From: Kitasatospora sp. CB01950
Lineage (GTDB): Bacteria > Actinomycetota > Actinomycetes > Streptomycetales > Streptomycetaceae
Assembly (NCBI RefSeq): GCF_001905465.1
Contig: NZ_LISX01000010.1
Span: forward strand, 1-64,000
DNA: 64,000 nucleotides
Direction: 5' to 3'
Notes under the pieces: generated by a model
Told to the model about the DNA's origin: nothing
The model's input: the letters and a program-made list of their open reading frames with translations, nothing else
Databases searched by the model: none
Program-made: the position numbers and the translations under genes
Part shown: positions 1-64,000 of the stretch, one piece after another
Numbering within the stretch: the first letter of the stretch is position 1
Layout: each line of letters starts with the position of its first letter

Positions 1-250
1 ATTCCTGCGGACCCTCCGGGCGCTTCGTTCTTTCGTGTTCTCAGCTTATCAGATGTTTTCCGCTCCGTTTTCCGGAGTTTCGATCCGACTTGCTGTTTGT
101 CTTCCCTGCCTCGCGGCCGTTCCGACGTTTCAAACTCTAGCCGATCCCCGCTCCGAAAAGCGAATCCGCCGCAATCTCCGAAAACGCGCACAGCAAATAC
201 GAACAGGGACGCGAAAAGGACGCGACCCGGAACGGATCCACTGGGTGGTT
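1..250 (-). promoter_or_regulatory. Probable leader/promoter region of a leftward rRNA operon
   Basis: Read on the minus strand, this stretch is less GC-rich than the rest and carries no convincing ORF. It contains TAGAGT (a good actinomycete -10, plus-strand 134-139), a CATCTGATAAGCT segment near 43-55 and CGAAGCGCCCGGAGG at 13-27. These strongly resemble the conserved A/G-rich leader upstream of Streptomyces 16S rRNA genes, where GATAGAGT and GAAGCGCCCGGAGG elements recur. The inference is that 16S rRNA starts just left of base 1. No 16S sequence is present in the window, so this rests on recalled resemblance only. Confidence 0.5.
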
Positions 251-325
251 CTCAAGGGATTGGCCGCTCCGGGACCGTCCACACAGATGCGTGTCCGGTG
301 CTCCCTGCCGAGCGACTAGGTAACA

Positions 326-1057
326 CTACGCCGTTCGGTAGGCAGGTGCAAACACGTCCGCACGGACCACCCAGTCGCAGGCTGCACGGGTGGTCTCCAC
401 GTGCGCGGCGTTGGGCCGGTCGTTGGTGTCGACGCGGCGGCGCGCGGTGGAGTGGTCCTCGCCGCCGGCGGTGTGGCGGGCGAGGAGCCGGGCGTCCCGG
501 GCCGCGTGATCGGCGTCGACGTACCAGAGTTCGCGCAGCAGGGCCCGGGCGTCCGCCCACGGGGTGGCGGGGGACGCGAGGTAGTTGCCTTCGGTGACGA
601 CCAGTCGGGTGCAGGGGCGGATCAGGTGGCAGGCGGCGACGGGCTCGTCGAGCGTGCGGTCGAAGTCGGGCGCATAGATGTCGTGGAAGCGGTCGGCGGC
701 GACACGCTGGACGAGGGCGAGGTAGCCGAAAGCGTCGAAGGTCTCGGGGGCGCCCTTGCGGGGGCGCAGTTCGAGGCGGTCGAGCTGGGCGTTGGAGAGG
801 TGGAAGCCGTCCAGTGGGAGGTAGGCGGCGGTGTCGGGGCCCTCGTGGCGGTTGACCGCGTCGATCAGCAGCCGAGCAAGCGTTGACTTTCCGGCCGCGG
901 GCGGTCCGGCCAGGCCGAGGAGTACTCGGCCGCTTCCGCTACCGGGGCCGTGGAGCAGGCCGAGCGCACGTTCCACTGCCGCCACAGGGGCGGACGGCCG
1001 CTCGTCGGCCAGGGCGGTGGTGAGGGTGTCCGCAGCGGAGGCGCCTTCGACGTGCAT
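326..1057 (-). CDS. Nucleoside/nucleotide kinase family protein (uridine kinase/FrcK-like)
   Basis: This is a P-loop small-molecule kinase of the uridine kinase / pantothenate kinase-like fold, probably cytoplasmic. The Walker A motif GPPAAGKST lies near residues 51-59. It is followed by the YLPLDGFHLSN segment typical of this family, which positions the phosphate acceptor, and by VVTEGNYL, the usual second acidic strand. The substrate cannot be read from sequence; relatives act on uridine, fructose or other sugars. The ATG at 1057 is preferred. A TTG at 1066 would add three residues. The gene starts 11 bases after the stop of the LD-carboxypeptidase, so the two probably form an operon. Confidence 0.75.
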   Translation of the reverse strand: MHVEGASAADTLTTALADERPSAPVAAVERALGLLHGPGSGSGRVLLGLAGPPAAGKSTLARLLIDAVNRHEGPDTAAYLPLDGFHLSNAQLDRLELRPRKGAPETFDAFGYLALVQRVAADRFHDIYAPDFDRTLDEPVAACHLIRPCTRLVVTEGNYLASPATPWADARALLRELWYVDADHAARDARLLARHTAGGEDHSTARRRVDTNDRPNAAHVETTRAACDWVVRADVFAPAYRTA

Positions 1058-1068
1058 GGCTCGCAACC

Positions 1069-1998
1069 CTACGCATCGACGGGGGCGGTGAGAACGGGTG
1101 CGTCGAGGGTGAGCGTGGCCGCGTCGGCGTCCAACGTGGCGGGCACGCCGAGCGGGACGGTGATCGAGGACGGGCCGTGGCCGAAGCCGAGTTCCCAGAC
1201 GACGGGGACGCCGAGGTCGCCGAGGTGGTCGAGCATCACGGCGCGTACGCCGTCTTGCGGTCCGCAGAGGTCCCAGGAACCGAGGACCACACCTGCCACT
1301 CCCTCCAGCGCCCCGCTCCGGCGCAGCTGGGTGAGGATGCGGTCGAGTTGGTAGGGCTGTTCGTTGACGTCCTCCAGGACGAGCAGGCCGCCGGCGAAGG
1401 ACGGACGGGCAGCGGGGGTGCCGCGATCGGCGGCGAGCAGCGAGGGGCAGCCACCCATCAGGACGCCGTGGGCGCGTCCGGGAACGAGGGTCGTGGCGTC
1501 CGGTCCGGTGAGGACGGTCGTGGTCGCCGGCTCGAACAGGGTGCGGCGCAGGTGTTCGGCGGTCGCGGCATCGGTGGTGAACACGCCGGCGCCGGGCATC
1601 GGGCCGTAGAGGGTGGGGACGCCGAGCTGTTGGGCGACGGCTTCGTGCAGGACGGTGACGTCGCTGAACCCGATCAGGAGCTTGGGCGGGACGGCGCGCA
1701 TCGCGTCCCAGTCGAGCAGGTCGACCATCCGGTGGGCCCCGAACCCGCCGCGTACACAGAGGACAGCGGCGATGTCGGGGTCGAGCCAGGCGGCTTGCAG
1801 GTCGGCAGCGCGATCGACGTCGGAGCCGGCGAGGTACGGCAGCGTGCGGTGGGTGTCGTGGACGTGCGGGAGGACGACCACCTCCAGGCCCCAGGACCGC
1901 AGGATGTCGGTCCCGAGGGCGAGTCGTGCGGGGTCGACCGCGCCGCTGGGGGCGACGAGGGCAACGCGGTCACCGGGACGGAGCGGACGCATCGGCAT
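1069..1998 (-). CDS. S66-family muramoyltetrapeptide LD-carboxypeptidase
   Basis: This is a cytoplasmic serine peptidase of family S66 (LdcA type), which removes the terminal D-Ala from muropeptide tetrapeptides during cell-wall recycling. Visible family motifs are the N-terminal GDRVALVAPSG, CVRGGFGAHR, the nucleophile region GFSDVT (Ser near residue 111), LVLEDVNE (catalytic Glu) and FGHGPSSITVPLG (catalytic His). The ATG at 1998 is chosen because GAAGGAG lies 7 bases upstream and the protein then begins where the family does. The upstream in-frame extension is Arg/Pro-rich and unlike the family. About 309 residues is the normal size. Confidence 0.88.
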   Translation of the reverse strand: MPMRPLRPGDRVALVAPSGAVDPARLALGTDILRSWGLEVVVLPHVHDTHRTLPYLAGSDVDRAADLQAAWLDPDIAAVLCVRGGFGAHRMVDLLDWDAMRAVPPKLLIGFSDVTVLHEAVAQQLGVPTLYGPMPGAGVFTTDAATAEHLRRTLFEPATTTVLTGPDATTLVPGRAHGVLMGGCPSLLAADRGTPAARPSFAGGLLVLEDVNEQPYQLDRILTQLRRSGALEGVAGVVLGSWDLCGPQDGVRAVMLDHLGDLGVPVVWELGFGHGPSSITVPLGVPATLDADAATLTLDAPVLTAPVDA

Positions 1999-2250
1999 CG
2001 GGTGACTCCTTCGTGGTGTGGAGCGCGGGCGGGACGACCGGACGCCTGGCACGGCACGGGGCCGGCCGGTGGTGCCTGCTGACGGTATCCCCCGACCGTG
2101 AACTCTCCACCCCGGTCCGGTGACTGCCGATCCGCCGGGGTGGTTCCGGCCGGGTGCCGCATGCGTGCGGTCCCGGTAGAGAGGAGCGGCCGGGCCCGGC
2201 CGGTGGTGTGCGGGCCGTCGTCGGTGGACGGCCCGCACACCACCCCGGGG

Positions 2251-3300
2251 TCAGAACGTGCCCATGGCGGTGCGGACTTCGGTGAGGGTGCGGTCGGCGA
2301 TGGCGTTGGCGCGGGCGTTGCCGGTGTGCAGAACTTCACGCAGCAGCGCGCGGTCTGCGGCCAGTTCGGCTCGACGGGTGCGCAGGGGGCGGAGGTGCTC
2401 GTTGACCGCCTCGGTGGCGGTGCGCTTGAGGTGGGCCGCTCCGCCGGAACCGATCTCCTCGGCAACGGCGTGCGGGTCGCGGTCCTGGCAGAGGGCGATC
2501 AGCAGCACCAGGTTGGAGACGCCCGGGCGGGTCTCGGGGTCGTAGCTGATGTGCCGGTCGTTGTCGGTGACCGCGCCGCGCAGCAGCCGCGCTGTCTCGT
2601 CCTCACCGGCGCCGAGAGTGACGGCGTTGCCCCGACTCTTGCTCATCTTGCCGGCGTCGGTGCCGAGCAGCAGCGGGGCCTCGGACAGCAGGGCCTGGGG
2701 CTCGGGAAACAGAGGGGTGTAACGGTCGTTGAAGCGGCGGGCGATGGTGCGGGTGGTCTCCAGGTGCGGCAGTTGGTCCTGGCCGACGGGGACCAGGTCC
2801 GCCTTGCAGAACAGCAGGTCGGCGGCCTGGTGGACGGGGTAGGTGAACATCAGTCCGCTGACGGCGGCCTGTCGGGAGTGGGCGATCTCGTCCTTGACGG
2901 TGGGGTTGCGGGAGAGTTCGGCGACGCTGATCAGGCTGAGGAAGGGCAGCATCAACTGGTTGAGGGCGGGGACGGCGCTGTGGGTGAAGATCGTGGCCTG
3001 TTCCGGGTCGACTCCGGCGGCCAGATAGTCGAGGACCAGGTTCTCGGCGTGCTCGGCGACCCGGTCGGCCCGGTCCCGGTCGGTGATCACCTGGTAGTCG
3101 GCGATCACGATCAGCAACTCGATCCCCAGGGCTTGGAGTTGGACCCGGTTTCGGAGTGTGCCGAAGTAGTGGCCGAGGTGCAGCGGTCCGGTCGGGCGGT
3201 CGCCGGTCAGGATCCGGCGGTGGCCTTCGGCGGTCGGGGCGATCAGCGGGGTGGCGGTGCCCGGCGTGGTGGTCGTCGTGGTGTCTGCGGTGGCGGTCAT
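2251..3300 (-). CDS. trpS: Tryptophan--tRNA ligase
   Basis: This class I aminoacyl-tRNA synthetase charges tRNA-Trp. The HIGH signature is HLGH at residues 41-44, within TGDRPTGPLHLGHYFG. The KMSKS loop is exact at residues 218-222. The 349-residue length is normal, with a short Thr-rich N-terminal tail. The start at 3300 has GAGGAG nine bases upstream. Its 5' region carries a Trp-Trp leader peptide and alternative hairpins, so expression is probably induced when charged tRNA-Trp is scarce. In S. coelicolor, an auxiliary indolmycin-resistant TrpRS is known to be attenuated this way. Whether this copy is the auxiliary or the housekeeping enzyme cannot be decided from the window. Confidence 0.95.
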   Translation of the reverse strand: MTATADTTTTTTPGTATPLIAPTAEGHRRILTGDRPTGPLHLGHYFGTLRNRVQLQALGIELLIVIADYQVITDRDRADRVAEHAENLVLDYLAAGVDPEQATIFTHSAVPALNQLMLPFLSLISVAELSRNPTVKDEIAHSRQAAVSGLMFTYPVHQAADLLFCKADLVPVGQDQLPHLETTRTIARRFNDRYTPLFPEPQALLSEAPLLLGTDAGKMSKSRGNAVTLGAGEDETARLLRGAVTDNDRHISYDPETRPGVSNLVLLIALCQDRDPHAVAEEIGSGGAAHLKRTATEAVNEHLRPLRTRRAELAADRALLREVLHTGNARANAIADRTLTEVRTAMGTF

Positions 3301-3374
3301 GGCGGGGTTCTCCTCGGTTGCGGGGGTGGCCGCCCGCCGGGGTGGGCCCGGGTCCGTCGGAGATGATCGCGCCG

Positions 3375-3396
3375 GGGCCGCCCGTACGGACGGCCC
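3375..3396 (-). terminator. trpS attenuator terminator hairpin (regions 3:4)
   Basis: On the transcript this reads GGGCCGUCC, loop GUAC, GGGCGGCCC: a 9-bp stem with one G-U pair. It lies between the leader-peptide stop and the trpS start. Its 5' arm (plus 3388-3396) is also perfectly complementary over 8 nt to plus 3417-3424, so the terminator and antiterminator are mutually exclusive. There is no U-tract, which is common for actinomycete terminators. Confidence 0.7.
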
Positions 3397-3416
3397 TGGA
3401 GTCATGCATGGGGATC

Positions 3417-3434
3417 GGCCGTCCTAGGACGGCC
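3417..3434 (-). promoter_or_regulatory. trpS leader pause hairpin / antiterminator arm (regions 1:2)
   Basis: GGCCGTCC-TA-GGACGGCC is a perfect 18-nt palindrome. Its 5' arm overlaps the Trp-Trp codons and the stop codon of the leader peptide. A ribosome stalled at the Trp codons would mask arm 1 and free arm 2 (GGACGGCC) to pair with arm 3 (GGCCGTCC at plus 3388-3395), blocking the terminator. This is the classical trp attenuator logic. Confidence 0.7.
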
Positions 3435-3462
3435 ACCAGCGCAGGCATGACGTGAGAGACAT
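3424..3462 (-). CDS. Trp-rich leader peptide of trpS (MSLTSCLRWWPS)
   Basis: A 12-codon ORF on the minus strand reads MSLTSCLRWWPS and stops 123 bases before trpS. Tandem Trp codons (TGG TGG) sit immediately before the stop and inside the first hairpin arm. There is no clear Shine-Dalgarno sequence. TATCGT (plus 3469-3474) is a TANNNT -10 hexamer placed so that transcription could start at the A of this ATG, i.e. a leaderless transcript. The peptide would act only as a ribosome-stalling sensor of Trp-tRNA supply. It is too short for routine gene callers. Confidence 0.72.
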   Translation of the reverse strand: MSLTSCLRWWPS

Positions 3463-3468
3463 GCGGTC

Positions 3469-3474
3469 ACGATA
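3469..3474 (-). promoter_or_regulatory. Candidate -10 element of the trpS leader
   Basis: TATCGT on the minus strand lies six bases before the leader-peptide ATG, the spacing expected for a leaderless start. No good TTGAC-type -35 is visible 17-19 bases upstream, so the call is weak. Confidence 0.35.
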
Positions 3475-3610
3475 ACGCGACCGCAGGATCGGCGGGCCGA
3501 CTTCCGGCCGGACGGCACGGAACCGGCAGGCTGTGCACACACGTCCCTTGGCCCGGCACGCACTCGTGGTGCAGGATCGGGCGAGCCGAGAATCCGGAGG
3601 GTGTCCAGCC

Positions 3611-4507
3611 ATGACCTCGCTCGACCAGAACGCGCCGACCCGGCCGGACGCGGACGCCAATTACCCTGCGGCAAGCGCGAATTCGGCGGTGTCCGGCTCG
3701 GCTCCCGGCTTGGGGAGCGGTTTGGGGCCTGGTTCCGGGCACGGCTCGGCACCGTCCGGGTCCGGCCCGGACGGAAGCTTGGATGCCGAGGCGGGCGGTC
3801 ACGGAGTCCCGAACAGCCGTGACGAGGTCCCCGACTGGTCGTCTGCGGTGGGCGAGCCGTCGCTGCCCGGGGCGCCGGCGGTGCCCGGGCCTGCTCGGGA
3901 GGCCGAGGGCCTCGGGGCCGCGGGTGCCGAGGGCTTGGTGAGGGGTGGGGCTACGGGCTCTCCTGGGTCGCTCGGTTGGTCGTCGGGGGTCTGGGGCACG
4001 GGCATGGTGACGGGACGGGTGCGGCCACCGCGGCGGCCGACCCCTTCGCGGCGGCTGAGCCAGGTGCGGGCCGTTCCGTCCGCCCCGGTGCCGCCCGGGG
4101 GCGCACTGGCGAACGGGCTGGTCGCCGCCGAGGTGGAGAGCGCCCCGGCCGCCCCGGTGGGTGTGCCGATGGGTGTGCTGATCGGCGGGTCCCCCGGGTT
4201 GGTCGACGCTGCCGGCCCCGGCGTGGCCCGGGTCACGGAGCGCCGGGTGTCCGCCCAACTGCTGCGGTTCGGCTCCGGGACCTGCCAGGTGGTGCTACCG
4301 GAGTGGCGGCCTGCCATCGCGGTGTCGGTTCCCACCGAGCAACTGCAGCGCTCGACCGGGATGACTCCCGAGGAACTGCGCTCCGCCCTGCTGTCGGTGG
4401 TGATCAACCCGGAGGCGGTGCACGACCGTGAGCTGGGGCTTCGCGACTGGCAGGCCGAGGTTCCGGTGGCTCGCGGGCGCCGGAGGGGTCGGCGTCAGGT
4501 CCGCTGA
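3611..4507 (+). CDS. Hypothetical protein with low-complexity N-terminus
   Basis: I do not recognise this 298-residue protein. The first ~200 residues are rich in Gly, Pro, Ala and Ser, with several SGxG-type runs, and look disordered. The last ~95 residues (from RVTERRVSAQLLRFGSG) look folded, with alternating hydrophobic strands and a helix around STGMTPEELRSALLSVVI, ending in a basic RGRRRGRR tail. There is no signal peptide or membrane segment. The ATG at 3611 follows GGAGG by 11 bases and is preferred over an upstream ATG lacking such a site. It is divergent from the trpS leader. Confidence 0.6.
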   Translation: MTSLDQNAPTRPDADANYPAASANSAVSGSAPGLGSGLGPGSGHGSAPSGSGPDGSLDAEAGGHGVPNSRDEVPDWSSAVGEPSLPGAPAVPGPAREAEGLGAAGAEGLVRGGATGSPGSLGWSSGVWGTGMVTGRVRPPRRPTPSRRLSQVRAVPSAPVPPGGALANGLVAAEVESAPAAPVGVPMGVLIGGSPGLVDAAGPGVARVTERRVSAQLLRFGSGTCQVVLPEWRPAIAVSVPTEQLQRSTGMTPEELRSALLSVVINPEAVHDRELGLRDWQAEVPVARGRRRGRRQVR

Positions 4508-4642
4508 CCGTCGGGCCCGGTCGGCTGCGGCGCGGCTGCGATGGTGTCTGTGGGGTCTGCGGGTGCTGGGACGAGCGGCTCCTCTCTTTGCGCTGCCGAG
4601 GTTCGGTCCGGGCCGGGGTGTTGCGGCTTGCCGTACCTGCTG

Positions 4643-5185
4643 TCAGCCGGGCTGGTTCGTGGCGGTGTTGGGCACGTAGCCGAGGTGGACGGGGACGATC
4701 GAGCCGTCTTCCGCGGTGCGGAGTCCGGTGAGCAGGGCCGACAGGTCCGGCGGCCAGAGCGGATCGGCATCCGGTGCTGCCAGTTCGGCGGATGTCCACC
4801 AACGCCAGCCGAGGATGCCGTCGGCGCGGTGGGCCGCTGCTGCCACGTCTTTGGGCTCACGTCGCGGGCCGCGGGTCAGGAATATGTGCTCGTGTTGACG
4901 CACGGGTGTGCCGTGCCAGGTGAAGTCGTGCTCCCAGGTGCAGAGGAGTTCGCCGGGCTGGAGGTCGGTCCAGCCGGTTTCCTCGCGCAGCTCGCGGAGC
5001 GCCCCCTCGGCCGGTGTCTCACCTGGCTCCAGGCCGCCACCCGGAGCGTTCCAGTGCACCCCGACTTCGGAGTTGTCCGATCGGAACAGGAACACCTCGC
5101 CCTCCGGCGAGAGCACCACCGTTCGCGCCGCTCGGCGGGGCAGCCGTTCACCTTCGGGCTTCTGACGTCCTGTGATCCATCGCAC
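4643..5185 (-). CDS. Nudix hydrolase
   Basis: This MutT/Nudix-fold pyrophosphohydrolase carries a complete Nudix box: GGGLEPGETPAEGALRELRE followed by ETGW, with the metal-binding REXXEE glutamates in place. The preceding VFLFRSDNSEVGVHWNAPGG strand-loop is typical of the fold. Substrates of the family are nucleoside diphosphates linked to another moiety; specificity cannot be read. The start is uncertain. A GTG at 5185 gives about 180 residues and fits family length, while an in-frame TTG at 5281 would add 32 unusual residues. It is divergent from the ATP-grasp gene. Confidence 0.8.
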   Translation of the reverse strand: MRWITGRQKPEGERLPRRAARTVVLSPEGEVFLFRSDNSEVGVHWNAPGGGLEPGETPAEGALRELREETGWTDLQPGELLCTWEHDFTWHGTPVRQHEHIFLTRGPRREPKDVAAAAHRADGILGWRWWTSAELAAPDADPLWPPDLSALLTGLRTAEDGSIVPVHLGYVPNTATNQPG

Positions 5186-5333
5186 ACAGAAAGCCTGACA
5201 GTGCAGCTGTCGGACTGTCGATCGAGTTTTCGGCCACCACGGCGGGTCGGCGCGGGCCTGCGGAACAGAATGCCTGGTCAACGCCGGGTCAAGGACAGCT
5301 CCTCAACCGATCGGTGGACCTAATCTGAGCCTC

Positions 5334-6278
5334 ATGGTCGACCCCACCGTCATCCTTCCCTCCGACCCGCTCCTGCCTCGTCGGGCGGACCCGCACTTCG
5401 CCTGGGAGGCCGGACTGATCCGGGCCGCCGGCGGCAGCCCCGCGCTGCTCGACCACGACGCGCTGCTGACCGGGGATGTCGAGGCCGCCGTCCGACGCGT
5501 CCCCACCGGGTCGGGGCCGCTCTGGTACCGCGGCTGGATGATCCCCATCGCCCGGTACGCCGCACTGGCCGGGGCCCTGGCCGACCGGGGCTGCACCTTG
5601 CTGACCGGACCGGACGAGTACGCCACCGCCCATGAACTGCCGGGCTGGTACCGGACGTTCGAGCCCGTGACACCCGCCAGCACCTGGCTTCCCGGCCCCT
5701 CCTGGGACCGCACCGTCCTGGCCGCAGCCGCCTCCGCTCTGGGCGGGCACGGCCCTGCGGTCGTGAAGGACTACGTCAAGTCCCGCAAACACGAGTGGCA
5801 CGAGGCCTGCTACGTCCCCGAGTTGGCCGACCTCGACGCGCTGGAGCGCGTGGCGGCGCGTTTCACCGAGCTGCAAGGCGAGTTCCTGGCGGGCGGGTTG
5901 GTGCTTCGCCGCTTCGAGTCCTTCGCGCGGACGGCTGACGGCCGGGCGCAGGAGGCCAGGGTCTGGTGGGTGGACGGCGAACCCGTGCTGATCGGGCCGC
6001 ACCCCGACTGCCCGGCGAGCCGGGTCGAGCCCGATCTGTCGGCCGTCCGCCCGCTGGTGCGGGAGCTGGGGTGCCGCTTCGTCACCACGGACCTGGCGCG
6101 GCTGGCCGAGGGCAACGCTGACGGCCGCGACGCCGCCGGTCCGAACGGCCGGGGTGCCGGGAGCGGTTGGCGGGTAGTGGAGGTCGGGGACGGCCAGGTC
6201 AGCGAGCTGCCGTCCGGAGTGGATGCCGAGGTACTGTTCCGGGTCCTGCTGGATGCCGCACGACCCGGGCGGGCTTGA
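5334..6278 (+). CDS. ATP-grasp domain-containing protein
   Basis: This 314-residue protein resembles actinobacterial ATP-grasp ligase-like proteins of the DUF4343 type. Supporting features are PAVVKDYVKSRKHEWHEACYV (ATP-binding lysines), FLAGGLVLRRFESFA with a DGRAQEARVWWVDGEPVLIG core, and a C-terminal WRVVEVGDGQVSELP segment that matches the metal/ATP-binding end of the fold. The substrate is unknown. An Asn/Gly-rich insertion (near GNADGRDAAGPNGRG) interrupts the last strand pair. The gene ends at a strong hairpin facing the ABC exporter gene. Confidence 0.65.
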   Translation: MVDPTVILPSDPLLPRRADPHFAWEAGLIRAAGGSPALLDHDALLTGDVEAAVRRVPTGSGPLWYRGWMIPIARYAALAGALADRGCTLLTGPDEYATAHELPGWYRTFEPVTPASTWLPGPSWDRTVLAAAASALGGHGPAVVKDYVKSRKHEWHEACYVPELADLDALERVAARFTELQGEFLAGGLVLRRFESFARTADGRAQEARVWWVDGEPVLIGPHPDCPASRVEPDLSAVRPLVRELGCRFVTTDLARLAEGNADGRDAAGPNGRGAGSGWRVVEVGDGQVSELPSGVDAEVLFRVLLDAARPGRA

Positions 6279-6292
6279 GCATGCGAAAAAAC

Positions 6293-6325
6293 GCCCCGGG
6301 CCCGGCAATCTGCCGGGCCCGGGGC
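6293..6325. terminator. Bidirectional terminator hairpin
   Basis: GCCCCGGGCCCGGCA - ATC - TGCCGGGCCCGGGGC is a perfect 15-bp stem with a 3-base loop. It is preceded by AAAAAA on the plus strand, which gives a U-tract for the leftward transcript. It lies between the convergent ATP-grasp and ABC exporter genes. Confidence 0.85.
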
Positions 6326-6338
6326 ATCGATGAACTGA

Positions 6339-9300
6339 TCAGCCGAGCACCGGCGCGGGGTGCCCCTCCGCGATGAAGGCGTTCCACAGCTTGGCGTAGG
6401 TGCCGTCGCGGTCGAGCAGTTCGGTGTGGGTGCCGTCCTCCACTATGCGCCCGTGGTCGAGGACGACGACCCGGTCGGCACGTTCCGCGGTGGTGAGCCG
6501 GTGGGCGATGACCAGGGTGGTGCGCCCGCCGCTGAGCCGGTCCGCCGCGTGGTTGACGGCGGCTTCGGTGGCGAGGTCGAGGGCGGCGGTGGCCTCGTCG
6601 AGGAGCAGGATGTCGGGGTCGACCAGCTCGGCCCGGGCGAGGGCGATGAGTTGACGCTGACCGGCAGAAAGGTTTCGGCCACGGGCGGCGACGGTGTGCT
6701 GGTAGCCGCCGGCGAGTCGGGTGATCATGTCGTGCGCGCCGACCGCCTTGGCCGCGGCCTCGACCTCGGTGTCACTCGCCCCGGGGTGCCCGTACGCGAT
6801 GGCGTCGCGAACCGTCCCGGCGAACAGGTAGGCCTCCTGCGGGACGACGCCGAGCCGATGCCGGTATCCCTCCAGGTCGTAGCTGGTCAGGTCGGTGCCG
6901 TCGACCCGGACGGTGCCACCGGTGGCGTCGTAGAACCGGGCGACCAGTTTGACCAGGGTGGACTTGCCCGCGCCGGTCTCGCCGACCAGCGCGACGGTCT
7001 GGCCTGCGGGTATGTGCAGGTCGATTCCGGAGAGGACCTCGGGCTTGCCCTCACCTCCGCCGTTGTAGGCGAAGCTGACGTTCTCGAAGGCGATCTCACC
7101 GCGCAGCGCCCCGACCGGAACGGGCTGTTCGGCCTGCGGAGTACTGGTCGGGGTACGCAGGAGTTCGCGGATGCGGCCGAGGCCGACGGCCGCCTGCTGG
7201 TAGCCGTCGAAGATCTGCGAGAGCTGGCTGACCGGTGCGAAGAACAGGTCGATGTACAGCAGGTAGGCGACCAGTGCACCGATGGTCAGCGTGCCGTGGT
7301 CGACGCGGGAGGCGCCGACGATCAGGACCATGGTGGAGGCGACGCTGGACAGGAACTGCACGAACGGGAAGTACACCGAGATGTACAGCTGGGCCTTGAC
7401 CCGGGCGTGCCGGTACGCGAGGCCCCGCTCGACGAACCGGTCGATGTTGGCGTCCTGGCGACGGAAGGCCTGGACGATCCGCATGCCCGCGACGTTCTCC
7501 TGCAGATCGGCGTTGACGGTGCTGATCAGGTCGCGGGAGATCTGGTACTGCTGGGCGGACTTCTTGCGGAACACCAGGGTGCCGATGATCAGCGGCGGCA
7601 GCACCATGAGCACCACCAGCGCCAGGCCGGCGTCGATCACGACGAGGGCCACGAAGATGCCGAAGAAGGTGAACAGGCTGACCACGGCGGTGACCACGCC
7701 GGTCTGCAGGAACGAGGATATGGAGTCCACATCCGTCGTCATGCGGGTCATGATCCGGCCGGTCAGCTCGCGCTCGTAGTAGTCGAGGCCGAGTCGGTTG
7801 AGGTGGGCGAAGATCTTCAGGCGCAGCGTGTAGAGGACGCGTTCGCCTGTACGCCCGGAGACCTTGCTTTCGGTGGCCTGCACCAGCCAGTCGAGCATGA
7901 CGACGACGAGTGCCAGCAGGGCTGCGACCGCGACGCCGCCGATGGCGGCCTTGCTGACGCCGTCGTCGATGCCGTGCCGGATCAGCACCGGCAGGGCCAG
8001 GCCGGCTGCGGTGTCCAGCGCGACCAGCAGCAGCGCGAGCAGCAGGGGGCGACGGAACGGGGCGAGCAGCCGGGCCAGGTTGAACCTGGGGTCCGCGATC
8101 TCGGCCTGCTCGACCGGGACGTCGGGGGTGTCGGTCGCGGGCGGCAGGGCGGCGACCTTGGCGAGCAGTTCGGCGTCGGCTGCGGGCTTCTCGGCGGCCG
8201 GTGCGGCGTTCCTGCTCTCCGCGGCTTCTGTGCCCTGCTCGGGCTCGGTGGGCACGGGGGCCGCCAGTGCGTCCGGGTCGGTGATCAGCGACCGGTAGCG
8301 CGGACATCGGGCGGTGAGTTCGTCGTGGGTGCCGATGTCGACCAGCCGGCCGGCGTCCAGGACGGCGATGCGGTCGGCGAGTTGCAGGGTGGAGCGGCGG
8401 TGCGCGATCAGCAGGGTGGTGCGGCCGGCCATCACGCTGTCCAGCGCGTCATGGATCTCCGCCTCGACCTGCGGGTCGACGGCGGAGGTGGCGTCGTCGA
8501 GCAGCAGGATCCGAGGGTCGGTGAGGATGGCGCGGGCCAGGGCGATGCGCTGACGCTGGCCACCGGAGAGGGTGAGGCCCTGCTCGCCGACCTTGGTGTC
8601 GTAGCCGTCCGAAAGCTCCCGGATGAAGCCGTCGGCCTGGGCGATCCGGGCGGCGGCGAGGATCTGCTCCTCGGTGGCCTCGGGGTGGCCGTAGGCGATG
8701 TTGGTGCGGACCGTGTCGGAGAACAGGAAGCTCTCCTCCGGCACGATGCCGATGGCAGCGCGCACCGAGTCGAGGGTGACTTCGCGGAGGTCCTGTCCGA
8801 ACAGGCGGACGCTGCCGAAGGTCGGATCGTAGAAGCGGGGCACCAGCTGGGCGACGGTCGACTTGCCGGAGCCGGACGCGCCGACCAGTGCCAGCGTCTC
8901 CCCCGGTGCGATCCGCAGGCTGAGGCCGTCCAGTACCGGAACGCCGTCGGAGGCGCTGCCCGGCTCGGGGTGTTCCTCGGCCCGGTAGTGGAAGTCGACC
9001 TGGTCGAGTTCGAGCGCGGGCGTGCCGGCCGGCACCGCCGCGTCCGGGTCGAGGGGCCGGGCGTCCGAGGCCTCGGTGACCAGCGGGCGCTGGTCGATCA
9101 GCTGCATGACTCGTTCGACACCGGCGCGGGTCTGCTGGGCGACGGTGATCACCATGGCGAGGAACCGGACCGGGCTGGTCATCTGTGCCAGGTAGGTGGA
9201 GAAGGCGACGAAGGTGCCGAGGGTGACGTCGCCCCGGACGGCCAGCCAGCCGCCGACGGCGAGCACCGCGACCTGCCCGAGTGCGGGGACGGCCTGCATC

Positions 9301-10055
9301 GCCGGGGTGTAGCGGGCGTTCAACCGGATCGAGCGGAGCCGGGCCGCGAACAGTTCGCGCGAGACCCGCTCCAACTTGCCGCGTTCCTGGGCCTCCTGTC
9401 CGAAGCCCTTGACCACCCGGACGCCGCCGACGGCGGCATCCACCACGCCCGCGACCTCGGCCGCCTGCTGCTGGGCCGCCCAGGAGGCGGGGAAGAGGCG
9501 CTTGCGGCTGAGTGTGGACAGCCACCACAGGACCGGGGCCATCACCAGTGCGATCAGGGTGAGCGGTGGCGACAGCCAGAGCATGACCACCACCGACATG
9601 CCGAACATCAGGGCGTAGCCCGTCATCATCGGCATCATCGACAGCAGCCCGTTGACCAGCTGCAGGTCGGAGGTGGCGCGGCCGACCACCTGCCCGATGT
9701 CCAACCGGTCCTGGCGGTGACCGTCGAGTCTGGTCAGCGCGCGGAACAGGTCGGCACGCATGTCGTTCTGGACGTCCACCGCGAGCTGCCCGCCGTAGTA
9801 GCGGCGCATCTGCGTGCACAGGAACACCGCGGCGGCCGCGACCAGCAGCAGCACCGCCCACGGGGTGAGCGGGCGACGGTGCGTGGTGATCACGTCGTCG
9901 ATGATCAGCTTGGTGATGAGCGGGATGATCGCGGTGATCGCCATACCGACGAGCGAGGACCCGAAGGACAGCAACAGGTTGCGACGGTAGCGCCAGCAGT
10001 AGCCGCCGAGCCGGCGGAGCCAGCCTTGCTCTGGGAAACCATGAGTCTCGGGCAT
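6339..10055 (-). CDS. Fused two-unit ABC exporter (TMD-NBD-TMD-NBD)
   Basis: A 1238-residue single chain contains two complete ABC exporter halves. Each half has six predicted membrane helices and a nucleotide-binding domain. NBD1 has Walker A GASGSGKST (~residue 390), signature LSGGQRQR and Walker B ILLLDDATSAVD. NBD2 has Walker A GETGAGKST (~residue 1025), signature LSAGQRQL and Walker B ILLLDEATAALD. NBD1 therefore lacks the catalytic Glu (Asp instead) and NBD2 has an altered signature, giving one degenerate ATP site as in heterodimeric exporters. A Glu/Ala/Pro-rich linker joins the halves. Drug or lipid export is likely; the substrate is unknown. The ATG at 10055 has TAGCAT eight bases upstream and no Shine-Dalgarno, suggesting a leaderless start. 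Confidence 0.9.
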   Translation of the reverse strand: MPETHGFPEQGWLRRLGGYCWRYRRNLLLSFGSSLVGMAITAIIPLITKLIIDDVITTHRRPLTPWAVLLLVAAAAVFLCTQMRRYYGGQLAVDVQNDMRADLFRALTRLDGHRQDRLDIGQVVGRATSDLQLVNGLLSMMPMMTGYALMFGMSVVVMLWLSPPLTLIALVMAPVLWWLSTLSRKRLFPASWAAQQQAAEVAGVVDAAVGGVRVVKGFGQEAQERGKLERVSRELFAARLRSIRLNARYTPAMQAVPALGQVAVLAVGGWLAVRGDVTLGTFVAFSTYLAQMTSPVRFLAMVITVAQQTRAGVERVMQLIDQRPLVTEASDARPLDPDAAVPAGTPALELDQVDFHYRAEEHPEPGSASDGVPVLDGLSLRIAPGETLALVGASGSGKSTVAQLVPRFYDPTFGSVRLFGQDLREVTLDSVRAAIGIVPEESFLFSDTVRTNIAYGHPEATEEQILAAARIAQADGFIRELSDGYDTKVGEQGLTLSGGQRQRIALARAILTDPRILLLDDATSAVDPQVEAEIHDALDSVMAGRTTLLIAHRRSTLQLADRIAVLDAGRLVDIGTHDELTARCPRYRSLITDPDALAAPVPTEPEQGTEAAESRNAAPAAEKPAADAELLAKVAALPPATDTPDVPVEQAEIADPRFNLARLLAPFRRPLLLALLLVALDTAAGLALPVLIRHGIDDGVSKAAIGGVAVAALLALVVVMLDWLVQATESKVSGRTGERVLYTLRLKIFAHLNRLGLDYYERELTGRIMTRMTTDVDSISSFLQTGVVTAVVSLFTFFGIFVALVVIDAGLALVVLMVLPPLIIGTLVFRKKSAQQYQISRDLISTVNADLQENVAGMRIVQAFRRQDANIDRFVERGLAYRHARVKAQLYISVYFPFVQFLSSVASTMVLIVGASRVDHGTLTIGALVAYLLYIDLFFAPVSQLSQIFDGYQQAAVGLGRIRELLRTPTSTPQAEQPVPVGALRGEIAFENVSFAYNGGGEGKPEVLSGIDLHIPAGQTVALVGETGAGKSTLVKLVARFYDATGGTVRVDGTDLTSYDLEGYRHRLGVVPQEAYLFAGTVRDAIAYGHPGASDTEVEAAAKAVGAHDMITRLAGGYQHTVAARGRNLSAGQRQLIALARAELVDPDILLLDEATAALDLATEAAVNHAADRLSGGRTTLVIAHRLTTAERADRVVVLDHGRIVEDGTHTELLDRDGTYAKLWNAFIAEGHPAPVLG

Positions 10056-10063
10056 ATTTAGTG

Positions 10064-10069
10064 ATGCTA
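10064..10069 (-). promoter_or_regulatory. Candidate -10 of the ABC exporter gene (leaderless)
   Basis: TAGCAT on the minus strand (TANNNT) ends eight bases before the ATG at 10055. Together with the absence of a ribosome binding site, this suggests transcription starts at or next to the start codon. Confidence 0.35.
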
Positions 10070-10278
10070 ACCATTCGGCCGATTGAGCGTCCACCGGATT
10101 GGACGGGCGCACAGGAGGCTGAACGGCCGGGGGCCGAGCTTCCTTCCCGTCTTCAGCCTGCCCGCGGCACGCGGTGGTGCGCCTCCTACGGTCGGCTACA
10201 TCCGGATCGTCCGATCGTCCTAGGCGGGGGTGCAGCCGACTACAGCCCGGACCCTGGCTCCACCTGGAAACCCGCAGG

Positions 10279-10950
10279 TCAGACGGCCTGGTTCGACTCC
10301 ACGGCGGCTGCGGCAGCGGCTACGAACGCGCCCTGGGCCAGTGCGCGCAGCAGTGCGGCCATCGCATCCCGGGTCAAGCCTGCCCGCTCGACGGCAAGGT
10401 CCGCCGGGGCAGCCTGTGGTGCGGCACTGTGCGGGGTGGAGTTCAGCAGGCCGAATACCGCGTGCACGGCGGCACGGGCGACCGGCTCCGCTTCGGCGGC
10501 GGCCAGCGGGGCGAAGGCCTCGCGCACCATGGTGACCCACAGCTCGACATAGCCACGCTGCAGCCGGCGGACCCGACGGCGGTCCTCCTCCTTGAGATGG
10601 AGCAGTTCGCGATCGTGCAGGATGATCAGGTCCCGGTCGTCCAGGGCGAAGTCGATGTGCCCGTCGATCAGGGAGTCCAGCGCGGCCTGCGGCCCCGCGG
10701 CCGCGCCGACCCGACGGCGCCCCTCGTCCAGCAGGCGCTCGCTGATGCCGACCAGGAGGTCGGCGAGCATCGCGTCCTTGCCCGCGAAGTGCCGGTAGAG
10801 GCCCGGACCGCTGATGCCCACCGCCTTGCCGATCTCGTCCACCCCGACTCCGAGGAAACCGCGGGCGGCGAACAGCCTGGCGGCCTCCTTCCGGATCTGG
10901 TCACGGCGTGGGAGCACAGGGGCGACGGGGCGGTTGGGCATGCTGCCCAT
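10279..10950 (-). CDS. TetR-family repressor of the acyl-CoA/leucine degradation operon
   Basis: This 223-residue TetR regulator has its HTH in residues ~20-65 (RKEAARLFAARGFLGVGVDEIGKAVGISGPGLYRHFAGKDAML), the standard form. The C-terminal ligand domain is helical and Ala-rich. The gene is divergent from the four-gene acyl-CoA degradation operon, and two 16-bp near-identical palindromes lie between them. It most likely represses that operon, and itself, and responds to an acyl-CoA. In S. coelicolor the equivalent position next to accD1 is also held by a TetR gene. ATG 10950 or 10941 could be the start. Confidence 0.85.
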   Translation of the reverse strand: MGSMPNRPVAPVLPRRDQIRKEAARLFAARGFLGVGVDEIGKAVGISGPGLYRHFAGKDAMLADLLVGISERLLDEGRRRVGAAAGPQAALDSLIDGHIDFALDDRDLIILHDRELLHLKEEDRRRVRRLQRGYVELWVTMVREAFAPLAAAEAEPVARAAVHAVFGLLNSTPHSAAPQAAPADLAVERAGLTRDAMAALLRALAQGAFVAAAAAAVESNQAV

Positions 10951-10963
10951 CGTAGACAGTCGG

Positions 10964-10979
10964 GTTATCGCTGGTTAAC
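10964..10979. promoter_or_regulatory. TetR operator site 1
   Basis: GTTATCGCTGGTTAAC is an imperfect palindrome sharing 13 of 16 bases with site 2. It sits 14 bases upstream of the TetR start codon, so occupancy would also block tetR itself. Confidence 0.6.
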
Positions 10980-10990
10980 CTGGCCACAGA

Positions 10991-11006
10991 GTTAACGCTC
11001 ATTAAC
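10991..11006. promoter_or_regulatory. TetR operator site 2
   Basis: GTTAACGCTCATTAAC has matching GTTAA/TTAAC arms. Its centre is 27 bp from that of site 1, and it lies 65 bp upstream of the carboxyltransferase ATG, as expected for an operator over the operon promoter. Confidence 0.65.
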
Positions 11007-11070
11007 ACGGGCTGGCCGGCTCGCCCTTCGGCCTGCCCCGATCCGATCCGAGGGCAAGGGAGCTCTTGGG

Positions 11071-12783
11071 ATGGTCCCCTCTTCGGCACCGACCTCATCG
11101 CTGTCTCCGGCTTCGCCGCGAGACACCGCCACGCATGCACAGGTACCGCTGTTCGGCGCGGCCGCGGCACCCGCACCTCGTCTGGAGAGCGCGGTCGACC
11201 CGGCGTCGCCCACCGGTCTCGCCAACGCACAGGCCCACCGGGCGCTGGTCGCCGAACTGCGCGAGAAGCTTGCGACGGCGGCCCTCGGCGGCGGCGAGAA
11301 GGCACGCGCCAAGCACACCGCCCGCGGCAAGCTCCTGCCCCGGGAACGGGTGGACACCCTGCTCGACCCCGGCTCGCCCTTCCTGGAGCTGGCCCCCTTG
11401 GCGGCCGACGGCCTGTACGACGGGGCCGCCCCCGCTGCCGGCGTGATCGCCGGCATCGGACGGGTAGCCGGGCGCGAGGTCCTGGTGGTGGCGAACGACG
11501 CCACGGTCAAGGGCGGCACCTACTACCCGATGACGGTCAAGAAGCACCTTCGCGCGCAGGAGGTGGCCCTGGAGAACCGGCTGCCCTGCATTTACCTGGT
11601 GGACTCGGGCGGCGCATTCCTGCCGATGCAGGACGAGGTGTTCCCCGACCGCGACCACTTCGGCCGGATCTTCTACAACCAGGCGCGCCTGTCCGCCGCC
11701 GGGATCCCGCAGATCGCGGCGGTGCTCGGCTCGTGCACCGCGGGTGGCGCCTACGTTCCGGCGATGAGCGACGAGGCGGTGATCGTCCGCAACCAGGGCA
11801 CCATCTTCCTCGGCGGCCCGCCGCTGGTGAAGGCCGCCACCGGCGAGGTGGTGACCGCCGAGGAACTCGGCGGCGGCGACCTGCACTCGCGCACGTCCGG
11901 CGTGACGGACCACCTGGCGGAGGACGACGCGCACGCGCTCTCCATCGTCCGCACCATCGTGGCCGGGCTCGGCCCGCGCGCCGCCAAGCCCTGGCCGCTC
12001 GCCCCGGTCGAGCCGCCCGCCGTCGACCCGGCCGGACTGTACGGCGCGGTGCCGGTGGACCCGCGCACTCCTTATGACGTGCGCGAGGTGATCGCCCGGC
12101 TGGTCGACGGCAGCCGCTTCGCCGAGTTCAAGGCGGAGTACGGGACCACCCTGGTGACCGGGTTCGCCCGCATCCACGGCCACCCGGTCGGCATCGTCGC
12201 CAACAACGGCGTCCTGTTCGCCGAGTCCGCGCTCAAGGGCGCGCACTTCATCGAGTTGTGCGACCAGCGGGGCATCCCCCTCCTCTTCCTGCAGAACATC
12301 ACGGGCTTCATGGTGGGTCGCCAGTACGAGGCCGGCGGCATCGCCAAGCACGGCGCCAAGATGGTCACCGCGGTGGCCTGCACCCGGGTGCCGAAGCTGA
12401 CGGTGGTGATCGGCGGTTCCTACGGCGCGGGCAACTACTCGATGTGCGGCCGGGCCTACTCGCCTCGCTTCCTGTGGATGTGGCCGAACGCGAAGATCTC
12501 CGTCATGGGCGGGGAGCAGGCTGCCTCGGTGCTGGCCACCGTCCGCCGCGACCAGTTCGAGGCCCGCGGCGAGGACTGGCCGATCGAGGCCGAGGACGAG
12601 TTCAAGCGCCCGGTCCGCGAGCAGTACGAGCGGCAGGGCAACGCGTACTACGCCACCGCACGGCTGTGGGACGACGGCGTGATCGACCCCATGCAGACCC
12701 GTACCGTGCTCGGCCTGGCGCTCACCGCCTGCGCCAACGCCCCGCTCGCCGAACCCCGCCCGTACGGGGTCTTCCGAATGTGA
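11071..12783 (+). CDS. accD1: Methylcrotonoyl-CoA carboxylase-type carboxyltransferase (beta) subunit
   Basis: This 570-residue biotin-dependent acyl-CoA carboxyltransferase transfers CO2 from carboxybiotin to an acyl-CoA. The order of genes (carboxyltransferase, biotin carboxylase, HMG-CoA lyase, acyl-CoA dehydrogenase) points to 3-methylcrotonyl-CoA in leucine breakdown. Family segments visible are [23 protein letters not shown], the oxyanion region [42 protein letters not shown] and [27 protein letters not shown]. The start has GGGAG eight bases upstream. It is the first gene of the operon behind the TetR operators. Confidence 0.9.
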
Positions 12784-12877
12784 CGCCCCACCGGAGGGCC
12801 GAGCCACGGACCGGTCACCGCTTCTGAAGCATCGTCATCTCGCTCACTCGTTCCTCTCGCAACGGAGGCACACCTCC

Positions 12878-15075
<2,198 letters not shown>

Positions 15076-15079
<4 letters not shown>

Positions 15080-16071
15080 CCACCGCTCCCGACCGGGCCG
15101 CGCCCGAGCCGACCGTGCTGGCGCTCGGTCTGCCGGACACCGTGCGCGACCCCGACCTGCCCGCGCGAGTGCGAATCCACGAGGTCGGCGCCCGCGACGG
15201 GCTGCAGAACGAGAGCGGCCTCGTCCCCGTCGAGGTCAAGGCGGAGTTCATCGCCCGACTCGCCGCCGCCGGGCTGCGCACCGTGGAGGCCACCAGCTTC
15301 GTCCACCCCAAGTGGGTGCCGCAGCTGGCCGACGCCGAGGAGCTGATGCCTCGGTTGGCCGAGCTGCCCGCGCGGTATCCGGGCCTGCGCCTGCCCGTCC
15401 TGGTGCCCAACGAGCGCGGCCTGAACCGGGCGCTGGCTCACCACGCCGGTGAGATCGCGGTGTTCGCCAGCGCCACCGAGACGTTCGCGCAGCGCAACCT
15501 CAACCGCTCGGCGGACGAGGCGATGGCCATGTTCCGGCCGGTGGTCGAACGTGCCACGGCTGCGGGCGTCCCGGTGCGCGGATACCTGTCGATGTGCTTC
15601 GGCGACCCGTGGGAGGGCCCCGTCCCGATCGCCCAGGTGGTCCGACACGGCGTGACTCTGCTGGAGATGGGTTGCACCGAGCTGAGCCTCGGCGACACCA
15701 TCGGCGTCGCGACGCCCGGCCAGGTCAAGGCGCTGATCGACGAGTTCACTCGATCCGGCGTACCGGTCGACCGGATCGCAGTGCACTTCCACGACACCTA
15801 CGGGCAGGCACTGGCGAACACCCTGGCCGCGCTCCGCTCCGGCGTGACCATCGTGGACTCCTCCGCCGGCGGGCTCGGCGGCTGCCCGTACGCCAAGAGC
15901 GCGACCGGCAACCTGGCGACCGAGGACCTGGTCTGGATGCTGCACGGCCTGGGCATCGAGACCGGCATCGACCTGGCGGCGCTCGCCGACACCAGCGGCT
16001 GGATGGCGCGCCACCTCGGCCGCCCCAGCCCCTCGCGGACCGTCCGCGCCCTGCTCGGGCCCACGGCCTGA
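15076..16071 (+). CDS. hmgL: Hydroxymethylglutaryl-CoA lyase
   Basis: This 331-residue DRE-TIM metallolyase cleaves HMG-CoA to acetyl-CoA and acetoacetate, the last step of leucine degradation. Key motifs are VGARDGLQNE (metal/substrate Asp and Arg), EATSFVHPKWVPQLADAEE, HFHDTYGQALAN (metal-binding His) and the signature GGLGGCPYAKSATGN with the catalytic Cys near residue 270. It starts inside the stop of the biotin carboxylase gene. Its presence confirms the operon is for leucine/isovalerate rather than propionate carboxylation. Confidence 0.93.
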
Positions 16072-16129
16072 CCTCTGACTCCACCACCCCCGCCCGGCCC
16101 ACCAGGCCTCGATCCCAGGAGGATCACCC

Positions 16130-17320
16130 GTGCTCGACCACCGGCTGAGCAGTGACTACGAGGATCTCCGCCGCACCGTCGCGGAGTTTGCCAACGACGT
16201 GGTTGCGCCGAAAATCGGCGAATACTACGAGCAGAATGAATTCCCGTACGAAATTATTCGGGAAATGGGGCGGATGGGCCTGTTCGGGCTGCCCTTCCCC
16301 GAGGAGTACGGTGGCATGGGCGGTGACTATTTCGCGCTCTGCCTGGTCCTGGAGGAACTGGCACGGGTCGATTCCTCGGTCGCGATCACCCTGGAGGCGG
16401 CGGTCTCGCTCGGTGCCATGCCGATCCACCTCTTCGGCACCGAGGAGCAGAAGCGCGAGTGGCTGCCGAAGTTGACGTCCGGGCAGATGCTCGGCGCGTT
16501 CGGTCTCACCGAGCCCGAGGGTGGCACGGACGCCGGCGGAACCCGCACCACCGCCCGCTACGACGAGGCCACCGACGAGTGGGTGATCAACGGCAGCAAA
16601 TGCTTCATCACCAATTCCGGAACCGATATCACCGGGCTGGTGACCGTCACCGCGCTGACCGAACCGATCACACATTCGAGTGACGAAGGTGTAAACAACT
16701 CGCCCACGAGGGAGATCTCCTCCATTATCGTCCCCACTGGAACTCCCGGGTTCCAGGTTTCGAAGAAGTACTCGAAGGTCGGGTGGAACGCCTCCGACAC
16801 CCGCGAACTGTCCTTCACCGATTGCCGAGTTCCCGCGGCCAACCTGCTCGGTCGCCGGGGCCGCGGCTACGCCCAGTTCCTTCGCATCCTCGACGAGGGC
16901 CGCATCGCCATCGCGGCTCTGGCCACCGGCCTGGCCCAGGGGTGCGTCGACCAGTCGCTGTCCTACGCCGCCACTCGCCGCGCCTTCGGCCGGCCGATCG
17001 GCGCCAACCAGGTCATCCAGTTCAAGCTCGCCGACATGGAGATGCGCGCACACACCTCCCGCCTGGCCTGGCGGGACGCCGCCTCCCGGCTGCTGCACTC
17101 CGAGCCCTTCAAGAAGGAGGCAGCCATTGCCAAGCTCTACGCCTCCGAGGCCGCGGTCGACAACGCGCGCGAGGCGACCCAGATCCACGGTGGCTACGGC
17201 TTCATGAACGAGTACCCGGTCGCCAGGTTCTGGCGCGACTGCAAGATCCTGGAGATCGGCGAGGGCACCTCGGAGGTCCAGCGGATGCTGATCGCGCGCG
17301 AGCTCGGCGTGAACTCCTGA
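16130..17320 (+). CDS. acdH: Branched/short-chain acyl-CoA dehydrogenase (AcdH type)
   Basis: This 396-residue flavoprotein performs alpha,beta-dehydrogenation of acyl-CoAs, here probably isovaleryl- or other branched acyl-CoA, passing electrons to ETF. FAD/substrate motifs are FGLTEPEGGTDAGGTRTTA, WVINGSKCFITNSGTDI and RRAFGRPIGANQVIQF. A Glu occupies the MCAD-type catalytic position in GEGTSEVQR (residue ~378), unlike true isovaleryl-CoA dehydrogenases, which place their base elsewhere. A Ser/Asn-rich loop (THSSDEGVNNSPTR) sits where homologs usually have a short Gly-rich turn. AcdH of S. coelicolor and S. avermitilis has the same neighbourhood and supplies branched starter units for macrolides. 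Confidence 0.9.
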   Translation: MLDHRLSSDYEDLRRTVAEFANDVVAPKIGEYYEQNEFPYEIIREMGRMGLFGLPFPEEYGGMGGDYFALCLVLEELARVDSSVAITLEAAVSLGAMPIHLFGTEEQKREWLPKLTSGQMLGAFGLTEPEGGTDAGGTRTTARYDEATDEWVINGSKCFITNSGTDITGLVTVTALTEPITHSSDEGVNNSPTREISSIIVPTGTPGFQVSKKYSKVGWNASDTRELSFTDCRVPAANLLGRRGRGYAQFLRILDEGRIAIAALATGLAQGCVDQSLSYAATRRAFGRPIGANQVIQFKLADMEMRAHTSRLAWRDAASRLLHSEPFKKEAAIAKLYASEAAVDNAREATQIHGGYGFMNEYPVARFWRDCKILEIGEGTSEVQRMLIARELGVNS

Positions 17321-17415
17321 ACTCCACCCGCTGACCGGTCCTCCTGACGGCCCGGCACCTGCAGGCCGGTCCGGACCGCCGCATCCCGGATCCACCCGCA
17401 GGCCGGTTCGCCGGG

Positions 17416-18225
17416 TCAGGGCTGGAACAGCAACGGCGGCAGAGCCGACGTCCTGGCGTCGGTGTCGATCTGGTCGAAGCGCTCCAACGCCAGTTGGAAC
17501 GCGGTCGGTTGGATCCGCACCGCGCCGGAGAACGGTCCGCTCATCACCGCCACCATGCTCACCCCGAACGCCACGGAGGCACCCACGAAGCACATCAGCA
17601 TCAGATTCCGCGTGGTCGCCATCAGCCCGATCACCGACGGTGTGGCCAGGACGAACACTGCGCCCACCAGCAGCCCACCGATCGCCACCACCGGCACGGA
17701 GGCACGAATATCGCCGAGCCGTGCGTTCCGCATGGAGTTGACGTCGGACAGACTGTGCAACACGTCGGTCCGCGCGGTCGTCTCCGCAGCGGTCTGCACC
17801 GCGGCGTGATCGACTGCGGCCTGCACCTGGTCGACCGCCTGCCAGGCGACCTGACTGCCGGTGTTGTGCTGCATTGCCGCCCACTCGTCGTCGATCACCA
17901 CCCTGGTGTAGTTCCGCAGCAGGTCCCGCACCTGCGCCCGGTCGGCGGCCGGGAGGCCGCCGGCGTTCCAGTAGGCCTCCGCGAGAGCCCGTGACTCCTC
18001 GTAGGTGTGCTGGCGGGCCGAGTTCATCTGCTGCCAGGTGCCGGCGATGCTGAAGCCGAGGAAAAGCGCGAAGAAGCCGAGGATCGCCGCCCCTGCGAAG
18101 GACAGTGCCTGCGGTGTCGTGGACCCCTCCCGCGCCCGCTGGGTCCGCCCCAGCAGCAGGCCGATCACCAGCGCGAGCACCGCACCCGACACGGCGGCAA
18201 TGGCGACGATCAGCATCGCCACCAC
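17416..18225 (-). CDS. DUF4239-family membrane protein
   Basis: This 269-residue integral membrane protein has helices near residues 2-25, 43-65, 178-200 and 206-228. A hydrophilic segment (roughly 66-175) contains AQVRDLLRNYTRVVIDDEWAAM, typical of the bestrophin-like DUF4239 family. No biochemical role is established for the family. The C-terminus ends ALPPLLFQP. It is convergent with acdH and probably monocistronic. Confidence 0.7.
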   Translation of the reverse strand: MVAMLIVAIAAVSGAVLALVIGLLLGRTQRAREGSTTPQALSFAGAAILGFFALFLGFSIAGTWQQMNSARQHTYEESRALAEAYWNAGGLPAADRAQVRDLLRNYTRVVIDDEWAAMQHNTGSQVAWQAVDQVQAAVDHAAVQTAAETTARTDVLHSLSDVNSMRNARLGDIRASVPVVAIGGLLVGAVFVLATPSVIGLMATTRNLMLMCFVGASVAFGVSMVAVMSGPFSGAVRIQPTAFQLALERFDQIDTDARTSALPPLLFQP

Positions 18226-18424
18226 CGGTCCCCGCTGCCCGGAACACCCGACGCGGCATCGGGCCTGCCGTGGGTCGTCACGGCCGCCGGTCGAACGGCG
18301 AACGCGCCCTGGCGTTCTTCCTCGCTCCTTGACTCGACAACAGTTGCGCCATCGACAGCCCAGCGCATGGCCGGATGGACAGCGGGCCCGCCACCGACCA
18401 GTCGAATCACCTCACCGCGCGCGC

Positions 18425-20179
18425 TCACCGTCGCCACCGGCCCCGAACGGAGAACGCTGCTGCCAGCACACACAACACAGGAAGGAGGATCACCAGCAGC
18501 AGCACCATCACCCCGGTGATGTCCCAGGGGTTTTCCTCGCCCTCCTGCGGCGCCCAGTCCTCGTCCCCGTTCGCCAGCGCTTGCCCGCCGGGTGACGGCC
18601 CGCCGGCGGACGCGCCTGCTCCAGGGCTCGCCACTGTATTCGTCCCCTCGCTCCGCCCGGAAGTCGCGCCCGGAATCGGACCGGACGCCGCTCCACCTCC
18701 CGGCTGCCCCCCGCCCGGGTTCACCTGACCGACCCCAACGAGGTTGCCGCTGAGCCCAGTTGAGGACCCAAGCGTTCCCGGTGCGGCAAAGGGCGAGGCC
18801 GGCAACGCGAACGCCGCGCCACCGGGGATCAGCGCCGGTGCCGCCCCTGGCAGGAACGGCGTCAGCACCTGGGCTGCGGGGGCCACTGCTGCGGGCTGCC
18901 CGGGTGCGGCAGCAGCAGCCCCGCCAGCCGGGATGGGTACGGGAAGCAGTCCGGCCGGTGCCGCCGCTCCGGCCACTGCGGCGGCACCTCCTGCCCCCAG
19001 GGCGGCAGCACCAGGGGCCCCGACCGCACCCGCACCCGCCGCACCAGCGCCCGTGGCGGTGCCGGTGCCGGTGCCGCCGACAACCCCTGGAGCCGCGCCC
19101 GCGCCCGCACCCGCACCGACGCCTGCCCCAGCACCGGCGCCCGTGCCCGCACCCACGCCTGCGCCTGCGCCTGCGCCTGCGCCTGGGACGGTTCCTCCGC
19201 CGGGCGCGGTGGGTGCTCCTGCGGGTGCCGTGGCGGGAGGCGCGGGACTGAGTCCGTCGTAGGATCCGGGCGCATCGGCGGAGACCCGGCGAGGCCCCTG
19301 GAGGGCGCCGTCCGGTCCGACGGTCGCGTCGTCCGCCAGGCCGTCGGCGTGCGCTGTGCCGGTCTGGTGGCCTGGATGGGCGGTACCGCCGGCTTGGCAC
19401 TCGACGCCCTGTCCGGGGGTGAGGGTGTGGCCGCCGTCGGGGCCCGCGCAGCTCACGGCTCCGACGCCGGGCAGCCCCTCGACCACGGAGACGTCGGTGA
19501 TCGGGACATCACCGAACGCCTCCAGGAGGTAGCGGAGTTCAACGGTTCCCCCGACCTCGGTCAGCGCTCTCGGCGCGGCACGACGGGTGCCGGCGGCCTG
19601 CTCCGGTACCGCCTCCGGCACGGACCTGAGGCTGCGGGCCAGGCCTGTGCCAGTGGGCGCTCCCAGTCGGATGAGGCTGAGGCCCGCAGTGATGCCCAGG
19701 TAGCCGGCGGATGCGTCGGCGTGGGCCTGGGGCAACTGATTGGGGGCCTCGGCGGTGGCAGTGACCTGAGCGGCCTGGGCGCCGCCGACGACGGTGAAGG
19801 AGGCGGTGCAGTCGAGGCTGCCGCCCGGCGGGATGCTTCGACCGGATTCGCACGAGGCTTGTCCGCCCGGCAGTTGAGGGTCGTTCAGCACGATGTCGGT
19901 CAGCTGGTACTCGGCGTGGTTGGTGAGGTGGTAGGCCCGACTGGCCACCTCGTCGGCGCGGAGCCGCACGTTGAGGTCAGTACTGGTGTTGGTGCTGACG
20001 CTGAGGGTCAGGGCGTCGTGCACCTCCCCGCCTCGGGTGGTGCCAGGTTCCGATGTCCAAGCACCGAGGGCGGCCGGCACCAAGAGAGCTGCTCCGAGTA
20101 AGGGCGACATGGGACAGCGGGCAGCGCTCGCTGCCGCACGCCATCTGGCGGCCCGTAGGCCGATATGACGATGGGTCAC
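18425..20179 (-). CDS. Gly/Ala-rich cell-surface protein with C-terminal membrane anchor
   Basis: This 584-residue protein has an N-terminal signal-like helix (SPLLGAALLVPAALGAW). Two Ig-like extracellular modules of the DUF11/DUF7507 type follow: the first around HLTNHAEYQLTDIVLNDPQ to GSLDCTASFTV, the second around VELRYLLEAFGDVPITDVSVV to LTPGQGVECQA. Next comes a ~200-residue Gly/Ala/Pro-rich stretch with GAGAGA runs, and finally an acidic patch and one membrane helix (VMVLLLVILLPVLCVLAAAF) with a basic tail. It is probably anchored with its modules outside. The specific role is unknown; the repeats resemble silk- or elastin-like spacers that span the wall. Confidence 0.6.
   Translation of the reverse strand: MTHRHIGLRAARWRAAASAARCPMSPLLGAALLVPAALGAWTSEPGTTRGGEVHDALTLSVSTNTSTDLNVRLRADEVASRAYHLTNHAEYQLTDIVLNDPQLPGGQASCESGRSIPPGGSLDCTASFTVVGGAQAAQVTATAEAPNQLPQAHADASAGYLGITAGLSLIRLGAPTGTGLARSLRSVPEAVPEQAAGTRRAAPRALTEVGGTVELRYLLEAFGDVPITDVSVVEGLPGVGAVSCAGPDGGHTLTPGQGVECQAGGTAHPGHQTGTAHADGLADDATVGPDGALQGPRRVSADAPGSYDGLSPAPPATAPAGAPTAPGGGTVPGAGAGAGAGVGAGTGAGAGAGVGAGAGAGAAPGVVGGTGTGTATGAGAAGAGAVGAPGAAALGAGGAAAVAGAAAPAGLLPVPIPAGGAAAAAPGQPAAVAPAAQVLTPFLPGAAPALIPGGAAFALPASPFAAPGTLGSSTGLSGNLVGVGQVNPGGGQPGGGAASGPIPGATSGRSEGTNTVASPGAGASAGGPSPGGQALANGDEDWAPQEGEENPWDITGVMVLLLVILLPVLCVLAAAFSVRGRWRR
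19091..19187 (-). repeat. Degenerate 6-bp coding repeat (Gly-Ala run)
   Basis: Tandem GCGCCT/GCACCC-type hexamers encode alternating Gly-Ala/Gly-Val in the surface protein. The repeat is likely prone to slippage. Confidence 0.8.
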
Positions 20180-20404
20180 CTACGAATGGTTCACCATGCG
20201 CCGGTTCGGCAGCTGATATGACGCACACCGTAGCGCCGGAACGACTCGTTCGGCCGTATCCGAGCGCTGGCCGAGCCGATGCCGCGGGCCGCAACGCACG
20301 GTGGGTGGCCGGTTCCCTCTACCCGCATCCGGCCATGACCCGACGACTCCGCACAGCATGTATGAGGCCAAAGAAGTCGCGGCCCAAGGGGTCGGCCGGC
20401 ACGG

Positions 20405-20914
20405 TCAGGGGATGACGATGACCGGGCGGTTCGCGCGGCGGGCGAGGCGGCCGGAGACCGAGCCGAAGAGCTTCCCGAGCAGACCGTGGGTGCTGCCGAC
20501 CACGATGGCGTCCGCGGCGTACTCGCGGCCGACCTCTTCGATCTCGTGGCAGATGTCCCCGCCCCGTTCGACCAGGATCCAGGGGACCCCGGAGAGAAAG
20601 TCGGCGCAGGCGAGTTCGAGACCGAGGATCTCGGTGCGCTGGTCGGGAAGGTCCACGAACACGGGAGGCTCGCAGCCGGCCCAGACCGTAGCGGGGAGGC
20701 GGTTGGCGACGTGGACGATCACCAGTCCGCACTGCGAGCGGCGGGCCATGCCGACGGCGTAGGCAAGGGCGCGCTCGCTGGAGAGCGAGCCGTCGAAGCC
20801 GACCACCACGCCGTGCTGGAACTGCGGGTCACAGGCGCGTGAGCCGTGTTCCTGGAGTTGCGGTTCGCCTTCGCCGCCACGACGGCCGACGGCCGGACGG
20901 GAACTGTCGGTCAT
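20405..20914 (-). CDS. Universal stress protein (UspA family)
   Basis: This 169-residue single-domain USP has the opening strand VVVGFDGSLSSERALAYAVGMA and the ATP-binding motif GSTHGLLGKLFGSVS (G-2x-G-9x-G-S/T) followed by RLARRANRPVIVIP. Family members bind ATP and are induced in stress or stationary phase. The ATG at 20914 is chosen because GGAGG lies five bases upstream. In-frame sequence further upstream is low-complexity and not USP-like. The N-terminal ~25 residues are a charged Gly/Arg/Glu tail. It is divergent from the HAD gene across a 946-bp gap. Confidence 0.85.
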   Translation of the reverse strand: MTDSSRPAVGRRGGEGEPQLQEHGSRACDPQFQHGVVVGFDGSLSSERALAYAVGMARRSQCGLVIVHVANRLPATVWAGCEPPVFVDLPDQRTEILGLELACADFLSGVPWILVERGGDICHEIEEVGREYAADAIVVGSTHGLLGKLFGSVSGRLARRANRPVIVIP

Positions 20915-21860
20915 CGCGTCCTCCGCGGTACCGGGGCGTGCGGCGACGGCAGGATCGGCCGCCGCGCCGGGAGTGACAGGAGTGAGGTGCCCGGGGTCGT
21001 CGGACCCCGATCGGTCCGGACGCCGACGGCGAGCAGGACGTCCGAACACGCCCGCATGCCCGACCCGAGCCGCCCAACTCGCCCAGCCGGAACGGTCGGA
21101 GCGGTCGGGCCGGCCGGGCGCGCCCTCGGTGCCACCGCGTCCGCCCCCGCCATCGCTGCCGCCGTCAATGCCCTCGGCTTCGCGGACGGCATCGACGGGA
21201 TCTCCGCCCCCTGGAACATCGGCACCAGGAACAGCGGCGCCGGGGCGGTGTCCCGGGTCAGTCCCGGGCGGGGTGCCGCGACGCTCGGCAGTGGACCTGT
21301 CGTCCCTCGAACTGCCGTGGGCAGAACCGGAAAGCTCTCGACCAGCCATGGCTCAAAACTCTTCAACCGGGATGGGCCTGCACAAGGGGAAACGATGGCG
21401 GACCGCCGTGGTCCGGAGGGAGGCACGACCGAGGCGGCGGACCGTTCGGAAACGACTACCACCGTTGGCGACCTGTGCCTTTCAGAGTACGACGCGGAAT
21501 GGGCCGCACCGGGCGGCGAAGCCCTCAGTACGACCAGGTTCCCGCTTGTGGGGGAATCACACGCCGGCGCGTGCGCCCCTCCTGCGGCGGGTTCCATGGA
21601 GCTTGACCGACGACCCGCGGTACGCGCAACAGGGCAGGCACACAACGTGATCCGACTGTCATCGCCTGAGATCGCCCCTGCCCGTGGACGGTGCCGGTAA
21701 ACGATCGACCGGGCCGCAAAGGGCAGTTGGTGGGGCGCGAAAATGGCATTCGGCCGATCATGGTGGGAGTTGGGTGCGTACCAGCCGGATTCGGCCAATT
21801 CAGGGGAATTCGATTCGCCTTTGGCAATTGCCACGTGCATACGAGGCACCCGCTGGCAGC
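20915..21860. other. Long divergent intergenic region (946 bp)
   Basis: I see no confident gene. The only candidate is a 101-residue plus-strand ORF at 21395-21700 with AAGGGG six bases before its ATG, but its third-codon GC is only moderate and it matches nothing I know. The last ~130 bases before the HAD gene are distinctly AT-richer than the surroundings and probably hold its promoter. Confidence 0.4.
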
Positions 21861-22817
21861 ATGCTCGACATGCCGCTGCTCCTGCTCGACCTCGACAACA
21901 CCTTGCTGCCCAGGGATGCCGCATTCCGGGCCTGGGCGGAGGACTTCCTCGCCGAGAACGGTCTGCCCGCCGACGACCTCGACTGGTTGGTCATGCTCGA
22001 CGGCAGTGGTTACGTGCCGCGAAGCACCGTACTGGGCGCGACAAAGCGTCGCTACGGCATCGATCACTCGGTCGAGTCGATGCTCGGGCACTACCGTCAC
22101 AGCATCAACTCCCACATTGCCTGCCCGGATTCGCATGCGAGCGCGTTACGCGCGGCCCGGGAGGCGGGCTGGACACTGGGGATCGTCAGCAACGGGGGAA
22201 CGCTGCCCCAGCTGGAGAAGATCCGGCTCACCGGGCTCGCCGCCATGGTGGACGGCTGGGTCATCTCGGAGGAGGCCCGGTGCGTGAAGCCGGACCCGTT
22301 GATCTTCGAAATTGCGGCCCGCCGCTGCGGGTTCCGGCCGACGGGAGACTGGACCGCACAGACCTGGATGGTCGGCGATTACGGCCCGTCCGACATCGCG
22401 GGGGCGGAGGCCACCGGGCTCCGCAGTGTCTGGCTGCACCACGGTCGCCCCTGGGCCGAGCGCGGTTACCGTCCGACGGTCAGCGCACCGGACCTTCCGG
22501 AGGCGGTGCGCCTGGTCCTCGGCGCGGCCGAACAGCCCACCGGTGCCCGCACCTTCGCCGCCGGGGCGCCCGGACGCAAGCGCCCGCCCCGCACTCGCAT
22601 CGCCGTCCCGGCGTCCAGGTTGGCTCCTTCCTCCAACCTGAGCAGGCCGAAGGCGCCCTTCGTTCAGCCTGCACCGTTCACCCGGGCAGTGCCGCTGACG
22701 CCGCTCAAGCCGGTCGCCAAGCCGGTCGCCTCCCCCACCGCTCCGCCGGTCCGGCCGTCCGCCCTGCAGCCGGTCGTCCACGTTCGCTGCAGCGACACCT
22801 CGGCAGCCGCCGGCTGA
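21861..22817 (+). CDS. HAD-superfamily hydrolase
   Basis: This 318-residue haloacid dehalogenase-like phosphatase has motif I LLLDLDNTLLPRD (nucleophile Asp), motif II IVSNGG, the motif III lysine in RCVKPDPLIFE and motif IV VGDYGPSDIAGAEATGL. The cap inserted between motifs I and II is small and helical. The first ~225 residues form the enzyme. The remaining ~90 are a basic Pro/Ala-rich tail (KPVAKPVASPTAPPVRPS) that looks disordered. Its substrate is unknown. The ATG at 21861 or 21870 begins at the family's usual start; no strong ribosome binding site is visible. Confidence 0.82.
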   Translation: MLDMPLLLLDLDNTLLPRDAAFRAWAEDFLAENGLPADDLDWLVMLDGSGYVPRSTVLGATKRRYGIDHSVESMLGHYRHSINSHIACPDSHASALRAAREAGWTLGIVSNGGTLPQLEKIRLTGLAAMVDGWVISEEARCVKPDPLIFEIAARRCGFRPTGDWTAQTWMVGDYGPSDIAGAEATGLRSVWLHHGRPWAERGYRPTVSAPDLPEAVRLVLGAAEQPTGARTFAAGAPGRKRPPRTRIAVPASRLAPSSNLSRPKAPFVQPAPFTRAVPLTPLKPVAKPVASPTAPPVRPSALQPVVHVRCSDTSAAAG

Positions 22818-23823
22818 TCCCGTCCGGCGTGCGAACTCCTGCCCGCCCAGGTCGAGTTGCCCCTCCCGGCTCGACCACGTCCGCGAAGGGGCGCCTCGCC
22901 CGACCCGGCCGCTCCCCCGCTCGCCCGCCCGCGCGCCCGCATGCCCGCGCAGACGCTCAACACACCGACTGGTCAGTGGAGTTGGGCGCGCCGCCTTCCC
23001 TCGCCCCCGACCGCCCGGGCGGCGCGACCCTGCGTCCGGGACGCCGAGGGTACGTGAAGCTCACGTTGCGGGGGGTTGGATTCGGACGAATGTTCAGCCG
23101 AAGGCTCGGTGTCGCGCGGCCCTCGTGGGGGCTGTTGGTCGATGGGGCCAGTGGGGCAGGTGGGGTTACAGGGACTGGTGGGGTTGAAGGGGAATGGAGG
23201 GTACGAAGTGACGGAGTGTGAGGTGGGAGGCGGTCGGAGGTGGCCGGTTCGGGTTGGGCCAGGGGGCTGACGGGGCGCGGGGATCTTGGCTCAGGTGTGC
23301 GCTGCGGCGCTAAGGACGTAGGCTCACGCCCCCGATTTGAACCGTATATTTTCGGCCAACTTGCGGTCCCGGGCCGCCGTTCCGGCAAAGCCGCAGCACA
23401 CAGCGGCCGACGGGTGCGCCGCTGGTGGGTGAATCACGAACGGGTCGTGCGACAACCAGCCACGGTTGTCCGCGCCCCCTTCACAGCGGGGTCGACGGGT
23501 GCCACGCTTCGTGATCGAATGCTTCACGCCAAATTGCCATGTCGACATAGCGTCGGATGGTGAACTTGTCACAACAGCAACGGTCCACCAAGTAGATTCG
23601 ATCTTGGCTCGCAGAGCGGCAGCCGAGACCACCACACCACCGAGGGGGCTGGAGCGCCTTGAGCAGGGTGAGCAGGAGCGACGCGGGTCCTGAAGGCGGC
23701 CGCCAGCCGTCGGGCCTTCCTGGTGGCGGAGCGAGACTCGGCAAGTTCGGTGGTGCGTCGGCCGGTTCGCTCGGCGTCGGACCGAGCGCCCATCAACCCT
23801 TCGGTGGCAGCGGTGGATTGACT
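22818..23823. other. Long non-coding region upstream of adpA
   Basis: This 1-kb region has no convincing gene. It begins with C-rich low-complexity sequence (22840-22950), has a G-rich stretch (23110-23230), then becomes relatively AT-rich from about 23330. Two palindromes, GTGAATCAC (23429-23437) and GTGAACTTGTCAC (23560-23572), lie in the AT-richer part. adpA promoters in Streptomyces are long and bound by several regulators (gamma-butyrolactone receptors, BldD, AdpA itself). These palindromes are candidate sites only. Confidence 0.4.
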
Positions 23824-25770
23824 GTGAGTCAGCACGCTCAGGCCGCAGCCCACCAGGGCTCCTCCACGCTCGCCGGGCACGGCGGTCTCGCCACCGGTCC
23901 GGTCAACTCCTCCCCCATGAACGCAGGCTCCGGCTCCGAGGCGCTCGGCGCCACCGGCCCGGGGGTGCTGGGCGCGCCGCGCAAGTTGGCGGGGCGGCGG
24001 CGGCGCGAGACGGTCGCGGTGCTGCTGTTCAGTGGGGCGCCGATCTTCGAGAGTTCGATCCCGCTGTCGGTGTTCGGGGTGGACCGCCAGGACGCCGGAG
24101 TCCCCCGCTACCGCCTGCTGGTGTGCGCCGGCGAGGAGGGGCCGCTGACCACCACCGGCGGACTGACCCTCACCGCGCCGTACGGGCTGGAAGCGTTGTC
24201 GCGGGCCGGCACCATCGTGGTGCCCGCCTGGCGTTCGATCTCGCAGCCGCCTCCCGTCGAGGCCATCGCCGCCCTGCGCAAGGCGCACCACGAGGGGGCT
24301 CGGATCATCGGCCTCTGCACCGGCGCGTTCGTCCTGGCCGCGGCCGGGCTGCTCGACGGGCGTCCGGCGACCACCCACTGGATGTACGCACCGACGCTGG
24401 CCAAGCGCTACCCGCGGGTCCACGTCGATCCGCGCGAGCTGTTCGTGGACGACGGCGACGTACTGACCTCGGCCGGTACCGCGGCCGGCATCGACCTCTG
24501 CCTGCATGTGGTCCGCAGCGACCACGGTACAGAGGCCGCCAATGCGCTCGCCCGCAGGCTGGTGGTGCCCAACCGGCGCGGTGGCGGAGGTCAGGCCCAA
24601 TACATCGATCAGTCTTTACCTGAAGAGATCGGCAACGACCCGCTGGCCGAGGTGGTCACCTGGGCGTTGGAGAACCTCAACCAGCAGTTCGACGTCGAGG
24701 TCCTGGCCGCCCGCGCCTACATGTCGCGGCGCACCTTCGACCGCCGGTTCCGCACGCTCACCGGCAGTGCCCCGCTGCAGTGGCTGATCACCCAGCGGGT
24801 GCTGCAGGCGCAGCGGTTGCTGGAGACCTCGGACCTGTCGGTGGACGATGTCGCGCGCCGCTGCGGCTTCCGTTCCCCGGTGGCTCTGCGTGGTCACTTC
24901 CGCCGTCAGCTCGGTGTCTCGCCGGCCGCGTACCGGACCACCTTCCGGGCCCGCCGTCCAGCGGCGGGCAACTCGGCGATGCCCGCTCCGGGTGTCCCGG
25001 GCGAGCGGATGGTCGGTGCGCCGGGTGTTCCGGGGATGGGCCAGGGCGGGCACGGTCAGCCGGGCCAGGGCCTGCCGGGGAACGTCGGGATGACGCCCGG
25101 TCAGGCGTTCGGCGCGCCGAACGGTCCGGGCCTGGGCGGTTCGGGCCTGGGCGGTTCGGGGCTGGGCGGGCCGGGTGTGGGTGGTCCTGCCGGTGCGGCG
25201 GGGCGGCCTCGGCAGCGTCCGATGGTGCCGCCGCAGTCGGGTCCGCCGGCGGGGGTGTTCGGTCCGCGGACGTCGGAGCGTCCGGGCGACCCGCGGTACG
25301 CGGGCCGTCCGACCGTCGGCGGCGGTGCGGGCGCAGCGCAGGCCGGTCACCCGGGCGGCGGTCCGAACGGGCAGCCCGGCGGTCCGTACCCGAGTGGCCA
25401 CCAGGGTCCGCCGCCCGCGCATGCGCACGCGCAGCCGTCGACCGGCCAGCCGGTGCGGCCGAGTGCGGCGTACCCGGGCGGCCACGGTGCGGCTCCGGTC
25501 GACCGGACCGACCGTTCCGACCGGAGCGGCGTTCCGAACCGCGCGGACCGGACGGACCGCGGCGACCGCGGCGACCGGGCAGACCGGGCGGACCGGCCGG
25601 TGGAGCATGCGGTCGCGGAGGAGCCGGACGGTCAGCAGCCGAGCGCTCGGGGCCAGCGAGTGGCGCACCGCCCGGAGGCCGAGCCGGAGCGCGGGGCGCG
25701 CGGGACGGCGGACTTCGGTCCGGACGGGGCGCGTGCAGTGTCGGGGGCGCGTGACCGCGCCGTAGGGTGA
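23824..25770 (+). CDS. adpA: AdpA, AraC-family central developmental regulator, with extended C-terminal tail
   Basis: The core is nearly textbook AdpA: an RRRRE-VAVLLFSG start, a DJ-1/PfpI-like dimerisation domain with IFESSIPLSVFGVDRQDAGVP and GLCTGAFVLAAAGLLDGR, then an AraC HTH pair (YMSRRTFDRRFRTLTGSAP ... DDVARRCGFRSPVALRGHF). AdpA activates morphological and secondary-metabolism genes in the A-factor cascade. A TTA Leu codon at 24616-24618 (codon 265) lies between the domains, so translation should depend on bldA tRNA. After the HTH comes a ~270-residue Gly/Pro/Arg tail ending in D-R-x repeats, absent from the ~400-residue S. griseus protein. GTG 23824 (reading MSQHAQ) is preferred; TTG 23659 would add 55 residues. 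ornA follows with the usual synteny. Confidence 0.93.
   Translation: MSQHAQAAAHQGSSTLAGHGGLATGPVNSSPMNAGSGSEALGATGPGVLGAPRKLAGRRRRETVAVLLFSGAPIFESSIPLSVFGVDRQDAGVPRYRLLVCAGEEGPLTTTGGLTLTAPYGLEALSRAGTIVVPAWRSISQPPPVEAIAALRKAHHEGARIIGLCTGAFVLAAAGLLDGRPATTHWMYAPTLAKRYPRVHVDPRELFVDDGDVLTSAGTAAGIDLCLHVVRSDHGTEAANALARRLVVPNRRGGGGQAQYIDQSLPEEIGNDPLAEVVTWALENLNQQFDVEVLAARAYMSRRTFDRRFRTLTGSAPLQWLITQRVLQAQRLLETSDLSVDDVARRCGFRSPVALRGHFRRQLGVSPAAYRTTFRARRPAAGNSAMPAPGVPGERMVGAPGVPGMGQGGHGQPGQGLPGNVGMTPGQAFGAPNGPGLGGSGLGGSGLGGPGVGGPAGAAGRPRQRPMVPPQSGPPAGVFGPRTSERPGDPRYAGRPTVGGGAGAAQAGHPGGGPNGQPGGPYPSGHQGPPPAHAHAQPSTGQPVRPSAAYPGGHGAAPVDRTDRSDRSGVPNRADRTDRGDRGDRADRADRPVEHAVAEEPDGQQPSARGQRVAHRPEAEPERGARGTADFGPDGARAVSGARDRAVG
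24616..24618 (+). other. TTA codon in adpA (bldA-dependent control point)
   Basis: The reading ...CAG TCT TTA CCT GAA... in the interdomain linker gives the rare Leu codon TTA, read only by the bldA tRNA in streptomycetes. The codon is conserved at this linker in known adpA genes. Confidence 0.85.
25501..25600 (+). repeat. Degenerate 6/9-bp coding repeat (Asp-Arg-x) in adpA tail
   Basis: GACCG-based units encode repeated D-R-T/S/G/A triplets (for example DRTDRSDRS and DRGDRGDRADRADR), a mixed-charge, low-complexity segment. Confidence 0.8.
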
Positions 25771-25775
25771 GGGGC

Positions 25776-26378
25776 GTGAATGACCGTTTGGTATGGATCG
25801 ACTGTGAGATGACCGGCCTCGACCTCGATCGGGACGCCCTGATCGAGGTTGCCGCCCTGGTGACCGACTCCGAGCTGAATGTGCTCGGCGAGGGTGTGGA
25901 TGTGATCATCCGCCCGCCCGCCGAGGCGCTGGAGACCATGCCCGAGGTGGTGCGCGAGATGCACACCGCCTCGGGTCTGCTCGACGAGCTCGCGGACGGC
26001 CTCACCATGGCCGAGGCGCAGGAGCAGGTGCTGGCGTACATCCGCCAGCACGTGCCCGAGGCCGGCAAGACGCCGCTGTGCGGCAACTCGGTGGCCACCG
26101 ACCGCGGCTTCCTGTCCCGGGACATGCCGGAGCTGGAAGGCCACCTGCATTACCGGATAGTGGACGTCTCCTCGATCAAGGAGCTGGCCCGCCGCTGGTA
26201 CCCCCGCGCCTACTACAACAGCCCGCAGAAGGGCGGCAGCCACCGCGCGCTGGCCGACATCCGGGAGTCGATCGCCGAGCTCCGGTACTACCGCGAGGCG
26301 GTGTTCGTCCCGCAGCCCGGCCCGGACACCGACGTCGTTCGGGAGATCGCTGCCCGCCACCAAGTGCCGACCGCCTGA
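25776..26378 (+). CDS. ornA: Oligoribonuclease
   Basis: This 200-residue DEDDh 3'-5' exoribonuclease degrades 2-5 nt RNA and linear dinucleotides such as pGpG. Catalytic motifs visible are VWIDCEMTGLD (Asp and Glu of ExoI) and SHRALADIRESIAEL (His and Asp of ExoIII). The GTG at 25776 (reading MNDRLVWIDCE) matches the family N-terminus. The GTG at 25767 overlapping the adpA stop is an alternative. In Streptomyces ornA also follows adpA and affects growth and aerial mycelium. Tight spacing suggests partial co-transcription with adpA. Confidence 0.95.
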   Translation: MNDRLVWIDCEMTGLDLDRDALIEVAALVTDSELNVLGEGVDVIIRPPAEALETMPEVVREMHTASGLLDELADGLTMAEAQEQVLAYIRQHVPEAGKTPLCGNSVATDRGFLSRDMPELEGHLHYRIVDVSSIKELARRWYPRAYYNSPQKGGSHRALADIRESIAELRYYREAVFVPQPGPDTDVVREIAARHQVPTA

Positions 26379-26501
26379 CCAGAGCTCGGGTCCGGGCGGT
26401 CCGGGCGGTCCGGGAAACCCTGGCGCAAGCACCCCTCGGCATCCTGTAGAGTTCTTCCTGTCGGAGCGGGAACGCGAAAGCGGGAAAGCACCAGACAGAT
26501 G

Positions 26502-26577
26502 GTGGGCGTAGCTCAGTTGGTAGAGCACCTGGTTGTGGTCCAGGTGGCCGCGGGTTCAAGTCCCGTCGCTCACCCCA
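26502..26577 (+). tRNA. tRNA-His (GTG anticodon)
   Basis: A full cloverleaf is present: acceptor GTGGGCG/CGCTCAC, D-arm GCTCAGTTGGTAGAGC, anticodon stem CCTGG/CCAGG with loop TTGTGGT (anticodon GTG), and T-arm GCGGGTTCAAGTCCCGT. A G lies just before the first acceptor base (26501) opposite discriminator C, the G-1:C73 identity pair of tRNA-His. CCA is encoded (26575-26577). Confidence 0.97.
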
Positions 26578-26581
26578 TCGA

Positions 26582-26620
26582 AGAAGGGCCCTGGCCAAGG
26601 GAATTGGCCAGGGCCCTTCT
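26582..26620 (+). terminator. Intrinsic terminator after tRNA-His
   Basis: AGAAGGGCCCTGGCCAA - GGGAA - TTGGCCAGGGCCCTTCT is a perfect 17-bp stem with a 5-base loop, five bases after the tRNA. Confidence 0.88.
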
Positions 26621-26803
26621 TGCGTTCCCGATGTTCCCGATGTCGCTCAACACCCATCAACACCGGCCAAGGCCGCTCAACGCCGGTCGGTGGCCGCCGG
26701 ATCCGACGCCTCGTCGCCTGATGCGCAGTGGGCCCGCCCGGGCGACAGCCCCAACCCGCGGGCCCGCACCGGAGAGACCGTGGACGGCGAAGCTACCTGT
26801 CAG

Positions 26804-26809
26804 TAACAT
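26804..26809 (+). promoter_or_regulatory. Candidate -10 for a leaderless thioesterase transcript
   Basis: TAACAT is followed by seven bases and then the ATG at 26817, the classical leaderless arrangement. The region 18 bp upstream (GTGGAC) is a poor -35. Confidence 0.4.
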
Positions 26810-26816
26810 CGGCGGC

Positions 26817-27263
26817 ATGACCACTACTGCGATCGGCCAGCTGCTCACCGACACCGTCCCGATGGTGAAGACCCTGCAGCTGGAGTACCTGGAGACCACC
26901 CCGGAGCGGGCCGTGCTGCGGCTGCCCGACCTGCCGGAGTACCGCAACCACGTGGGCGGGCCGCACGCGGGCGCGATGTTCACGCTGGCCGAGTCGGCGA
27001 GCGGCGCGATCGTGCTGGCCGCGTTCGGCGACCAGCTGGGGCGTGCGGTGCCGCTGCCCACGGTCGGCGAGATCTCGTTCAAGAAGCTCGCCCGCGGTGT
27101 GGTGACGGCCACGGCCACGCTGGGCCGCCCGGTCGCCGACGTGCTCGCCGAGCTGGACGAGGGCAAGCGCCCCGAGTTCCCGATCACCGTGGAGATCACC
27201 CGCGAGGACGGCGCCGTCACCGGCGTGCTGGAGATCGTCTGGACGCTGCGCCCCAACTCCTGA
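26817..27263 (+). CDS. Hotdog-fold thioesterase-like protein (PaaI/DUF4442 family)
   Basis: This 148-residue single hotdog domain contains YRNHVGGPHAGAMFTLAESASGAIVLAAFG, the helix-strand signature of PaaI/DUF4442 acyl-CoA thioesterases, followed by SFKKLARGVVTATATLG and a final strand TGVLEIVWTLRPN. The natural acyl-CoA substrate is unknown. The ATG at 26817 is chosen because it sits seven bases after a TAACAT -10 hexamer and at the normal family start; the in-frame upstream region covers tRNA-His. The following ~180 bases up to cebR are C-rich degenerate repeat sequence with no gene. Confidence 0.75.
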   Translation: MTTTAIGQLLTDTVPMVKTLQLEYLETTPERAVLRLPDLPEYRNHVGGPHAGAMFTLAESASGAIVLAAFGDQLGRAVPLPTVGEISFKKLARGVVTATATLGRPVADVLAELDEGKRPEFPITVEITREDGAVTGVLEIVWTLRPNS

Positions 27264-27444
27264 CCCACACCGGGGCCACGGGCCCGCGCCGGGGCCCGAA
27301 CCGGGCCCACGAACCGCGGGCCCGACCACCCACCTCGGCCACCCACCCCGGCCGCGCACCCAACCCACGCCCAAGCCCCGAAGCCAACCCGCGCCCAGGC
27401 ACCCACCCTGGCCCGCACCCAGCCCGCGCCCCAGCCCGCCGCCG

Positions 27445-28509
27445 TCATGCCGAGTCGCGGATGATCAGCTCGGTCGCCAGCACCACCTGCCGCCGGGCCC
27501 GGGGGCGTTCGGCGATCTCGTCGAGCAGCAGCCGGGCCATCGTGCGCCCCATCTCCTCGATCGGCTGGCGCACGCTGGTCATCGGCGGGTCGGTGTGCCG
27601 GGCGATGATCGAGTCGTCGAAGCCGATCACCGCGACGTCGTCGGGGATCCTTCGCCCGGCGGCCCGCAGCACCTGCATCGCGCCGGCCGCCATCACGTCG
27701 GAGGCGCAGAACACGCCGTCCAGTTCGGGCCGCCGCTCCAGGAGTTCGCGCATCGCGACCCGGCCGCCCTCCTCGGTGAAGTCGGCGAGGCCGACCAGTT
27801 CCTCGTCGTAGCTGCGCCCGGCCTCCTCCAGGGCCCGGCGGTAGCCGTCGAGGCGGGCCTGGGCGACCTCCATGTCCAGCGGGCCGGTGAGGGTGGCGAC
27901 CTGGCGGCAGCCGCGGCGCAGCAGGTGCCGGACGGCCATCCTGGCGCCGCCGGCGTTGTCGGCGTGGACGTAGCTGAGCGGTTCGAGGTCGCCGCGTCGG
28001 CCGGCCAGTACGGAGGGAATCTCCAGGCGCTCGAGCAGGGCCGGCAGCGGGTCGTCGCGGTGCACCGCCACGACCAGTGCGCCGTCGACGCGTTGGGCGC
28101 TCAGGTAGGCCGAGAGGCGTTCGCGTTCGCGCGGGTTGCGGACCAGGATCAGCAGCAACTGCATGTCGGTCTCGGCGAGTTCGGCGGAGACGCCGCTGAT
28201 GATGTCGGAGAAGTACGGCTCGGAGAACAGCCGGGTCTCGGCCTCGGGGACGACCAGCGCGATGGAGTCGGTGCGTGAGGTGACCAGGGTGCGCGCTGCC
28301 CGGTTGGGGACGTAGCCGAGCTCGGCGATGGCGTTCTGGACGGCCTCGCGGGCCTTGGCGCTGACCCGGGGCGAGCCGTTGACGACCCGGGAGACGGTGC
28401 CGCGGCCGACGCCGGCCAGCGCGGCCACCTCCTCCAGGGTGGGGCGCGCGCCGGCTCTGCCGTCGGCGCCCGGGCGGGGTGCTTCGGGGCGCTGTGCGGT
28501 CGGGCTCAT
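27445..28509 (-). CDS. cebR: CebR, LacI-family repressor of cellobiose/cello-oligosaccharide use
   Basis: This 354-residue LacI/GalR regulator has its HTH at residues ~24-70 (PTLEEVAALAGVGRGTVSRVVNGSPRVSAKAREAVQNAI) and hinge helix YVPNRAARTLVTSRTDSIALVV. The periplasmic-binding-like sensor domain ends with GFDDSIIARHTDPPMTSVRQPIEEMG. It is divergent from cebEFG-bglC, and its cognate TGGGAGCGCTCCCA boxes are present. In Streptomyces CebR releases DNA on binding cellobiose or cellotriose. The ATG at 28509 (MSPTAQ) follows an AGAGG sequence; an Arg/Pro-rich upstream extension is rejected. Confidence 0.94.
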   Translation of the reverse strand: MSPTAQRPEAPRPGADGRAGARPTLEEVAALAGVGRGTVSRVVNGSPRVSAKAREAVQNAIAELGYVPNRAARTLVTSRTDSIALVVPEAETRLFSEPYFSDIISGVSAELAETDMQLLLILVRNPRERERLSAYLSAQRVDGALVVAVHRDDPLPALLERLEIPSVLAGRRGDLEPLSYVHADNAGGARMAVRHLLRRGCRQVATLTGPLDMEVAQARLDGYRRALEEAGRSYDEELVGLADFTEEGGRVAMRELLERRPELDGVFCASDVMAAGAMQVLRAAGRRIPDDVAVIGFDDSIIARHTDPPMTSVRQPIEEMGRTMARLLLDEIAERPRARRQVVLATELIIRDSA

Positions 28510-28739
28510 CGCGGCACCTCTTGGTCTCGATGGATGGAACGGCTGGAACGGCTGGAACGGGCGGCACCGGAGCCGGCCCACCCCGCGCGGCCGCACCGGG
28601 GTACGGACGCGCGGACTGCTCATTGTGGCCGGTCCGGCGCGGTGGACGACCGTCCGGGCGGCCCCCGTTCCACCCCGGGGCGGCCCGAAGCCCGGCGGTG
28701 GCCCCGGAAACGCTCCGGCAACGTTTGTGGCTCCATGTC

Positions 28740-28769
28740 TTGACACTCACCCCCGCGACCGAGCAACCT
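28740..28769 (+). promoter_or_regulatory. Probable cebE promoter
   Basis: TTGACA (28740-28745), an 18-bp spacer, then CAACCT (28764-28769) fit the housekeeping sigma pattern. The predicted start near 28776 puts the CebR palindrome immediately downstream, so the bound repressor would block clearance or elongation. Confidence 0.5.
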
Positions 28770-28781
28770 TCCGGCATGCCA

Positions 28782-28803
28782 AGTGTGGGAGCGCTCCCAC
28801 ACT
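28782..28803. promoter_or_regulatory. CebR operator (cebE)
   Basis: This is a perfect 22-bp palindrome whose core TGGGAGCGCTCCCA (28786-28799) is the known CebR box. It lies between cebR and cebE, about 140 bp before the cebE start. Confidence 0.92.
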
Positions 28804-28943
28804 GTAGCCGGAAATCGGCGCACAGAGAACATCCCGAAACCTCTCCGAACCACCCACGGATCCCCTCCGATCCACCCCGGAAGACCCGGATCCCGCCCCG
28901 GGCAGAGCGCCCGGACAAGCACCCGGACAAAGGAGTTCGCCCC

Positions 28944-30266
28944 ATGCGCACCACCTCCCGCCCTCGCAGAGCCGCCGTCCTCGCCACCGTGGCCGTGGCC
29001 GCGTCCGCGCTGCTGCTCTCGGCCTGCTCGTCCGGCTCGGACAGCGCCGGCAGCGGTTCGGGCGACGCCAGCGCGAAGGTCACCCTGACCGTCGGCGACT
29101 TCGGCACCTTCGGTTACAAGGAGGCCGGCCTGTACGACGAGTACATGGCCGCGCACCCGAACATCACCATCAAGTACCAGACCACCCAGGACGGCCAGAA
29201 GTACTGGGACGCGCTGACCACCCACCTGGGCTCGGGCAGCGGCCTGTCCGACATCCAGGCGGTCGAGGTCGGCTACATCGCGCAGGCCACCAACACCCTG
29301 GGCGACAAGTTCGTCGACCTCGGCAAGGCCGAGGGCGTCAACGCCTCCAACTGGCTGCCCTGGAAGTCGCAGCAGGCCACCACCCCGTCCGGGGCGCTGA
29401 TCGGCCTGGGCACCGACATCGGCCCGATGGCGATCTGCTACCGCACCGACCTGTTCCAGCAGGCCGGCCTGCCGACCGACCGCGAGCAGGTCGGCAAGCT
29501 GTGGGCGGGCGACTGGTCGAAGTTCGTCTCGGCCGGCCAGCAGTACCAGCAGAACGCCCCGGCCGGCACCTTCTTCACCGACTCGGCCTCCGGCCTGTTC
29601 AACGCCGTGCTGTCGGCCCAGCCGGAGCAGTACTCGGACTCCTCCGGCAAGCTCGTCTACAAGACCAGCGCCGGTGTGAAGACCGCCTGGGACCTCGCGG
29701 TCTCCGCCTCGAAGGCGAAGATCAGCGCCGGCCTGCGCCAGTTCCAGGACCCGTGGAACGCGGCCGTCGCGAACGCCAAGTTCGCCGCCGTGGTCTGCCC
29801 GTCCTGGATGACCTCCTCCCTCAGCAAGTACGGCGGCGAGGCCGGCAAGGGCAAGTGGGACGTCGCCGCCGCGCCGGTCGCCTCCAACTGGGGTGGCGCC
29901 TTCCTGACCGTCCCGAAGGCCGGCAAGCACATCAAGGAGGCCACCGAGCTGGCCTCCTGGCTGACCGCGCCGGAGCAGCAGGCCAAGGTCTTCACCAAGG
30001 TCGGCAACCTGCCCTCCACCGTGGGCGGCCTGCAGCAGCCCGCCGTCCAGGGCGCCAAGCTGGAGTACTTCAGCAACGCCCCGACCGGCCAGATCTTCGC
30101 CGCGTCCGCCACCTCCATCAAGCCGGCTCCGATCGGTGAGCAGGACGGCAACGTGAAGACGATCATCACCGACAACGGCATCCTCGACATCGAGGAGCAC
30201 GGCACCGACCCGGTCAAGGCCTGGGAGAACGTGACCAAGCTGATCGCCGACAAGACCGGCCACTGA
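28944..30266 (+). CDS. cebE: CebE, cello-oligosaccharide-binding lipoprotein
   Basis: This 440-residue extracellular solute-binding protein of an ABC importer has a basic N-terminus, a hydrophobic stretch and lipobox LLSAC (Cys28), giving a diacylglyceryl-anchored lipoprotein. A short Ser/Gly linker precedes the family 1 binding fold, with VTLTVGDFGTFGYKE and the LPSTVGGLQQPAVQ hinge region. The start has AAAGGAG nine bases upstream. In Streptomyces CebE binds cellobiose and cellotriose with high affinity. It is first in the cebEFG-bglC order and under the CebR operator. Confidence 0.93.
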   Translation: MRTTSRPRRAAVLATVAVAASALLLSACSSGSDSAGSGSGDASAKVTLTVGDFGTFGYKEAGLYDEYMAAHPNITIKYQTTQDGQKYWDALTTHLGSGSGLSDIQAVEVGYIAQATNTLGDKFVDLGKAEGVNASNWLPWKSQQATTPSGALIGLGTDIGPMAICYRTDLFQQAGLPTDREQVGKLWAGDWSKFVSAGQQYQQNAPAGTFFTDSASGLFNAVLSAQPEQYSDSSGKLVYKTSAGVKTAWDLAVSASKAKISAGLRQFQDPWNAAVANAKFAAVVCPSWMTSSLSKYGGEAGKGKWDVAAAPVASNWGGAFLTVPKAGKHIKEATELASWLTAPEQQAKVFTKVGNLPSTVGGLQQPAVQGAKLEYFSNAPTGQIFAASATSIKPAPIGEQDGNVKTIITDNGILDIEEHGTDPVKAWENVTKLIADKTGH

Positions 30267-30374
30267 TCCGGGCCGGCACGCGCCGGTAGCCGGTCCCTAC
30301 TGCCCGGCCGGGTCCGCCCACCCGGCCGGGCGCCGTTCCGCCGCCCCTCGCCACCTCCGGGAAGGAAACCCCAA

Positions 30375-31334
30375 GTGGCCACCCACGTCCGCGCCGAGGC
30401 ACCGCCCGCCGCGCGCTCCTCCTGGCGCTCCCGCCTGTACCGGTTCGACCTGAAGGCCTCCCCGTACGCCTTCATCGCGCCGTTCTTCCTCTGTTTCGCC
30501 GCCTTCGGCCTCTTCCCGCTGGTCTGGACGGGCTGGCTGTCGCTGCACTACGTCGACCTGCTCAAGCCGGACGTGATGGAGTGGAAGGGCTTCGGCAACT
30601 ACACCCGCCTGTGGTCCAACGACCAGTTCTGGACCGCGCTGCGCAACACCTTCACCATCGGGGTGATCTCGACCGTCCCGCAGCTGCTGACGGCACTGGG
30701 GCTGGCGCACCTGCTGAACTACCGGATGCGCGCCCGCGGTTTCTTCCGGGTCGCGATCCTCGCCCCGTACGCCACCTCGATCGCCGCGGCGACCCTGGTG
30801 TTCGTCCAACTGTTCAACCCGGACTACGGGTTCATCAACTGGATGCTGGACCTGGTCGGGTTCCACCCGAACTGGTACTCCGACACCTGGCCCTCGCAGA
30901 TCGCCATCTCCACCATCGTGACCTGGCGCTGGACCGGCTACAACGCGCTGATCTACCTGGCCGCGATGCAGGCGGTGCCGAAGGACCTGTACGAGGCGGC
31001 CAGTCTGGACGGGGCCAACCGGTGGCAGCAGTTCACCCGGATCACCATCCCCTCGATCCGGCCGACCATCATGTTCACCATCATCGTCTCCACCATCGGC
31101 GCCACCCAGCTGTTCGGTGAGCCGATGCTGTTCGGAGGCGGCGTCGGCGTGTCCGGCGGCTCGGCCCACCAGTTCCAGACGCTCAGCCTCTACATGTACG
31201 AACTGGGCTGGCCGTCGCGCCAGTTGGGCCGTGCCTCGGCGGTGGCCTGGACGATGCTGCTGATCCTGCTGCTGATCGGCCTGGTGCAGTTCCTGATCAC
31301 CCGTTACCGCAAGCGCAACGAGCTGGGAGGCTGA
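30375..31334 (+). CDS. cebF: CebF, sugar ABC transporter permease
   Basis: This 319-residue MalF-type permease has six predicted membrane helices, the first at PYAFIAPFFLCFAAFGLFPLVW. The EAA loop that docks the ATPase is YEAASLDGANRWQQFTRITIP. The GTG start at 30375 follows GGAAGGAAA. No ATPase gene is present in the operon. Streptomyces Ceb transporters use the shared ATPase MsiK encoded elsewhere, and that is expected here. Confidence 0.93.
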   Translation: MATHVRAEAPPAARSSWRSRLYRFDLKASPYAFIAPFFLCFAAFGLFPLVWTGWLSLHYVDLLKPDVMEWKGFGNYTRLWSNDQFWTALRNTFTIGVISTVPQLLTALGLAHLLNYRMRARGFFRVAILAPYATSIAAATLVFVQLFNPDYGFINWMLDLVGFHPNWYSDTWPSQIAISTIVTWRWTGYNALIYLAAMQAVPKDLYEAASLDGANRWQQFTRITIPSIRPTIMFTIIVSTIGATQLFGEPMLFGGGVGVSGGSAHQFQTLSLYMYELGWPSRQLGRASAVAWTMLLILLLIGLVQFLITRYRKRNELGG

Positions 31335-31335
31335 C

Positions 31336-32250
31336 ATGGCCACCACCCTGTCCACCCCCTCCCCCCGCGAGGCGAAGCACGCCGAACCGGCCCGCCCGCG
31401 CGGCCTGTTCCGGCGCAAGGCGGGCGAGCACGACAAGGCCGGCCCGGTCACCTACGTGCTGCTCGGCGTCGCCGCGCTGGTCTCGCTGTTCCCGCTGTAC
31501 TGGACCTTCGTCGCGGCCTCCAACACCGGTGAGCGGGTGGCCCTGTCGCCGCCGCCGATGGTGCCCGGCGGCGAGCTGTGGAACAACATCTCCACCGCCT
31601 GGGACCAGGCCGACATGGGCACCGCGCTGCTGAACTCCACCATCGTGGCGGGCTGCGTGTCGCTGTCCACGGTGCTGTTCTCCACGCTGGCCGGCTTCGC
31701 CTTCGCCAAGCTGCGCTTCCGCGGCCGCAACGCGCTGCTGACCCTGGTGGTCGCCACCATGACCATCCCGCCGCAGCTCAGCGTGATCCCGCTGTACCGG
31801 ATCGTCACCGGCCTGGAGTGGAGCGGTCACCTGCAGTCGGTGATCCTGCCTTCGCTGGTGGCGGCGTTCGGCGTGTTCTTCATGCGCCAGTTCCTGTCCG
31901 AGGCGCTGCCGTTCGAGCTGATCGAGGCGGCCCGGGTGGACGGCGCGAACAGCCTGCGGGTCATCTGGCACGTGGTGTTCCCGATCGCCCGGCCCGCCAT
32001 GGCGGTGCTCGGCATGCTGGTGTTCGTCCAGTCCTGGAACGACTTCTTCTGGCCCTTCGTGGTCCTCACCCAGCAGAACCCGACCGTGCAGGTCGCCCTC
32101 TCGGCGATCGGCGGCGGCTCCGGCCACGACATCAACCAGGCCGTGATCATGACCGGCGCACTGGTCGGCACCCTGCCGTTGCTGTTGATCTTCGCCGTTC
32201 TGGGGAAGCACATTGTCGGCGGGATCACCTCCGGCGCCGTCAAGAGCTGA
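31336..32250 (+). CDS. cebG: CebG, sugar ABC transporter permease
   Basis: This 304-residue MalG-type permease partners CebF. Helices begin at [22 protein letters not shown], and the EAA loop is [27 protein letters not shown]. It starts two bases after the cebF stop and is preceded by GGGAGG inside the end of cebF, so it is translationally linked. A ~30-residue cytoplasmic N-terminal tail is rich in Pro, Arg and Lys. Confidence 0.93.
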
Positions 32251-32297
32251 CCGTCCGGAACACCCTGGCACGCCCGCCCCGTCCAACCCCTCAGCCA

Positions 32298-32311
32298 TGG
32301 GAGCGCTCCCG
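32298..32311. promoter_or_regulatory. CebR operator overlapping the bglC ribosome binding site
   Basis: TGGGAGCGCTCCCG differs from the CebR core by only the last base. It ends one base before the bglC ATG, and its GGGAG is also the only plausible Shine-Dalgarno sequence (nine bases from ATG). It would allow a separate CebR block on bglC read-through or translation. Confidence 0.82.
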
Positions 32312-32312
32312 T

Positions 32313-33758
32313 ATGACCACGACCGATCCGACCATCGTCTCCCACTCCTCGGCCCCCCGGGTCGCCTTCCCGCCCGCGTTCCACTGGGGGACGGCCACTG
32401 CGGCCTACCAGATCGAGGGCGCCGCCGACGACGGCCGCACCCCCTCCATCTGGGACGTCTTCAGCCACACCCCCGGCAAGGTGGTGAACGGCGACAATGG
32501 CGACATCGCGGTGGACCACTACCACCGCTTCCGTGAGGACGTCCGGATGATGGCCGACCTCGGCCTCACCTCGTACCGGTTCTCGCTCTCCTGGTCGCGG
32601 ATCCAGCCGACCGGCCGCGGACCCGCCGTCGAACGCGGGCTCGACTTCTACCGGGCCCTGGTCGACGCCCTGCTGGAGCACGGCATCTCCCCCGTCGCCA
32701 CCCTCTACCACTGGGACCTCCCGCAGGAGTTGGAGCAGGCCGGCGGCTGGCCGGTCCGCGAGACCGCCTACCGCTTCGCCGAGTACGCGGCGCACGCCGC
32801 CCGCGCGCTCGGCGACCGGGTGCCGGTCTGGACCACCCTCAACGAGCCCTGGTGCAGCGCCTTCCTGGGCTACGGCTCCGGCGTCCACGCCCCCGGCCGC
32901 ACCGACCCGGCCGACGCACTCAAGGCCGCCCACCACCTCAACCTCGGCCACGGCCTGGCCGTCGGCGCGCTGCGCGAGCTCCTGCCCGCGTCCGCGCAGC
33001 TCGCCGTCTCGCTCAACCTGCACATGGTCCGCCCGCTCACCGACAGCGCCGAGGATCTGGAGGCGGCCCGCCGGATCGAGGCGGTCGGCAACCGGATCTG
33101 GACCGGCCCGATGTTCAACGGCGGCTACCCGGCGGACCTGAAGGCCGACACCGCCTCCTTCGTCGACTGGGACGAGCTGGTCCGCCCCGGCGACGAGGCC
33201 GAGATCGGCCGGCCGATCGACCTGCTCGGCCTCAACTACTACAACCCGACGATCGTTTCGGCCCCGCAGAAGGACTCCGAGGCCCCCGAGCCCGCCCGCA
33301 ACGACGGCCACGGCAACAGCCCGCACAGCCCCTGGCCCGGCTCCGAGGACGTGGTGTTCCACCTCGCCAACGAGGACGTCACCGCGATGAACTGGTCGAT
33401 CGACGCCAGCGGCCTCTCCGACTCGCTGATCGGCATGCACCACGACTTCGGCCTGCCGCTGATGGTCACCGAGAACGGCGCCGCGTTCGAGGACGTGGTC
33501 GGCCCGGACGGGACGGTCGACGACCCCGAGCGGATCCGCTACCTCCGCCTGCACCTGGCCGCGGTGGCCGACGCGATCGCCGCCGGGGTGGACGTCCGCG
33601 GCTACTACCTCTGGTCGCTGATGGACAACTTCGAGTGGGCGTACGGCTACAGCAAGCGCTTCGGCATCGTCCACGTCGACTTCGAGACCCAGCGCCGCAC
33701 CCCCAAGTCCAGCGCCCACTGGTACACGGAGGTGATCCGGCGCGGGGGGCTCGACTGA
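32313..33758 (+). CDS. bglC: BglC, intracellular GH1 beta-glucosidase
   Basis: This 481-residue glycoside hydrolase family 1 enzyme hydrolyses imported cellobiose and cello-oligosaccharides to glucose in the cytoplasm; there is no signal peptide. The acid/base Glu is E178 in TLNEPW and the nucleophile is E387 in VTENGAA. The N-terminal [15 protein letters not shown] and C-terminal [41 protein letters not shown] are family signatures. It is last gene of the ceb operon with its own CebR box. Hydrolysis of the inducer by BglC feeds back on CebR. Confidence 0.95.
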
Positions 33759-33786
33759 CACCCCGCGCCCCACGATGTGACGGAGT

Positions 33787-34512
33787 GTGAGTGACGGGCG
33801 TGACCGCCGGGGGTCCCGCTCGTTCTCCCCGGGTGTGCGAACCAACCACGCGAAGCGGCCGCGACGTTCGGACACCCCCCGGCACCGGTGGGGCCGGCAC
33901 CGGGCGCTGGCGGCGAGCGGGATGCTCGCCGTCCAGCTGCTGGGCCTGGCCATAGGCACCGCCGACGCCCACGCGACCGGCCTCGACCCCACTACCCGCG
34001 CCCTCGTCGCCCCCGTGGACGGGAACGACCTGCTGGACGGAGCGATCGGCGAACTCGGCACCGTCCTTCAGCAGCACCTCGGCAGCGGCGAACTCCCGCT
34101 CCCCGGCCAGCACTCCGGCGGCCCCGACGCCTTCGCCATCGCCGCCCGCCTGCTCTCCGCCGTCCCCGGGCAGGACCGCCCCGACGACGCCGGCCGCGCC
34201 TCCCGCTCCAACCCCGCCGAGGGCCGCCCCGGCGACCGGGTGGCCCCGATCCCCGCACCCGACGAGCCCGCACCCGATCCGGCCACCCCGCTCCCGTCCC
34301 GCCGGCACGTCGACAACCTCACCACCACCCCCGAACGGCCCGCCCCACCGCCCGCCGCCCCCGACCACGGCGCGCCCCTCGCCCTCACCGCCGCCGCCCC
34401 CGCCACCCCCGACGACGACTCCACCGCCGCCGTCCTCCTCCCCATCGCCGCCGGCCTCCTCCTCACCGCCGCCGCCGCCTACAAACACCGCGGCCTCCCG
34501 GGCGGCCACTGA
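33787..34512 (+). CDS. Hypothetical exported/membrane-anchored protein
   Basis: This 241-residue protein has no recognised domain. A basic N-terminus is followed by a hydrophobic segment with a likely cleavage site (ALAASGMLAVQLLGLAIGTADAHA). A short globular-looking portion (LDPTTRALVAPVDGNDLLDGAIGELGTVLQQHLG) is next, then a Pro/Ala/Asp-rich linker and a C-terminal membrane helix (STAAVLLPIAAGLLLTAAAAY) with a basic end. The layout suggests an exported, C-terminally anchored surface protein. The GTG start is 28 bases after bglC. The link to cellulose use is only positional. Confidence 0.55.
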   Translation: MSDGRDRRGSRSFSPGVRTNHAKRPRRSDTPRHRWGRHRALAASGMLAVQLLGLAIGTADAHATGLDPTTRALVAPVDGNDLLDGAIGELGTVLQQHLGSGELPLPGQHSGGPDAFAIAARLLSAVPGQDRPDDAGRASRSNPAEGRPGDRVAPIPAPDEPAPDPATPLPSRRHVDNLTTTPERPAPPPAAPDHGAPLALTAAAPATPDDDSTAAVLLPIAAGLLLTAAAAYKHRGLPGGH

Positions 34513-34605
34513 CCGTTCGATCCGCCAACGGGTGTCGCCGACCAGCGCCGACAGAGACAATGGAGACACTCCACTCACCGGCGTCGAAGGAAGGTGGGAA
34601 GGACC

Positions 34606-35166
34606 ATGAGCGTTGCCGTTTCCGATCACTTCGGACCGTGGACGGTCGAAGACGTCCTGGCCCTGCCCGAGGACACCCGCCATCGGATCGAGCTGGTCGG
34701 GGGGGCTCTACTGATGAGCCCGAACCCCGGTGTCCCGCACCAGCGCACCAGCTCGCGGCTGTGGGCACTCCTGGACGCCGCGCTCACGGCCACCGGAGCG
34801 CCGTTCGAGGTGCTGGAGGCCGTCAACGTCCTCGTCCCGGACGGCCTGCTGATCCCCGACCTGGTCGTCGTCGACGCAGCTGCCGCCGCCGAGGCCGGTT
34901 CCGCCCTGCACGCGGACGACGTGCTGATCGCGATCGAGATCGCGTCCCCGTCCACCCGGGTCATCGACCGCAGGACGAAGCCCGGCCTGTACGCGGCAGC
35001 GGGCATCCCGCAGTACTGGCGCCTCGACCTCGCCCCCGCGCTGCGGCTCCACCTCGGGCGGCTGGAGCGCGGCGACTACGTCGATCGCACCGTCGAGCCC
35101 GGCGAGACCGTCACGCTCGGCGAACCGTTCCGGTTCGACCTCGATCCGGGTGTACTGCTGCGCTGA
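34606..35166 (+). CDS. Uma2-family (DUF820) putative restriction endonuclease-fold protein
   Basis: This 186-residue Uma2 domain belongs to the PD-(D/E)XK superfamily. It shows RIELVGGALLMSPNPGVPHQ, LIPDLVVVD (catalytic Asp), AIEIASPSTRVIDRRTKPGLYAAAGIPQYWRLD (Glu/Glu and Lys region) and a C-terminal GETVTLGEPFRFDLDPGVLL. The family is massively expanded in streptomycetes and its role is unproven. The ATG at 34606 is preceded by a purine-rich GGAAGGTGGGAAGG tract. It is adjacent to nothing that suggests a toxin-antitoxin pair. Confidence 0.85.
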   Translation: MSVAVSDHFGPWTVEDVLALPEDTRHRIELVGGALLMSPNPGVPHQRTSSRLWALLDAALTATGAPFEVLEAVNVLVPDGLLIPDLVVVDAAAAAEAGSALHADDVLIAIEIASPSTRVIDRRTKPGLYAAAGIPQYWRLDLAPALRLHLGRLERGDYVDRTVEPGETVTLGEPFRFDLDPGVLLR

Positions 35167-35182
35167 GCGGTGGGCCGGTGGG

Positions 35183-36067
35183 TCAGGCGAAGGCCTTCGG
35201 GGGTGGGGGTGGGGACTGGACGGCCTGGGTGTCGGGGACGGGGGTGGCGCCGGCGAGGAAGTCGGTGAGGTCGCGGGCGTGCAGGAGGCGGGCCTGGGCG
35301 GGGTCGGCGGCGAGGCGGCGGGTGAGGTCGGTGAGCGGGAGGGGGGTGTGGGCGGCGGCCAGGACGAGGTTGCCGAAGCGCTTGCCGCGCAGCACCGCGG
35401 GGTCGGCGATCAGGCAGACCTCGGGGAAGACGGCCAGCAGGGTCGCGGCCTGGGCGCGGGCGAAGGCGAGTTGGCCGCCGTCGGTGATGTTGGCGACGTA
35501 GCGGCCGGTGCCGGTGAGGGCCCGCGCGGCGAGCCGGGCGAATTCGACGGTGGCGCAGTGGGCGGGGACCCGGGCGCCGGCGAAGACGTCGGCGATCACC
35601 AGGTCGGTGGAGTCCTCGGGGGTGCGTTCCAGGACGGCGCGGGCGTCGCCGCCGCGGACCCGGATCTGCCAGCCGCGGTCGAGCGGCAGCTCGGTGCGGA
35701 CGAGTTCGGTGAGCGCGGTGTCGATCTCGGCGACCTGCTGCCGGGAGCGCGGCCGGGTGACGGCCGTGTAGCGGGCCAGGGTGAGGGCGCCGCCGCCGAG
35801 GTGGAGCACCGAGACGGGCTGCCGGGCGGGGGCGGCGAGGTCGATCAGGTGGCCGATCCGCCGCTGGTACTCGAAGCCGAGGTGGGTCGGGTCGGCGAGG
35901 TCGACGAGTGACTGCGGGGCGCCGTCGAGGACGAGCTGCCAGGCGTGCGGCCGGTCGCGGTCGGGGCGCAGTTCGGCGGTGCCGGAGGCGACCTTCGCAG
36001 TCAGCGGGCCGTCGGTGTGCACGCGGCCGGGGACGGTGGGGGCGGGGGTGGTACGTGAGCGGCCCAT
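35183..36067 (-). CDS. Spermidine synthase-like (PABS fold) methyltransferase-type protein
   Basis: This 294-residue protein has a Rossmann core of the polyamine biosynthesis (PABS) type: VSVLHLGGGALTLARY (SAM-like motif I), VAEID (acidic motif II) and DSTDLVIADVFAGARVPAHCATVEF (motif IV). Many actinomycete relatives are annotated as fused or stand-alone spermidine synthase-like proteins without shown activity. The usual catalytic Asp pattern of SpeE is not obvious, so enzyme identity is unsure. A short Pro-rich tail ends the protein. It is convergent with the Uma2 gene. Confidence 0.7.
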   Translation of the reverse strand: MGRSRTTPAPTVPGRVHTDGPLTAKVASGTAELRPDRDRPHAWQLVLDGAPQSLVDLADPTHLGFEYQRRIGHLIDLAAPARQPVSVLHLGGGALTLARYTAVTRPRSRQQVAEIDTALTELVRTELPLDRGWQIRVRGGDARAVLERTPEDSTDLVIADVFAGARVPAHCATVEFARLAARALTGTGRYVANITDGGQLAFARAQAATLLAVFPEVCLIADPAVLRGKRFGNLVLAAAHTPLPLTDLTRRLAADPAQARLLHARDLTDFLAGATPVPDTQAVQSPPPPPKAFA

Positions 36068-36180
36068 GCGCCCATTATCCGGTGATCGACCGAACCCTCC
36101 AGCGCACCGGACTCCCCCGCCCCGCCATCCCCGACTCCCGGCCCTCAGGCCCCTGCCCTCAGGCCCCGACTCCCCGGCCC

Positions 36181-36540
36181 TCAGGCCCCCGACGCCATCC
36201 CGATGATCCGATTGGCCAGCTCGACCACCCCGGGCCCCAGGCTCCGCGCCGTCTCGGCCACCCGCCGCGCCGTCTCCAGCGCCCGGTTCAGCCGCGCCCC
36301 GCGCTGGTCCGCGGTCTCCCCGGCCGGCGCGTTCGCCGGGTCGAGGTCGGTGAGCGTCTCGTCCAGCCGCTGCGCCTCCGGCTCCGGAACGTGCCGGCGC
36401 AGGTCGGCGACCAGCGCCCGGAGCAGGGCGAGCTGCTCGGGGCCGGGCTGCGCGGAGCCGCCGAAGTTGACCGAGCCGATGTTCCCGCTGCCGCTGACGT
36501 TGGTGACGTTGCCGAGGTAGAAGTGCTGCTCGCCGCTCAT
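36181..36540 (-). CDS. Small helical protein with N-terminal Gly/Asn motif (partner of upstream gene)
   Basis: This 119-residue protein is not a family I can name. The N-terminus carries HFYLGNVTNVSGSGNIGSV, followed by a Pro/Gly turn and ~95 residues of predicted helix ending in a hydrophobic LGPGVVELANRIIGMA segment. Its ATG overlaps the stop of the preceding gene (ATGA at 36537-36540), whose last ~20 residues contain the same motif. The shared motif at the C-end of one partner and the N-end of the other is the layout seen in amyloid-type signalling pairs. That role is inference only. Confidence 0.6.
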   Translation of the reverse strand: MSGEQHFYLGNVTNVSGSGNIGSVNFGGSAQPGPEQLALLRALVADLRRHVPEPEAQRLDETLTDLDPANAPAGETADQRGARLNRALETARRVAETARSLGPGVVELANRIIGMASGA

Positions 36541-37181
36541 AGGGTGATCCTTCCGACGTTGCCGGTGCCGTGGACGTTGACGGTGTCGCCGAAGTAGTAG
36601 TGCGCCGGGTTGATCGACAGGGTGTCCACGTGGACGGTGAGGCCGGCCGCCGGGTCGTCGATGGCGGCGGCGATGTGCTGGGTCAGGGCCAGTCGGCGCT
36701 GCGCGTCGGGCGCGGTGATCAGGGCGACCGAGGTGCCGTTGGTCTCGATGGCGACCGCCTGCTGGGGCTTCTGCAGCACCACCTGGAGCAGGTTGACGAC
36801 GTGAACGACCAGGGCGATCACTCCGAACGTCACCACCGTCCGGGTGAACGAGGACGCGTTGTCCGACCGCGTCGACGACCGCTGCGTCATCTCGATCGAG
36901 AGGTTCCCGATCGCGGCCACCACGAACGCCACCGACACCGTGATCGCGAGCCGCCGACCGAAGCGTCCGAAGGCCTCCGCGTACCGCGGGGTGAGGACCA
37001 CCGGGAACACCCGGGCGATGTTGTGCAGCGGATAGGCGGCCTGGCCGATCCACAGCGTCCGCCGGTCGATCCGGAGTTCGATCTGCCCCGGGCGGAAGGG
37101 CGGCATCGGCGGTGGTGCGGGCGGCAACGGCGGTGGCACCGGCGGTGTCGGCGGCACCTGCCCAGGAACGTTCTGCGACAC
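36537..37181 (-). CDS. DUF6232-like two-helix membrane protein with C-terminal Gly/Asn motif
   Basis: This 214-residue protein has a Pro-rich N-terminal ~30 residues, then a small beta-rich domain (IELRIDRRTLWIGQAAYPLHNIARV) of the kind found in DUF6232 proteins. Two membrane helices (ITVSVAFVVAAIGNLSI and VVTFGVIALVVHVVNLLQVVL) follow, then a cytosolic domain. It ends with YYFGDTVNVHGTGNVGRITL, matching the N-terminal motif of the overlapping downstream gene. Function is unknown. The pair is translationally coupled and probably acts together. Confidence 0.6.
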   Translation of the reverse strand: MSQNVPGQVPPTPPVPPPLPPAPPPMPPFRPGQIELRIDRRTLWIGQAAYPLHNIARVFPVVLTPRYAEAFGRFGRRLAITVSVAFVVAAIGNLSIEMTQRSSTRSDNASSFTRTVVTFGVIALVVHVVNLLQVVLQKPQQAVAIETNGTSVALITAPDAQRRLALTQHIAAAIDDPAAGLTVHVDTLSINPAHYYFGDTVNVHGTGNVGRITL

Positions 37182-37263
37182 TCGAACCCTCCCCCAATTC
37201 TGGCGTGGCGGACACTATATGAGTGCCTGTCAGCCACGGCCAGGCATTTCGCGCCGGGACGGC

Positions 37264-37761
37264 TCAGAGCGGGCCCAGGCCGCCCGCGGTGAGGGTGGTG
37301 GCGGCTTCGCAGAGGACCGAGCGGAGCACCCAGGCGTCGGTGGGGCGGGCGCAGGGCTGGGCACCGGCGGGCGGGATGATCCAACGCGGGTCGGTGGGCG
37401 GGAGCAGATCTGCCCCCGGGGTACAGGACGAACCGGGCAGGTGCCAGCGCAACGCGGTGCCGGCCGGGACGAGGAAGGCGATCGCGGATCCGCCGGAGGT
37501 CTGCTGCACGGCCCCGCAGGCGCGCCGCAGCCGCAGGATGTCGACCGCCTCCAGCCCGTGCCGGACCTGCACCGTCACCGTGTCGTACTGGGCGACCCGC
37601 CCGGCGACCCCCCCTCCACCACCGCCCGGACCGCCACCGCCGGGGCCGCCACCCGGACCGCTACCGCCCGGCCCGCTGCCCGGGCAGGCGGAGAAGGCCG
37701 ACGGGACGGGCAGCACGGCCGGGGCGGTCGGGCTGCGGTACTGGGGAACTCCGGTGGCCAT
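37264..37761 (-). CDS. Hypothetical protein with Gly/Pro-rich linker
   Basis: This 165-residue protein is not recognised. The first ~60 residues contain a Gly/Pro run (SGPGGSGPGGGPGGGG). The C-terminal ~100 residues look globular (VAQYDTVTVQVRHGLEAVDILRLRRACGAVQQTSGGSAIAFLVPAGTALRWHLPG ... DPRWIIPPA) and resemble small proteins that streptomycetes encode beside HTH/TPR regulators. The ATG at 37761 is chosen from AGGAGG six bases upstream. It is divergent from such a regulator, suggesting a functional or regulatory pairing. Confidence 0.6.
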   Translation of the reverse strand: MATGVPQYRSPTAPAVLPVPSAFSACPGSGPGGSGPGGGPGGGGPGGGGGGVAGRVAQYDTVTVQVRHGLEAVDILRLRRACGAVQQTSGGSAIAFLVPAGTALRWHLPGSSCTPGADLLPPTDPRWIIPPAGAQPCARPTDAWVLRSVLCEAATTLTAGGLGPL

Positions 37762-38095
37762 GGGGGACCTCCTGTCGCCTGGGGTCGCGCGGACACCGGA
37801 TGACGCCCCGTCGCCCGGCGGGGCGTCGGGGCTCCGGCGCGGGAGGGGGCCCGTACCGCCGACGTCCATGTATCAGGACAACGCGCGACCACCCGTCCAG
37901 GCCACGGCCTCCGACACGGCAAGCCATGGCATTTCATGGCGGAACGCGGCAACTGAGTCCGTATTGTCCCGAATTGACCCACCCTCACCCGACAACTCGC
38001 CGTGTACGCCGAGTAACTGCGGGTACTGTCGTGGCGACGCGGCGACCCTCCCCCGAGGCCGTCGCGACCGCGCCGGTACGACCTCGGAGTTCAGC
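37762..38095. other. Divergent intergenic region before the HTH-TPR gene
   Basis: This 334-bp non-coding stretch is GC-rich at the left and more AT-rich around 37900-38000. TTGACC at about 37975 could be a -35, but no convincing -10 follows at 17-19 bp. No repeat or operator is clear. Confidence 0.35.
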
Positions 38096-39652
38096 ATGGC
38101 AGCCACGCGGATCGGCGAGCCCCGTCCGGCGTACGTCCCCAACCAGGCGATGCGGGAACTGCGCGGCGACCTCTCACCGAGGGAGTTCGCCACGCTGGTC
38201 CGCCGCGCCGCCCGGGAGATCGGCGAGCACGTGTCGTGCGACGCGCGCTACATCGGCCGGGTGGAGTCCGGCGAGATCCGCTGCCCCAACTACGCCTACC
38301 AGCGAGTGTTCCGGCACATGTGGCCGACCAAGTCGATGACGGACCTCGGGTTCGCCCGCCGCAAGGCGGTCCCCCGTGCACCGAAGGCCGCGCCGAACAC
38401 CGCCCCGACCGCACCAACCGCACCAACCGCACCAACCGCACCAACGCACGCAGAACCGGCAAGGACAGGGACCGCAGAAACGGCCGTCGAGCAGTCGGCC
38501 GCCCGCCCCACCACGAGCACATCCACGCACCAACCCATCCATCCGGCCGCCCGGCCCGCCACCCCGGCGGGCCCGTCGGACCGGTCGCATCGGTCTGACG
38601 AGGAGAGCGACGACGTGCTTCGCCGTACGTTCCTGAACGGTGCCCCTGCTGCGGTGGCGGCCGCGCTCGGTGTGGATCGCCTGCCCGCCGCTTCACCCCC
38701 GTCCGCGGCCCCGCCGCTGCCCGCCAACCCGCTGGTCCCGGAGCGCCACCGGGTCGGCACCGCCGAGGTGCGCGGCGTCGAGGATGCGGTCCGCAACATC
38801 CGGCTGCTGGACGACGTGCACGGCGCGGACAACCTGTTCGAGCTGGCCGGCCAGTCGCTGCGCAGCGCCTACGTGCTGCTCAACGACGGCCAGTACAACG
38901 CCGCCACCGAGCGCCGCCTGCAGTGCGGCGCGGGCGAACTCGCCATCTCGGTCGGCTGGTTGGCGCACGACTCGAACCGGATGCTGGACGCCAGGTCGTT
39001 CTACTCGGAGGCGCTGGCGACGGCCCGGATGGCGCAGGACGCGGGCCTGGAGGCGCACGTGTTCAGCAACAGCTCCTTCCTGGCGCGGGAGGCCGGCCAC
39101 CCCCGGGAGGCGCTGCGGGCCGCCCAGGCCGGGCAGGCCGCGGCGGTGGGGCTGGGCTCGGACCGGCTGAAGTCGCTGCTGGCGCTGCGCGAGGCCAACG
39201 GCTGGGCCCTGCTCGGCGACCGGGGGGCCTGCCGGCAGGCGTTGAAGCGGGCGTACACGCTGTTCGACCGGGGGCCGCAGGACGCCGATCCGGAGTGGAT
39301 GTCCTTCTTCGGGGAGGCGGAGCTGGCCGGTCAGGAGGCGCAGTGCTGGTCGGCGCTCGGCGACTGGAAGCTGGCGAGCACCCGGGCCGAGCAGGCGGTG
39401 GAGCTCCAGTTGCCGCACTTCGTCCGCAACCGGGCACTGTACCTTGCCGAGTTGGCGCACGACCGGCTGGGCCGGGGCGATCTGGCGGGCGCGGCACTGC
39501 AGGGCTCGGAGGCGGTGGCGATGTTCGACCAGGTCCGTTCGGCGCGGATCCGCGGCATGCTGGCGCACACCGCGGACCGTCTGCGCGGGCACTCCTCCGT
39601 GGCGGAGGTGCGGGAGTTCCTGGAGGGCTACGACGGCACGGTCGCAGCCTGA
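38096..39652 (+). CDS. HTH and tetratricopeptide-repeat regulatory protein
   Basis: This 518-residue protein has an N-terminal Xre-like segment (LSPREFATLVRRAAREIGEHVSCDARYIGRVESGEIRCPNYAYQRVFRHMWP). A low-complexity linker with Ala-Pro-Thr repeats follows, then a short hydrophobic RRTFLNGAPAAVAAALG segment that resembles a vestigial Tat signal, and a ~300-residue TPR-type helical domain (from VRNIRLLDDVHGADNLFELAGQSL). Many such proteins occur in streptomycetes, some affecting development and antibiotics; the target here is unknown. The ATG at 38096 starts the conserved region. It is divergent from the small Gly/Pro protein gene. Confidence 0.75.
   Translation: MAATRIGEPRPAYVPNQAMRELRGDLSPREFATLVRRAAREIGEHVSCDARYIGRVESGEIRCPNYAYQRVFRHMWPTKSMTDLGFARRKAVPRAPKAAPNTAPTAPTAPTAPTAPTHAEPARTGTAETAVEQSAARPTTSTSTHQPIHPAARPATPAGPSDRSHRSDEESDDVLRRTFLNGAPAAVAAALGVDRLPAASPPSAAPPLPANPLVPERHRVGTAEVRGVEDAVRNIRLLDDVHGADNLFELAGQSLRSAYVLLNDGQYNAATERRLQCGAGELAISVGWLAHDSNRMLDARSFYSEALATARMAQDAGLEAHVFSNSSFLAREAGHPREALRAAQAGQAAAVGLGSDRLKSLLALREANGWALLGDRGACRQALKRAYTLFDRGPQDADPEWMSFFGEAELAGQEAQCWSALGDWKLASTRAEQAVELQLPHFVRNRALYLAELAHDRLGRGDLAGAALQGSEAVAMFDQVRSARIRGMLAHTADRLRGHSSVAEVREFLEGYDGTVAA
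38402..38446 (+). repeat. 9-bp tandem coding repeat (Ala-Pro-Thr)
   Basis: Four to five copies of GCACCAACC encode APT units in the linker of the HTH-TPR protein. The copy number is likely variable between strains. Confidence 0.85.
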
Positions 39653-39675
39653 CCCTCCGCCACCACGGGCAGGGC

Positions 39676-40320
39676 CTAAGCCTGTTCGAGGTGGCTGTGG
39701 TCGTTCCAGATCTCGACGGCGGGCAGTCCGTACTCCCAGGACAGCACGGAGAGTGCGGCGGTGCCGAGCTTGAAGCGCTGCGCGTACTCGGGGGCGAGGC
39801 CCAGCCAGCGGGCGGTGAGGATGCGCAGCAGGTGGCCGTGGGCGAACAGCACGATGTCGCAGTCGGCGCAGTGCATGGTGGTGGTGTCGGCGTCGGGGAC
39901 GCCGTGCCGTTCGTTGAGTTCGGCGAGGAAGGCGTCGACCCGGGCGGCCACCTCGGAGAGCTTCTCGCCGCCGGGCACGCCGTCGCGCCAGATCAGCCAG
40001 CCGGGCCGGTCGGTGGCGCGGATGTCGGCGCCGGTGCGGCCTTCGTACTGGCCGTAGTCCCACTCCAGCAGTTCGGGGCGTTCGACGGCGCGGTCGCCGA
40101 AGCCGGCGAGTTCGGCGGTCTCGCGGGCGCGGGAGAGCGGGCTGGTGTAGACGGTCGCGTCGGGCAGGCCGTTCCAGGGGGCGCGGCCGAGGCGTTCGCC
40201 GAGGGCGCGGGCCATGGCGCGGCCTTCGTCGGTGAGCGGGATGTCGGTGCGGCCGGTGTGCCGGCCGGTGGCCGACCAGTCGGTCTCGCCGTGGCGGACC
40301 AGCACGATACGGGCGGGCAT
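39676..40320 (-). CDS. Histidine phosphatase family protein
   Basis: This 214-residue phosphatase/phosphoglycerate mutase-like enzyme carries the catalytic RHG motif IVLVRHGETDWS at residues 5-16. It also has TGRTDIPLTDEGRAMA, the second Arg in YTSPLSRARETAELAG, the acid Glu in LLEWDYGQYEGRT and the second His in VLFAHGHLLRIL. Substrates vary widely across the family. It is divergent from the nuclease gene across about 190 bp. Confidence 0.88.
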   Translation of the reverse strand: MPARIVLVRHGETDWSATGRHTGRTDIPLTDEGRAMARALGERLGRAPWNGLPDATVYTSPLSRARETAELAGFGDRAVERPELLEWDYGQYEGRTGADIRATDRPGWLIWRDGVPGGEKLSEVAARVDAFLAELNERHGVPDADTTTMHCADCDIVLFAHGHLLRILTARWLGLAPEYAQRFKLGTAALSVLSWEYGLPAVEIWNDHSHLEQA

Positions 40321-40512
40321 GGGGGGCTACCTCGTTCGAAGGGTCTCGAAGGGGCTCGAAGGGTGTCCCGGAGGGTGTCCCGAGGGTCTTCGAGGACTGC
40401 GGTGCACGGGCCGCTCCGTCGCGGACCACCGGCCCATGATCCCCCACCGGGGTCGCCGGATCGAGCGGCGGGCTCCGCTTTGTCGGCGTCGGATGCGAGA
40501 CTGGGCCGCACC

Positions 40513-41730
40513 ATGAACGTCTCGCACTTGGGGCAGGCTTCCCCTTCGCTGCGGCGGCTCTCCGAGCTGCGCGGTGCCGCGCCGCAGCGCAGTCTCGACG
40601 CCCGGGCCCTTGCCGCTCTCGCCGCCAATCCCGGATGCCGCCGCCGCGCGCTGCTGGACGCCGCGGGGGTGGACAAGACCGCGTTGGCCGACCGTCTGGG
40701 CCGGCCTGCGCCGTTCGGCCAGTCGCCGTTCGCGATCCGCCGCGGCCTGCAGTTCGAGTCCCGGTTGAAGCGGGACGGCTACGCGGTGCTGATGGAGCCG
40801 CTGCGCCGGCTGCTGGGGGTGCCGGAGGACGAGGTGGCCTCGTTGGCGGTGCCGGATCTGCTGCCGTCGCTGTCCCCGGCGATGCGCACGGAGCGGACGT
40901 CGGCGGCGCTGGCCGAGGCGGCCGCCGATCCGTCGGCGTGGACGCTGCTGGACCGTCCGATGCTGCGCCTGGAGGTGGCGGGCAGCCCGGCGTACCTGGA
41001 GCCGGACGCGCTGGTGGTGCACGGCGGCCGGTGCACCGTGGTGGAGATCAAGTCCTTTCCGGTGCTGGACGGGTCGGCCGATCCGGCGAAGGTCGGCGCG
41101 GCGGCCCGGCAGGCCGCGGTGTACGTGCTGGCGTTGCAGCAGGCGGCGGCCCGGGCGGCGGGGCGCGAGCCGTCCGCCGATCCGTACGCGGAGCAGGACC
41201 TGCCGGGTGCGCCGGAGTTGACGGTGCTGCTGGTCTGCCCGAAGGACTTCTCCAACCGCCCGGTCGCGATGCCGGTCGATGTGCGGCGCGAACTGTCCAC
41301 CACTCGGCGGCAGTTGTCCCGGATGACCAAGGTGGAGCAGTTGCTCGCGGCGCTGCCGGAGGGTATGACGTTCGACCTGGCGCGGGACGACTCGGGCGCG
41401 CCGACCCGTCCGGTCGAGGAGTTGACGCGGGCGGTGGAGGCGGTGCCGGCGGCGTACGGTCCGGAGTGCATCTCGACCTGCGAGCTGGGGTTCCACTGCC
41501 GGGCGCAGGCCCGGTGTGCGGGCGCGGTGGAGCAATTGGGTCGCGGGGTGCGCGGGGAGCTGGGTTCGCTGCGCACGGTGGAGGCGGCGTTGGCGGCGGC
41601 CGGGCGTGGCGCCGAGCCGGGGGTGGAGCCGGCGCTGCTGGCGGAGTTGGGCCTGGACGAGGCGTCCGAGCGGTTGGCGTACGCGGCGCGGCTGCGGGCG
41701 GAGGCGTTGGCGGCCGGGGGCGTGCGGTGA
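40513..41730 (+). CDS. RecB/Cas4-like PD-(D/E)XK nuclease with Cys cluster
   Basis: This 405-residue protein has the RecB-family nuclease motifs: D165 in LEPDALVV, E178-x-K180 in VVEIKSF, and Q200-xxx-Y204 in RQAAVYVLAL. A Cys at 42 and four Cys at 319, 323, 329 and 335 (C-x3-C-x5-C-x5-C) could bind an Fe-S cluster, as in Cas4, AddB and Dna2. There, one Cys lies before the nuclease core and three after it. The inferred role is nuclease in a DNA-end processing complex. It is first gene of a three-gene cassette; its TGA overlaps the GTG of the next gene. No CRISPR is present, so it is not an ordinary Cas4. Confidence 0.65.
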   Translation: MNVSHLGQASPSLRRLSELRGAAPQRSLDARALAALAANPGCRRRALLDAAGVDKTALADRLGRPAPFGQSPFAIRRGLQFESRLKRDGYAVLMEPLRRLLGVPEDEVASLAVPDLLPSLSPAMRTERTSAALAEAAADPSAWTLLDRPMLRLEVAGSPAYLEPDALVVHGGRCTVVEIKSFPVLDGSADPAKVGAAARQAAVYVLALQQAAARAAGREPSADPYAEQDLPGAPELTVLLVCPKDFSNRPVAMPVDVRRELSTTRRQLSRMTKVEQLLAALPEGMTFDLARDDSGAPTRPVEELTRAVEAVPAAYGPECISTCELGFHCRAQARCAGAVEQLGRGVRGELGSLRTVEAALAAAGRGAEPGVEPALLAELGLDEASERLAYAARLRAEALAAGGVR

Positions 41731-43325
41731 GTCTGTTGTCCACGTTGGCGCGGCTGGAGGCGGTGCGCGGTCAGCGGGCGGAGCCGCTGGCGACGGTGCG
41801 GCACCGTCATCTGTCGGACCGCCCGATGGTGCTGGTGCCGTTGGCGGCGGCGGGTGAGGCGGGTGCGCCGCTGGCGGTGCTGCTGGGCACGGACCGGGAC
41901 GCGCCGCGGCTGCATCTGGTGCCGCAGCCGCTGAACCGTACGCAGCGTTCGGAGTTCCTGGCGGCGATGGCGGCGGACGTGGTGCCGTACCTGGAGTCGT
42001 TCGGCGAGCAGGTGGAGCTGCTGGAGGGTTCGGAGAAGGACCCGGTGAGCGGCGAGAAGCTGCCGGTGGTGCGGGAGTTGTGCGCGGACGCGCCGCAGTT
42101 GGTGGTGCCGAACGCGGCGGGGGTGGCGCATCTGGCGCTGCTGGGCCGTTCGACCCGGTTCCGTCGTACGGCGGAGGATCCGGATCCGGGCGAGTACCCG
42201 GCGCCGACGCAGGTGCCGCTGCTGGGGCGGTGGTTGACGCATCTGACGGACCGGGCGCAGGTGCCGGGTTCGTCGATGCTGCTGTCGATGACGGGTCTGT
42301 TGGCGCGGCACTGGGCGACCGGGCAGTCGAACCTGGAGGACCAGCATCTGGCGGCCCGGATGGCCTGGCATCTGTCGCCGTCGGGTCTGGAGCCGCCGGC
42401 GACGGGGGCGGTGGCGGCGGAGTGGGTGGAGTCGGCGCGCGACGCGGAGGGCCTGCTGGTGCATCCGCCGGCCGGTCCGTCGACGGATCCGAAGTTCGAC
42501 GAGCGGGTGCTGGCACCGGCGATCCTGCGGTACGACGCGGCGGTCGCGGTGCGGGTGCGGGCCGAGGGCTCGCGGGACGCGGCGGAGTCGGAGCGGGCGG
42601 CGGGGCTGGTCGAGCGGGCGCGGGCGGAGTTGGCCCGGGTGCTGCTGGCGGCGGCGCTGCCGACCTGGCACGACGTGTGGCACGGCCTGGAGCTGCTGCG
42701 CGAGCTGCCGCCGGCGGATCATCTGCCGGACCGCTGGGAGGGCGACCGCTGGTCGTTCACCATGCACCGGGACCGGGTGGCGGCGGGCGAGCCGCCGCAG
42801 CCGCGCCGGGACGACGCGGTGACGGCGGCCCGCAAGCTGGCGCAGCGCGAGCGGGAGCAGGCGAAGCTGGAGATCCAGGAGGCGCTGGACGACCCGTTGG
42901 CGATGGCGGAGCGCCGTTTGGCGGGCGAGGCGTTCGCCGGCGAGGTGGTGGACGTGGTGCCGGAGTGGTCGGCGGGCCGTTCGCCGAAGCCGCGTCCGCT
43001 GCTGGTGGTGCGGACGGGCGACCGTCCGCACGCGGATCCGGGCCGGGAGGTGTACCGGGCGCACGCGGAGCCGGCGCAGCGGGCGGAGATCGTGTCGGCG
43101 GAGTCGGGCGAGGTGGTGGTGCGGCTGCTGTCGGGGATGGGGCGGCGGAAGGACCCGGAGCCGGGCAGTGTGCCGGAGGTGGGCAGCCGGGTGGTGTTCA
43201 CGCTGTTCGAGTTGGCGCCGCGCCAGTCGGCGCCGTTGCCGGAGCCGGCGGACACTCCGTGGACGCACGGCGGCCCGCCGGTGGTCGGCGAGGATTCACC
43301 GGCCGGTGCGGACGAGTGGGAATGA
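41727..43325 (+). CDS. Large protein of unknown function in nuclease-helicase cassette
   Basis: This 532-residue protein has no motif I recognise, no Walker A, signal peptide or membrane helix. The N-terminal half is rich in hydrophobic strands and helices (LARLEAVRGQRAEPLATVRHRHL, FGEQVELLEGSEKDPVSGEKLPVVREL). The centre includes a W-rich LARHWATGQSNLEDQHLAARMAWHL segment. A charged helix (ARKLAQREREQAKLEIQEALDDPLAMAERRLAGEAF) precedes a beta-rich C-terminal domain (VVRLLSGMGRR...VVFTLFE) that could be an OB- or SH3-like fold. The GTG overlaps the nuclease stop (GTGA), and the next gene follows within 10 bases. It probably bridges the nuclease and helicase. Confidence 0.6.
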   Translation: MSLLSTLARLEAVRGQRAEPLATVRHRHLSDRPMVLVPLAAAGEAGAPLAVLLGTDRDAPRLHLVPQPLNRTQRSEFLAAMAADVVPYLESFGEQVELLEGSEKDPVSGEKLPVVRELCADAPQLVVPNAAGVAHLALLGRSTRFRRTAEDPDPGEYPAPTQVPLLGRWLTHLTDRAQVPGSSMLLSMTGLLARHWATGQSNLEDQHLAARMAWHLSPSGLEPPATGAVAAEWVESARDAEGLLVHPPAGPSTDPKFDERVLAPAILRYDAAVAVRVRAEGSRDAAESERAAGLVERARAELARVLLAAALPTWHDVWHGLELLRELPPADHLPDRWEGDRWSFTMHRDRVAAGEPPQPRRDDAVTAARKLAQREREQAKLEIQEALDDPLAMAERRLAGEAFAGEVVDVVPEWSAGRSPKPRPLLVVRTGDRPHADPGREVYRAHAEPAQRAEIVSAESGEVVVRLLSGMGRRKDPEPGSVPEVGSRVVFTLFELAPRQSAPLPEPADTPWTHGGPPVVGEDSPAGADEWE

Positions 43326-43332
43326 CGTGCGG

Positions 43333-44724
43333 ATGAGTTTCTCTGGAGAGCTGGTGCCCAACCCCCTGGACGCTGCTGGCGCGTTGCCGCCGGGCGAGGC
43401 GGCGGACCGGGCCGTGGCGGGGATCCTGGACGCGGTGGTGCGGCCGCGTCCGGGTGCGCCGCGCGGGGTGGTGGTGGATTCGCCGCCGGGCGCGGGCAAG
43501 TCGACGCTGGTGGTGCGGGCGGCCCGGGAGCTGGTGGATGCGGGCGAGCGGCTGATGATCGTCGCGCAGACCAACAGCCAGGTGGACGACCTGGTGGACC
43601 GGTTGGCGTCGAAGGCCCCGGAGATGTCGATCGGCCGGCTGCACGCGAGCGATGCGAAGCCGGCGCCGGAGGCGTTGCGGCATGCGAACGTCACGGCGAA
43701 GGACAAGGTCGCGGACCTGCTGGAGCAGGACGTGGTGATCTCCACGGCGGCGAAGTGGCAGTGGGTGAAGGCCGAGCAGCCGTGGCGGCAGGCGATCGTC
43801 GACGAGGCGTACCAGATGCGGTCGGACGCGCTGCTGGCGGTGGCCCGGCTGTTCGAGCGGGCGCTGTTCGTGGGTGATCCGGGGCAGTTGGACCCGTTCA
43901 CGGTGGTGGGCACGGACCAGTGGGCGGGCCTGTCGTACGACCCGTCGAGTTCGGCGGTGGTGACGCTGCTGGCGCACAATCCGGCGATCCGGCCGCACCG
44001 GTTGCCGGTGTCGTGGCGGCTGCCGGCGTCGGCGGCGCCGTTGATCTCCTCGGCGTTCTACCCGTACACGCCGTTCCGTTCGGGCACCGGCCCGGGTGAG
44101 CGGACGCTGCGTCCGGGGGTGCGGGCGGACGGTTCGGCGGTGGACACGGCGATCGACGAGGCGGCGGAGAGCGGTTGGGCGTTGCTGGAGCTGCCGGCCC
44201 GGCACACGGTGCGGACGGACGCGCAGGCGGTGGCGGCGGTGGCGCAGACGGTGCGGCGGTTGCTGGACCGGGAGTTGACGGCGGTCTCGGAGCAGGGTTC
44301 GGCGCCGTTGACGGCGGGCCGGGTGGCGGTGGGGACGGCGCACCGGGACCAGGCGGCGGCGGTGCGGGCGGAGCTGGCGCGGCTGGGGGTGCCGGTGGAT
44401 CCGGCGCTGGGCGAGGCGGTGACGGTGGACACCGCGAACCGCTTGCAGGGCCGGGAGTACGACGTGACGGTGGTGCTGCATCCGTTGTCGGGGCGTCCGG
44501 ATGCGACGGCGTTCCATCTGGAGACGGGCCGGCTGTGCGTGCTGGCGTCGCGGCACCGGCATGCGTGCATCGTGGTGGCGCGGGCGGGCATCGCGGAGCT
44601 GTTGGACGAGCATCCGTCGACGGAGCCGGTGCAGCTGGGGGTGGCGGTGAAGTTCCCGGACGGTTGGGAGGCGAACCACGCGGTGCTGGCGCGCCTGTCG
44701 GAGCACCGGGTGCGCCTGTCCTGA
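43333..44724 (+). CDS. SF1 (Upf1/Dna2-like) helicase/ATPase
   Basis: This 463-residue P-loop NTPase has Walker A SPPGAGKST (K56), motif Ia IVAQTNSQVDDLVDRLA and Walker B IVDEAYQM (D157-E158). Motif III is LFVGDPGQLDP, motif V is VTVDTANRLQGREYDVTVVL and motif VI is LASRHRHACIVVAR. These mark an SF1B helicase close to the Upf1/Dna2 group rather than UvrD/RecB. The usual accessory 1B/1C domains appear reduced. ATG 43333 or GTG 43327 is the start, 1-7 bases after the preceding stop. Together with the upstream RecB-like nuclease it resembles a Dna2 split over separate chains. Confidence 0.7.
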   Translation: MSFSGELVPNPLDAAGALPPGEAADRAVAGILDAVVRPRPGAPRGVVVDSPPGAGKSTLVVRAARELVDAGERLMIVAQTNSQVDDLVDRLASKAPEMSIGRLHASDAKPAPEALRHANVTAKDKVADLLEQDVVISTAAKWQWVKAEQPWRQAIVDEAYQMRSDALLAVARLFERALFVGDPGQLDPFTVVGTDQWAGLSYDPSSSAVVTLLAHNPAIRPHRLPVSWRLPASAAPLISSAFYPYTPFRSGTGPGERTLRPGVRADGSAVDTAIDEAAESGWALLELPARHTVRTDAQAVAAVAQTVRRLLDRELTAVSEQGSAPLTAGRVAVGTAHRDQAAAVRAELARLGVPVDPALGEAVTVDTANRLQGREYDVTVVLHPLSGRPDATAFHLETGRLCVLASRHRHACIVVARAGIAELLDEHPSTEPVQLGVAVKFPDGWEANHAVLARLSEHRVRLS

Positions 44725-44864
44725 TGCGCCCCGGCGCGTGTCGGTCGGCGTGCGCCGGTGGCAGGGAATAGCAGCCGGGGGCGCACCGTTCCGCTACCTG
44801 CGGTCGGCGCGCGACAATGGACGGCGGCCGTCTTCCCCTTCACCACCCCCGGAGGTGCCCCGCC

Positions 44865-45272
44865 ATGCCCGACTCGCACCCGCAGGCGTCCGACCAGAGC
44901 GGTGCGCCGTCTCCGGCTGCCGTACCGGCCGTGCCGGGGCCTGGCGATCGGGGGCGCCGGATCCGCCCGGCCCAGTTGATCTTCGAACCGGAGGGCACGG
45001 AGCCCGAGCCGGAGCGTTTCTTCGACCTGGAGTCGATCGCCGACCCGTCTCGACTGCTGTCGCGTTCCACCGAGTTGGCGTTGGCGTTCCGCGCCGCGGC
45101 GGAGCGGGCCACGGACTTCCAGGCGATCGCGGCGGCCCAGCTCGCCGATCCGCGCCGCTTCGACGCGCTGTCGGCCGAGCAGATCGCCGAGCGCGCCGAA
45201 TGGACGCCCGACTACGCGCTGAAGATGGTCGAGTACGGCCGTACGCTGCAGCGTCGCCTTCCCGAGGAGTAG
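44865..45272 (+). CDS. Hypothetical conserved protein
   Basis: This 135-residue protein is unrecognised. An N-terminal ~35-residue Pro/Ala/Ser tail precedes RIRPAQLIFEPEGTEPEPERFFDLESIADPSRLLSRSTELALAFRAAAERATDFQAIAAAQLADPRRFDALSAEQIAERAEWTPDYALKMVEYGR. This is an acidic, helical domain with no catalytic signature. GGAGG lies nine bases before the ATG. It is 140 bases after the helicase in the same direction and may belong to the cassette, but it is not overlapping. Confidence 0.6.
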   Translation: MPDSHPQASDQSGAPSPAAVPAVPGPGDRGRRIRPAQLIFEPEGTEPEPERFFDLESIADPSRLLSRSTELALAFRAAAERATDFQAIAAAQLADPRRFDALSAEQIAERAEWTPDYALKMVEYGRTLQRRLPEE

Positions 45273-45398
45273 GCGGCACCCGGGGCCCACCAGGCCGCTG
45301 GCATATGCGGCGGGCGATGGTACGCCCTGACCGCCGCCGGTGTCCGGTGAACGCGGGTTTCGCCGCGGGCCCGCGCGTGGCCGGTCCACGCTGGGCGG

Positions 45399-45944
45399 GT
45401 GGACATCTGGACCTATCAGGCCGTCGAGTACGTCAGCGTCGCCGGAGAGGCGTGGCTGGCCTCCGCCAGCGAGTACCCGAGCAGCATGCGCGCACTGTGG
45501 GAGGCCCGTCCGTGGGCGCCCGCCGTCCTCCCGTGCGGCCGGGTCTTCGACGTGATCAGCATGCCCGCGGTGTTCGGCCGCCGGGTGCTCGACGAGCTGT
45601 GGGCGTCCGGCCCGGGCTGCGGCCCGGTGGCGGCCTTCCGCGGCCGCACCCTGCTGTTCGTGCAGCCCGGCACGGCGGCCCGGCTGCGCACTCTGCTGGC
45701 CTGGGAGGAGTGGGCGCGGGACGTCCCGCCGCTGCTCTGCCACGGCATCGGCGACGCGGTGACCGTCCCCCCGGTCCAGCGGGCCGTGGACTCCGCCGAC
45801 ACCGCCGGCGGCCGCTGGATCGTCGCCCCGGACACCCGCGAGCCCTGGCTGCCGGGCGCGTCCGTGATCCTCTGGGCCGCCGTCCGCGCCGCCCGCGCCC
45901 GGGCCCCGCACGAGTCCGGCGACCTGCTGCCGAACCCCTGCTGA
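45399..45944 (+). CDS. Primase/polymerase-like (Prim-Pol) domain protein, probably degenerate
   Basis: This 181-residue protein resembles the short streptomycete proteins annotated as bifunctional DNA primase/polymerase. Features are an N-terminal helix with WLASASEYPSSMRALWEARPWAPAVLPCGRVFDVISMP, a strand pair RGRTLLFVQPGTAARL, GDAVTVPP, and a C-terminal GRWIVAPDTREPWLPGASVILWAAV. The paired acidic catalytic residues of active Prim-Pol enzymes are not obvious, so it may be non-catalytic. The GTG start has no clear Shine-Dalgarno sequence. It ends ~90 bases before tRNA-Lys. Confidence 0.5.
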   Translation: MDIWTYQAVEYVSVAGEAWLASASEYPSSMRALWEARPWAPAVLPCGRVFDVISMPAVFGRRVLDELWASGPGCGPVAAFRGRTLLFVQPGTAARLRTLLAWEEWARDVPPLLCHGIGDAVTVPPVQRAVDSADTAGGRWIVAPDTREPWLPGASVILWAAVRAARARAPHESGDLLPNPC

Positions 45945-46031
45945 ACCCCGGGTGCCCGGCCTGCGGCGCTCCGGCCGGAAACGGATTTGGGCTCCGGCCC
46001 CGGCCGCTGCTAAAGTCTTCCACGTCAGCAA

Positions 46032-46105
46032 GCGCCGCTAGCTCAGTTGGTTAGAGCAGCTGACTCTTAATCAGCGGGTCCGGGGTTCGAGTCCCTGGCG
46101 GCGCA
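46032..46105 (+). tRNA. tRNA-Lys (CTT anticodon), copy 1
   Basis: Acceptor GCGCCGC/GCGGCGC, D-arm GCTCAGTTGGTTAGAGC, anticodon stem GCTGA/TCAGC with loop CTCTTAA (anticodon CTT) and T-arm CCGGGGTTCGAGTCCCTGG are present. Discriminator is A and CCA is not encoded. It is identical to the copy at 53629. Confidence 0.97.
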
Positions 46106-46113
46106 CAGACAGT

Positions 46114-46145
46114 CGAAGGCCCTCCGCGCGAGCGGGGGGCCTTCG
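46114..46145 (+). terminator. Terminator after tRNA-Lys copy 1
   Basis: CGAAGGCCCTCCGC - GCGA - GCGGGGGGCCTTCG is a 14-bp stem with one G-T pair, nine bases after the tRNA. Confidence 0.85.
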
Positions 46146-46210
46146 TCGTCTCCGCCGCAGGTCGCCGAGGCCGGGCCAGGTGGGCGTAAAGGGCTGCTAA
46201 TGTCCCGGTC

Positions 46211-46486
46211 ATGGCGTCCGACGACCTGCATTCCGACTGGGCCGCCTGGCTCGACGCCGAGCTCGCCGAGGCCGAGGCGGCCGCGTTGCGCGCCCATCGG
46301 CGCGAGGGGCTCCAGCGGCGGCTGCGGTGGGTGTTCACGTGGACGGGGGCGGTGACGCTGGTGGCCGGCCTGGGGTTCGGGCTGGTGTACACGGCGCAGC
46401 ACGGCCCGGAGCCGCGTCCGGCGCCGCCGTCCGCTTCGATGGCACCGCCGTCCGCTTCGATGGCGCCGCCCCCGGCGGAGGGCTGA
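46211..46486 (+). CDS. Small single-helix membrane protein
   Basis: This 91-residue protein is acidic and amphipathic at the N-terminus (DDLHSDWAAWLDAELAEAEAAALRAHRREGLQRR), with one membrane helix (VTLVAGLGFGLVYTA) and a Pro/Ala tail containing a duplicated PPSASMA unit. No function is recognised. It is convergent with lutC, ending at the base before the lutC stop. The weakness is the lack of a clear ribosome binding site. Confidence 0.5.
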   Translation: MASDDLHSDWAAWLDAELAEAEAAALRAHRREGLQRRLRWVFTWTGAVTLVAGLGFGLVYTAQHGPEPRPAPPSASMAPPSASMAPPPAEG

Positions 46487-47104
46487 TCAGGGCAGCAGGA
46501 CCACCACGAGTCGGCGTGGTCCGTGGACGCCCTTGACCCGGATCATCTCGATGTCGGCGGTGGCGGACGGCCCGCTGACGAAAGTGAGCGGGCGGGCGGG
46601 GTCGAGCACGGCGAGCGCGCCGGGCAGCGCGGAGTGCACCTGTTCGGCGCGGACCACGCACACGTGAAGGTCGGGCAGCAGGGTGGCGGCGCGCCGGCCC
46701 TGGCCGGGTCCGCCGTCGAGGACGAGGGTGCCCGATTCGGCGACGGCGGCGGCGCAGGTGGTCAGGACGGCGTCGGTGGCGTCGAGCCGGTCGTTCGTCA
46801 GGGGCGGTGCGTCGAACCGCACTTCGCCGTCCCAGCCCGAGGTCCAGCCCTCGGGGAGCCCGGCGGGCGCGACCACGCTGCGGGCGCCGGCGAGTGCCTC
46901 CGCCACGGCCGGGCCGGCGTGCTCGGCGTGCAGCACGGTGGCGCCGTACTCCTCCAGCCGTTCGGTGAACAGCGCGAGGACGGCGGGCCGGTCGTGCTCG
47001 TCGAGGCCGGGGGCGTGCCGCAGGTGGCGTCGGGGCGGTTCGGGGGCGGGCGGGACGGCGGCGGCGCGGATCCGGCGGAGGATCTCGGTGCGGGCGTCGG
47101 TCAT
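46487..47104 (-). CDS. lutC: LutC-like LUD-domain lactate utilization protein
   Basis: This 205-residue LUD domain is the third component of the LutABC L-lactate oxidation system. Recognisable parts are TDARTEILRRIRAA at the start, DAVLTTCAAAVAESGTLVL (the conserved ATAESGT-like segment) and RPLTFVSGPSATADIEMIRVKGVHGP (SRTADIE motif). Its ATG overlaps the lutB stop (ATGA, 47101-47104). The complex converts L-lactate to pyruvate using Fe-S clusters at the membrane. Confidence 0.88.
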   Translation of the reverse strand: MTDARTEILRRIRAAAVPPAPEPPRRHLRHAPGLDEHDRPAVLALFTERLEEYGATVLHAEHAGPAVAEALAGARSVVAPAGLPEGWTSGWDGEVRFDAPPLTNDRLDATDAVLTTCAAAVAESGTLVLDGGPGQGRRAATLLPDLHVCVVRAEQVHSALPGALAVLDPARPLTFVSGPSATADIEMIRVKGVHGPRRLVVVLLP

Positions 47105-48534
47105 TCGGTGGCTCCTTCGGTCCGCTTCCACCAGCCACGGAAGGACTCGCGGGGGATGTCGGGCAGGGCGCGGCTGTCGGTCCAGCCGCCGAGCGGTCCG
47201 GGCAGTCGGATCTTGCGGGGCAGCAGCAGCGGGCCGACGACTCCGATGCCCTTCACGGCGGCCTTCCAAGCGGCCTGGTGGGCCATCACGCTGCCGACGG
47301 CGCCGAGCGCGGCGCGTTCGACGGGGTGCTGTCCGCCGTCGGCGACCTGGGCGCGCAGGTCGAGCAGGACGTCGGTGAAGCGGATCCGCACCGGGCAGAC
47401 GTCGTTGCAGGCGCCGCACAGCGTGGAGGCGTACGGCAGGGACGCGGTCTGCGGGTCGTCGAGGCCCTTGAGCAGCGGGTTGAGGATGGCGCCGATCGGC
47501 CCGGGGTAGACGGAGCCGTAGGCGTGGCCGCCGGTGCGCTCGTACACGGGGCAGATGTTCATGCAGGCGCCGCAGCGGATGCAGCGCAGGGCCTGCCGGC
47601 CGACGGGGTCGGCGAGGGCGCGGGTGCGGCCGTTGTCGACGAGGACGAGGTGGAAGGCCGCGGGGCCGTCGCCGTCCGTGGTGCCGGTCCAGGTGGAGGT
47701 GTAGGGGGCCATCCGTTCGCCGGTGGCGTTGCGGGCGAGCAGTTGCAGGAAGACTTCCAGGTCCTGCCAGCGGGGGACGGTCTTCTCGATGCCGACGACG
47801 GAGATCAGGGTGTCGGCGAGGGTGAGGCACATCCGGCCGTTGCCCTCGGATTCGACGACGACCAGGGTGCCGGTCTCGGCGACCAGGAAGTTGGCGCCGG
47901 AGACGGCGACCTTCGCGCCGAGGAACTTCTCCCGCAGGTGCAGCCGGGCGGCTTCGGCGAGTTCGGCGGGGTCGTCGGTGAGGCCTTCGGGCGCGGGCCG
48001 GCCGTGCCGGCCCATCTCGCGGACGAAGATGTCGCGGATCTCGCTGCGGTTGCGGTGCAGCGCGGGTACCACGACGTGCGAGGGCAGGTCGTCGCCGAGT
48101 TGGACGATGGTGGCGGCGAGGTCGGTCTCGCGGGCATTGATGCCGGCGGCTTCGAGGGCGGCGTCGAGGCCGATCTCCTCGGTGAGCATCGACTTGACCT
48201 TGACGATCTCGGTCTCGCCGGTGGCGCGGACCAGGTCGGTGACGATCCGGTTGGCCTCGGCGGCGTCGCGGGCCCAGTGAACGGTGCCGCCGGCGGCGGT
48301 GACCTTCTCCTCGACCTGGAGCAGGTACTCCTCCAGATGGGACAGCACCTGGTCCTTGATCGCGGCGGCGGTGTCCCGCAGCGCCTCCCAGTCGGGGCGT
48401 TCGGCGGCCAGCACCGCGCGCTTGCCGCGGATGGTGTGCGTGGCGCGGCGCACGTTCTCCCTCAACTGCCGGTTGCCGACCTCGCGTTCGGCGGCCTCGG
48501 GGAACGCGGGCCAGCCCAGGAACGACCTCGTCAT
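47101..48534 (-). CDS. lutB: LutB-like Fe-S lactate utilization protein
   Basis: This 477-residue protein combines an N-terminal LUD domain (VKVKSMLTEEIGLD, SGANFLVAETGTLVVVESEGNGRM) with two ferredoxin-type [4Fe-4S] sites, CIRCGACMNICP and CGACNDVCP, and a C-terminal DUF3390-like tail (ESFRGWWKR). It transfers electrons from lactate within LutABC. ATGA overlaps occur at both ends: with lutA at 48531-48534 and lutC at 47101-47104. The three subunits are therefore translated as a coupled unit. Confidence 0.93.
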   Translation of the reverse strand: MTRSFLGWPAFPEAAEREVGNRQLRENVRRATHTIRGKRAVLAAERPDWEALRDTAAAIKDQVLSHLEEYLLQVEEKVTAAGGTVHWARDAAEANRIVTDLVRATGETEIVKVKSMLTEEIGLDAALEAAGINARETDLAATIVQLGDDLPSHVVVPALHRNRSEIRDIFVREMGRHGRPAPEGLTDDPAELAEAARLHLREKFLGAKVAVSGANFLVAETGTLVVVESEGNGRMCLTLADTLISVVGIEKTVPRWQDLEVFLQLLARNATGERMAPYTSTWTGTTDGDGPAAFHLVLVDNGRTRALADPVGRQALRCIRCGACMNICPVYERTGGHAYGSVYPGPIGAILNPLLKGLDDPQTASLPYASTLCGACNDVCPVRIRFTDVLLDLRAQVADGGQHPVERAALGAVGSVMAHQAAWKAAVKGIGVVGPLLLPRKIRLPGPLGGWTDSRALPDIPRESFRGWWKRTEGATE

Positions 48535-49313
48535 CGCACACGCTCCACCACGGGGACGCCGGGCAGCGGCCCGTCCTGTTCGGTCCGGGCCAGGATCTCC
48601 GCCAGGTGCAGGGTGCGCACCGGGTCGCCGTCCCTGGTGAGCCGGCCGCCGATGTTCATCAGGCAGGAGTTGTCGACGGCGGCCAGCACGGTCGCCCCGG
48701 TCTCCCGCACGTGCCGGGCCTTGTCGCCGTTCATCGCACCGGAGACCGCCGGGTTCTTCACCGAGAAGGTGCCGCCGAAGCCGCAGCACTCGTCCTGGGC
48801 GGGCAGTTCGACGAAGTCGATGCCCTGCACGGCGCGCAGCAGCCGGTAGGGGCGCTCCCCCAGCCCGGTGGCGCGCAGGCTGTGGCAGGTCGGGTGGTAG
48901 GTGACCCGGTGCGGGAAGTACGCGCCGACCTCGGTGACGCCCAGCCGGTCGGTCAGGTACTCGGTCAACTCGACGACGCGGGGCGCGATGTCGGCGACGG
49001 CGCGGGCCAGGCCGGGGTCGTCGGCGGCGACCAGGGGGTAGGCCTCGGCGGGCATTCCGGCGCAGGACGCCGAGGGCACCACGATCTCCTCGTAGTCGCC
49101 GAAGGTGTCCACGAAGTGCCGGGCGAGCTTGGCGGTCTCCTTGCGGTAGCCGGTGTTGAAGTGCATCTGCCCGCAGCAGCTCTGGCCGGGCGGGAAGTCG
49201 ACCTCGACGCCGAGGCGGCGCAGCAGGGTGACGGCGGCGCGGCCGGTGCCGGGGAACAGGGTGTCGCCCAGGCAGGTCACGAACAGGGCGGTTCGGGGGG
49301 CGTTCGGAGGCAT
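48531..49313 (-). CDS. lutA: LutA-like (GlcF/CCG-type) Fe-S oxidoreductase subunit
   Basis: This 260-residue protein has two CCG domains: one ending SCCGQMHFNTGYR and one with YHPTCHSLRATGLGERP ... ECCGFGGTFSVKNP. They are typical of LutA/GlpC-like heterodisulfide-reductase subunits that bind an Fe-S cluster through CX(n)CCG-X(n)-C. The start is 49313 (MPPNAPRTALFVTCLGD) or the in-frame ATG 49322. It is first gene of lutABC and divergent from a GntR regulator 60 bp away. Confidence 0.92.
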   Translation of the reverse strand: MPPNAPRTALFVTCLGDTLFPGTGRAAVTLLRRLGVEVDFPPGQSCCGQMHFNTGYRKETAKLARHFVDTFGDYEEIVVPSASCAGMPAEAYPLVAADDPGLARAVADIAPRVVELTEYLTDRLGVTEVGAYFPHRVTYHPTCHSLRATGLGERPYRLLRAVQGIDFVELPAQDECCGFGGTFSVKNPAVSGAMNGDKARHVRETGATVLAAVDNSCLMNIGGRLTRDGDPVRTLHLAEILARTEQDGPLPGVPVVERVR

Positions 49314-49326
49314 GCCCGCCATCATA

Positions 49327-49346
49327 GATGCAAGCATGGATGCAAG
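49327..49346. promoter_or_regulatory. Candidate GntR operator (direct repeat)
   Basis: GATGCAAG is repeated directly with 12-bp spacing (49327-49334 and 49339-49346) in the 60-bp divergent lutA/gntR intergenic region. It is the only evident repeat there, so it is a candidate binding site for the adjacent regulator. Confidence 0.4.
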
Positions 49347-49372
49347 ACGGGACGCCGTGGCAGAATGGCGTG

Positions 49373-50035
49373 GTGACCGACGACCAGCCCACCCCCGCCG
49401 CCGCGCACACCGAGCCCGCCGCCGCGCACGCCGAGTCGACCGCCGAACGGGCCTACCACCACGTCCGCACCCGGCTGCTCGACGGCTCCTGGCCGGGCGG
49501 CACGCTGCTCTCCGAGGGCGTGGTCGCGATCGAGCTGGGCCTGTCCCGCACCCCCGTCCGGGAGGCGTTCCTGCGCCTGCAGTCGGAGGGCTTCCTACGG
49601 CTGTACCCCAAGCGCGGCGCGCAGGTCGTCCCGATCGCGCCGGGCGAGGCCCGCAGCGTGCTGGCCGCCCGGGTGCTGTTCGAGCGTGCCGCCGTGGACG
49701 CCCTCGCCGAGCGCGGCCCGGACGCCCTGACGGCGGTCGCCGCCGAGCTGCACGCGGCCTGCGAGCACCGCGACCCGCACCCGGTGGAGGCCGGCCGGCA
49801 CTTCCACCTGACGCTGCTGCGGGCGGCCGGCAACCCCGTCCTGACCTCGCTGTACGAGACCCTGTGGGACCGTCAGATACGCATCTCCGCCGCCGCCACC
49901 GCGACGCGCGCGCATGCCGACGAGGACCACGCCGAGCACCGGGCGCTCGCCGACGCCCTCGCCGTCCCGGACCCGGAGCTGGCCCGCGCACTCATCGGCG
50001 CGCACGCGGACTCGCTGCTGGCGCGCATCGCTTGA
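49373..50035 (+). CDS. GntR-family (FadR/FCD type) regulator of lut genes
   Basis: This 220-residue regulator has an N-terminal winged helix (AERAYHHVRTRLLDGSWPGGTLLSEGVVAIELGLSRTPVREAFLRLQSEGFLRLYPKRGAQVV) followed by an all-helical FCD ligand domain. The metal-coordinating His residues are visible (GRHFHLTLLRAAGNP, HAEHRAL). Divergent placement from lutABC suggests control by lactate, like LldR/LutR regulators. The start is GTG 49373, or GTG 49370 three bases earlier. An acidic/Ala-rich N-terminal tail precedes the HTH. Confidence 0.87.
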   Translation: MTDDQPTPAAAHTEPAAAHAESTAERAYHHVRTRLLDGSWPGGTLLSEGVVAIELGLSRTPVREAFLRLQSEGFLRLYPKRGAQVVPIAPGEARSVLAARVLFERAAVDALAERGPDALTAVAAELHAACEHRDPHPVEAGRHFHLTLLRAAGNPVLTSLYETLWDRQIRISAAATATRAHADEDHAEHRALADALAVPDPELARALIGAHADSLLARIA

Positions 50036-50047
50036 CCCCTGGCACGA

Positions 50048-50088
50048 CGAGGGCCCCGGGGGAACGCGGCGTTCCCCCGGGGCCCTCG
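50048..50088. terminator. Bidirectional terminator between gntR and pgi
   Basis: CGAGGGCCCCGGGGGAACG - CGG - CGTTCCCCCGGGGCCCTCG is a perfect 19-bp stem between the convergent gntR and pgi genes. Confidence 0.88.
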
Positions 50089-50099
50089 GCCGTCCGTGC

Positions 50100-51764
50100 C
50101 TACTTGCGGCCGCGCAGCTCGCGGTAGCGGCCGACCAGGGCGGCGGTGGAGGCGTCCAGCGCCTCGCCGCCCTCGCCGGTCAGCAGCACCGGCTCGATCT
50201 TCTTGGCGAGGACCTTGCCGAGTTCGACGCCCCACTGGTCGAAGGAGTCGATGTTCCAGATCGCGCCCTGGACGAACACCTTGTGCTCATAGAGGGCGAT
50301 CAGCTGGCCGAGCACGTGCGGGGTGAGCTCGTCGGCGAGGATGGTGGTGGTCGGGTGGTTGCCGCGGAAGGTCTTGTGCGGGACGAGCTCGGCGGGCACG
50401 CCCTCGGCCGCGACCTCCTCGGCGGTCTTGCCGAACGCCAGCGCCTGGGTCTGCGCGAAGAAGTTGGCCATCAGCAGGTCGTGCTGGGCGACCAGGCCGG
50501 CCTGCAGGTCGTCGACGGGGCGGGCGAAGCCGAGGAAGTCCGCGGGGATCACCTTGGTGCCCTGGTGCAGCAGCTGGTAGTACGCGTGCTGCCCGTTGGT
50601 GCCGGGGGTGCCCCACACCACGGGGCCGGTCTGCCAGTCGACGGGGTGGCCGTCGCGGTCCACCGACTTGCCGTTGGACTCCATGTCGAGCTGCTGGAGA
50701 TACGCGGTGAACTTCGACAGGTAGTGCGAGTACGGCAGCACGGCGTGCGCCTGAGCGTCGAAGAACGCGCCGTACCAGACCCCGAGCAGGCCCAGCAGCA
50801 GCGGGACGTTCTGCTCGGCGGGCGCGGTCCGGAAGTGCTCGTCGACCAGGCGGAAGCCGGCCAGCATCTCCTGGAAGCGCTCGGAGCCGATCGCGATCAT
50901 CAGCGACAGGCCGATCGCCGAGTCGTACGAGTAGCGGCCGCCCACCCAGTCCCAGAACTCGAACATGTTGGCGGTGTCGATGCCGAAGTCGGCGACGCCC
51001 TGTGCGTTGGTGGACAGCGCCACGAAGTGCTTGGCGACGGCCTCCTCGCCCGCGCCGAGCTGCTCCAGCAGCCAACTGCGGGCGGCGACGGCGTTGGTGA
51101 TGGTCTCGATGGTGGTGAAGGTCTTCGAGGCGACGATGAACAGCGTCTCGGCGGCGTCCAGGTCGCGCACCGCCTCGTGCAGGTCGGCGCCGTCCACGTT
51201 GGAGACGAAACGGACCGTCAGGCCGCGGTCGGTGTAGGAGCGCAGCACCTCGTAGGCCATCGCGGGGCCGAGGTCGGAGCCGCCGATGCCGATGTTGACG
51301 ACGTTGCGGATCCGCTTGCCGGTGTGGCCGGTCCAGACGCCGGAGCGCACCCGCTCGGAGAAGTCGGCCATCTTGTCGAGGACGGCGTGCACGGCGGGGA
51401 CGACGTTCTCCCCGTCGACCTCGACGACCGCCTCGCGCGGGGCGCGCAGCGCGGTGTGCAGGACGGCGCGGCCCTCGGTGGTGTTGATCTTCTCGCCGCG
51501 GAACATGGCGTCGCGCAGCTCGGCGACGCCGGTGGCGGCGGCGAGTTCACGCAGCAGGTCGAGGGTGCGGTCGGTGATCAGGTGCTTCGAGTAGTCGACG
51601 AACAGGTCGCCGACCTGGAGGGTGTAGCGGGTGCCCCGGTCGGGGTCGGCGGCGAACAGCTCGCGCAGGTGCTGGTCGCCGAGCTCGGCCCGGTGCTTCC
51701 CCAGCGCGGCCCACTGCGGAGTGCGGTCCAGCGGGGTCCGGCCGTTGGCGGTGTTGTCCGACAT
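50100..51764 (-). CDS. pgi: Glucose-6-phosphate isomerase
   Basis: This 554-residue cytoplasmic enzyme interconverts glucose-6-phosphate and fructose-6-phosphate. Signatures are [20 protein letters not shown] (phosphate binding), FDVA-like [36 protein letters not shown] (second PGI signature) and ESNGKSVDR with the catalytic Glu. The C-terminal [21 protein letters not shown] contains the catalytic Lys region. The length is normal. AAGGAG precedes the ATG. It is monocistronic between a terminator and the antiporter gene. Confidence 0.97.
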
Positions 51765-51936
51765 CGGTTGCTCCTTGCGTCATGCGGGTGCAGATACCGG
51801 CTGGTTCCGGCGGGAGGGTGGCGCTGGGGCCGGCGGGGACGGTGCACGAGCCGGCACCGTCGCCGGCCTTGCCCGGCCCAACCCTATTCCCTGCCGGCCG
51901 CCCGGCCGGGACATCCGCCCCGCGGTCGACGGACCG

Positions 51937-53517
51937 TCACTTCCTGGCCGACTGGAGGTCGAGCGCCCGCAGCACGCGGTCCGCGATCTCGGGGTCGGCG
52001 CCGGCCTCGCCGCGCGCGATCAGCACCTCGCGGCGGGACGCGGCGATCATCTCCTGCTCGACCGCGAACGCCTGCCGCCACTTCTTGCCGCGGCGCTTCG
52101 CCTCCATCGCCTCTTCCTCCTCGTACCGGTCCGGGCAGAGCCGGGCCAGCCGGTCGTGCTGGCGCTCGCGCAGGCGCTCGGTGATCTCCGGCGGCAGCTG
52201 GTCCTCCTCCTCCAGCTCGGACAGCCGGTGCAGCCCGGCCTTCGCGGCCCGCCACCACAGGTCGCGGACGGCCTGCTCGTGGGCGTCGTGGTCGCTGTCC
52301 AGGCCGAGCAGCTTCACCACGTACGGCAGCGTCAGGCCCTGCACCACCAGGGTGAACAGCACGACGCTGAAGGCGATGAAGATGATCTCGCTGCGGGCCG
52401 GGAAGTCCACGCCGCTGTGCAGGGTGAGCGGGATGCCGAGGGCCAGCGCGACGGTGGCGACACCGCGCATCCCGGACCACCACAGCACCACGGTCTCCCG
52501 CCAGCTGATCGGGGTGTCCTCCTCGCCGTTGCTGACCCGCTTCGACAGCCAGGCGGCGGGCAGCAGCCACAGCAACCGGACCAGCACCACCACGGCGATC
52601 ACGATCGCGGTGTCGCCGAGCATGGTGTGCCAGGTGTCCTTGACATCCCGCAGGACGGTGGACAGCTCCAGGCCGATCAGGCCGAACGCGACGCCGGTGA
52701 TCAGCGTCTCGACGATCTCCCAGAACGCGTTGCCGACCAGCCGGAACGAGACCTCGTCGGCGTCCGAGGCCCGGTCGGCGAGGTACAGCGCGCAGACCAC
52801 CACGGCCAAGACGCCCGAACCGTGCAGCTCCTCGGCGAGCGTGTACGCCGCGAACGGCACCAGCAGGTTCAGCGCCACCTGCTGGGTCGGGTCCTCCAGC
52901 CGCCCGGCCAGCTTGGCGTTGGCCCAGCCCAGACCGATGCCGACCGCCACCGCGACCACCGCCGACAGCAGGAACCGCAGCAGCGCGTGCCCCACCGAGA
53001 GGTCGCCGTCGACCACCGCCTCGATCGCCAGCGAGTACACGACGATCGCGGTGACGTCGTTGAACAGGCCCTCGCTCTCCAGCACCGAGACCAGCCGGCG
53101 CGGCAGCCCGACCTCGCCCGCCACCGCGACGGCCGCCACCGGGTCGGGCGGCGAGACCAGCGCGCCGAGCGCGACCGCCGCCGCGAGGGGCGCCGCCGGC
53201 ACCAGCCACGAGAAGACGCCCGCGACGGCGGTGGTCGTGACGATCACCAGCGCGACGGCGAGCAGCAGGATCGACCGGATGTTGGCCTTGAAGTACCGCA
53301 TCGAGGAGCGCCGGGCGACCGCGAAGATCAGCGGCGGCAGCACCAGCGGCAGGATGAACTCCGGGTCGATCTCCACGTTCGGGATCTGCGGCACCAGCGC
53401 GAACACCAGGCCGACCATCGTCATCAGCACCGGTTGCGGGATCCGGGTCTTCCGGGCCAGCGGCATCGTCACCACTGAGGCGAGCAGCACCAGGAAGAGC
53501 AGTGACAGCTGGCCCAC
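51937..53517 (-). CDS. CPA1-family Na+/H+ (cation/proton) antiporter
   Basis: This 526-residue polytopic membrane protein has about 12 predicted helices from VGQLSLLFLVLLASVVTMPLA. Family hallmarks are LVLPPLIFAVARRSSMRYFKANIRSILLLAV, ALGALVSPPDPVAAVAV (ion-binding Asp region) and SVLESEGLFNDVTAIVVYSL (conserved Glu and Asn-Asp pair). A ~120-residue charged cytoplasmic C-terminus follows the last helix. The GTG at 53517 is selected: AGAGGA lies six bases upstream and the protein then begins directly with helix 1. Upstream in-frame sequence runs toward tRNA-Lys. Confidence 0.9.
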   Translation of the reverse strand: MGQLSLLFLVLLASVVTMPLARKTRIPQPVLMTMVGLVFALVPQIPNVEIDPEFILPLVLPPLIFAVARRSSMRYFKANIRSILLLAVALVIVTTTAVAGVFSWLVPAAPLAAAVALGALVSPPDPVAAVAVAGEVGLPRRLVSVLESEGLFNDVTAIVVYSLAIEAVVDGDLSVGHALLRFLLSAVVAVAVGIGLGWANAKLAGRLEDPTQQVALNLLVPFAAYTLAEELHGSGVLAVVVCALYLADRASDADEVSFRLVGNAFWEIVETLITGVAFGLIGLELSTVLRDVKDTWHTMLGDTAIVIAVVVLVRLLWLLPAAWLSKRVSNGEEDTPISWRETVVLWWSGMRGVATVALALGIPLTLHSGVDFPARSEIIFIAFSVVLFTLVVQGLTLPYVVKLLGLDSDHDAHEQAVRDLWWRAAKAGLHRLSELEEEDQLPPEITERLRERQHDRLARLCPDRYEEEEAMEAKRRGKKWRQAFAVEQEMIAASRREVLIARGEAGADPEIADRVLRALDLQSARK

Positions 53518-53628
53518 GACGGATCCTCTCGGCTTAAGCGGACGGGCCGCTTCAGCATACGTTCCCACCCCAACCGGACCGATTGTGTGTTTCCGGCGCT
53601 GACCAGGTAATGTTCTCTCCGTCAGCAA

Positions 53629-53702
53629 GCGCCGCTAGCTCAGTTGGTTAGAGCAGCTGACTCTTAATCAGCGGGTCCGGGGTTCGAGTCCCTGGCGGCG
53701 CA
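53629..53702 (+). tRNA. tRNA-Lys (CTT anticodon), copy 2
   Basis: This is identical over all 74 bases to copy 1 at 46032, and the identity extends into CGTCAGCAA upstream and CAGACA downstream. Anticodon loop is CTCTTAA; CCA is not encoded. Confidence 0.97.
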
Positions 53703-53710
53703 CAGACAAC

Positions 53711-53742
53711 CGAAGGCCCCTCGCACTCGCGAGGGGCCTTCG
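53711..53742 (+). terminator. Terminator after tRNA-Lys copy 2
   Basis: CGAAGGCCCCTCGC - ACTC - GCGAGGGGCCTTCG is a perfect 14-bp stem followed by a pyrimidine-rich tail GCGTTCTTCTCCTCTT. Confidence 0.9.
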
Positions 53743-53773
53743 GCGTTCTTCTCCTCTTACTACTCTCCTCTTA

Positions 53774-54154
53774 CTACTCCGCACGCCGCTCGTTCACGCA
53801 CAGCACGTTGCCGTCCAGGTCCTTGAACCACGCGGCCCGCATGCCGTCGTTCTCGGCCACACCGTCCAGGGTCTTCAGCCCCGGCAGGTCGTACTCCTCG
53901 AACACCACGCCACGACCGCGCAGTTCGGTCATCTCGGCATCCAGGTCGGCGACCTTCCAACTGGCCAAGGTGTGCCCGGCCTGCCCGCCGTACGGCGTCC
54001 GGTACATCGAGAACTCACCGCCCCCGCACCGGAACACCGCCTCCTCCGCCGTCTCCTGCACCAGCTCCAGCCCCAGCGTGTCCCGGTAGTACGTCTTCGC
54101 CTGCCCGAGGTCGGTCACCGGAATCACCGCACACAACGGCGCATCTCCCAGCAT
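53774..54154 (-). CDS. VOC (glyoxalase/bleomycin-resistance fold) protein
   Basis: This 126-residue protein has paired beta-alpha-beta-beta-beta modules: CAVIPVTDLGQAKTYYRDTLGLELV ... EFSMYRTPYGGQAGHTLASW, then VADLDAEMTELRGRGVVFEEYDLPG ... RAAWFKDLDGNVLCVNE. The final Asp-x-x-Gly-Asn strand matches VOC metal-site geometry. The family covers lyases, dioxygenases and resistance proteins; the role here is unknown. The ATG at 54154 is chosen because GGAGGAGG lies about eight bases upstream. Confidence 0.82.
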   Translation of the reverse strand: MLGDAPLCAVIPVTDLGQAKTYYRDTLGLELVQETAEEAVFRCGGGEFSMYRTPYGGQAGHTLASWKVADLDAEMTELRGRGVVFEEYDLPGLKTLDGVAENDGMRAAWFKDLDGNVLCVNERRAE

Positions 54155-54276
54155 CACCACCACCTCCTCCCCCCAGGCTATTCACCCACCCCGCCCCCGG
54201 CGACCGGGTACGAAACGCCCGAGCGCAACCGGGGGCGGGGAACTGCGAGGGTGCGAACCCAGGGGTGCCTCGGCTG

Positions 54277-55950
54277 CTACCCGAAGTAGTTGTGGAAGTT
54301 CTTCGAGAACTCGTTCCCGTTGTAGTTGTCCCAGTTGATCGACCAGGTCATCAGCCCGCGCAGGTTCGGCTGCTTGCCGGCCCGCGGGGTGTAGGAGCCG
54401 CAGCCGGTGCCCTTGGTGAGGCAGTCGAGGGCCTGGTTGACGACGGCCGGGGCGACGTAGCCGTTGCCCGCGTAGGTGTTGGCGGGCATGCCGATGGCGA
54501 CCTGGGAGGGCTTGAGGGGCGGGAACATGTTGGCGGTGTTGCCGGCCACCGGGAAGCCCGCGAGGAGCATGTCGGTCATGGCGATGTGGAAGTCCGCGCC
54601 GCCCATGTTGTGGTACTGGTTGTCGAGGCCCATGATCGAGCCCGAGTTGTAGTCCTGGACGTGAAGCAGCGTCAGGTCGTCACGCAGGCCGTAGATGACC
54701 GGCAGGAAGGCCCCGGCGCGCGGGTCCTGGCCGCCCCAGGGACCCGATCCGTAGTACTGGTAGCCGAGTTGGACGAAGAAGGTCTCCGGCGCCATGGTCA
54801 GCTGGAAGTTCGCCCCGTACTTGGCCTTCAGGCTCTTCACGGCCGAGATCAGGTTGGTGATCACCGGCGTGGTCGGGTTCTTGAAGTCGTTGTCGCCGGT
54901 GTTGAGCGACAGCGAGTGCCCCTCGAAGTCGATGTCGAGGCCGTCCAGGCCCCACTTGTCGATGATCGCGGAGACCGAGGAGACGAAGGCGTCCCGGGCG
55001 GCGGTGGTGGTGAGCTGCACCTCGCCGTTCTGGCCGCCGATCGACAGCAGGACCTTCTTGCCCTTGGCCTGCTTGGCGGCGATGGCCGCCTTGAAGTCGG
55101 CGTCGGACTCCACGCCGGGGCACTGCGCGACGGGGCACCGGTTGAAGTGGATGTTGCCGGAGGTGATGGAGTCCGGCTCACCGAAGGCGAGGTCGATGAT
55201 GTCCCAGCTGTCGGGCACGTCGGACATCTTCAGGTACCCGGCCCCGTTGGCGAAGCTCGCGTGCAGGTACCCGACCAGCGCGTGGCTCCCGGCCGGCGGC
55301 GGCGTGCTCGGCGAGCCGGACGGACTGGCCGAAGCGGAGGGAGAAGCCGAGGCCGAGGCAGAAGCCGAGGCGGAAGCGGAAGCGGACGCGGACGCGGAGG
55401 CGGACGGGCTCGGCGAGCTCGGCACCGAGGGAGAAGAGCTCGGCGCGCCCGGCCCGTCCAGGGAGACGTCGTCCGCGTAGTAGGTGCCCTGCCCGTACCA
55501 GCCGTGGGTGAAGACGGTGGCGCTGGTCTGGGTGGCGGTGGTGGTGAAGCTGACGGAGAGCTTCTGGTAGGCGCCGCCGGTGCCGGGCGTCCAGGTGGAG
55601 GCGCCGCCGTTGACGCCGAGGTAGGTGTACGAGCCGTTGACCCAGGCGCTGAGCGTGTACGTGGTGTTGGGGGCGACGGCGACGGTCTGGGTGCACTGGG
55701 CGGTGTCGGTGGCGGAGGCGGCGCCGGCCAGCGCGTAGGTGCCGCTGTGGGCGTGGCCGGTGACGACGCTGCCGGTGCTGCCGGAACAGGTCCAGGGGTT
55801 GAGCGTGCCGGTCTCCAGGCCGCCGTTGACGAGGAATTCGCCGGCCGAGGCCGACCCGGCCAGTCCGAAGCTGATCGCTACGGCGCCCGCGGCGGCCACG
55901 GCCCAGGCCGTTCCGGCGGCGAGCAGCCGCTTCCTTCGGGGAGTGCGCAT
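54277..55950 (-). CDS. Secreted GH18 chitinase with N-terminal carbohydrate-binding module
   Basis: This 557-residue exported protein begins with a basic start and signal peptide ending ASA (residues 1-36). A ~130-residue CBM4/9-like beta-sandwich (EFLVNGGLETGTLNPWTCSG ... YADDVSLDG) follows. A Ser-Ala repeat linker leads to the GH18 barrel with catalytic DGLDIDFE (D-x-x-D-x-D-x-E complete) and KVLLSIGG. It probably degrades chitin outside the cell. AGGAG lies nine bases before the ATG. A DasR-like palindrome lies ~110 bp upstream, so induction by chitin breakdown products is likely. It is divergent from the tricorn protease gene. Confidence 0.93.
   Translation of the reverse strand: MRTPRRKRLLAAGTAWAVAAAGAVAISFGLAGSASAGEFLVNGGLETGTLNPWTCSGSTGSVVTGHAHSGTYALAGAASATDTAQCTQTVAVAPNTTYTLSAWVNGSYTYLGVNGGASTWTPGTGGAYQKLSVSFTTTATQTSATVFTHGWYGQGTYYADDVSLDGPGAPSSSPSVPSSPSPSASASASASASASASASASASPSASASPSGSPSTPPPAGSHALVGYLHASFANGAGYLKMSDVPDSWDIIDLAFGEPDSITSGNIHFNRCPVAQCPGVESDADFKAAIAAKQAKGKKVLLSIGGQNGEVQLTTTAARDAFVSSVSAIIDKWGLDGLDIDFEGHSLSLNTGDNDFKNPTTPVITNLISAVKSLKAKYGANFQLTMAPETFFVQLGYQYYGSGPWGGQDPRAGAFLPVIYGLRDDLTLLHVQDYNSGSIMGLDNQYHNMGGADFHIAMTDMLLAGFPVAGNTANMFPPLKPSQVAIGMPANTYAGNGYVAPAVVNQALDCLTKGTGCGSYTPRAGKQPNLRGLMTWSINWDNYNGNEFSKNFHNYFG
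55320..55420 (-). repeat. Degenerate 6-bp coding repeat (Ser-Ala linker of chitinase)
   Basis: GAGGCG/GAAGCG-type hexamers on the plus strand encode a long (Ser-Ala)n and Ser-Pro linker between the binding module and the catalytic domain. Confidence 0.85.
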
Positions 55951-56055
55951 GTGGGGATGCTCCTGCCTCTGTGTGGGGGAACGTCCGTCTCCCGCCCGCC
56001 GGACTGTGGGGTTTCCGGCCCGGGGCATGCCGCCGCACCGGCACGCACCCTGGGA

Positions 56056-56071
56056 GTTGGACTAGACCACT
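56056..56071. promoter_or_regulatory. Probable DasR-responsive element (dre) of the chitinase
   Basis: GTTGGACTAGACCACT matches the dre consensus AGTGGTCTAGACCACT at 13 of 16 positions, with a perfect right half. It is 106-121 bp upstream of the chitinase ATG. DasR is the GlcNAc-sensing GntR repressor of streptomycete chitinase genes. Confidence 0.72.
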
Positions 56072-56198
56072 GAACCGGCTCGGCCCGCCCCTGTCAATGC
56101 ACCGGCGACCCTCGCTCCTTGACGACCGATCAGTCGACGGAAACGCACCCGGACCCGCCCGCGTTGCGGCCCCCGGCGCGGGGTCGAACCATGGAGTG

Positions 56199-59100
56199 GT
56201 GCCCGGATATCTGCGTTTCCCCCATGTACGCGACGGTCTGCTCGCCTTCACCGCCGAGGACGACGTCTGGGTCGCGCCGCTCGCCGCGGACGGCTCGGTC
56301 GGGCGGGCGTGGCGGGTCAGTGCGGACCGGACCAGGGTGAGCCACCCCCGGCTGTCGCCGGACGGCACGGTGCTGGCGTGGACCAGCTGGTTCGCGCTGA
56401 CGCCGGAGGTGTTCACCGCGCCGGTGGCGGGCGGCGCGGCCACCCGGCTGACGTTCTGGGGCAGCCAGGACACCCGGGTGCGGGGGTGGCTGCCGAACGG
56501 GGAGGTGCTGGCCGTCACCTCGTACCACGAGCCGTTCGCGCACTACACGTGGGCGTGGGAGCTGCCGCCGGACGGCGCGCCGGGGCGGCGGATGCCGTGG
56601 GGGCCGGTGGCGGACGCGCAGATGGGGGCGGGGCACACGGTGCTGCTGACGGACGCGGCCCCGCACGAGCCGGCGTTCTGGAAGCGCTACCGGGGCGGCG
56701 CGACCGGCCGGCTCTGGGTGGACCACGACCTGCTGCTGCCGGACCTGCCGGGCCACCTGGCCGCGCCGATGCCGGTGGAGACCCCGGCGGGCACCCGAGT
56801 GGCGTTCCTGTCCGACCACGAGGGCGTGGGCAACGTGTACTCGGTGCGCCCGGACGGCACCGACCTGCGACGGCACACCGACCATGCGACGTACTACGCG
56901 CGGGAGGCCGCCACCGACGGCACCCGGATCGTCTACCAGCACGCGGGCGACCTGTGGCTGCTGGATTCGCTGGACGCGCCGGCCCCGCGCCGCCTGGAGG
57001 TGCCGCTCGGCGGCGCCCGGGCGGGCCGTCGCCCATACCAGGTGGGCGCGGCGAACAACGTCAAGGACCTGGCCTGCGACGCCACCGGCCGGGCCGGGGT
57101 GATCAATGTGCGCGGTTCGCTGTACTGGCTGACCCACCGGGACGGCCCGGCCCGGGTGCTGGCCGACACCCCGGGGGTGCGCTGCCGGCTGCCGCTGGTG
57201 CTCGGCTGGGGCGGCCAGGCGGCCTGGGTGACCGACGCGGAGGGCGAGGACGCGATCGAGCTGGCGCACCTGCCGGGCAAGAACGACCCGGCCCCGCACC
57301 GCCGGATCGCGGCGGGCCTGATCGGCCGGGTGCAGGAGCTGTCCGCCGCCCCGGACGGCAGCCGGCTGGCGGTGGCCTGCTCGGACGGCCGGCTGCTGCT
57401 GGTGGACACCGCCGAGGGCGGCGTCACGGAGGTCGTCGCGTCCCGGTACGGGCCGGTCTCCAGCCCGTCGTTCTCCCCGGACTCGCAGTGGCTGACCTGG
57501 TCGCAGCCGGTCGCGGGCCGGTCGCTGCGCGCCGTGCGGCTGGCCCGGGTGGACCGGCCGGAGCGGGCGATCGACGTCACCGGCGGGCGGTTCGAGGACG
57601 AGCATCCGGTGTTCACCCGGGACGGCCGGTTCCTGGTGTTCCTGTCCTGGCGGGGCTTCGACCCGGTGCACGACGTGCACACCGGCGACCTGTCGTTCCC
57701 GCTGGGCTGCCGCCCGTACCTGGTGCCGCTGGCCGCCGACACCCCGTCGCCGTTCGCCTCCCCGGCGGAGGGCCGTCCGCCGGTCGGTCTGGACCCGGAG
57801 GAGGCCACCGGCGACGGCACGGTGCAGGTGGACGAGGAGGGGCTGAGCAAGCGGCTGGTGCCGTTCCCGGTGATCGCGTCCAAGTATTCGGCCACGGCGG
57901 CGGTGCGCGGCGGCGTGGTGTGGCTGCGCTGGCCGATCTCGGGCGCGCTCGGCCAGACCTTCGCCAATCCGGAGGACACCTCGGGCCGCCCGGCGCTGGA
58001 GTTCTTCGACCTGGCCCGGGGCCGCCGCAGCACGCTGGTCGAGCAGTTGGACGGTTTCGCGGTGTCGGCGGACGGCTCGGCGGTGTCGGTGTTCTCGGGC
58101 GGGGCGCTCAAGCTGTACCTGCTGTCCGCGCCGACCGCGCCGCTCGCCGTGGACCTGCGCCGGATCACCCACACCGTGCATCCGGCCGCCGAGTGGCAGC
58201 AGTCCTACTTCGAGGCCGCCCGGATCGTCGCCGACCAGTTCTGGGACCCGGGCATGTGCGGCCTCGACTGGCCCGAACTCACCGACCAGTACGCCCCGTT
58301 GCTGGAACGGGTGGCCTCCCCGGACGACTTCGCGGACCTGCTGCGCGAGCTGCTCGGCGAGCTCGGCACCTCGCACGCCTACGTCACCCCGGCGCGACGC
58401 GGCGAGGGCCCGGCGATCGCCCAGCAGCCGCTGGGCCTGCTCGGCGCCAACGCGCACCGCGACCCGGACGGCCGCTGGCTGGTCGACCGAATCCTGCCCG
58501 GCGAGTCCTCCGACCCCAAGGCCCGTGCGCCGCTTGCCGGTTACGGCCTGCACGACGGCGACGAGCTGCTCGCCGTGGACGGCCGCCCGCCGGACCCGGT
58601 GCGCGGTCCCACGCCGCTGCTGGCCGGGACGGGCGGCACCACGGTGGAGCTGACGGTCCGCCACGGCGAGCGGGTGCGCCGGATCGCCGTCACCCCGCTG
58701 ACCGACGAGCGGCCCATCCGCTACCAGGACTGGGTGGCCAAACGCCGGCACCTGGTACGGGAGTTCAGCAACGGCGTGTGCGGCTACCTGCACATCCCGG
58801 ACCTCGGCGGCTCCGGCTGGGCGCAGTTCAACCGCGACCTGCGCTCCGAACTCGCCCGCCCGGCCCTGGTGCTGGACGTCCGCGGCAACGCCGGCGGCAA
58901 CGTCTCCGAACTGGTCCTGGAGAAGCTCCGCCGCCGGGTCCTGGCCTGGGACTTCACCCGCGGCCGGCAGCCCGTCCGCTGGCCCCGGGACGCGCCGCGC
59001 GGCCCGGTGGTCGCGCTCGCCGACCACGCCACCAGCTCCGACGGCGACGTCATCATCAGCGCGATCAAGGCCCTCGAAATCGGCCCGGTGGTCGGCACCC

Positions 59101-59408
59101 GCACCTGGGGCGGCGTGGTCGGCATGACCGGCCGGAACGCGCTCGGCGACGGCAGCCAGATCTCCGTCCCGAAGAACGCGTCCTGGTTCACCGGCGGCGT
59201 CGGCTTCTCGGTCGAGAACCGCGGCGTCTCCCCCGACATCGAGGTCGTCCGCACTCCCCGCGACTGGGCGCGCGGCGAGCACACCGACCTCGCCGCGGCC
59301 GTCACCCTCGCCCTCGACCTGCTGACCCACACCCCCGCCGCCGCGCCCCCGCCCCCGACCATCGGCCGCCCGAACCTCCGCCGCCCGCCGCTGCCGCCGC
59401 GGGCCTGA
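56199..59408 (+). CDS. Tricorn protease homolog (S41 family peptidase)
   Basis: This 1069-residue protein has N-terminal beta-propeller repeats ([64 protein letters not shown]) to about residue 670. A C1 helical bundle, a PDZ-like domain (GLHDGDELLAVDGRPP) and the S41 core (LVLDVRGNAGGNVSEL, ALADHATSSDGDVIISAIKALEIGPVVGTRTWGG with the catalytic Ser) follow. Tricorn trims peptides produced by the proteasome, and the location is cytoplasmic as there is no signal peptide. The start is GTG 56199 (or 56196), where the family begins (VPGYLRFPHV). A Pro-rich tail ends the protein. Confidence 0.92.
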   Translation: MPGYLRFPHVRDGLLAFTAEDDVWVAPLAADGSVGRAWRVSADRTRVSHPRLSPDGTVLAWTSWFALTPEVFTAPVAGGAATRLTFWGSQDTRVRGWLPNGEVLAVTSYHEPFAHYTWAWELPPDGAPGRRMPWGPVADAQMGAGHTVLLTDAAPHEPAFWKRYRGGATGRLWVDHDLLLPDLPGHLAAPMPVETPAGTRVAFLSDHEGVGNVYSVRPDGTDLRRHTDHATYYAREAATDGTRIVYQHAGDLWLLDSLDAPAPRRLEVPLGGARAGRRPYQVGAANNVKDLACDATGRAGVINVRGSLYWLTHRDGPARVLADTPGVRCRLPLVLGWGGQAAWVTDAEGEDAIELAHLPGKNDPAPHRRIAAGLIGRVQELSAAPDGSRLAVACSDGRLLLVDTAEGGVTEVVASRYGPVSSPSFSPDSQWLTWSQPVAGRSLRAVRLARVDRPERAIDVTGGRFEDEHPVFTRDGRFLVFLSWRGFDPVHDVHTGDLSFPLGCRPYLVPLAADTPSPFASPAEGRPPVGLDPEEATGDGTVQVDEEGLSKRLVPFPVIASKYSATAAVRGGVVWLRWPISGALGQTFANPEDTSGRPALEFFDLARGRRSTLVEQLDGFAVSADGSAVSVFSGGALKLYLLSAPTAPLAVDLRRITHTVHPAAEWQQSYFEAARIVADQFWDPGMCGLDWPELTDQYAPLLERVASPDDFADLLRELLGELGTSHAYVTPARRGEGPAIAQQPLGLLGANAHRDPDGRWLVDRILPGESSDPKARAPLAGYGLHDGDELLAVDGRPPDPVRGPTPLLAGTGGTTVELTVRHGERVRRIAVTPLTDERPIRYQDWVAKRRHLVREFSNGVCGYLHIPDLGGSGWAQFNRDLRSELARPALVLDVRGNAGGNVSELVLEKLRRRVLAWDFTRGRQPVRWPRDAPRGPVVALADHATSSDGDVIISAIKALEIGPVVGTRTWGGVVGMTGRNALGDGSQISVPKNASWFTGGVGFSVENRGVSPDIEVVRTPRDWARGEHTDLAAAVTLALDLLTHTPAAAPPPPTIGRPNLRRPPLPPRA

Positions 59409-59460
59409 GACCCAGGGCGAACGCCGACGCCCGCCCGGGCGCCGGCGTTCGCTGTCGCGG

Positions 59461-59670
59461 TCAGCCCCAGGGGTCTCCCTCGGCCGTCATGTTCTCGGCT
59501 GCCTGTCGGTCCTCGCGTTCCTGCCGGACGCGGCGCTCCGCTTCGTCGCGGGCGCGTTCCGCGCGGTCGCCGAAGGCGTCGGCGGCCTCGTCGTGGGCGA
59601 GGGCGGCCCGCTCGGCGGGGTCGGCCGCGGGCTCGGCGGGGTGGTTGCGGAACCTGTCGAAGATGCCCAT
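59461..59670 (-). CDS. Small charged hypothetical protein
   Basis: This 69-residue protein (MGIFDRFRNHPAEPAADPAERAALAHDEAADAFG...) is almost entirely charged and Ala-rich and predicted helical, probably coiled-coil or disordered. GAGGAG lies five to seven bases before the ATG, supporting translation. The MGIFDRFR start resembles small actinobacterial proteins of unknown function. It is convergent with the tricorn gene. Confidence 0.6.
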   Translation of the reverse strand: MGIFDRFRNHPAEPAADPAERAALAHDEAADAFGDRAERARDEAERRVRQEREDRQAAENMTAEGDPWG

Positions 59671-59995
59671 GTCTCCTCCTCGGGTGGGCGTCCCCCCTGC
59701 TGTCGCTGCCCCACTTCTCACGGTACGCCGCCCGGTTTGCCGGGAGGGCGTGGACAGTGGGCTCCGACCACCCTCGCACCGGCCCTGCGGGGTCGCACCC
59801 GGACGGCCCCGGCTCACCCGCCCGGCGCAGGCCGCCGCCGCATCGGGGCCGGGGCCGAACTGCCGTGCGCGGCAAAGGAGAAGGCGTCCGCCCGGGGGCC
59901 GATCGCGGCGGGCGGGCGTGGCCGCCGCCCGGCCTGCCGCCCGAGGCTGAGGGGGTCAGCCGCCCCACAGCCGCAGCTTGAGAGGTGAGCGCGCC
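59671..59995. other. Intergenic region upstream of adhE
   Basis: This 325-bp non-coding, GC-rich region has no gene. I looked for a Rex-type TTGTGAA-N-TTCACAA operator, expected for redox-controlled adhE genes, and did not see one. No clear promoter hexamers were found. Confidence 0.35.
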
Positions 59996-62554
59996 ATGTC
60001 CGATCAGCCGTCCCCCGACGGGAGCACCGACGCCGTCGACGCCCTGGTCCGCAACGGGCACAAGGCCCTGCGGGAGTACGCGGGTCTCACCCAGGAGCGG
60101 GTGGACCGGATCGTGAAGAAGGCCGCGCTGGCCGCGCTGGCCGCGCACACCCGGCTGGCGGCGCTGGCCGTCGAGGAGACCGGGCGCGGGGTGTTCGAGG
60201 ACAAGGCGGTGAAGAACGTCCTCGCCTGCGAGAACGTCACGCACTCGCTGGCGGGGATGCGGACGGTCGGGGTGATCGCCCGGGACGACATCGAGGGGAT
60301 CGTGGAGATCGCCGAGCCGGTGGGCGTGCTGGCGGCGCTGACCCCGGCGACCGATCCGACCTCGACCACCGTCTTCAAGGCGCTGATCGCGTTGAAGACC
60401 CGCAATCCGATCGTGTTCGCGTTCCACCCGTCGGCGCAGCGCTGTTCGGCGGAGGCGGCCCGGGCCGTGCGGGACGCGGCGATCGCGGCGGGCGCCCCGG
60501 CGCACTGCGTGCAGTGGATCGACGCCCCGTCGGCGGCGGCGACGGACGCGCTGATGCGGCACGACGGGGTGGCGACGATCCTCGTCACGGGCGCGGACCG
60601 GCTGGTGCGGGCGGCGTACTCGTGCGGGAAGCCGGCGCTGGGGGTGGTCGCGGGCACGGTGCCGGCGTACCTGGAGCGGAGCGCGGACCTGCGGCGCGCG
60701 GTGAACGACATCGTGCTGTCGAAGTCCTTCGACAACGGGATGGTCTGCGCCGCCGAGCAGGCGGTGATCCTGGACGAGGAGGTGTACGAGGCGGCGCTGG
60801 CGGAGTTCCGGACCTTGCGGGCGCACCTGGCGGACCCTGCCGAGACGGCCCTGCTGGAGCAGCAACTGTTCGACGGCGACGGCGAGTTGAGGGCGGAGCT
60901 GGTCGGGCGGTCGGCGGCGGAGGTGGCGCGGGCGGCGGGCTTCGAGGTGCCGGAGGACACCTCGGTGCTCCTCGCGGAGGTCGACGGGGTCGGCCCGCTG
61001 ACCGGGCCGAAGCCCTGCCCGGTGCTGGCGGTGCTGCGGGTCCGGTCGCGGGCGCAGGGCGTCCGCCTGGCGGCGGAGCTGGTGGAGCTGCGCGGTCCGG
61101 GGCAGTCGGCGGTGGTGCACACCGAGGACGCGGCGTTCGCGGAGGAGTTCGGCGCGGGGGTGCGGGCGGGCCGGATCGTCTGGAACGCGCCGGGTTCGCA
61201 CGGCGGCATCGGCGACGTGTACAACGCCTTCCTGCCCACGGTGTCGGGGAACGTCTCGGCGCCGCATCTGATCGGTGTGCGGCGGATCGGGCGGCGCAAC
61301 ACCAACATGCAGTGGTTCAAGGTCCCGCCGAAGATCTTCTTCGAGCGCGGCTCGCTCCGGTACCTGGCGGACCTGCACGGGGCCCGCCGGGTGGTGGTGG
61401 TCACCGACCGGGCGATGGTGGAGGTCGGCCACCTGGAGCGGGTCCGGGAGGTGCTGCGCCGGCGGGCGGAGCCGGTGGAGGTGCGGGTGGTGGACTCGGT
61501 GGAGCCGGAGCCGAGCGTGGCGACGGTGGAGCGGGGCGCGGAGCTGCTGCGCGAGTTCCGGCCGGACACCGTGGTGGCGCTGGGCGGCGCCGGGCCGATG
61601 GACGCGGCGAAGGTGATGTGGCTGCTGTACGAGCACCCGGGGGTGGAGTTCGCGGACCTGACGGAGAAGTTCTTCGACATCCGCAAGCGCGCCTTCACCT
61701 TCCCCGACCTGGGCGAGAAGGCGCGGCTGGTGTGCGTGCCGACCACCTCGGGCTCCGGCAGCGAGGTCACCCCGTTCGCGGTGGTCACCGACCCGGAGAC
61801 CGGCCGGCGGTACCCGCTGGCGGACTACGCGCTGACCCCGACGGTGGCGATCGTGGACCCGGCGCTGACCGGCGACCTGCCGGCGGCGGTGACGGCGGAC
61901 TCCGGTTTCGACGCGCTGACGCACTGCGTGGAGACGTACGTGTCGGTGTACGCCAACGACTTCACCGACGGCCTGGCGCTGCAGGGCGTCCGGCTGGTCT
62001 TCGAGAACCTGCCCGCGGCGGTGCACGACGGCCCGGCCGACCCGGTGGCGCGGGAGCGGATGCACAACGCGGGGACGATCGCGGGCATGGCGTTCGGCTC
62101 GGCGTTCCTGGGCGCGGTGCACGCGATGGCGCACACCCTGGGCGCGACCTTCCACGTGCCGCACGGGCGGGCGAACGCGCTGCTGCTGCCGCACGTGATC
62201 CGCTGGAACGGCTCGGCCCCGGCCCGGGTGAGCAGCTGGCCGAAGTACCGCAGCTACGTGGCCCCGGAGCGCTACCGGCAGATCGCCCGCACCCTGGGCC
62301 TGCCCGCCGACTCCCCCGAGCAGGGCGTGGAGTCGCTGGCCCTCGCGGTGGAGGAGCTGCGCGAGCGGGTCGGCATCCCCCGCTCGTTCAAGGAGGCGGG
62401 GGTGGACGAGACGGCGTTCCTGGCCGGCCTGGAGCAACAGGCGATGAACGCGTTCGAGGACCAGTGCGCGCCGGCCAATCCGCGGCTGCCGATGCTGCGG
62501 GACCTGCGGCGGCTGATGACGCTGGCCTACTACGGCGACGACCGGGCGGTGTGA
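59996..62554 (+). CDS. adhE: Bifunctional acetaldehyde-CoA/alcohol dehydrogenase
   Basis: This 852-residue two-domain enzyme reduces acetyl-CoA via acetaldehyde to ethanol, with NADH at both steps. The N-terminal CoA-acylating aldehyde dehydrogenase carries the catalytic Cys in SFDNGMVCAAEQAV. The C-terminal iron-dependent alcohol dehydrogenase begins at MQWFKVPPKIFFERGSL. It has VALGGAGPMDAAKVMW (NAD site), PTTSGSGSEVTPFAVV and the iron ligands in DSGFDALTHCVE and AMAHTLGATFHVPHGRANALLLPHV. The start follows GAGAGGTGA. Full-length AdhE is a fermentation enzyme and unexpected in a strictly aerobic mycelial actinomycete. Confidence 0.94.
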   Translation: MSDQPSPDGSTDAVDALVRNGHKALREYAGLTQERVDRIVKKAALAALAAHTRLAALAVEETGRGVFEDKAVKNVLACENVTHSLAGMRTVGVIARDDIEGIVEIAEPVGVLAALTPATDPTSTTVFKALIALKTRNPIVFAFHPSAQRCSAEAARAVRDAAIAAGAPAHCVQWIDAPSAAATDALMRHDGVATILVTGADRLVRAAYSCGKPALGVVAGTVPAYLERSADLRRAVNDIVLSKSFDNGMVCAAEQAVILDEEVYEAALAEFRTLRAHLADPAETALLEQQLFDGDGELRAELVGRSAAEVARAAGFEVPEDTSVLLAEVDGVGPLTGPKPCPVLAVLRVRSRAQGVRLAAELVELRGPGQSAVVHTEDAAFAEEFGAGVRAGRIVWNAPGSHGGIGDVYNAFLPTVSGNVSAPHLIGVRRIGRRNTNMQWFKVPPKIFFERGSLRYLADLHGARRVVVVTDRAMVEVGHLERVREVLRRRAEPVEVRVVDSVEPEPSVATVERGAELLREFRPDTVVALGGAGPMDAAKVMWLLYEHPGVEFADLTEKFFDIRKRAFTFPDLGEKARLVCVPTTSGSGSEVTPFAVVTDPETGRRYPLADYALTPTVAIVDPALTGDLPAAVTADSGFDALTHCVETYVSVYANDFTDGLALQGVRLVFENLPAAVHDGPADPVARERMHNAGTIAGMAFGSAFLGAVHAMAHTLGATFHVPHGRANALLLPHVIRWNGSAPARVSSWPKYRSYVAPERYRQIARTLGLPADSPEQGVESLALAVEELRERVGIPRSFKEAGVDETAFLAGLEQQAMNAFEDQCAPANPRLPMLRDLRRLMTLAYYGDDRAV

Positions 62555-62669
62555 CGGCCGGGGCCGCGGCGGACCGCCCAGGGCCTGCCTTCCCGTTCGC
62601 CGACACCCCGGCGCCGGGCCGTGCGCGACGTCTTCGCCGCACCCGGCCCGCACGCGGGGTGCCGGGCGG

Positions 62670-64000
62670 TCAGCCGGAGATCGAGGCGGCGCCGGTCTCC
62701 AGGTGGCCGGTGAAGCGCTGCGACCAGGCGGCGTCGCCGCTGACCGTCACGGTGAAGTCGTACCAGCCGTTGGTGTAGGCGGCCGCGTTGAACCAGTCGC
62801 CGACGCTGCCTCCGGCGGGGACCTGGTAGCTCCAGGGGCCGTCGGTGCGGTAGTTGGTGGAGGTGATGGTGAACGTCATCGGCGCGGTGCCGGTGTTGGC
62901 GAGTTGGAACCAGATCGCGAGCCTGCCGGTGTCGGGCGCGGGCGCGTACGTCGCGGTGACGGCGGCGTTCCGGCCGGCGGCGGTGGTGTCGCCGGTGAAG
63001 CGGCGCAGGAAGCGGTTGGGGCCGATCACCGTCAGGTCGTACTTGCCGGAGCCGTAGCCGGTGCCGCAGTTGAAGAAGTCGCTGGTCGTCGCGCCCGCGT
63101 CCACGGTGTACTGCCAGGGGCCGCCGGAGCGGTAGGCGTTGGCGTAGGCCGCGAAGTGGCTGGTGGCGGTGCCCTGGTTGGCCATCGCGATCCAGACCTT
63201 GGTCACGCCGCCGGAGCCGAACTCCAGGTGGTCCAGGTTCGCCACCGGCTGGTACGGCAGGGCACGCGCCGGACGGGTGCCGGCCTCCTGCGCGGGCAGC
63301 TGGTTGTTGACGGGCGCCGGGTTCGGCAGCGGGCCGCAGGCGGCCAGGCCGATGGTGCCCGAGGTGTCGGGCAGTGCGGGCATCCCGTACACCGGGTTGG
63401 CGAAGTCGAACAGTCCGGTCAGGTCGCCGCACACCTTCCGCCGCCACGCCGAGATGTTCACGCAGGTCGCGGGCTTGCCCTGGGCGGCCGTCCACTTCTC
63501 CAGGAAGCGCAGCACCGAGGTGTGGTCGAAGGTCTCCGAGGACACCCACCCGCCCCGGCTCCACGGCGAGACGGCGAGCATCGGGACCCGGAAGCCGAGG
63601 CCGATGTTGACGCCGCTGTAGAACTCCCCGGCGGTTCCGGCGGGCGCGGCCGGCGGCGGGACGTGGTCGAAGAAGCCGTCGTTCTCGTCGTAGTTGACGA
63701 ACAGGATCGAGGAGTTGAAGACGTCCGGGTTCGCGTTCAGCGCGTCCATGACGTTGTGCACGAAGTGCGCGCCGTCGGCGGGCGTGGCGTACGGGTGCTC
63801 CGAGGACGCCTGGTCCGGCACGATCCACGACACCTGCGGCAGCGTGCCCGCCACCACGTCCGCGCGGATCGCCGCCACGATGTCGTCCGGCGTCCGGTTG
63901 GTGGCCTTGGGAACGGAGCCCATGCCCTTCACTGCGAGCGCGCTGCCCGCCGGGGCCGAGGAGAACTGGGTGAAGTACGCCAAGGCGTTGTCGCCGTAGT
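62670..64000 (-). CDS. Secreted phospholipase C (phosphocholine-specific type), C-terminal part
   Basis: The gene runs off the right end; only the last ~443 residues are present. The catalytic domain part shows WIVPDQASSEHPYATPADGAHFVHNVMDALNANPDVFNSSILFVNYDENDGFFDHVPPP, the phosphoesterase signature of Mycobacterium/Pseudomonas PLC-type enzymes, and GFRVPMLAVSPWSRGGWVSSETFDHTSVLRFLEKW. Two C-terminal DUF756 repeats follow (GPWQYTVDAGATTSDFFNCGTGYGSGKYDLTVIGPN; GPWSYQVPAGGSVGDWFN ... GWYDFTVTVSGD). An N-terminal Tat signal is expected beyond the window. It is convergent with adhE, about 115 bp away. Confidence 0.9.
   Translation of the reverse strand, partial: YGDNALAYFTQFSSAPAGSALAVKGMGSVPKATNRTPDDIVAAIRADVVAGTLPQVSWIVPDQASSEHPYATPADGAHFVHNVMDALNANPDVFNSSILFVNYDENDGFFDHVPPPAAPAGTAGEFYSGVNIGLGFRVPMLAVSPWSRGGWVSSETFDHTSVLRFLEKWTAAQGKPATCVNISAWRRKVCGDLTGLFDFANPVYGMPALPDTSGTIGLAACGPLPNPAPVNNQLPAQEAGTRPARALPYQPVANLDHLEFGSGGVTKVWIAMANQGTATSHFAAYANAYRSGGPWQYTVDAGATTSDFFNCGTGYGSGKYDLTVIGPNRFLRRFTGDTTAAGRNAAVTATYAPAPDTGRLAIWFQLANTGTAPMTFTITSTNYRTDGPWSYQVPAGGSVGDWFNAAAYTNGWYDFTVTVSGDAAWSQRFTGHLETGAASISG

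Follow-up and report, generated by a model that had tools for sequence, protein, structure and literature searches.

Introduction

The AddAB, AdnAB and RecBCD complexes combine a helicase with a RecB-family nuclease acting at DNA ends, the helicase being of the SF1A (UvrD-like) type and fused to the nuclease. In eukaryotic Dna2, a single polypeptide runs from a Cas4/RecB-type PD-(D/E)XK nuclease, whose four cysteines are divided between its N-terminal (one) and its C-terminal side (three), through a stalk with a beta-barrel to an SF1B helicase core. In both Upf1 and Dna2, stalk and beta-barrel (domain 1B) stand before the Walker A motif, and 5'-3' polarity is expected for SF1B helicases. Cas4, solo-Cas4 and the Argonaute-associated Cas4 enzyme ACE1 represent the corresponding nuclease fold and cysteine arrangement.

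Here, a three-gene cassette is described from the window, i.e., the 64,000-nucleotide stretch of Kitasatospora sp. CB01950 DNA analysed, encoding a predicted nuclease (NUC), a middle protein (MID) and a helicase (HEL). Its gene order equals the N-to-C domain order of Dna2, the cysteine pattern of Dna2 (for a predicted cluster) is shared by NUC and its SF1B core by HEL, both proteins match Dna2 structures, and the MID model has a stalk as well as a beta-barrel, albeit with weak fold match to Upf1 and Dna2. Unlike Dna2, however, the cassette and its relatives consist of three open reading frames, are bacterial, show very low identity to Dna2 and include in MID an extra N-terminal domain of no known fold. 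From AddAB, AdnAB and RecBCD the cassette is distinguished by its separate SF1B helicase, whereas NUC differs from Cas4 in being larger, in matching no Cas4 family and in being tied to MID and HEL, with no cas gene among the scanned window neighbours. Accordingly delimited, the cassette is not a Dna2, AddAB or Cas4 as defined, and it probably works like Dna2. The gene set is present in nearly all genomes of the Streptomyces family, while two of its three proteins lack a curated family and its role is unassigned. In our preferred reading, to which we give a probability of about 60%, NUC, MID and HEL form one obligate three-protein Dna2-like nuclease-helicase, with a core version serving genome maintenance and an accessory version serving DNA degradation in defence.

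Architecture of the cassette

The initial annotation had described three tightly coupled genes, and all were found at the expected positions (Table 1), with NUC and MID overlapping in a GTGA at 41727-41730 and MID and HEL spaced by 7 bases, a gap that an in-frame GTG at 43327 would cut to 1 base. Likewise, all residues listed at that stage are present, namely D165, E178-I-K180, Q200/Y204, C42 and C319/C323/C329/C335 in NUC as well as K56, D157-E158, GDPGQLD and SRHRH in HEL. Gene order and strand were identical in all 20 loci of a first regional set and constant in 80 named genome loci, contig ends excepted. As order and strand are kept in 119 loci, of which 100 show a NUC-MID overlap of 4 or 10 nt and 96 an overlapping or abutting MID-HEL pair, the arrangement is far from chance.

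Table 1. Coordinates of the cassette, its features and related loci. Positions without locus prefix refer to the window.
Feature	Position	Strand	Remark
NUC	40513-41730	+	405 aa ORF
MID	41727-43325	+	532 aa ORF
HEL	43333-44724	+	463 aa ORF
NUC C42, first of four predicted Fe-S cysteines	40636-40638	+	131/135
NUC catalytic core E163-x-D165 ... E178-x-K180	40999-41052	+	conservation in 135 sequences
NUC C319, C323, C329, other predicted Fe-S cysteines	41467-41499	+	135/135 each
MID long helices, residues 255-325, predicted stalk	42489-42701	+	AlphaFold model
MID C-terminal beta-barrel, residues 402-492	42930-43202	+	AlphaFold model
HEL Walker A PGAGKS, K56	43486-43503	+	K56 125/125
HEL motif II D157-E158	43801-43806	+	125/125
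Uma2-family putative nuclease gene	34606-35166		PADLOC candidate family PDC-S03
Gene syntenic with core cassette	35183-36067		no Pfam match; weak PADLOC mad2 match
Gene syntenic with core cassette	38096-39652		no Pfam match
Small gene and Prim-Pol gene	44817-45944		3' of cassette
MoxR AAA - VWA - small ORF - MID homologue - HEL homologue	L033:4032-9134		plasmid
MoxR AAA - VWA - small ORF - MID homologue - HEL homologue	L032:4111-9230		plasmid
MoxR AAA - VWA - small ORF - MID homologue - HEL homologue	L035:3991-9131		plasmid
Accessory cassette with SbcCD and Wadjet	L155 (G563 contig 1, 8001-28000)		
Decayed accessory copy	L013:8046-15783		
SbcD/SbcC fragments beside accessory cassette	L031:208-2251		Streptomyces plasmid

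The three proteins

The assignment of NUC as a PD-(D/E)XK nuclease of the RecB/Cas4/Dna2 type is upheld by its predicted structure (AlphaFold, mean pLDDT 90.8), for which Foldseek retrieved from the PDB MGME1 (E 4.7e-4), RecE, ACE1 (Cas4 family), Dna2, Cas4 SSO0001 and Exo5, with only two E-values below 0.001 and the AdnAB structure as a weak fold match, and by a Cas4/Dna2-type cysteine pattern in the alignment. Among 135 NUC sequences, E163, D165, Q200, C319, C323 and C329 are invariant, and E178 and K180 are each kept in 132. From the C-x3-C-x5-C-x5-C pattern initially proposed together with C42, the last position did not stand: C335 is a cysteine in only 31 of the 135 sequences, so that the predicted cluster set is C42 plus C319, C323 and C329. 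NUC has no match in Pfam, PADLOC or NCBIfam, and a search of viral contigs gave no relatives.

Judged by its sequence, HEL is an SF1B helicase of the Upf1/IGHMBP2/Dna2 type with intact motifs, as previously annotated, showing Pfam matches to AAA_11 and AAA_12, profile matches to IGHMBP2, Dna2 and UPF1 at E-values of about 1e-12 to 1e-13, and motif residues unbroken in 124-125 of 125 sequences. Since its Walker A motif begins near residue 52, the sequence ahead of it in HEL is too short to contain the stalk and beta-barrel found at this place in Upf1 and Dna2. With PADLOC 2.0.0, no named anti-phage system was obtained, as NUC and MID are unmatched and HEL gives partial helicase matches only. 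The best matches of HEL in the defence library include the SF1B helicase domains of Mokosh (MkoA/MkoC), PLuB and Hhe; however, HEL covers only part of these large proteins and stays far below the NCBIfam cut-offs, and neither NUC nor MID has a counterpart there.

MID, whose closest named relative is that of K. griseola (92% identity), is without match in Pfam and PADLOC and gives one non-significant match in NCBIfam. Its AlphaFold model, of high confidence (pLDDT 91.4, pTM 0.89), opens at the N-terminus with an alpha/beta domain, continues in long and then further helices, and closes with a beta-barrel at the C-terminus. Foldseek placed Upf1 at ranks 9 and 14 and Dna2 at rank 18 of 350,542 chains, but these matches are weak (E 0.03-0.05, none below 0.001) and mixed with barrels of ATP synthases. 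On the basis of architecture and gene order, we propose that the modelled MID barrel would be the in-trans counterpart of SF1B domain 1B and that the MID helices would represent the stalk. The split Dna2-like complex suggested in the initial annotation is favoured by the modelled stalk and barrel and by the Dna2-like gene order, but the fold match itself is weak. Foldseek of MID against viral proteins returned nothing significant, and no MID was found in the phage records searched. Two candidate features of MID were discarded: a conserved C-terminal tryptophan tail, considered as a docking motif in a 20-sequence alignment, did not persist when 126 sequences were compared, and loci of one genus thought to carry an in-frame TGA in MID show no internal stop once read.

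Relatives of the MID-HEL pair occur on plasmids of Rhodococcus, Mycobacterium and Xylanimonas, where genes for MoxR, VWA and a small protein are followed by a homologue of MID (hhalign probability 93%, E 3e-7) and, directly after it, a relative of HEL with about 33% identity, and where no nuclease is recognised. Consequently, the pairing of MID and HEL is wider than the three-gene set, and a nuclease may not be a constant partner of MID-HEL. A profile of the MoxR-type MID homologue found none in 297 genomes of the phylum, a result carrying little weight as it had no positive control. One could go further and treat MID-HEL by itself as the working unit, a helicase that remodels nucleic acids, with NUC as an optional partner; also fitting this, the NUC active site is altered (E178A and K180R) in the accessory copy L013, though its HEL is frameshifted as well. 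Against this quite unlikely alternative, the NUC catalytic residues E178 and K180 are intact nearly throughout the family and NUC overlaps MID.

Distribution and neighbourhood of the core copy

MID was detected in 293 of 299 Streptomycetaceae genomes, covering all 17 genera; of 397 genomes drawn from the whole phylum, just 14 carry it. Of the six Streptomycetaceae genomes in which MID is missing, one has a completeness of 71%, and in another (G609) NUC and HEL are located at the ends of contigs, while the remaining four (G474, G532, G614 and G644, 96-100% complete) lack orthologues of MID, NUC and HEL alike. This joint presence and joint loss bears out the strict co-occurrence expected for a common function of the three genes. 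A point against the three-part unit is genome G263 from another family, in which all three genes are kept and HEL lies about 36 kb away from MID-NUC.

The cassette found in the window, hereafter core copy, is usually present once per genome and has constant flanks across the family, in the order two unnamed genes, histidine phosphatase, cassette, small gene and Prim-Pol (primase/polymerase N-terminal) protein. The latter two are found behind the cassette at almost every core locus, and a functional tie to it is possible. Distribution and neighbours agree with the earlier remark that the window copy may be a conserved streptomycete housekeeping locus. Moreover, in line with the initial annotation, CRISPR, RecBCD and AddAB genes are absent among the window neighbours scanned, and around the core copy PADLOC gave only the candidate Uma2 family and the weak mad2 match listed in Table 1. 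In the same genome, two large open frames (1097 and 1254 aa), both with PDDEXK_1 domains, lie next to each other; they are probably AdnAB. In view of this separate AdnAB-like pair, breaks are unlikely to be resected mainly by the core cassette.

The accessory branch

Besides the core copy, an accessory version exists at about 43% identity with an extra gene of about 280 codons directly upstream, which is absent from core loci. This fourth gene was found in 25 of the 299 Streptomycetaceae genomes (8%), and accessory cassettes also occur on two plasmids. The comparison covered 27 loci with all four genes (25 genomic and 2 plasmid). In 13 of these, SbcD and SbcC are encoded divergently and immediately beside the fourth gene, on several branches of the tree; in the genomes tested, this SbcD is present in addition to a separate housekeeping SbcD. 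Nine loci have Wadjet genes nearby (type I, II or III), including two plasmids with a complete JetABCD directly downstream of the accessory HEL. Six loci have a pPIWI-RE system in the divergent position of SbcCD, which recalls the Argonaute link of ACE1, whereas two carry type I-E cas3/cse1 and one GmrSD. SbcCD and Wadjet are separate genes with their own families, and some accessory cassettes lack them. Known defence genes (Wadjet, pPIWI-RE, type I-E CRISPR or GmrSD) thus stand beside 18 of 27 accessory loci, while among 91 distinct core loci a single one has such neighbours (Fisher p about 1e-13). This comparison is biased by search queries taken from accessory loci, and with several pPIWI-RE loci being near-identical, the p-value is overstated. 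With the same reservation about the queries, guilt by association can be invoked for the accessory branch only, which is both defence-adjacent and patchily distributed.

This association could be explained by passive clustering in variable islands, as such regions gather many unrelated genes and the partners differ between clades. In contrast, SbcCD always takes the same divergent position by the fourth gene in the 13 loci, is a second copy in the genomes tested, and is replaced by pPIWI-RE at exactly this position in six others, rendering mere clustering rather improbable. The anti-phage role considered in the initial annotation accordingly finds a basis in the accessory sister loci, but not in the window copy with its ordinary neighbours.

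In the HEL tree, all core copies form one clade (SH-aLRT 100), with the SbcCD-linked and the pPIWI-RE/CRISPR lineages outside. When rooted on the plasmid helicases, which form a long outgroup branch, the core is nested among accessory forms, and this sequence-based topology suggests that the core copy is a domesticated mobile module. The nesting, together with nearest relatives residing in defence islands, would also be compatible with the core copy itself being a defence against phages or plasmids that became fixed in the family, instead of a repair enzyme. We consider this unlikely, as the core is nearly universal in the family, usually single-copy and constantly flanked by non-defence genes such as those for the histidine phosphatase and the Prim-Pol protein, PADLOC matches nearby are weak or candidate only, the fourth gene is missing, and the root rests on the long outgroup branch.

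Streptomycetaceae are known for linear chromosomes, and the cassette is largely restricted to this family; maintenance of linear replicons or telomeres by the core copy is therefore another conceivable role. In genome G563, with a chromosome represented by a single contig of 8.87 Mb, the accessory cassette of L155 is situated 18 kb from the chromosome end, and SbcCD acts on DNA termini (PMC12624138). However, core copies are away from the ends, for example that of G563 at 3.28 Mb, and relatives exist in other families, so that a telomeric function appears decidedly doubtful.

Proposed mechanism and relation to described systems

Returning to the three-protein Dna2-like reading, HEL would translocate on single-stranded DNA, presumably in the 5'-3' direction. 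MID would bridge HEL and NUC in the putative complex and supply the stalk and beta-barrel held in cis by Dna2 and Upf1, while NUC with its predicted 4Fe-4S cluster would trim the unwound or displaced strand. In Streptomycetaceae, the core copy would be a vertically inherited genome-maintenance enzyme that acts at the ends or flaps of DNA, alongside the AdnAB-like pair. Accessory cassettes carry the fourth gene and often an SbcCD of their own, and they probably serve defence loci as the module that degrades DNA: SbcCD or the adjoining system may open foreign DNA, which the accessory machine then would degrade. More tentatively, at somewhat less than an even chance, the three-subunit split Dna2 could be a reusable DNA-degrading module serving SbcCD-Wadjet, pPIWI-RE and type I-E CRISPR, domesticated once to serve genome maintenance as part of the Streptomycetaceae core.

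If these assumptions hold, the cassette would be a bacterial counterpart of Dna2 and a second end-processing machine of Streptomyces beside AdnAB, and the accessory form with its dedicated SbcCD an undescribed defence module. Cooperation of Mre11-Rad50-like and Dna2-like complexes in the latter would then be comparable to eukaryotic end resection.

As far as the tools show, the three-gene set is undescribed, in agreement with the initial annotation, which knew of no system of this composition. No curated family describing the set was found, and term searches of the open literature, with most subscription papers and all preprints outside their scope, gave no description of it. By such searches it is also absent from papers on the Streptomyces core (PMC4255298), Actinobacteria defence (PMC10482375) and pPIWI-RE (PMC3702460), as well as from a phylogenomic study of Cas4 (PMC5704561), the main text of which mentions neither Streptomyces nor Actinobacteria.

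Two individual accessory loci deserve mention. The decayed copy L013 is followed by JetA2/JetB2 of a type II Wadjet system. On the Streptomyces plasmid of L031, SbcD and SbcC are fragmented beside an accessory cassette that is intact, as is the downstream Wadjet operon.
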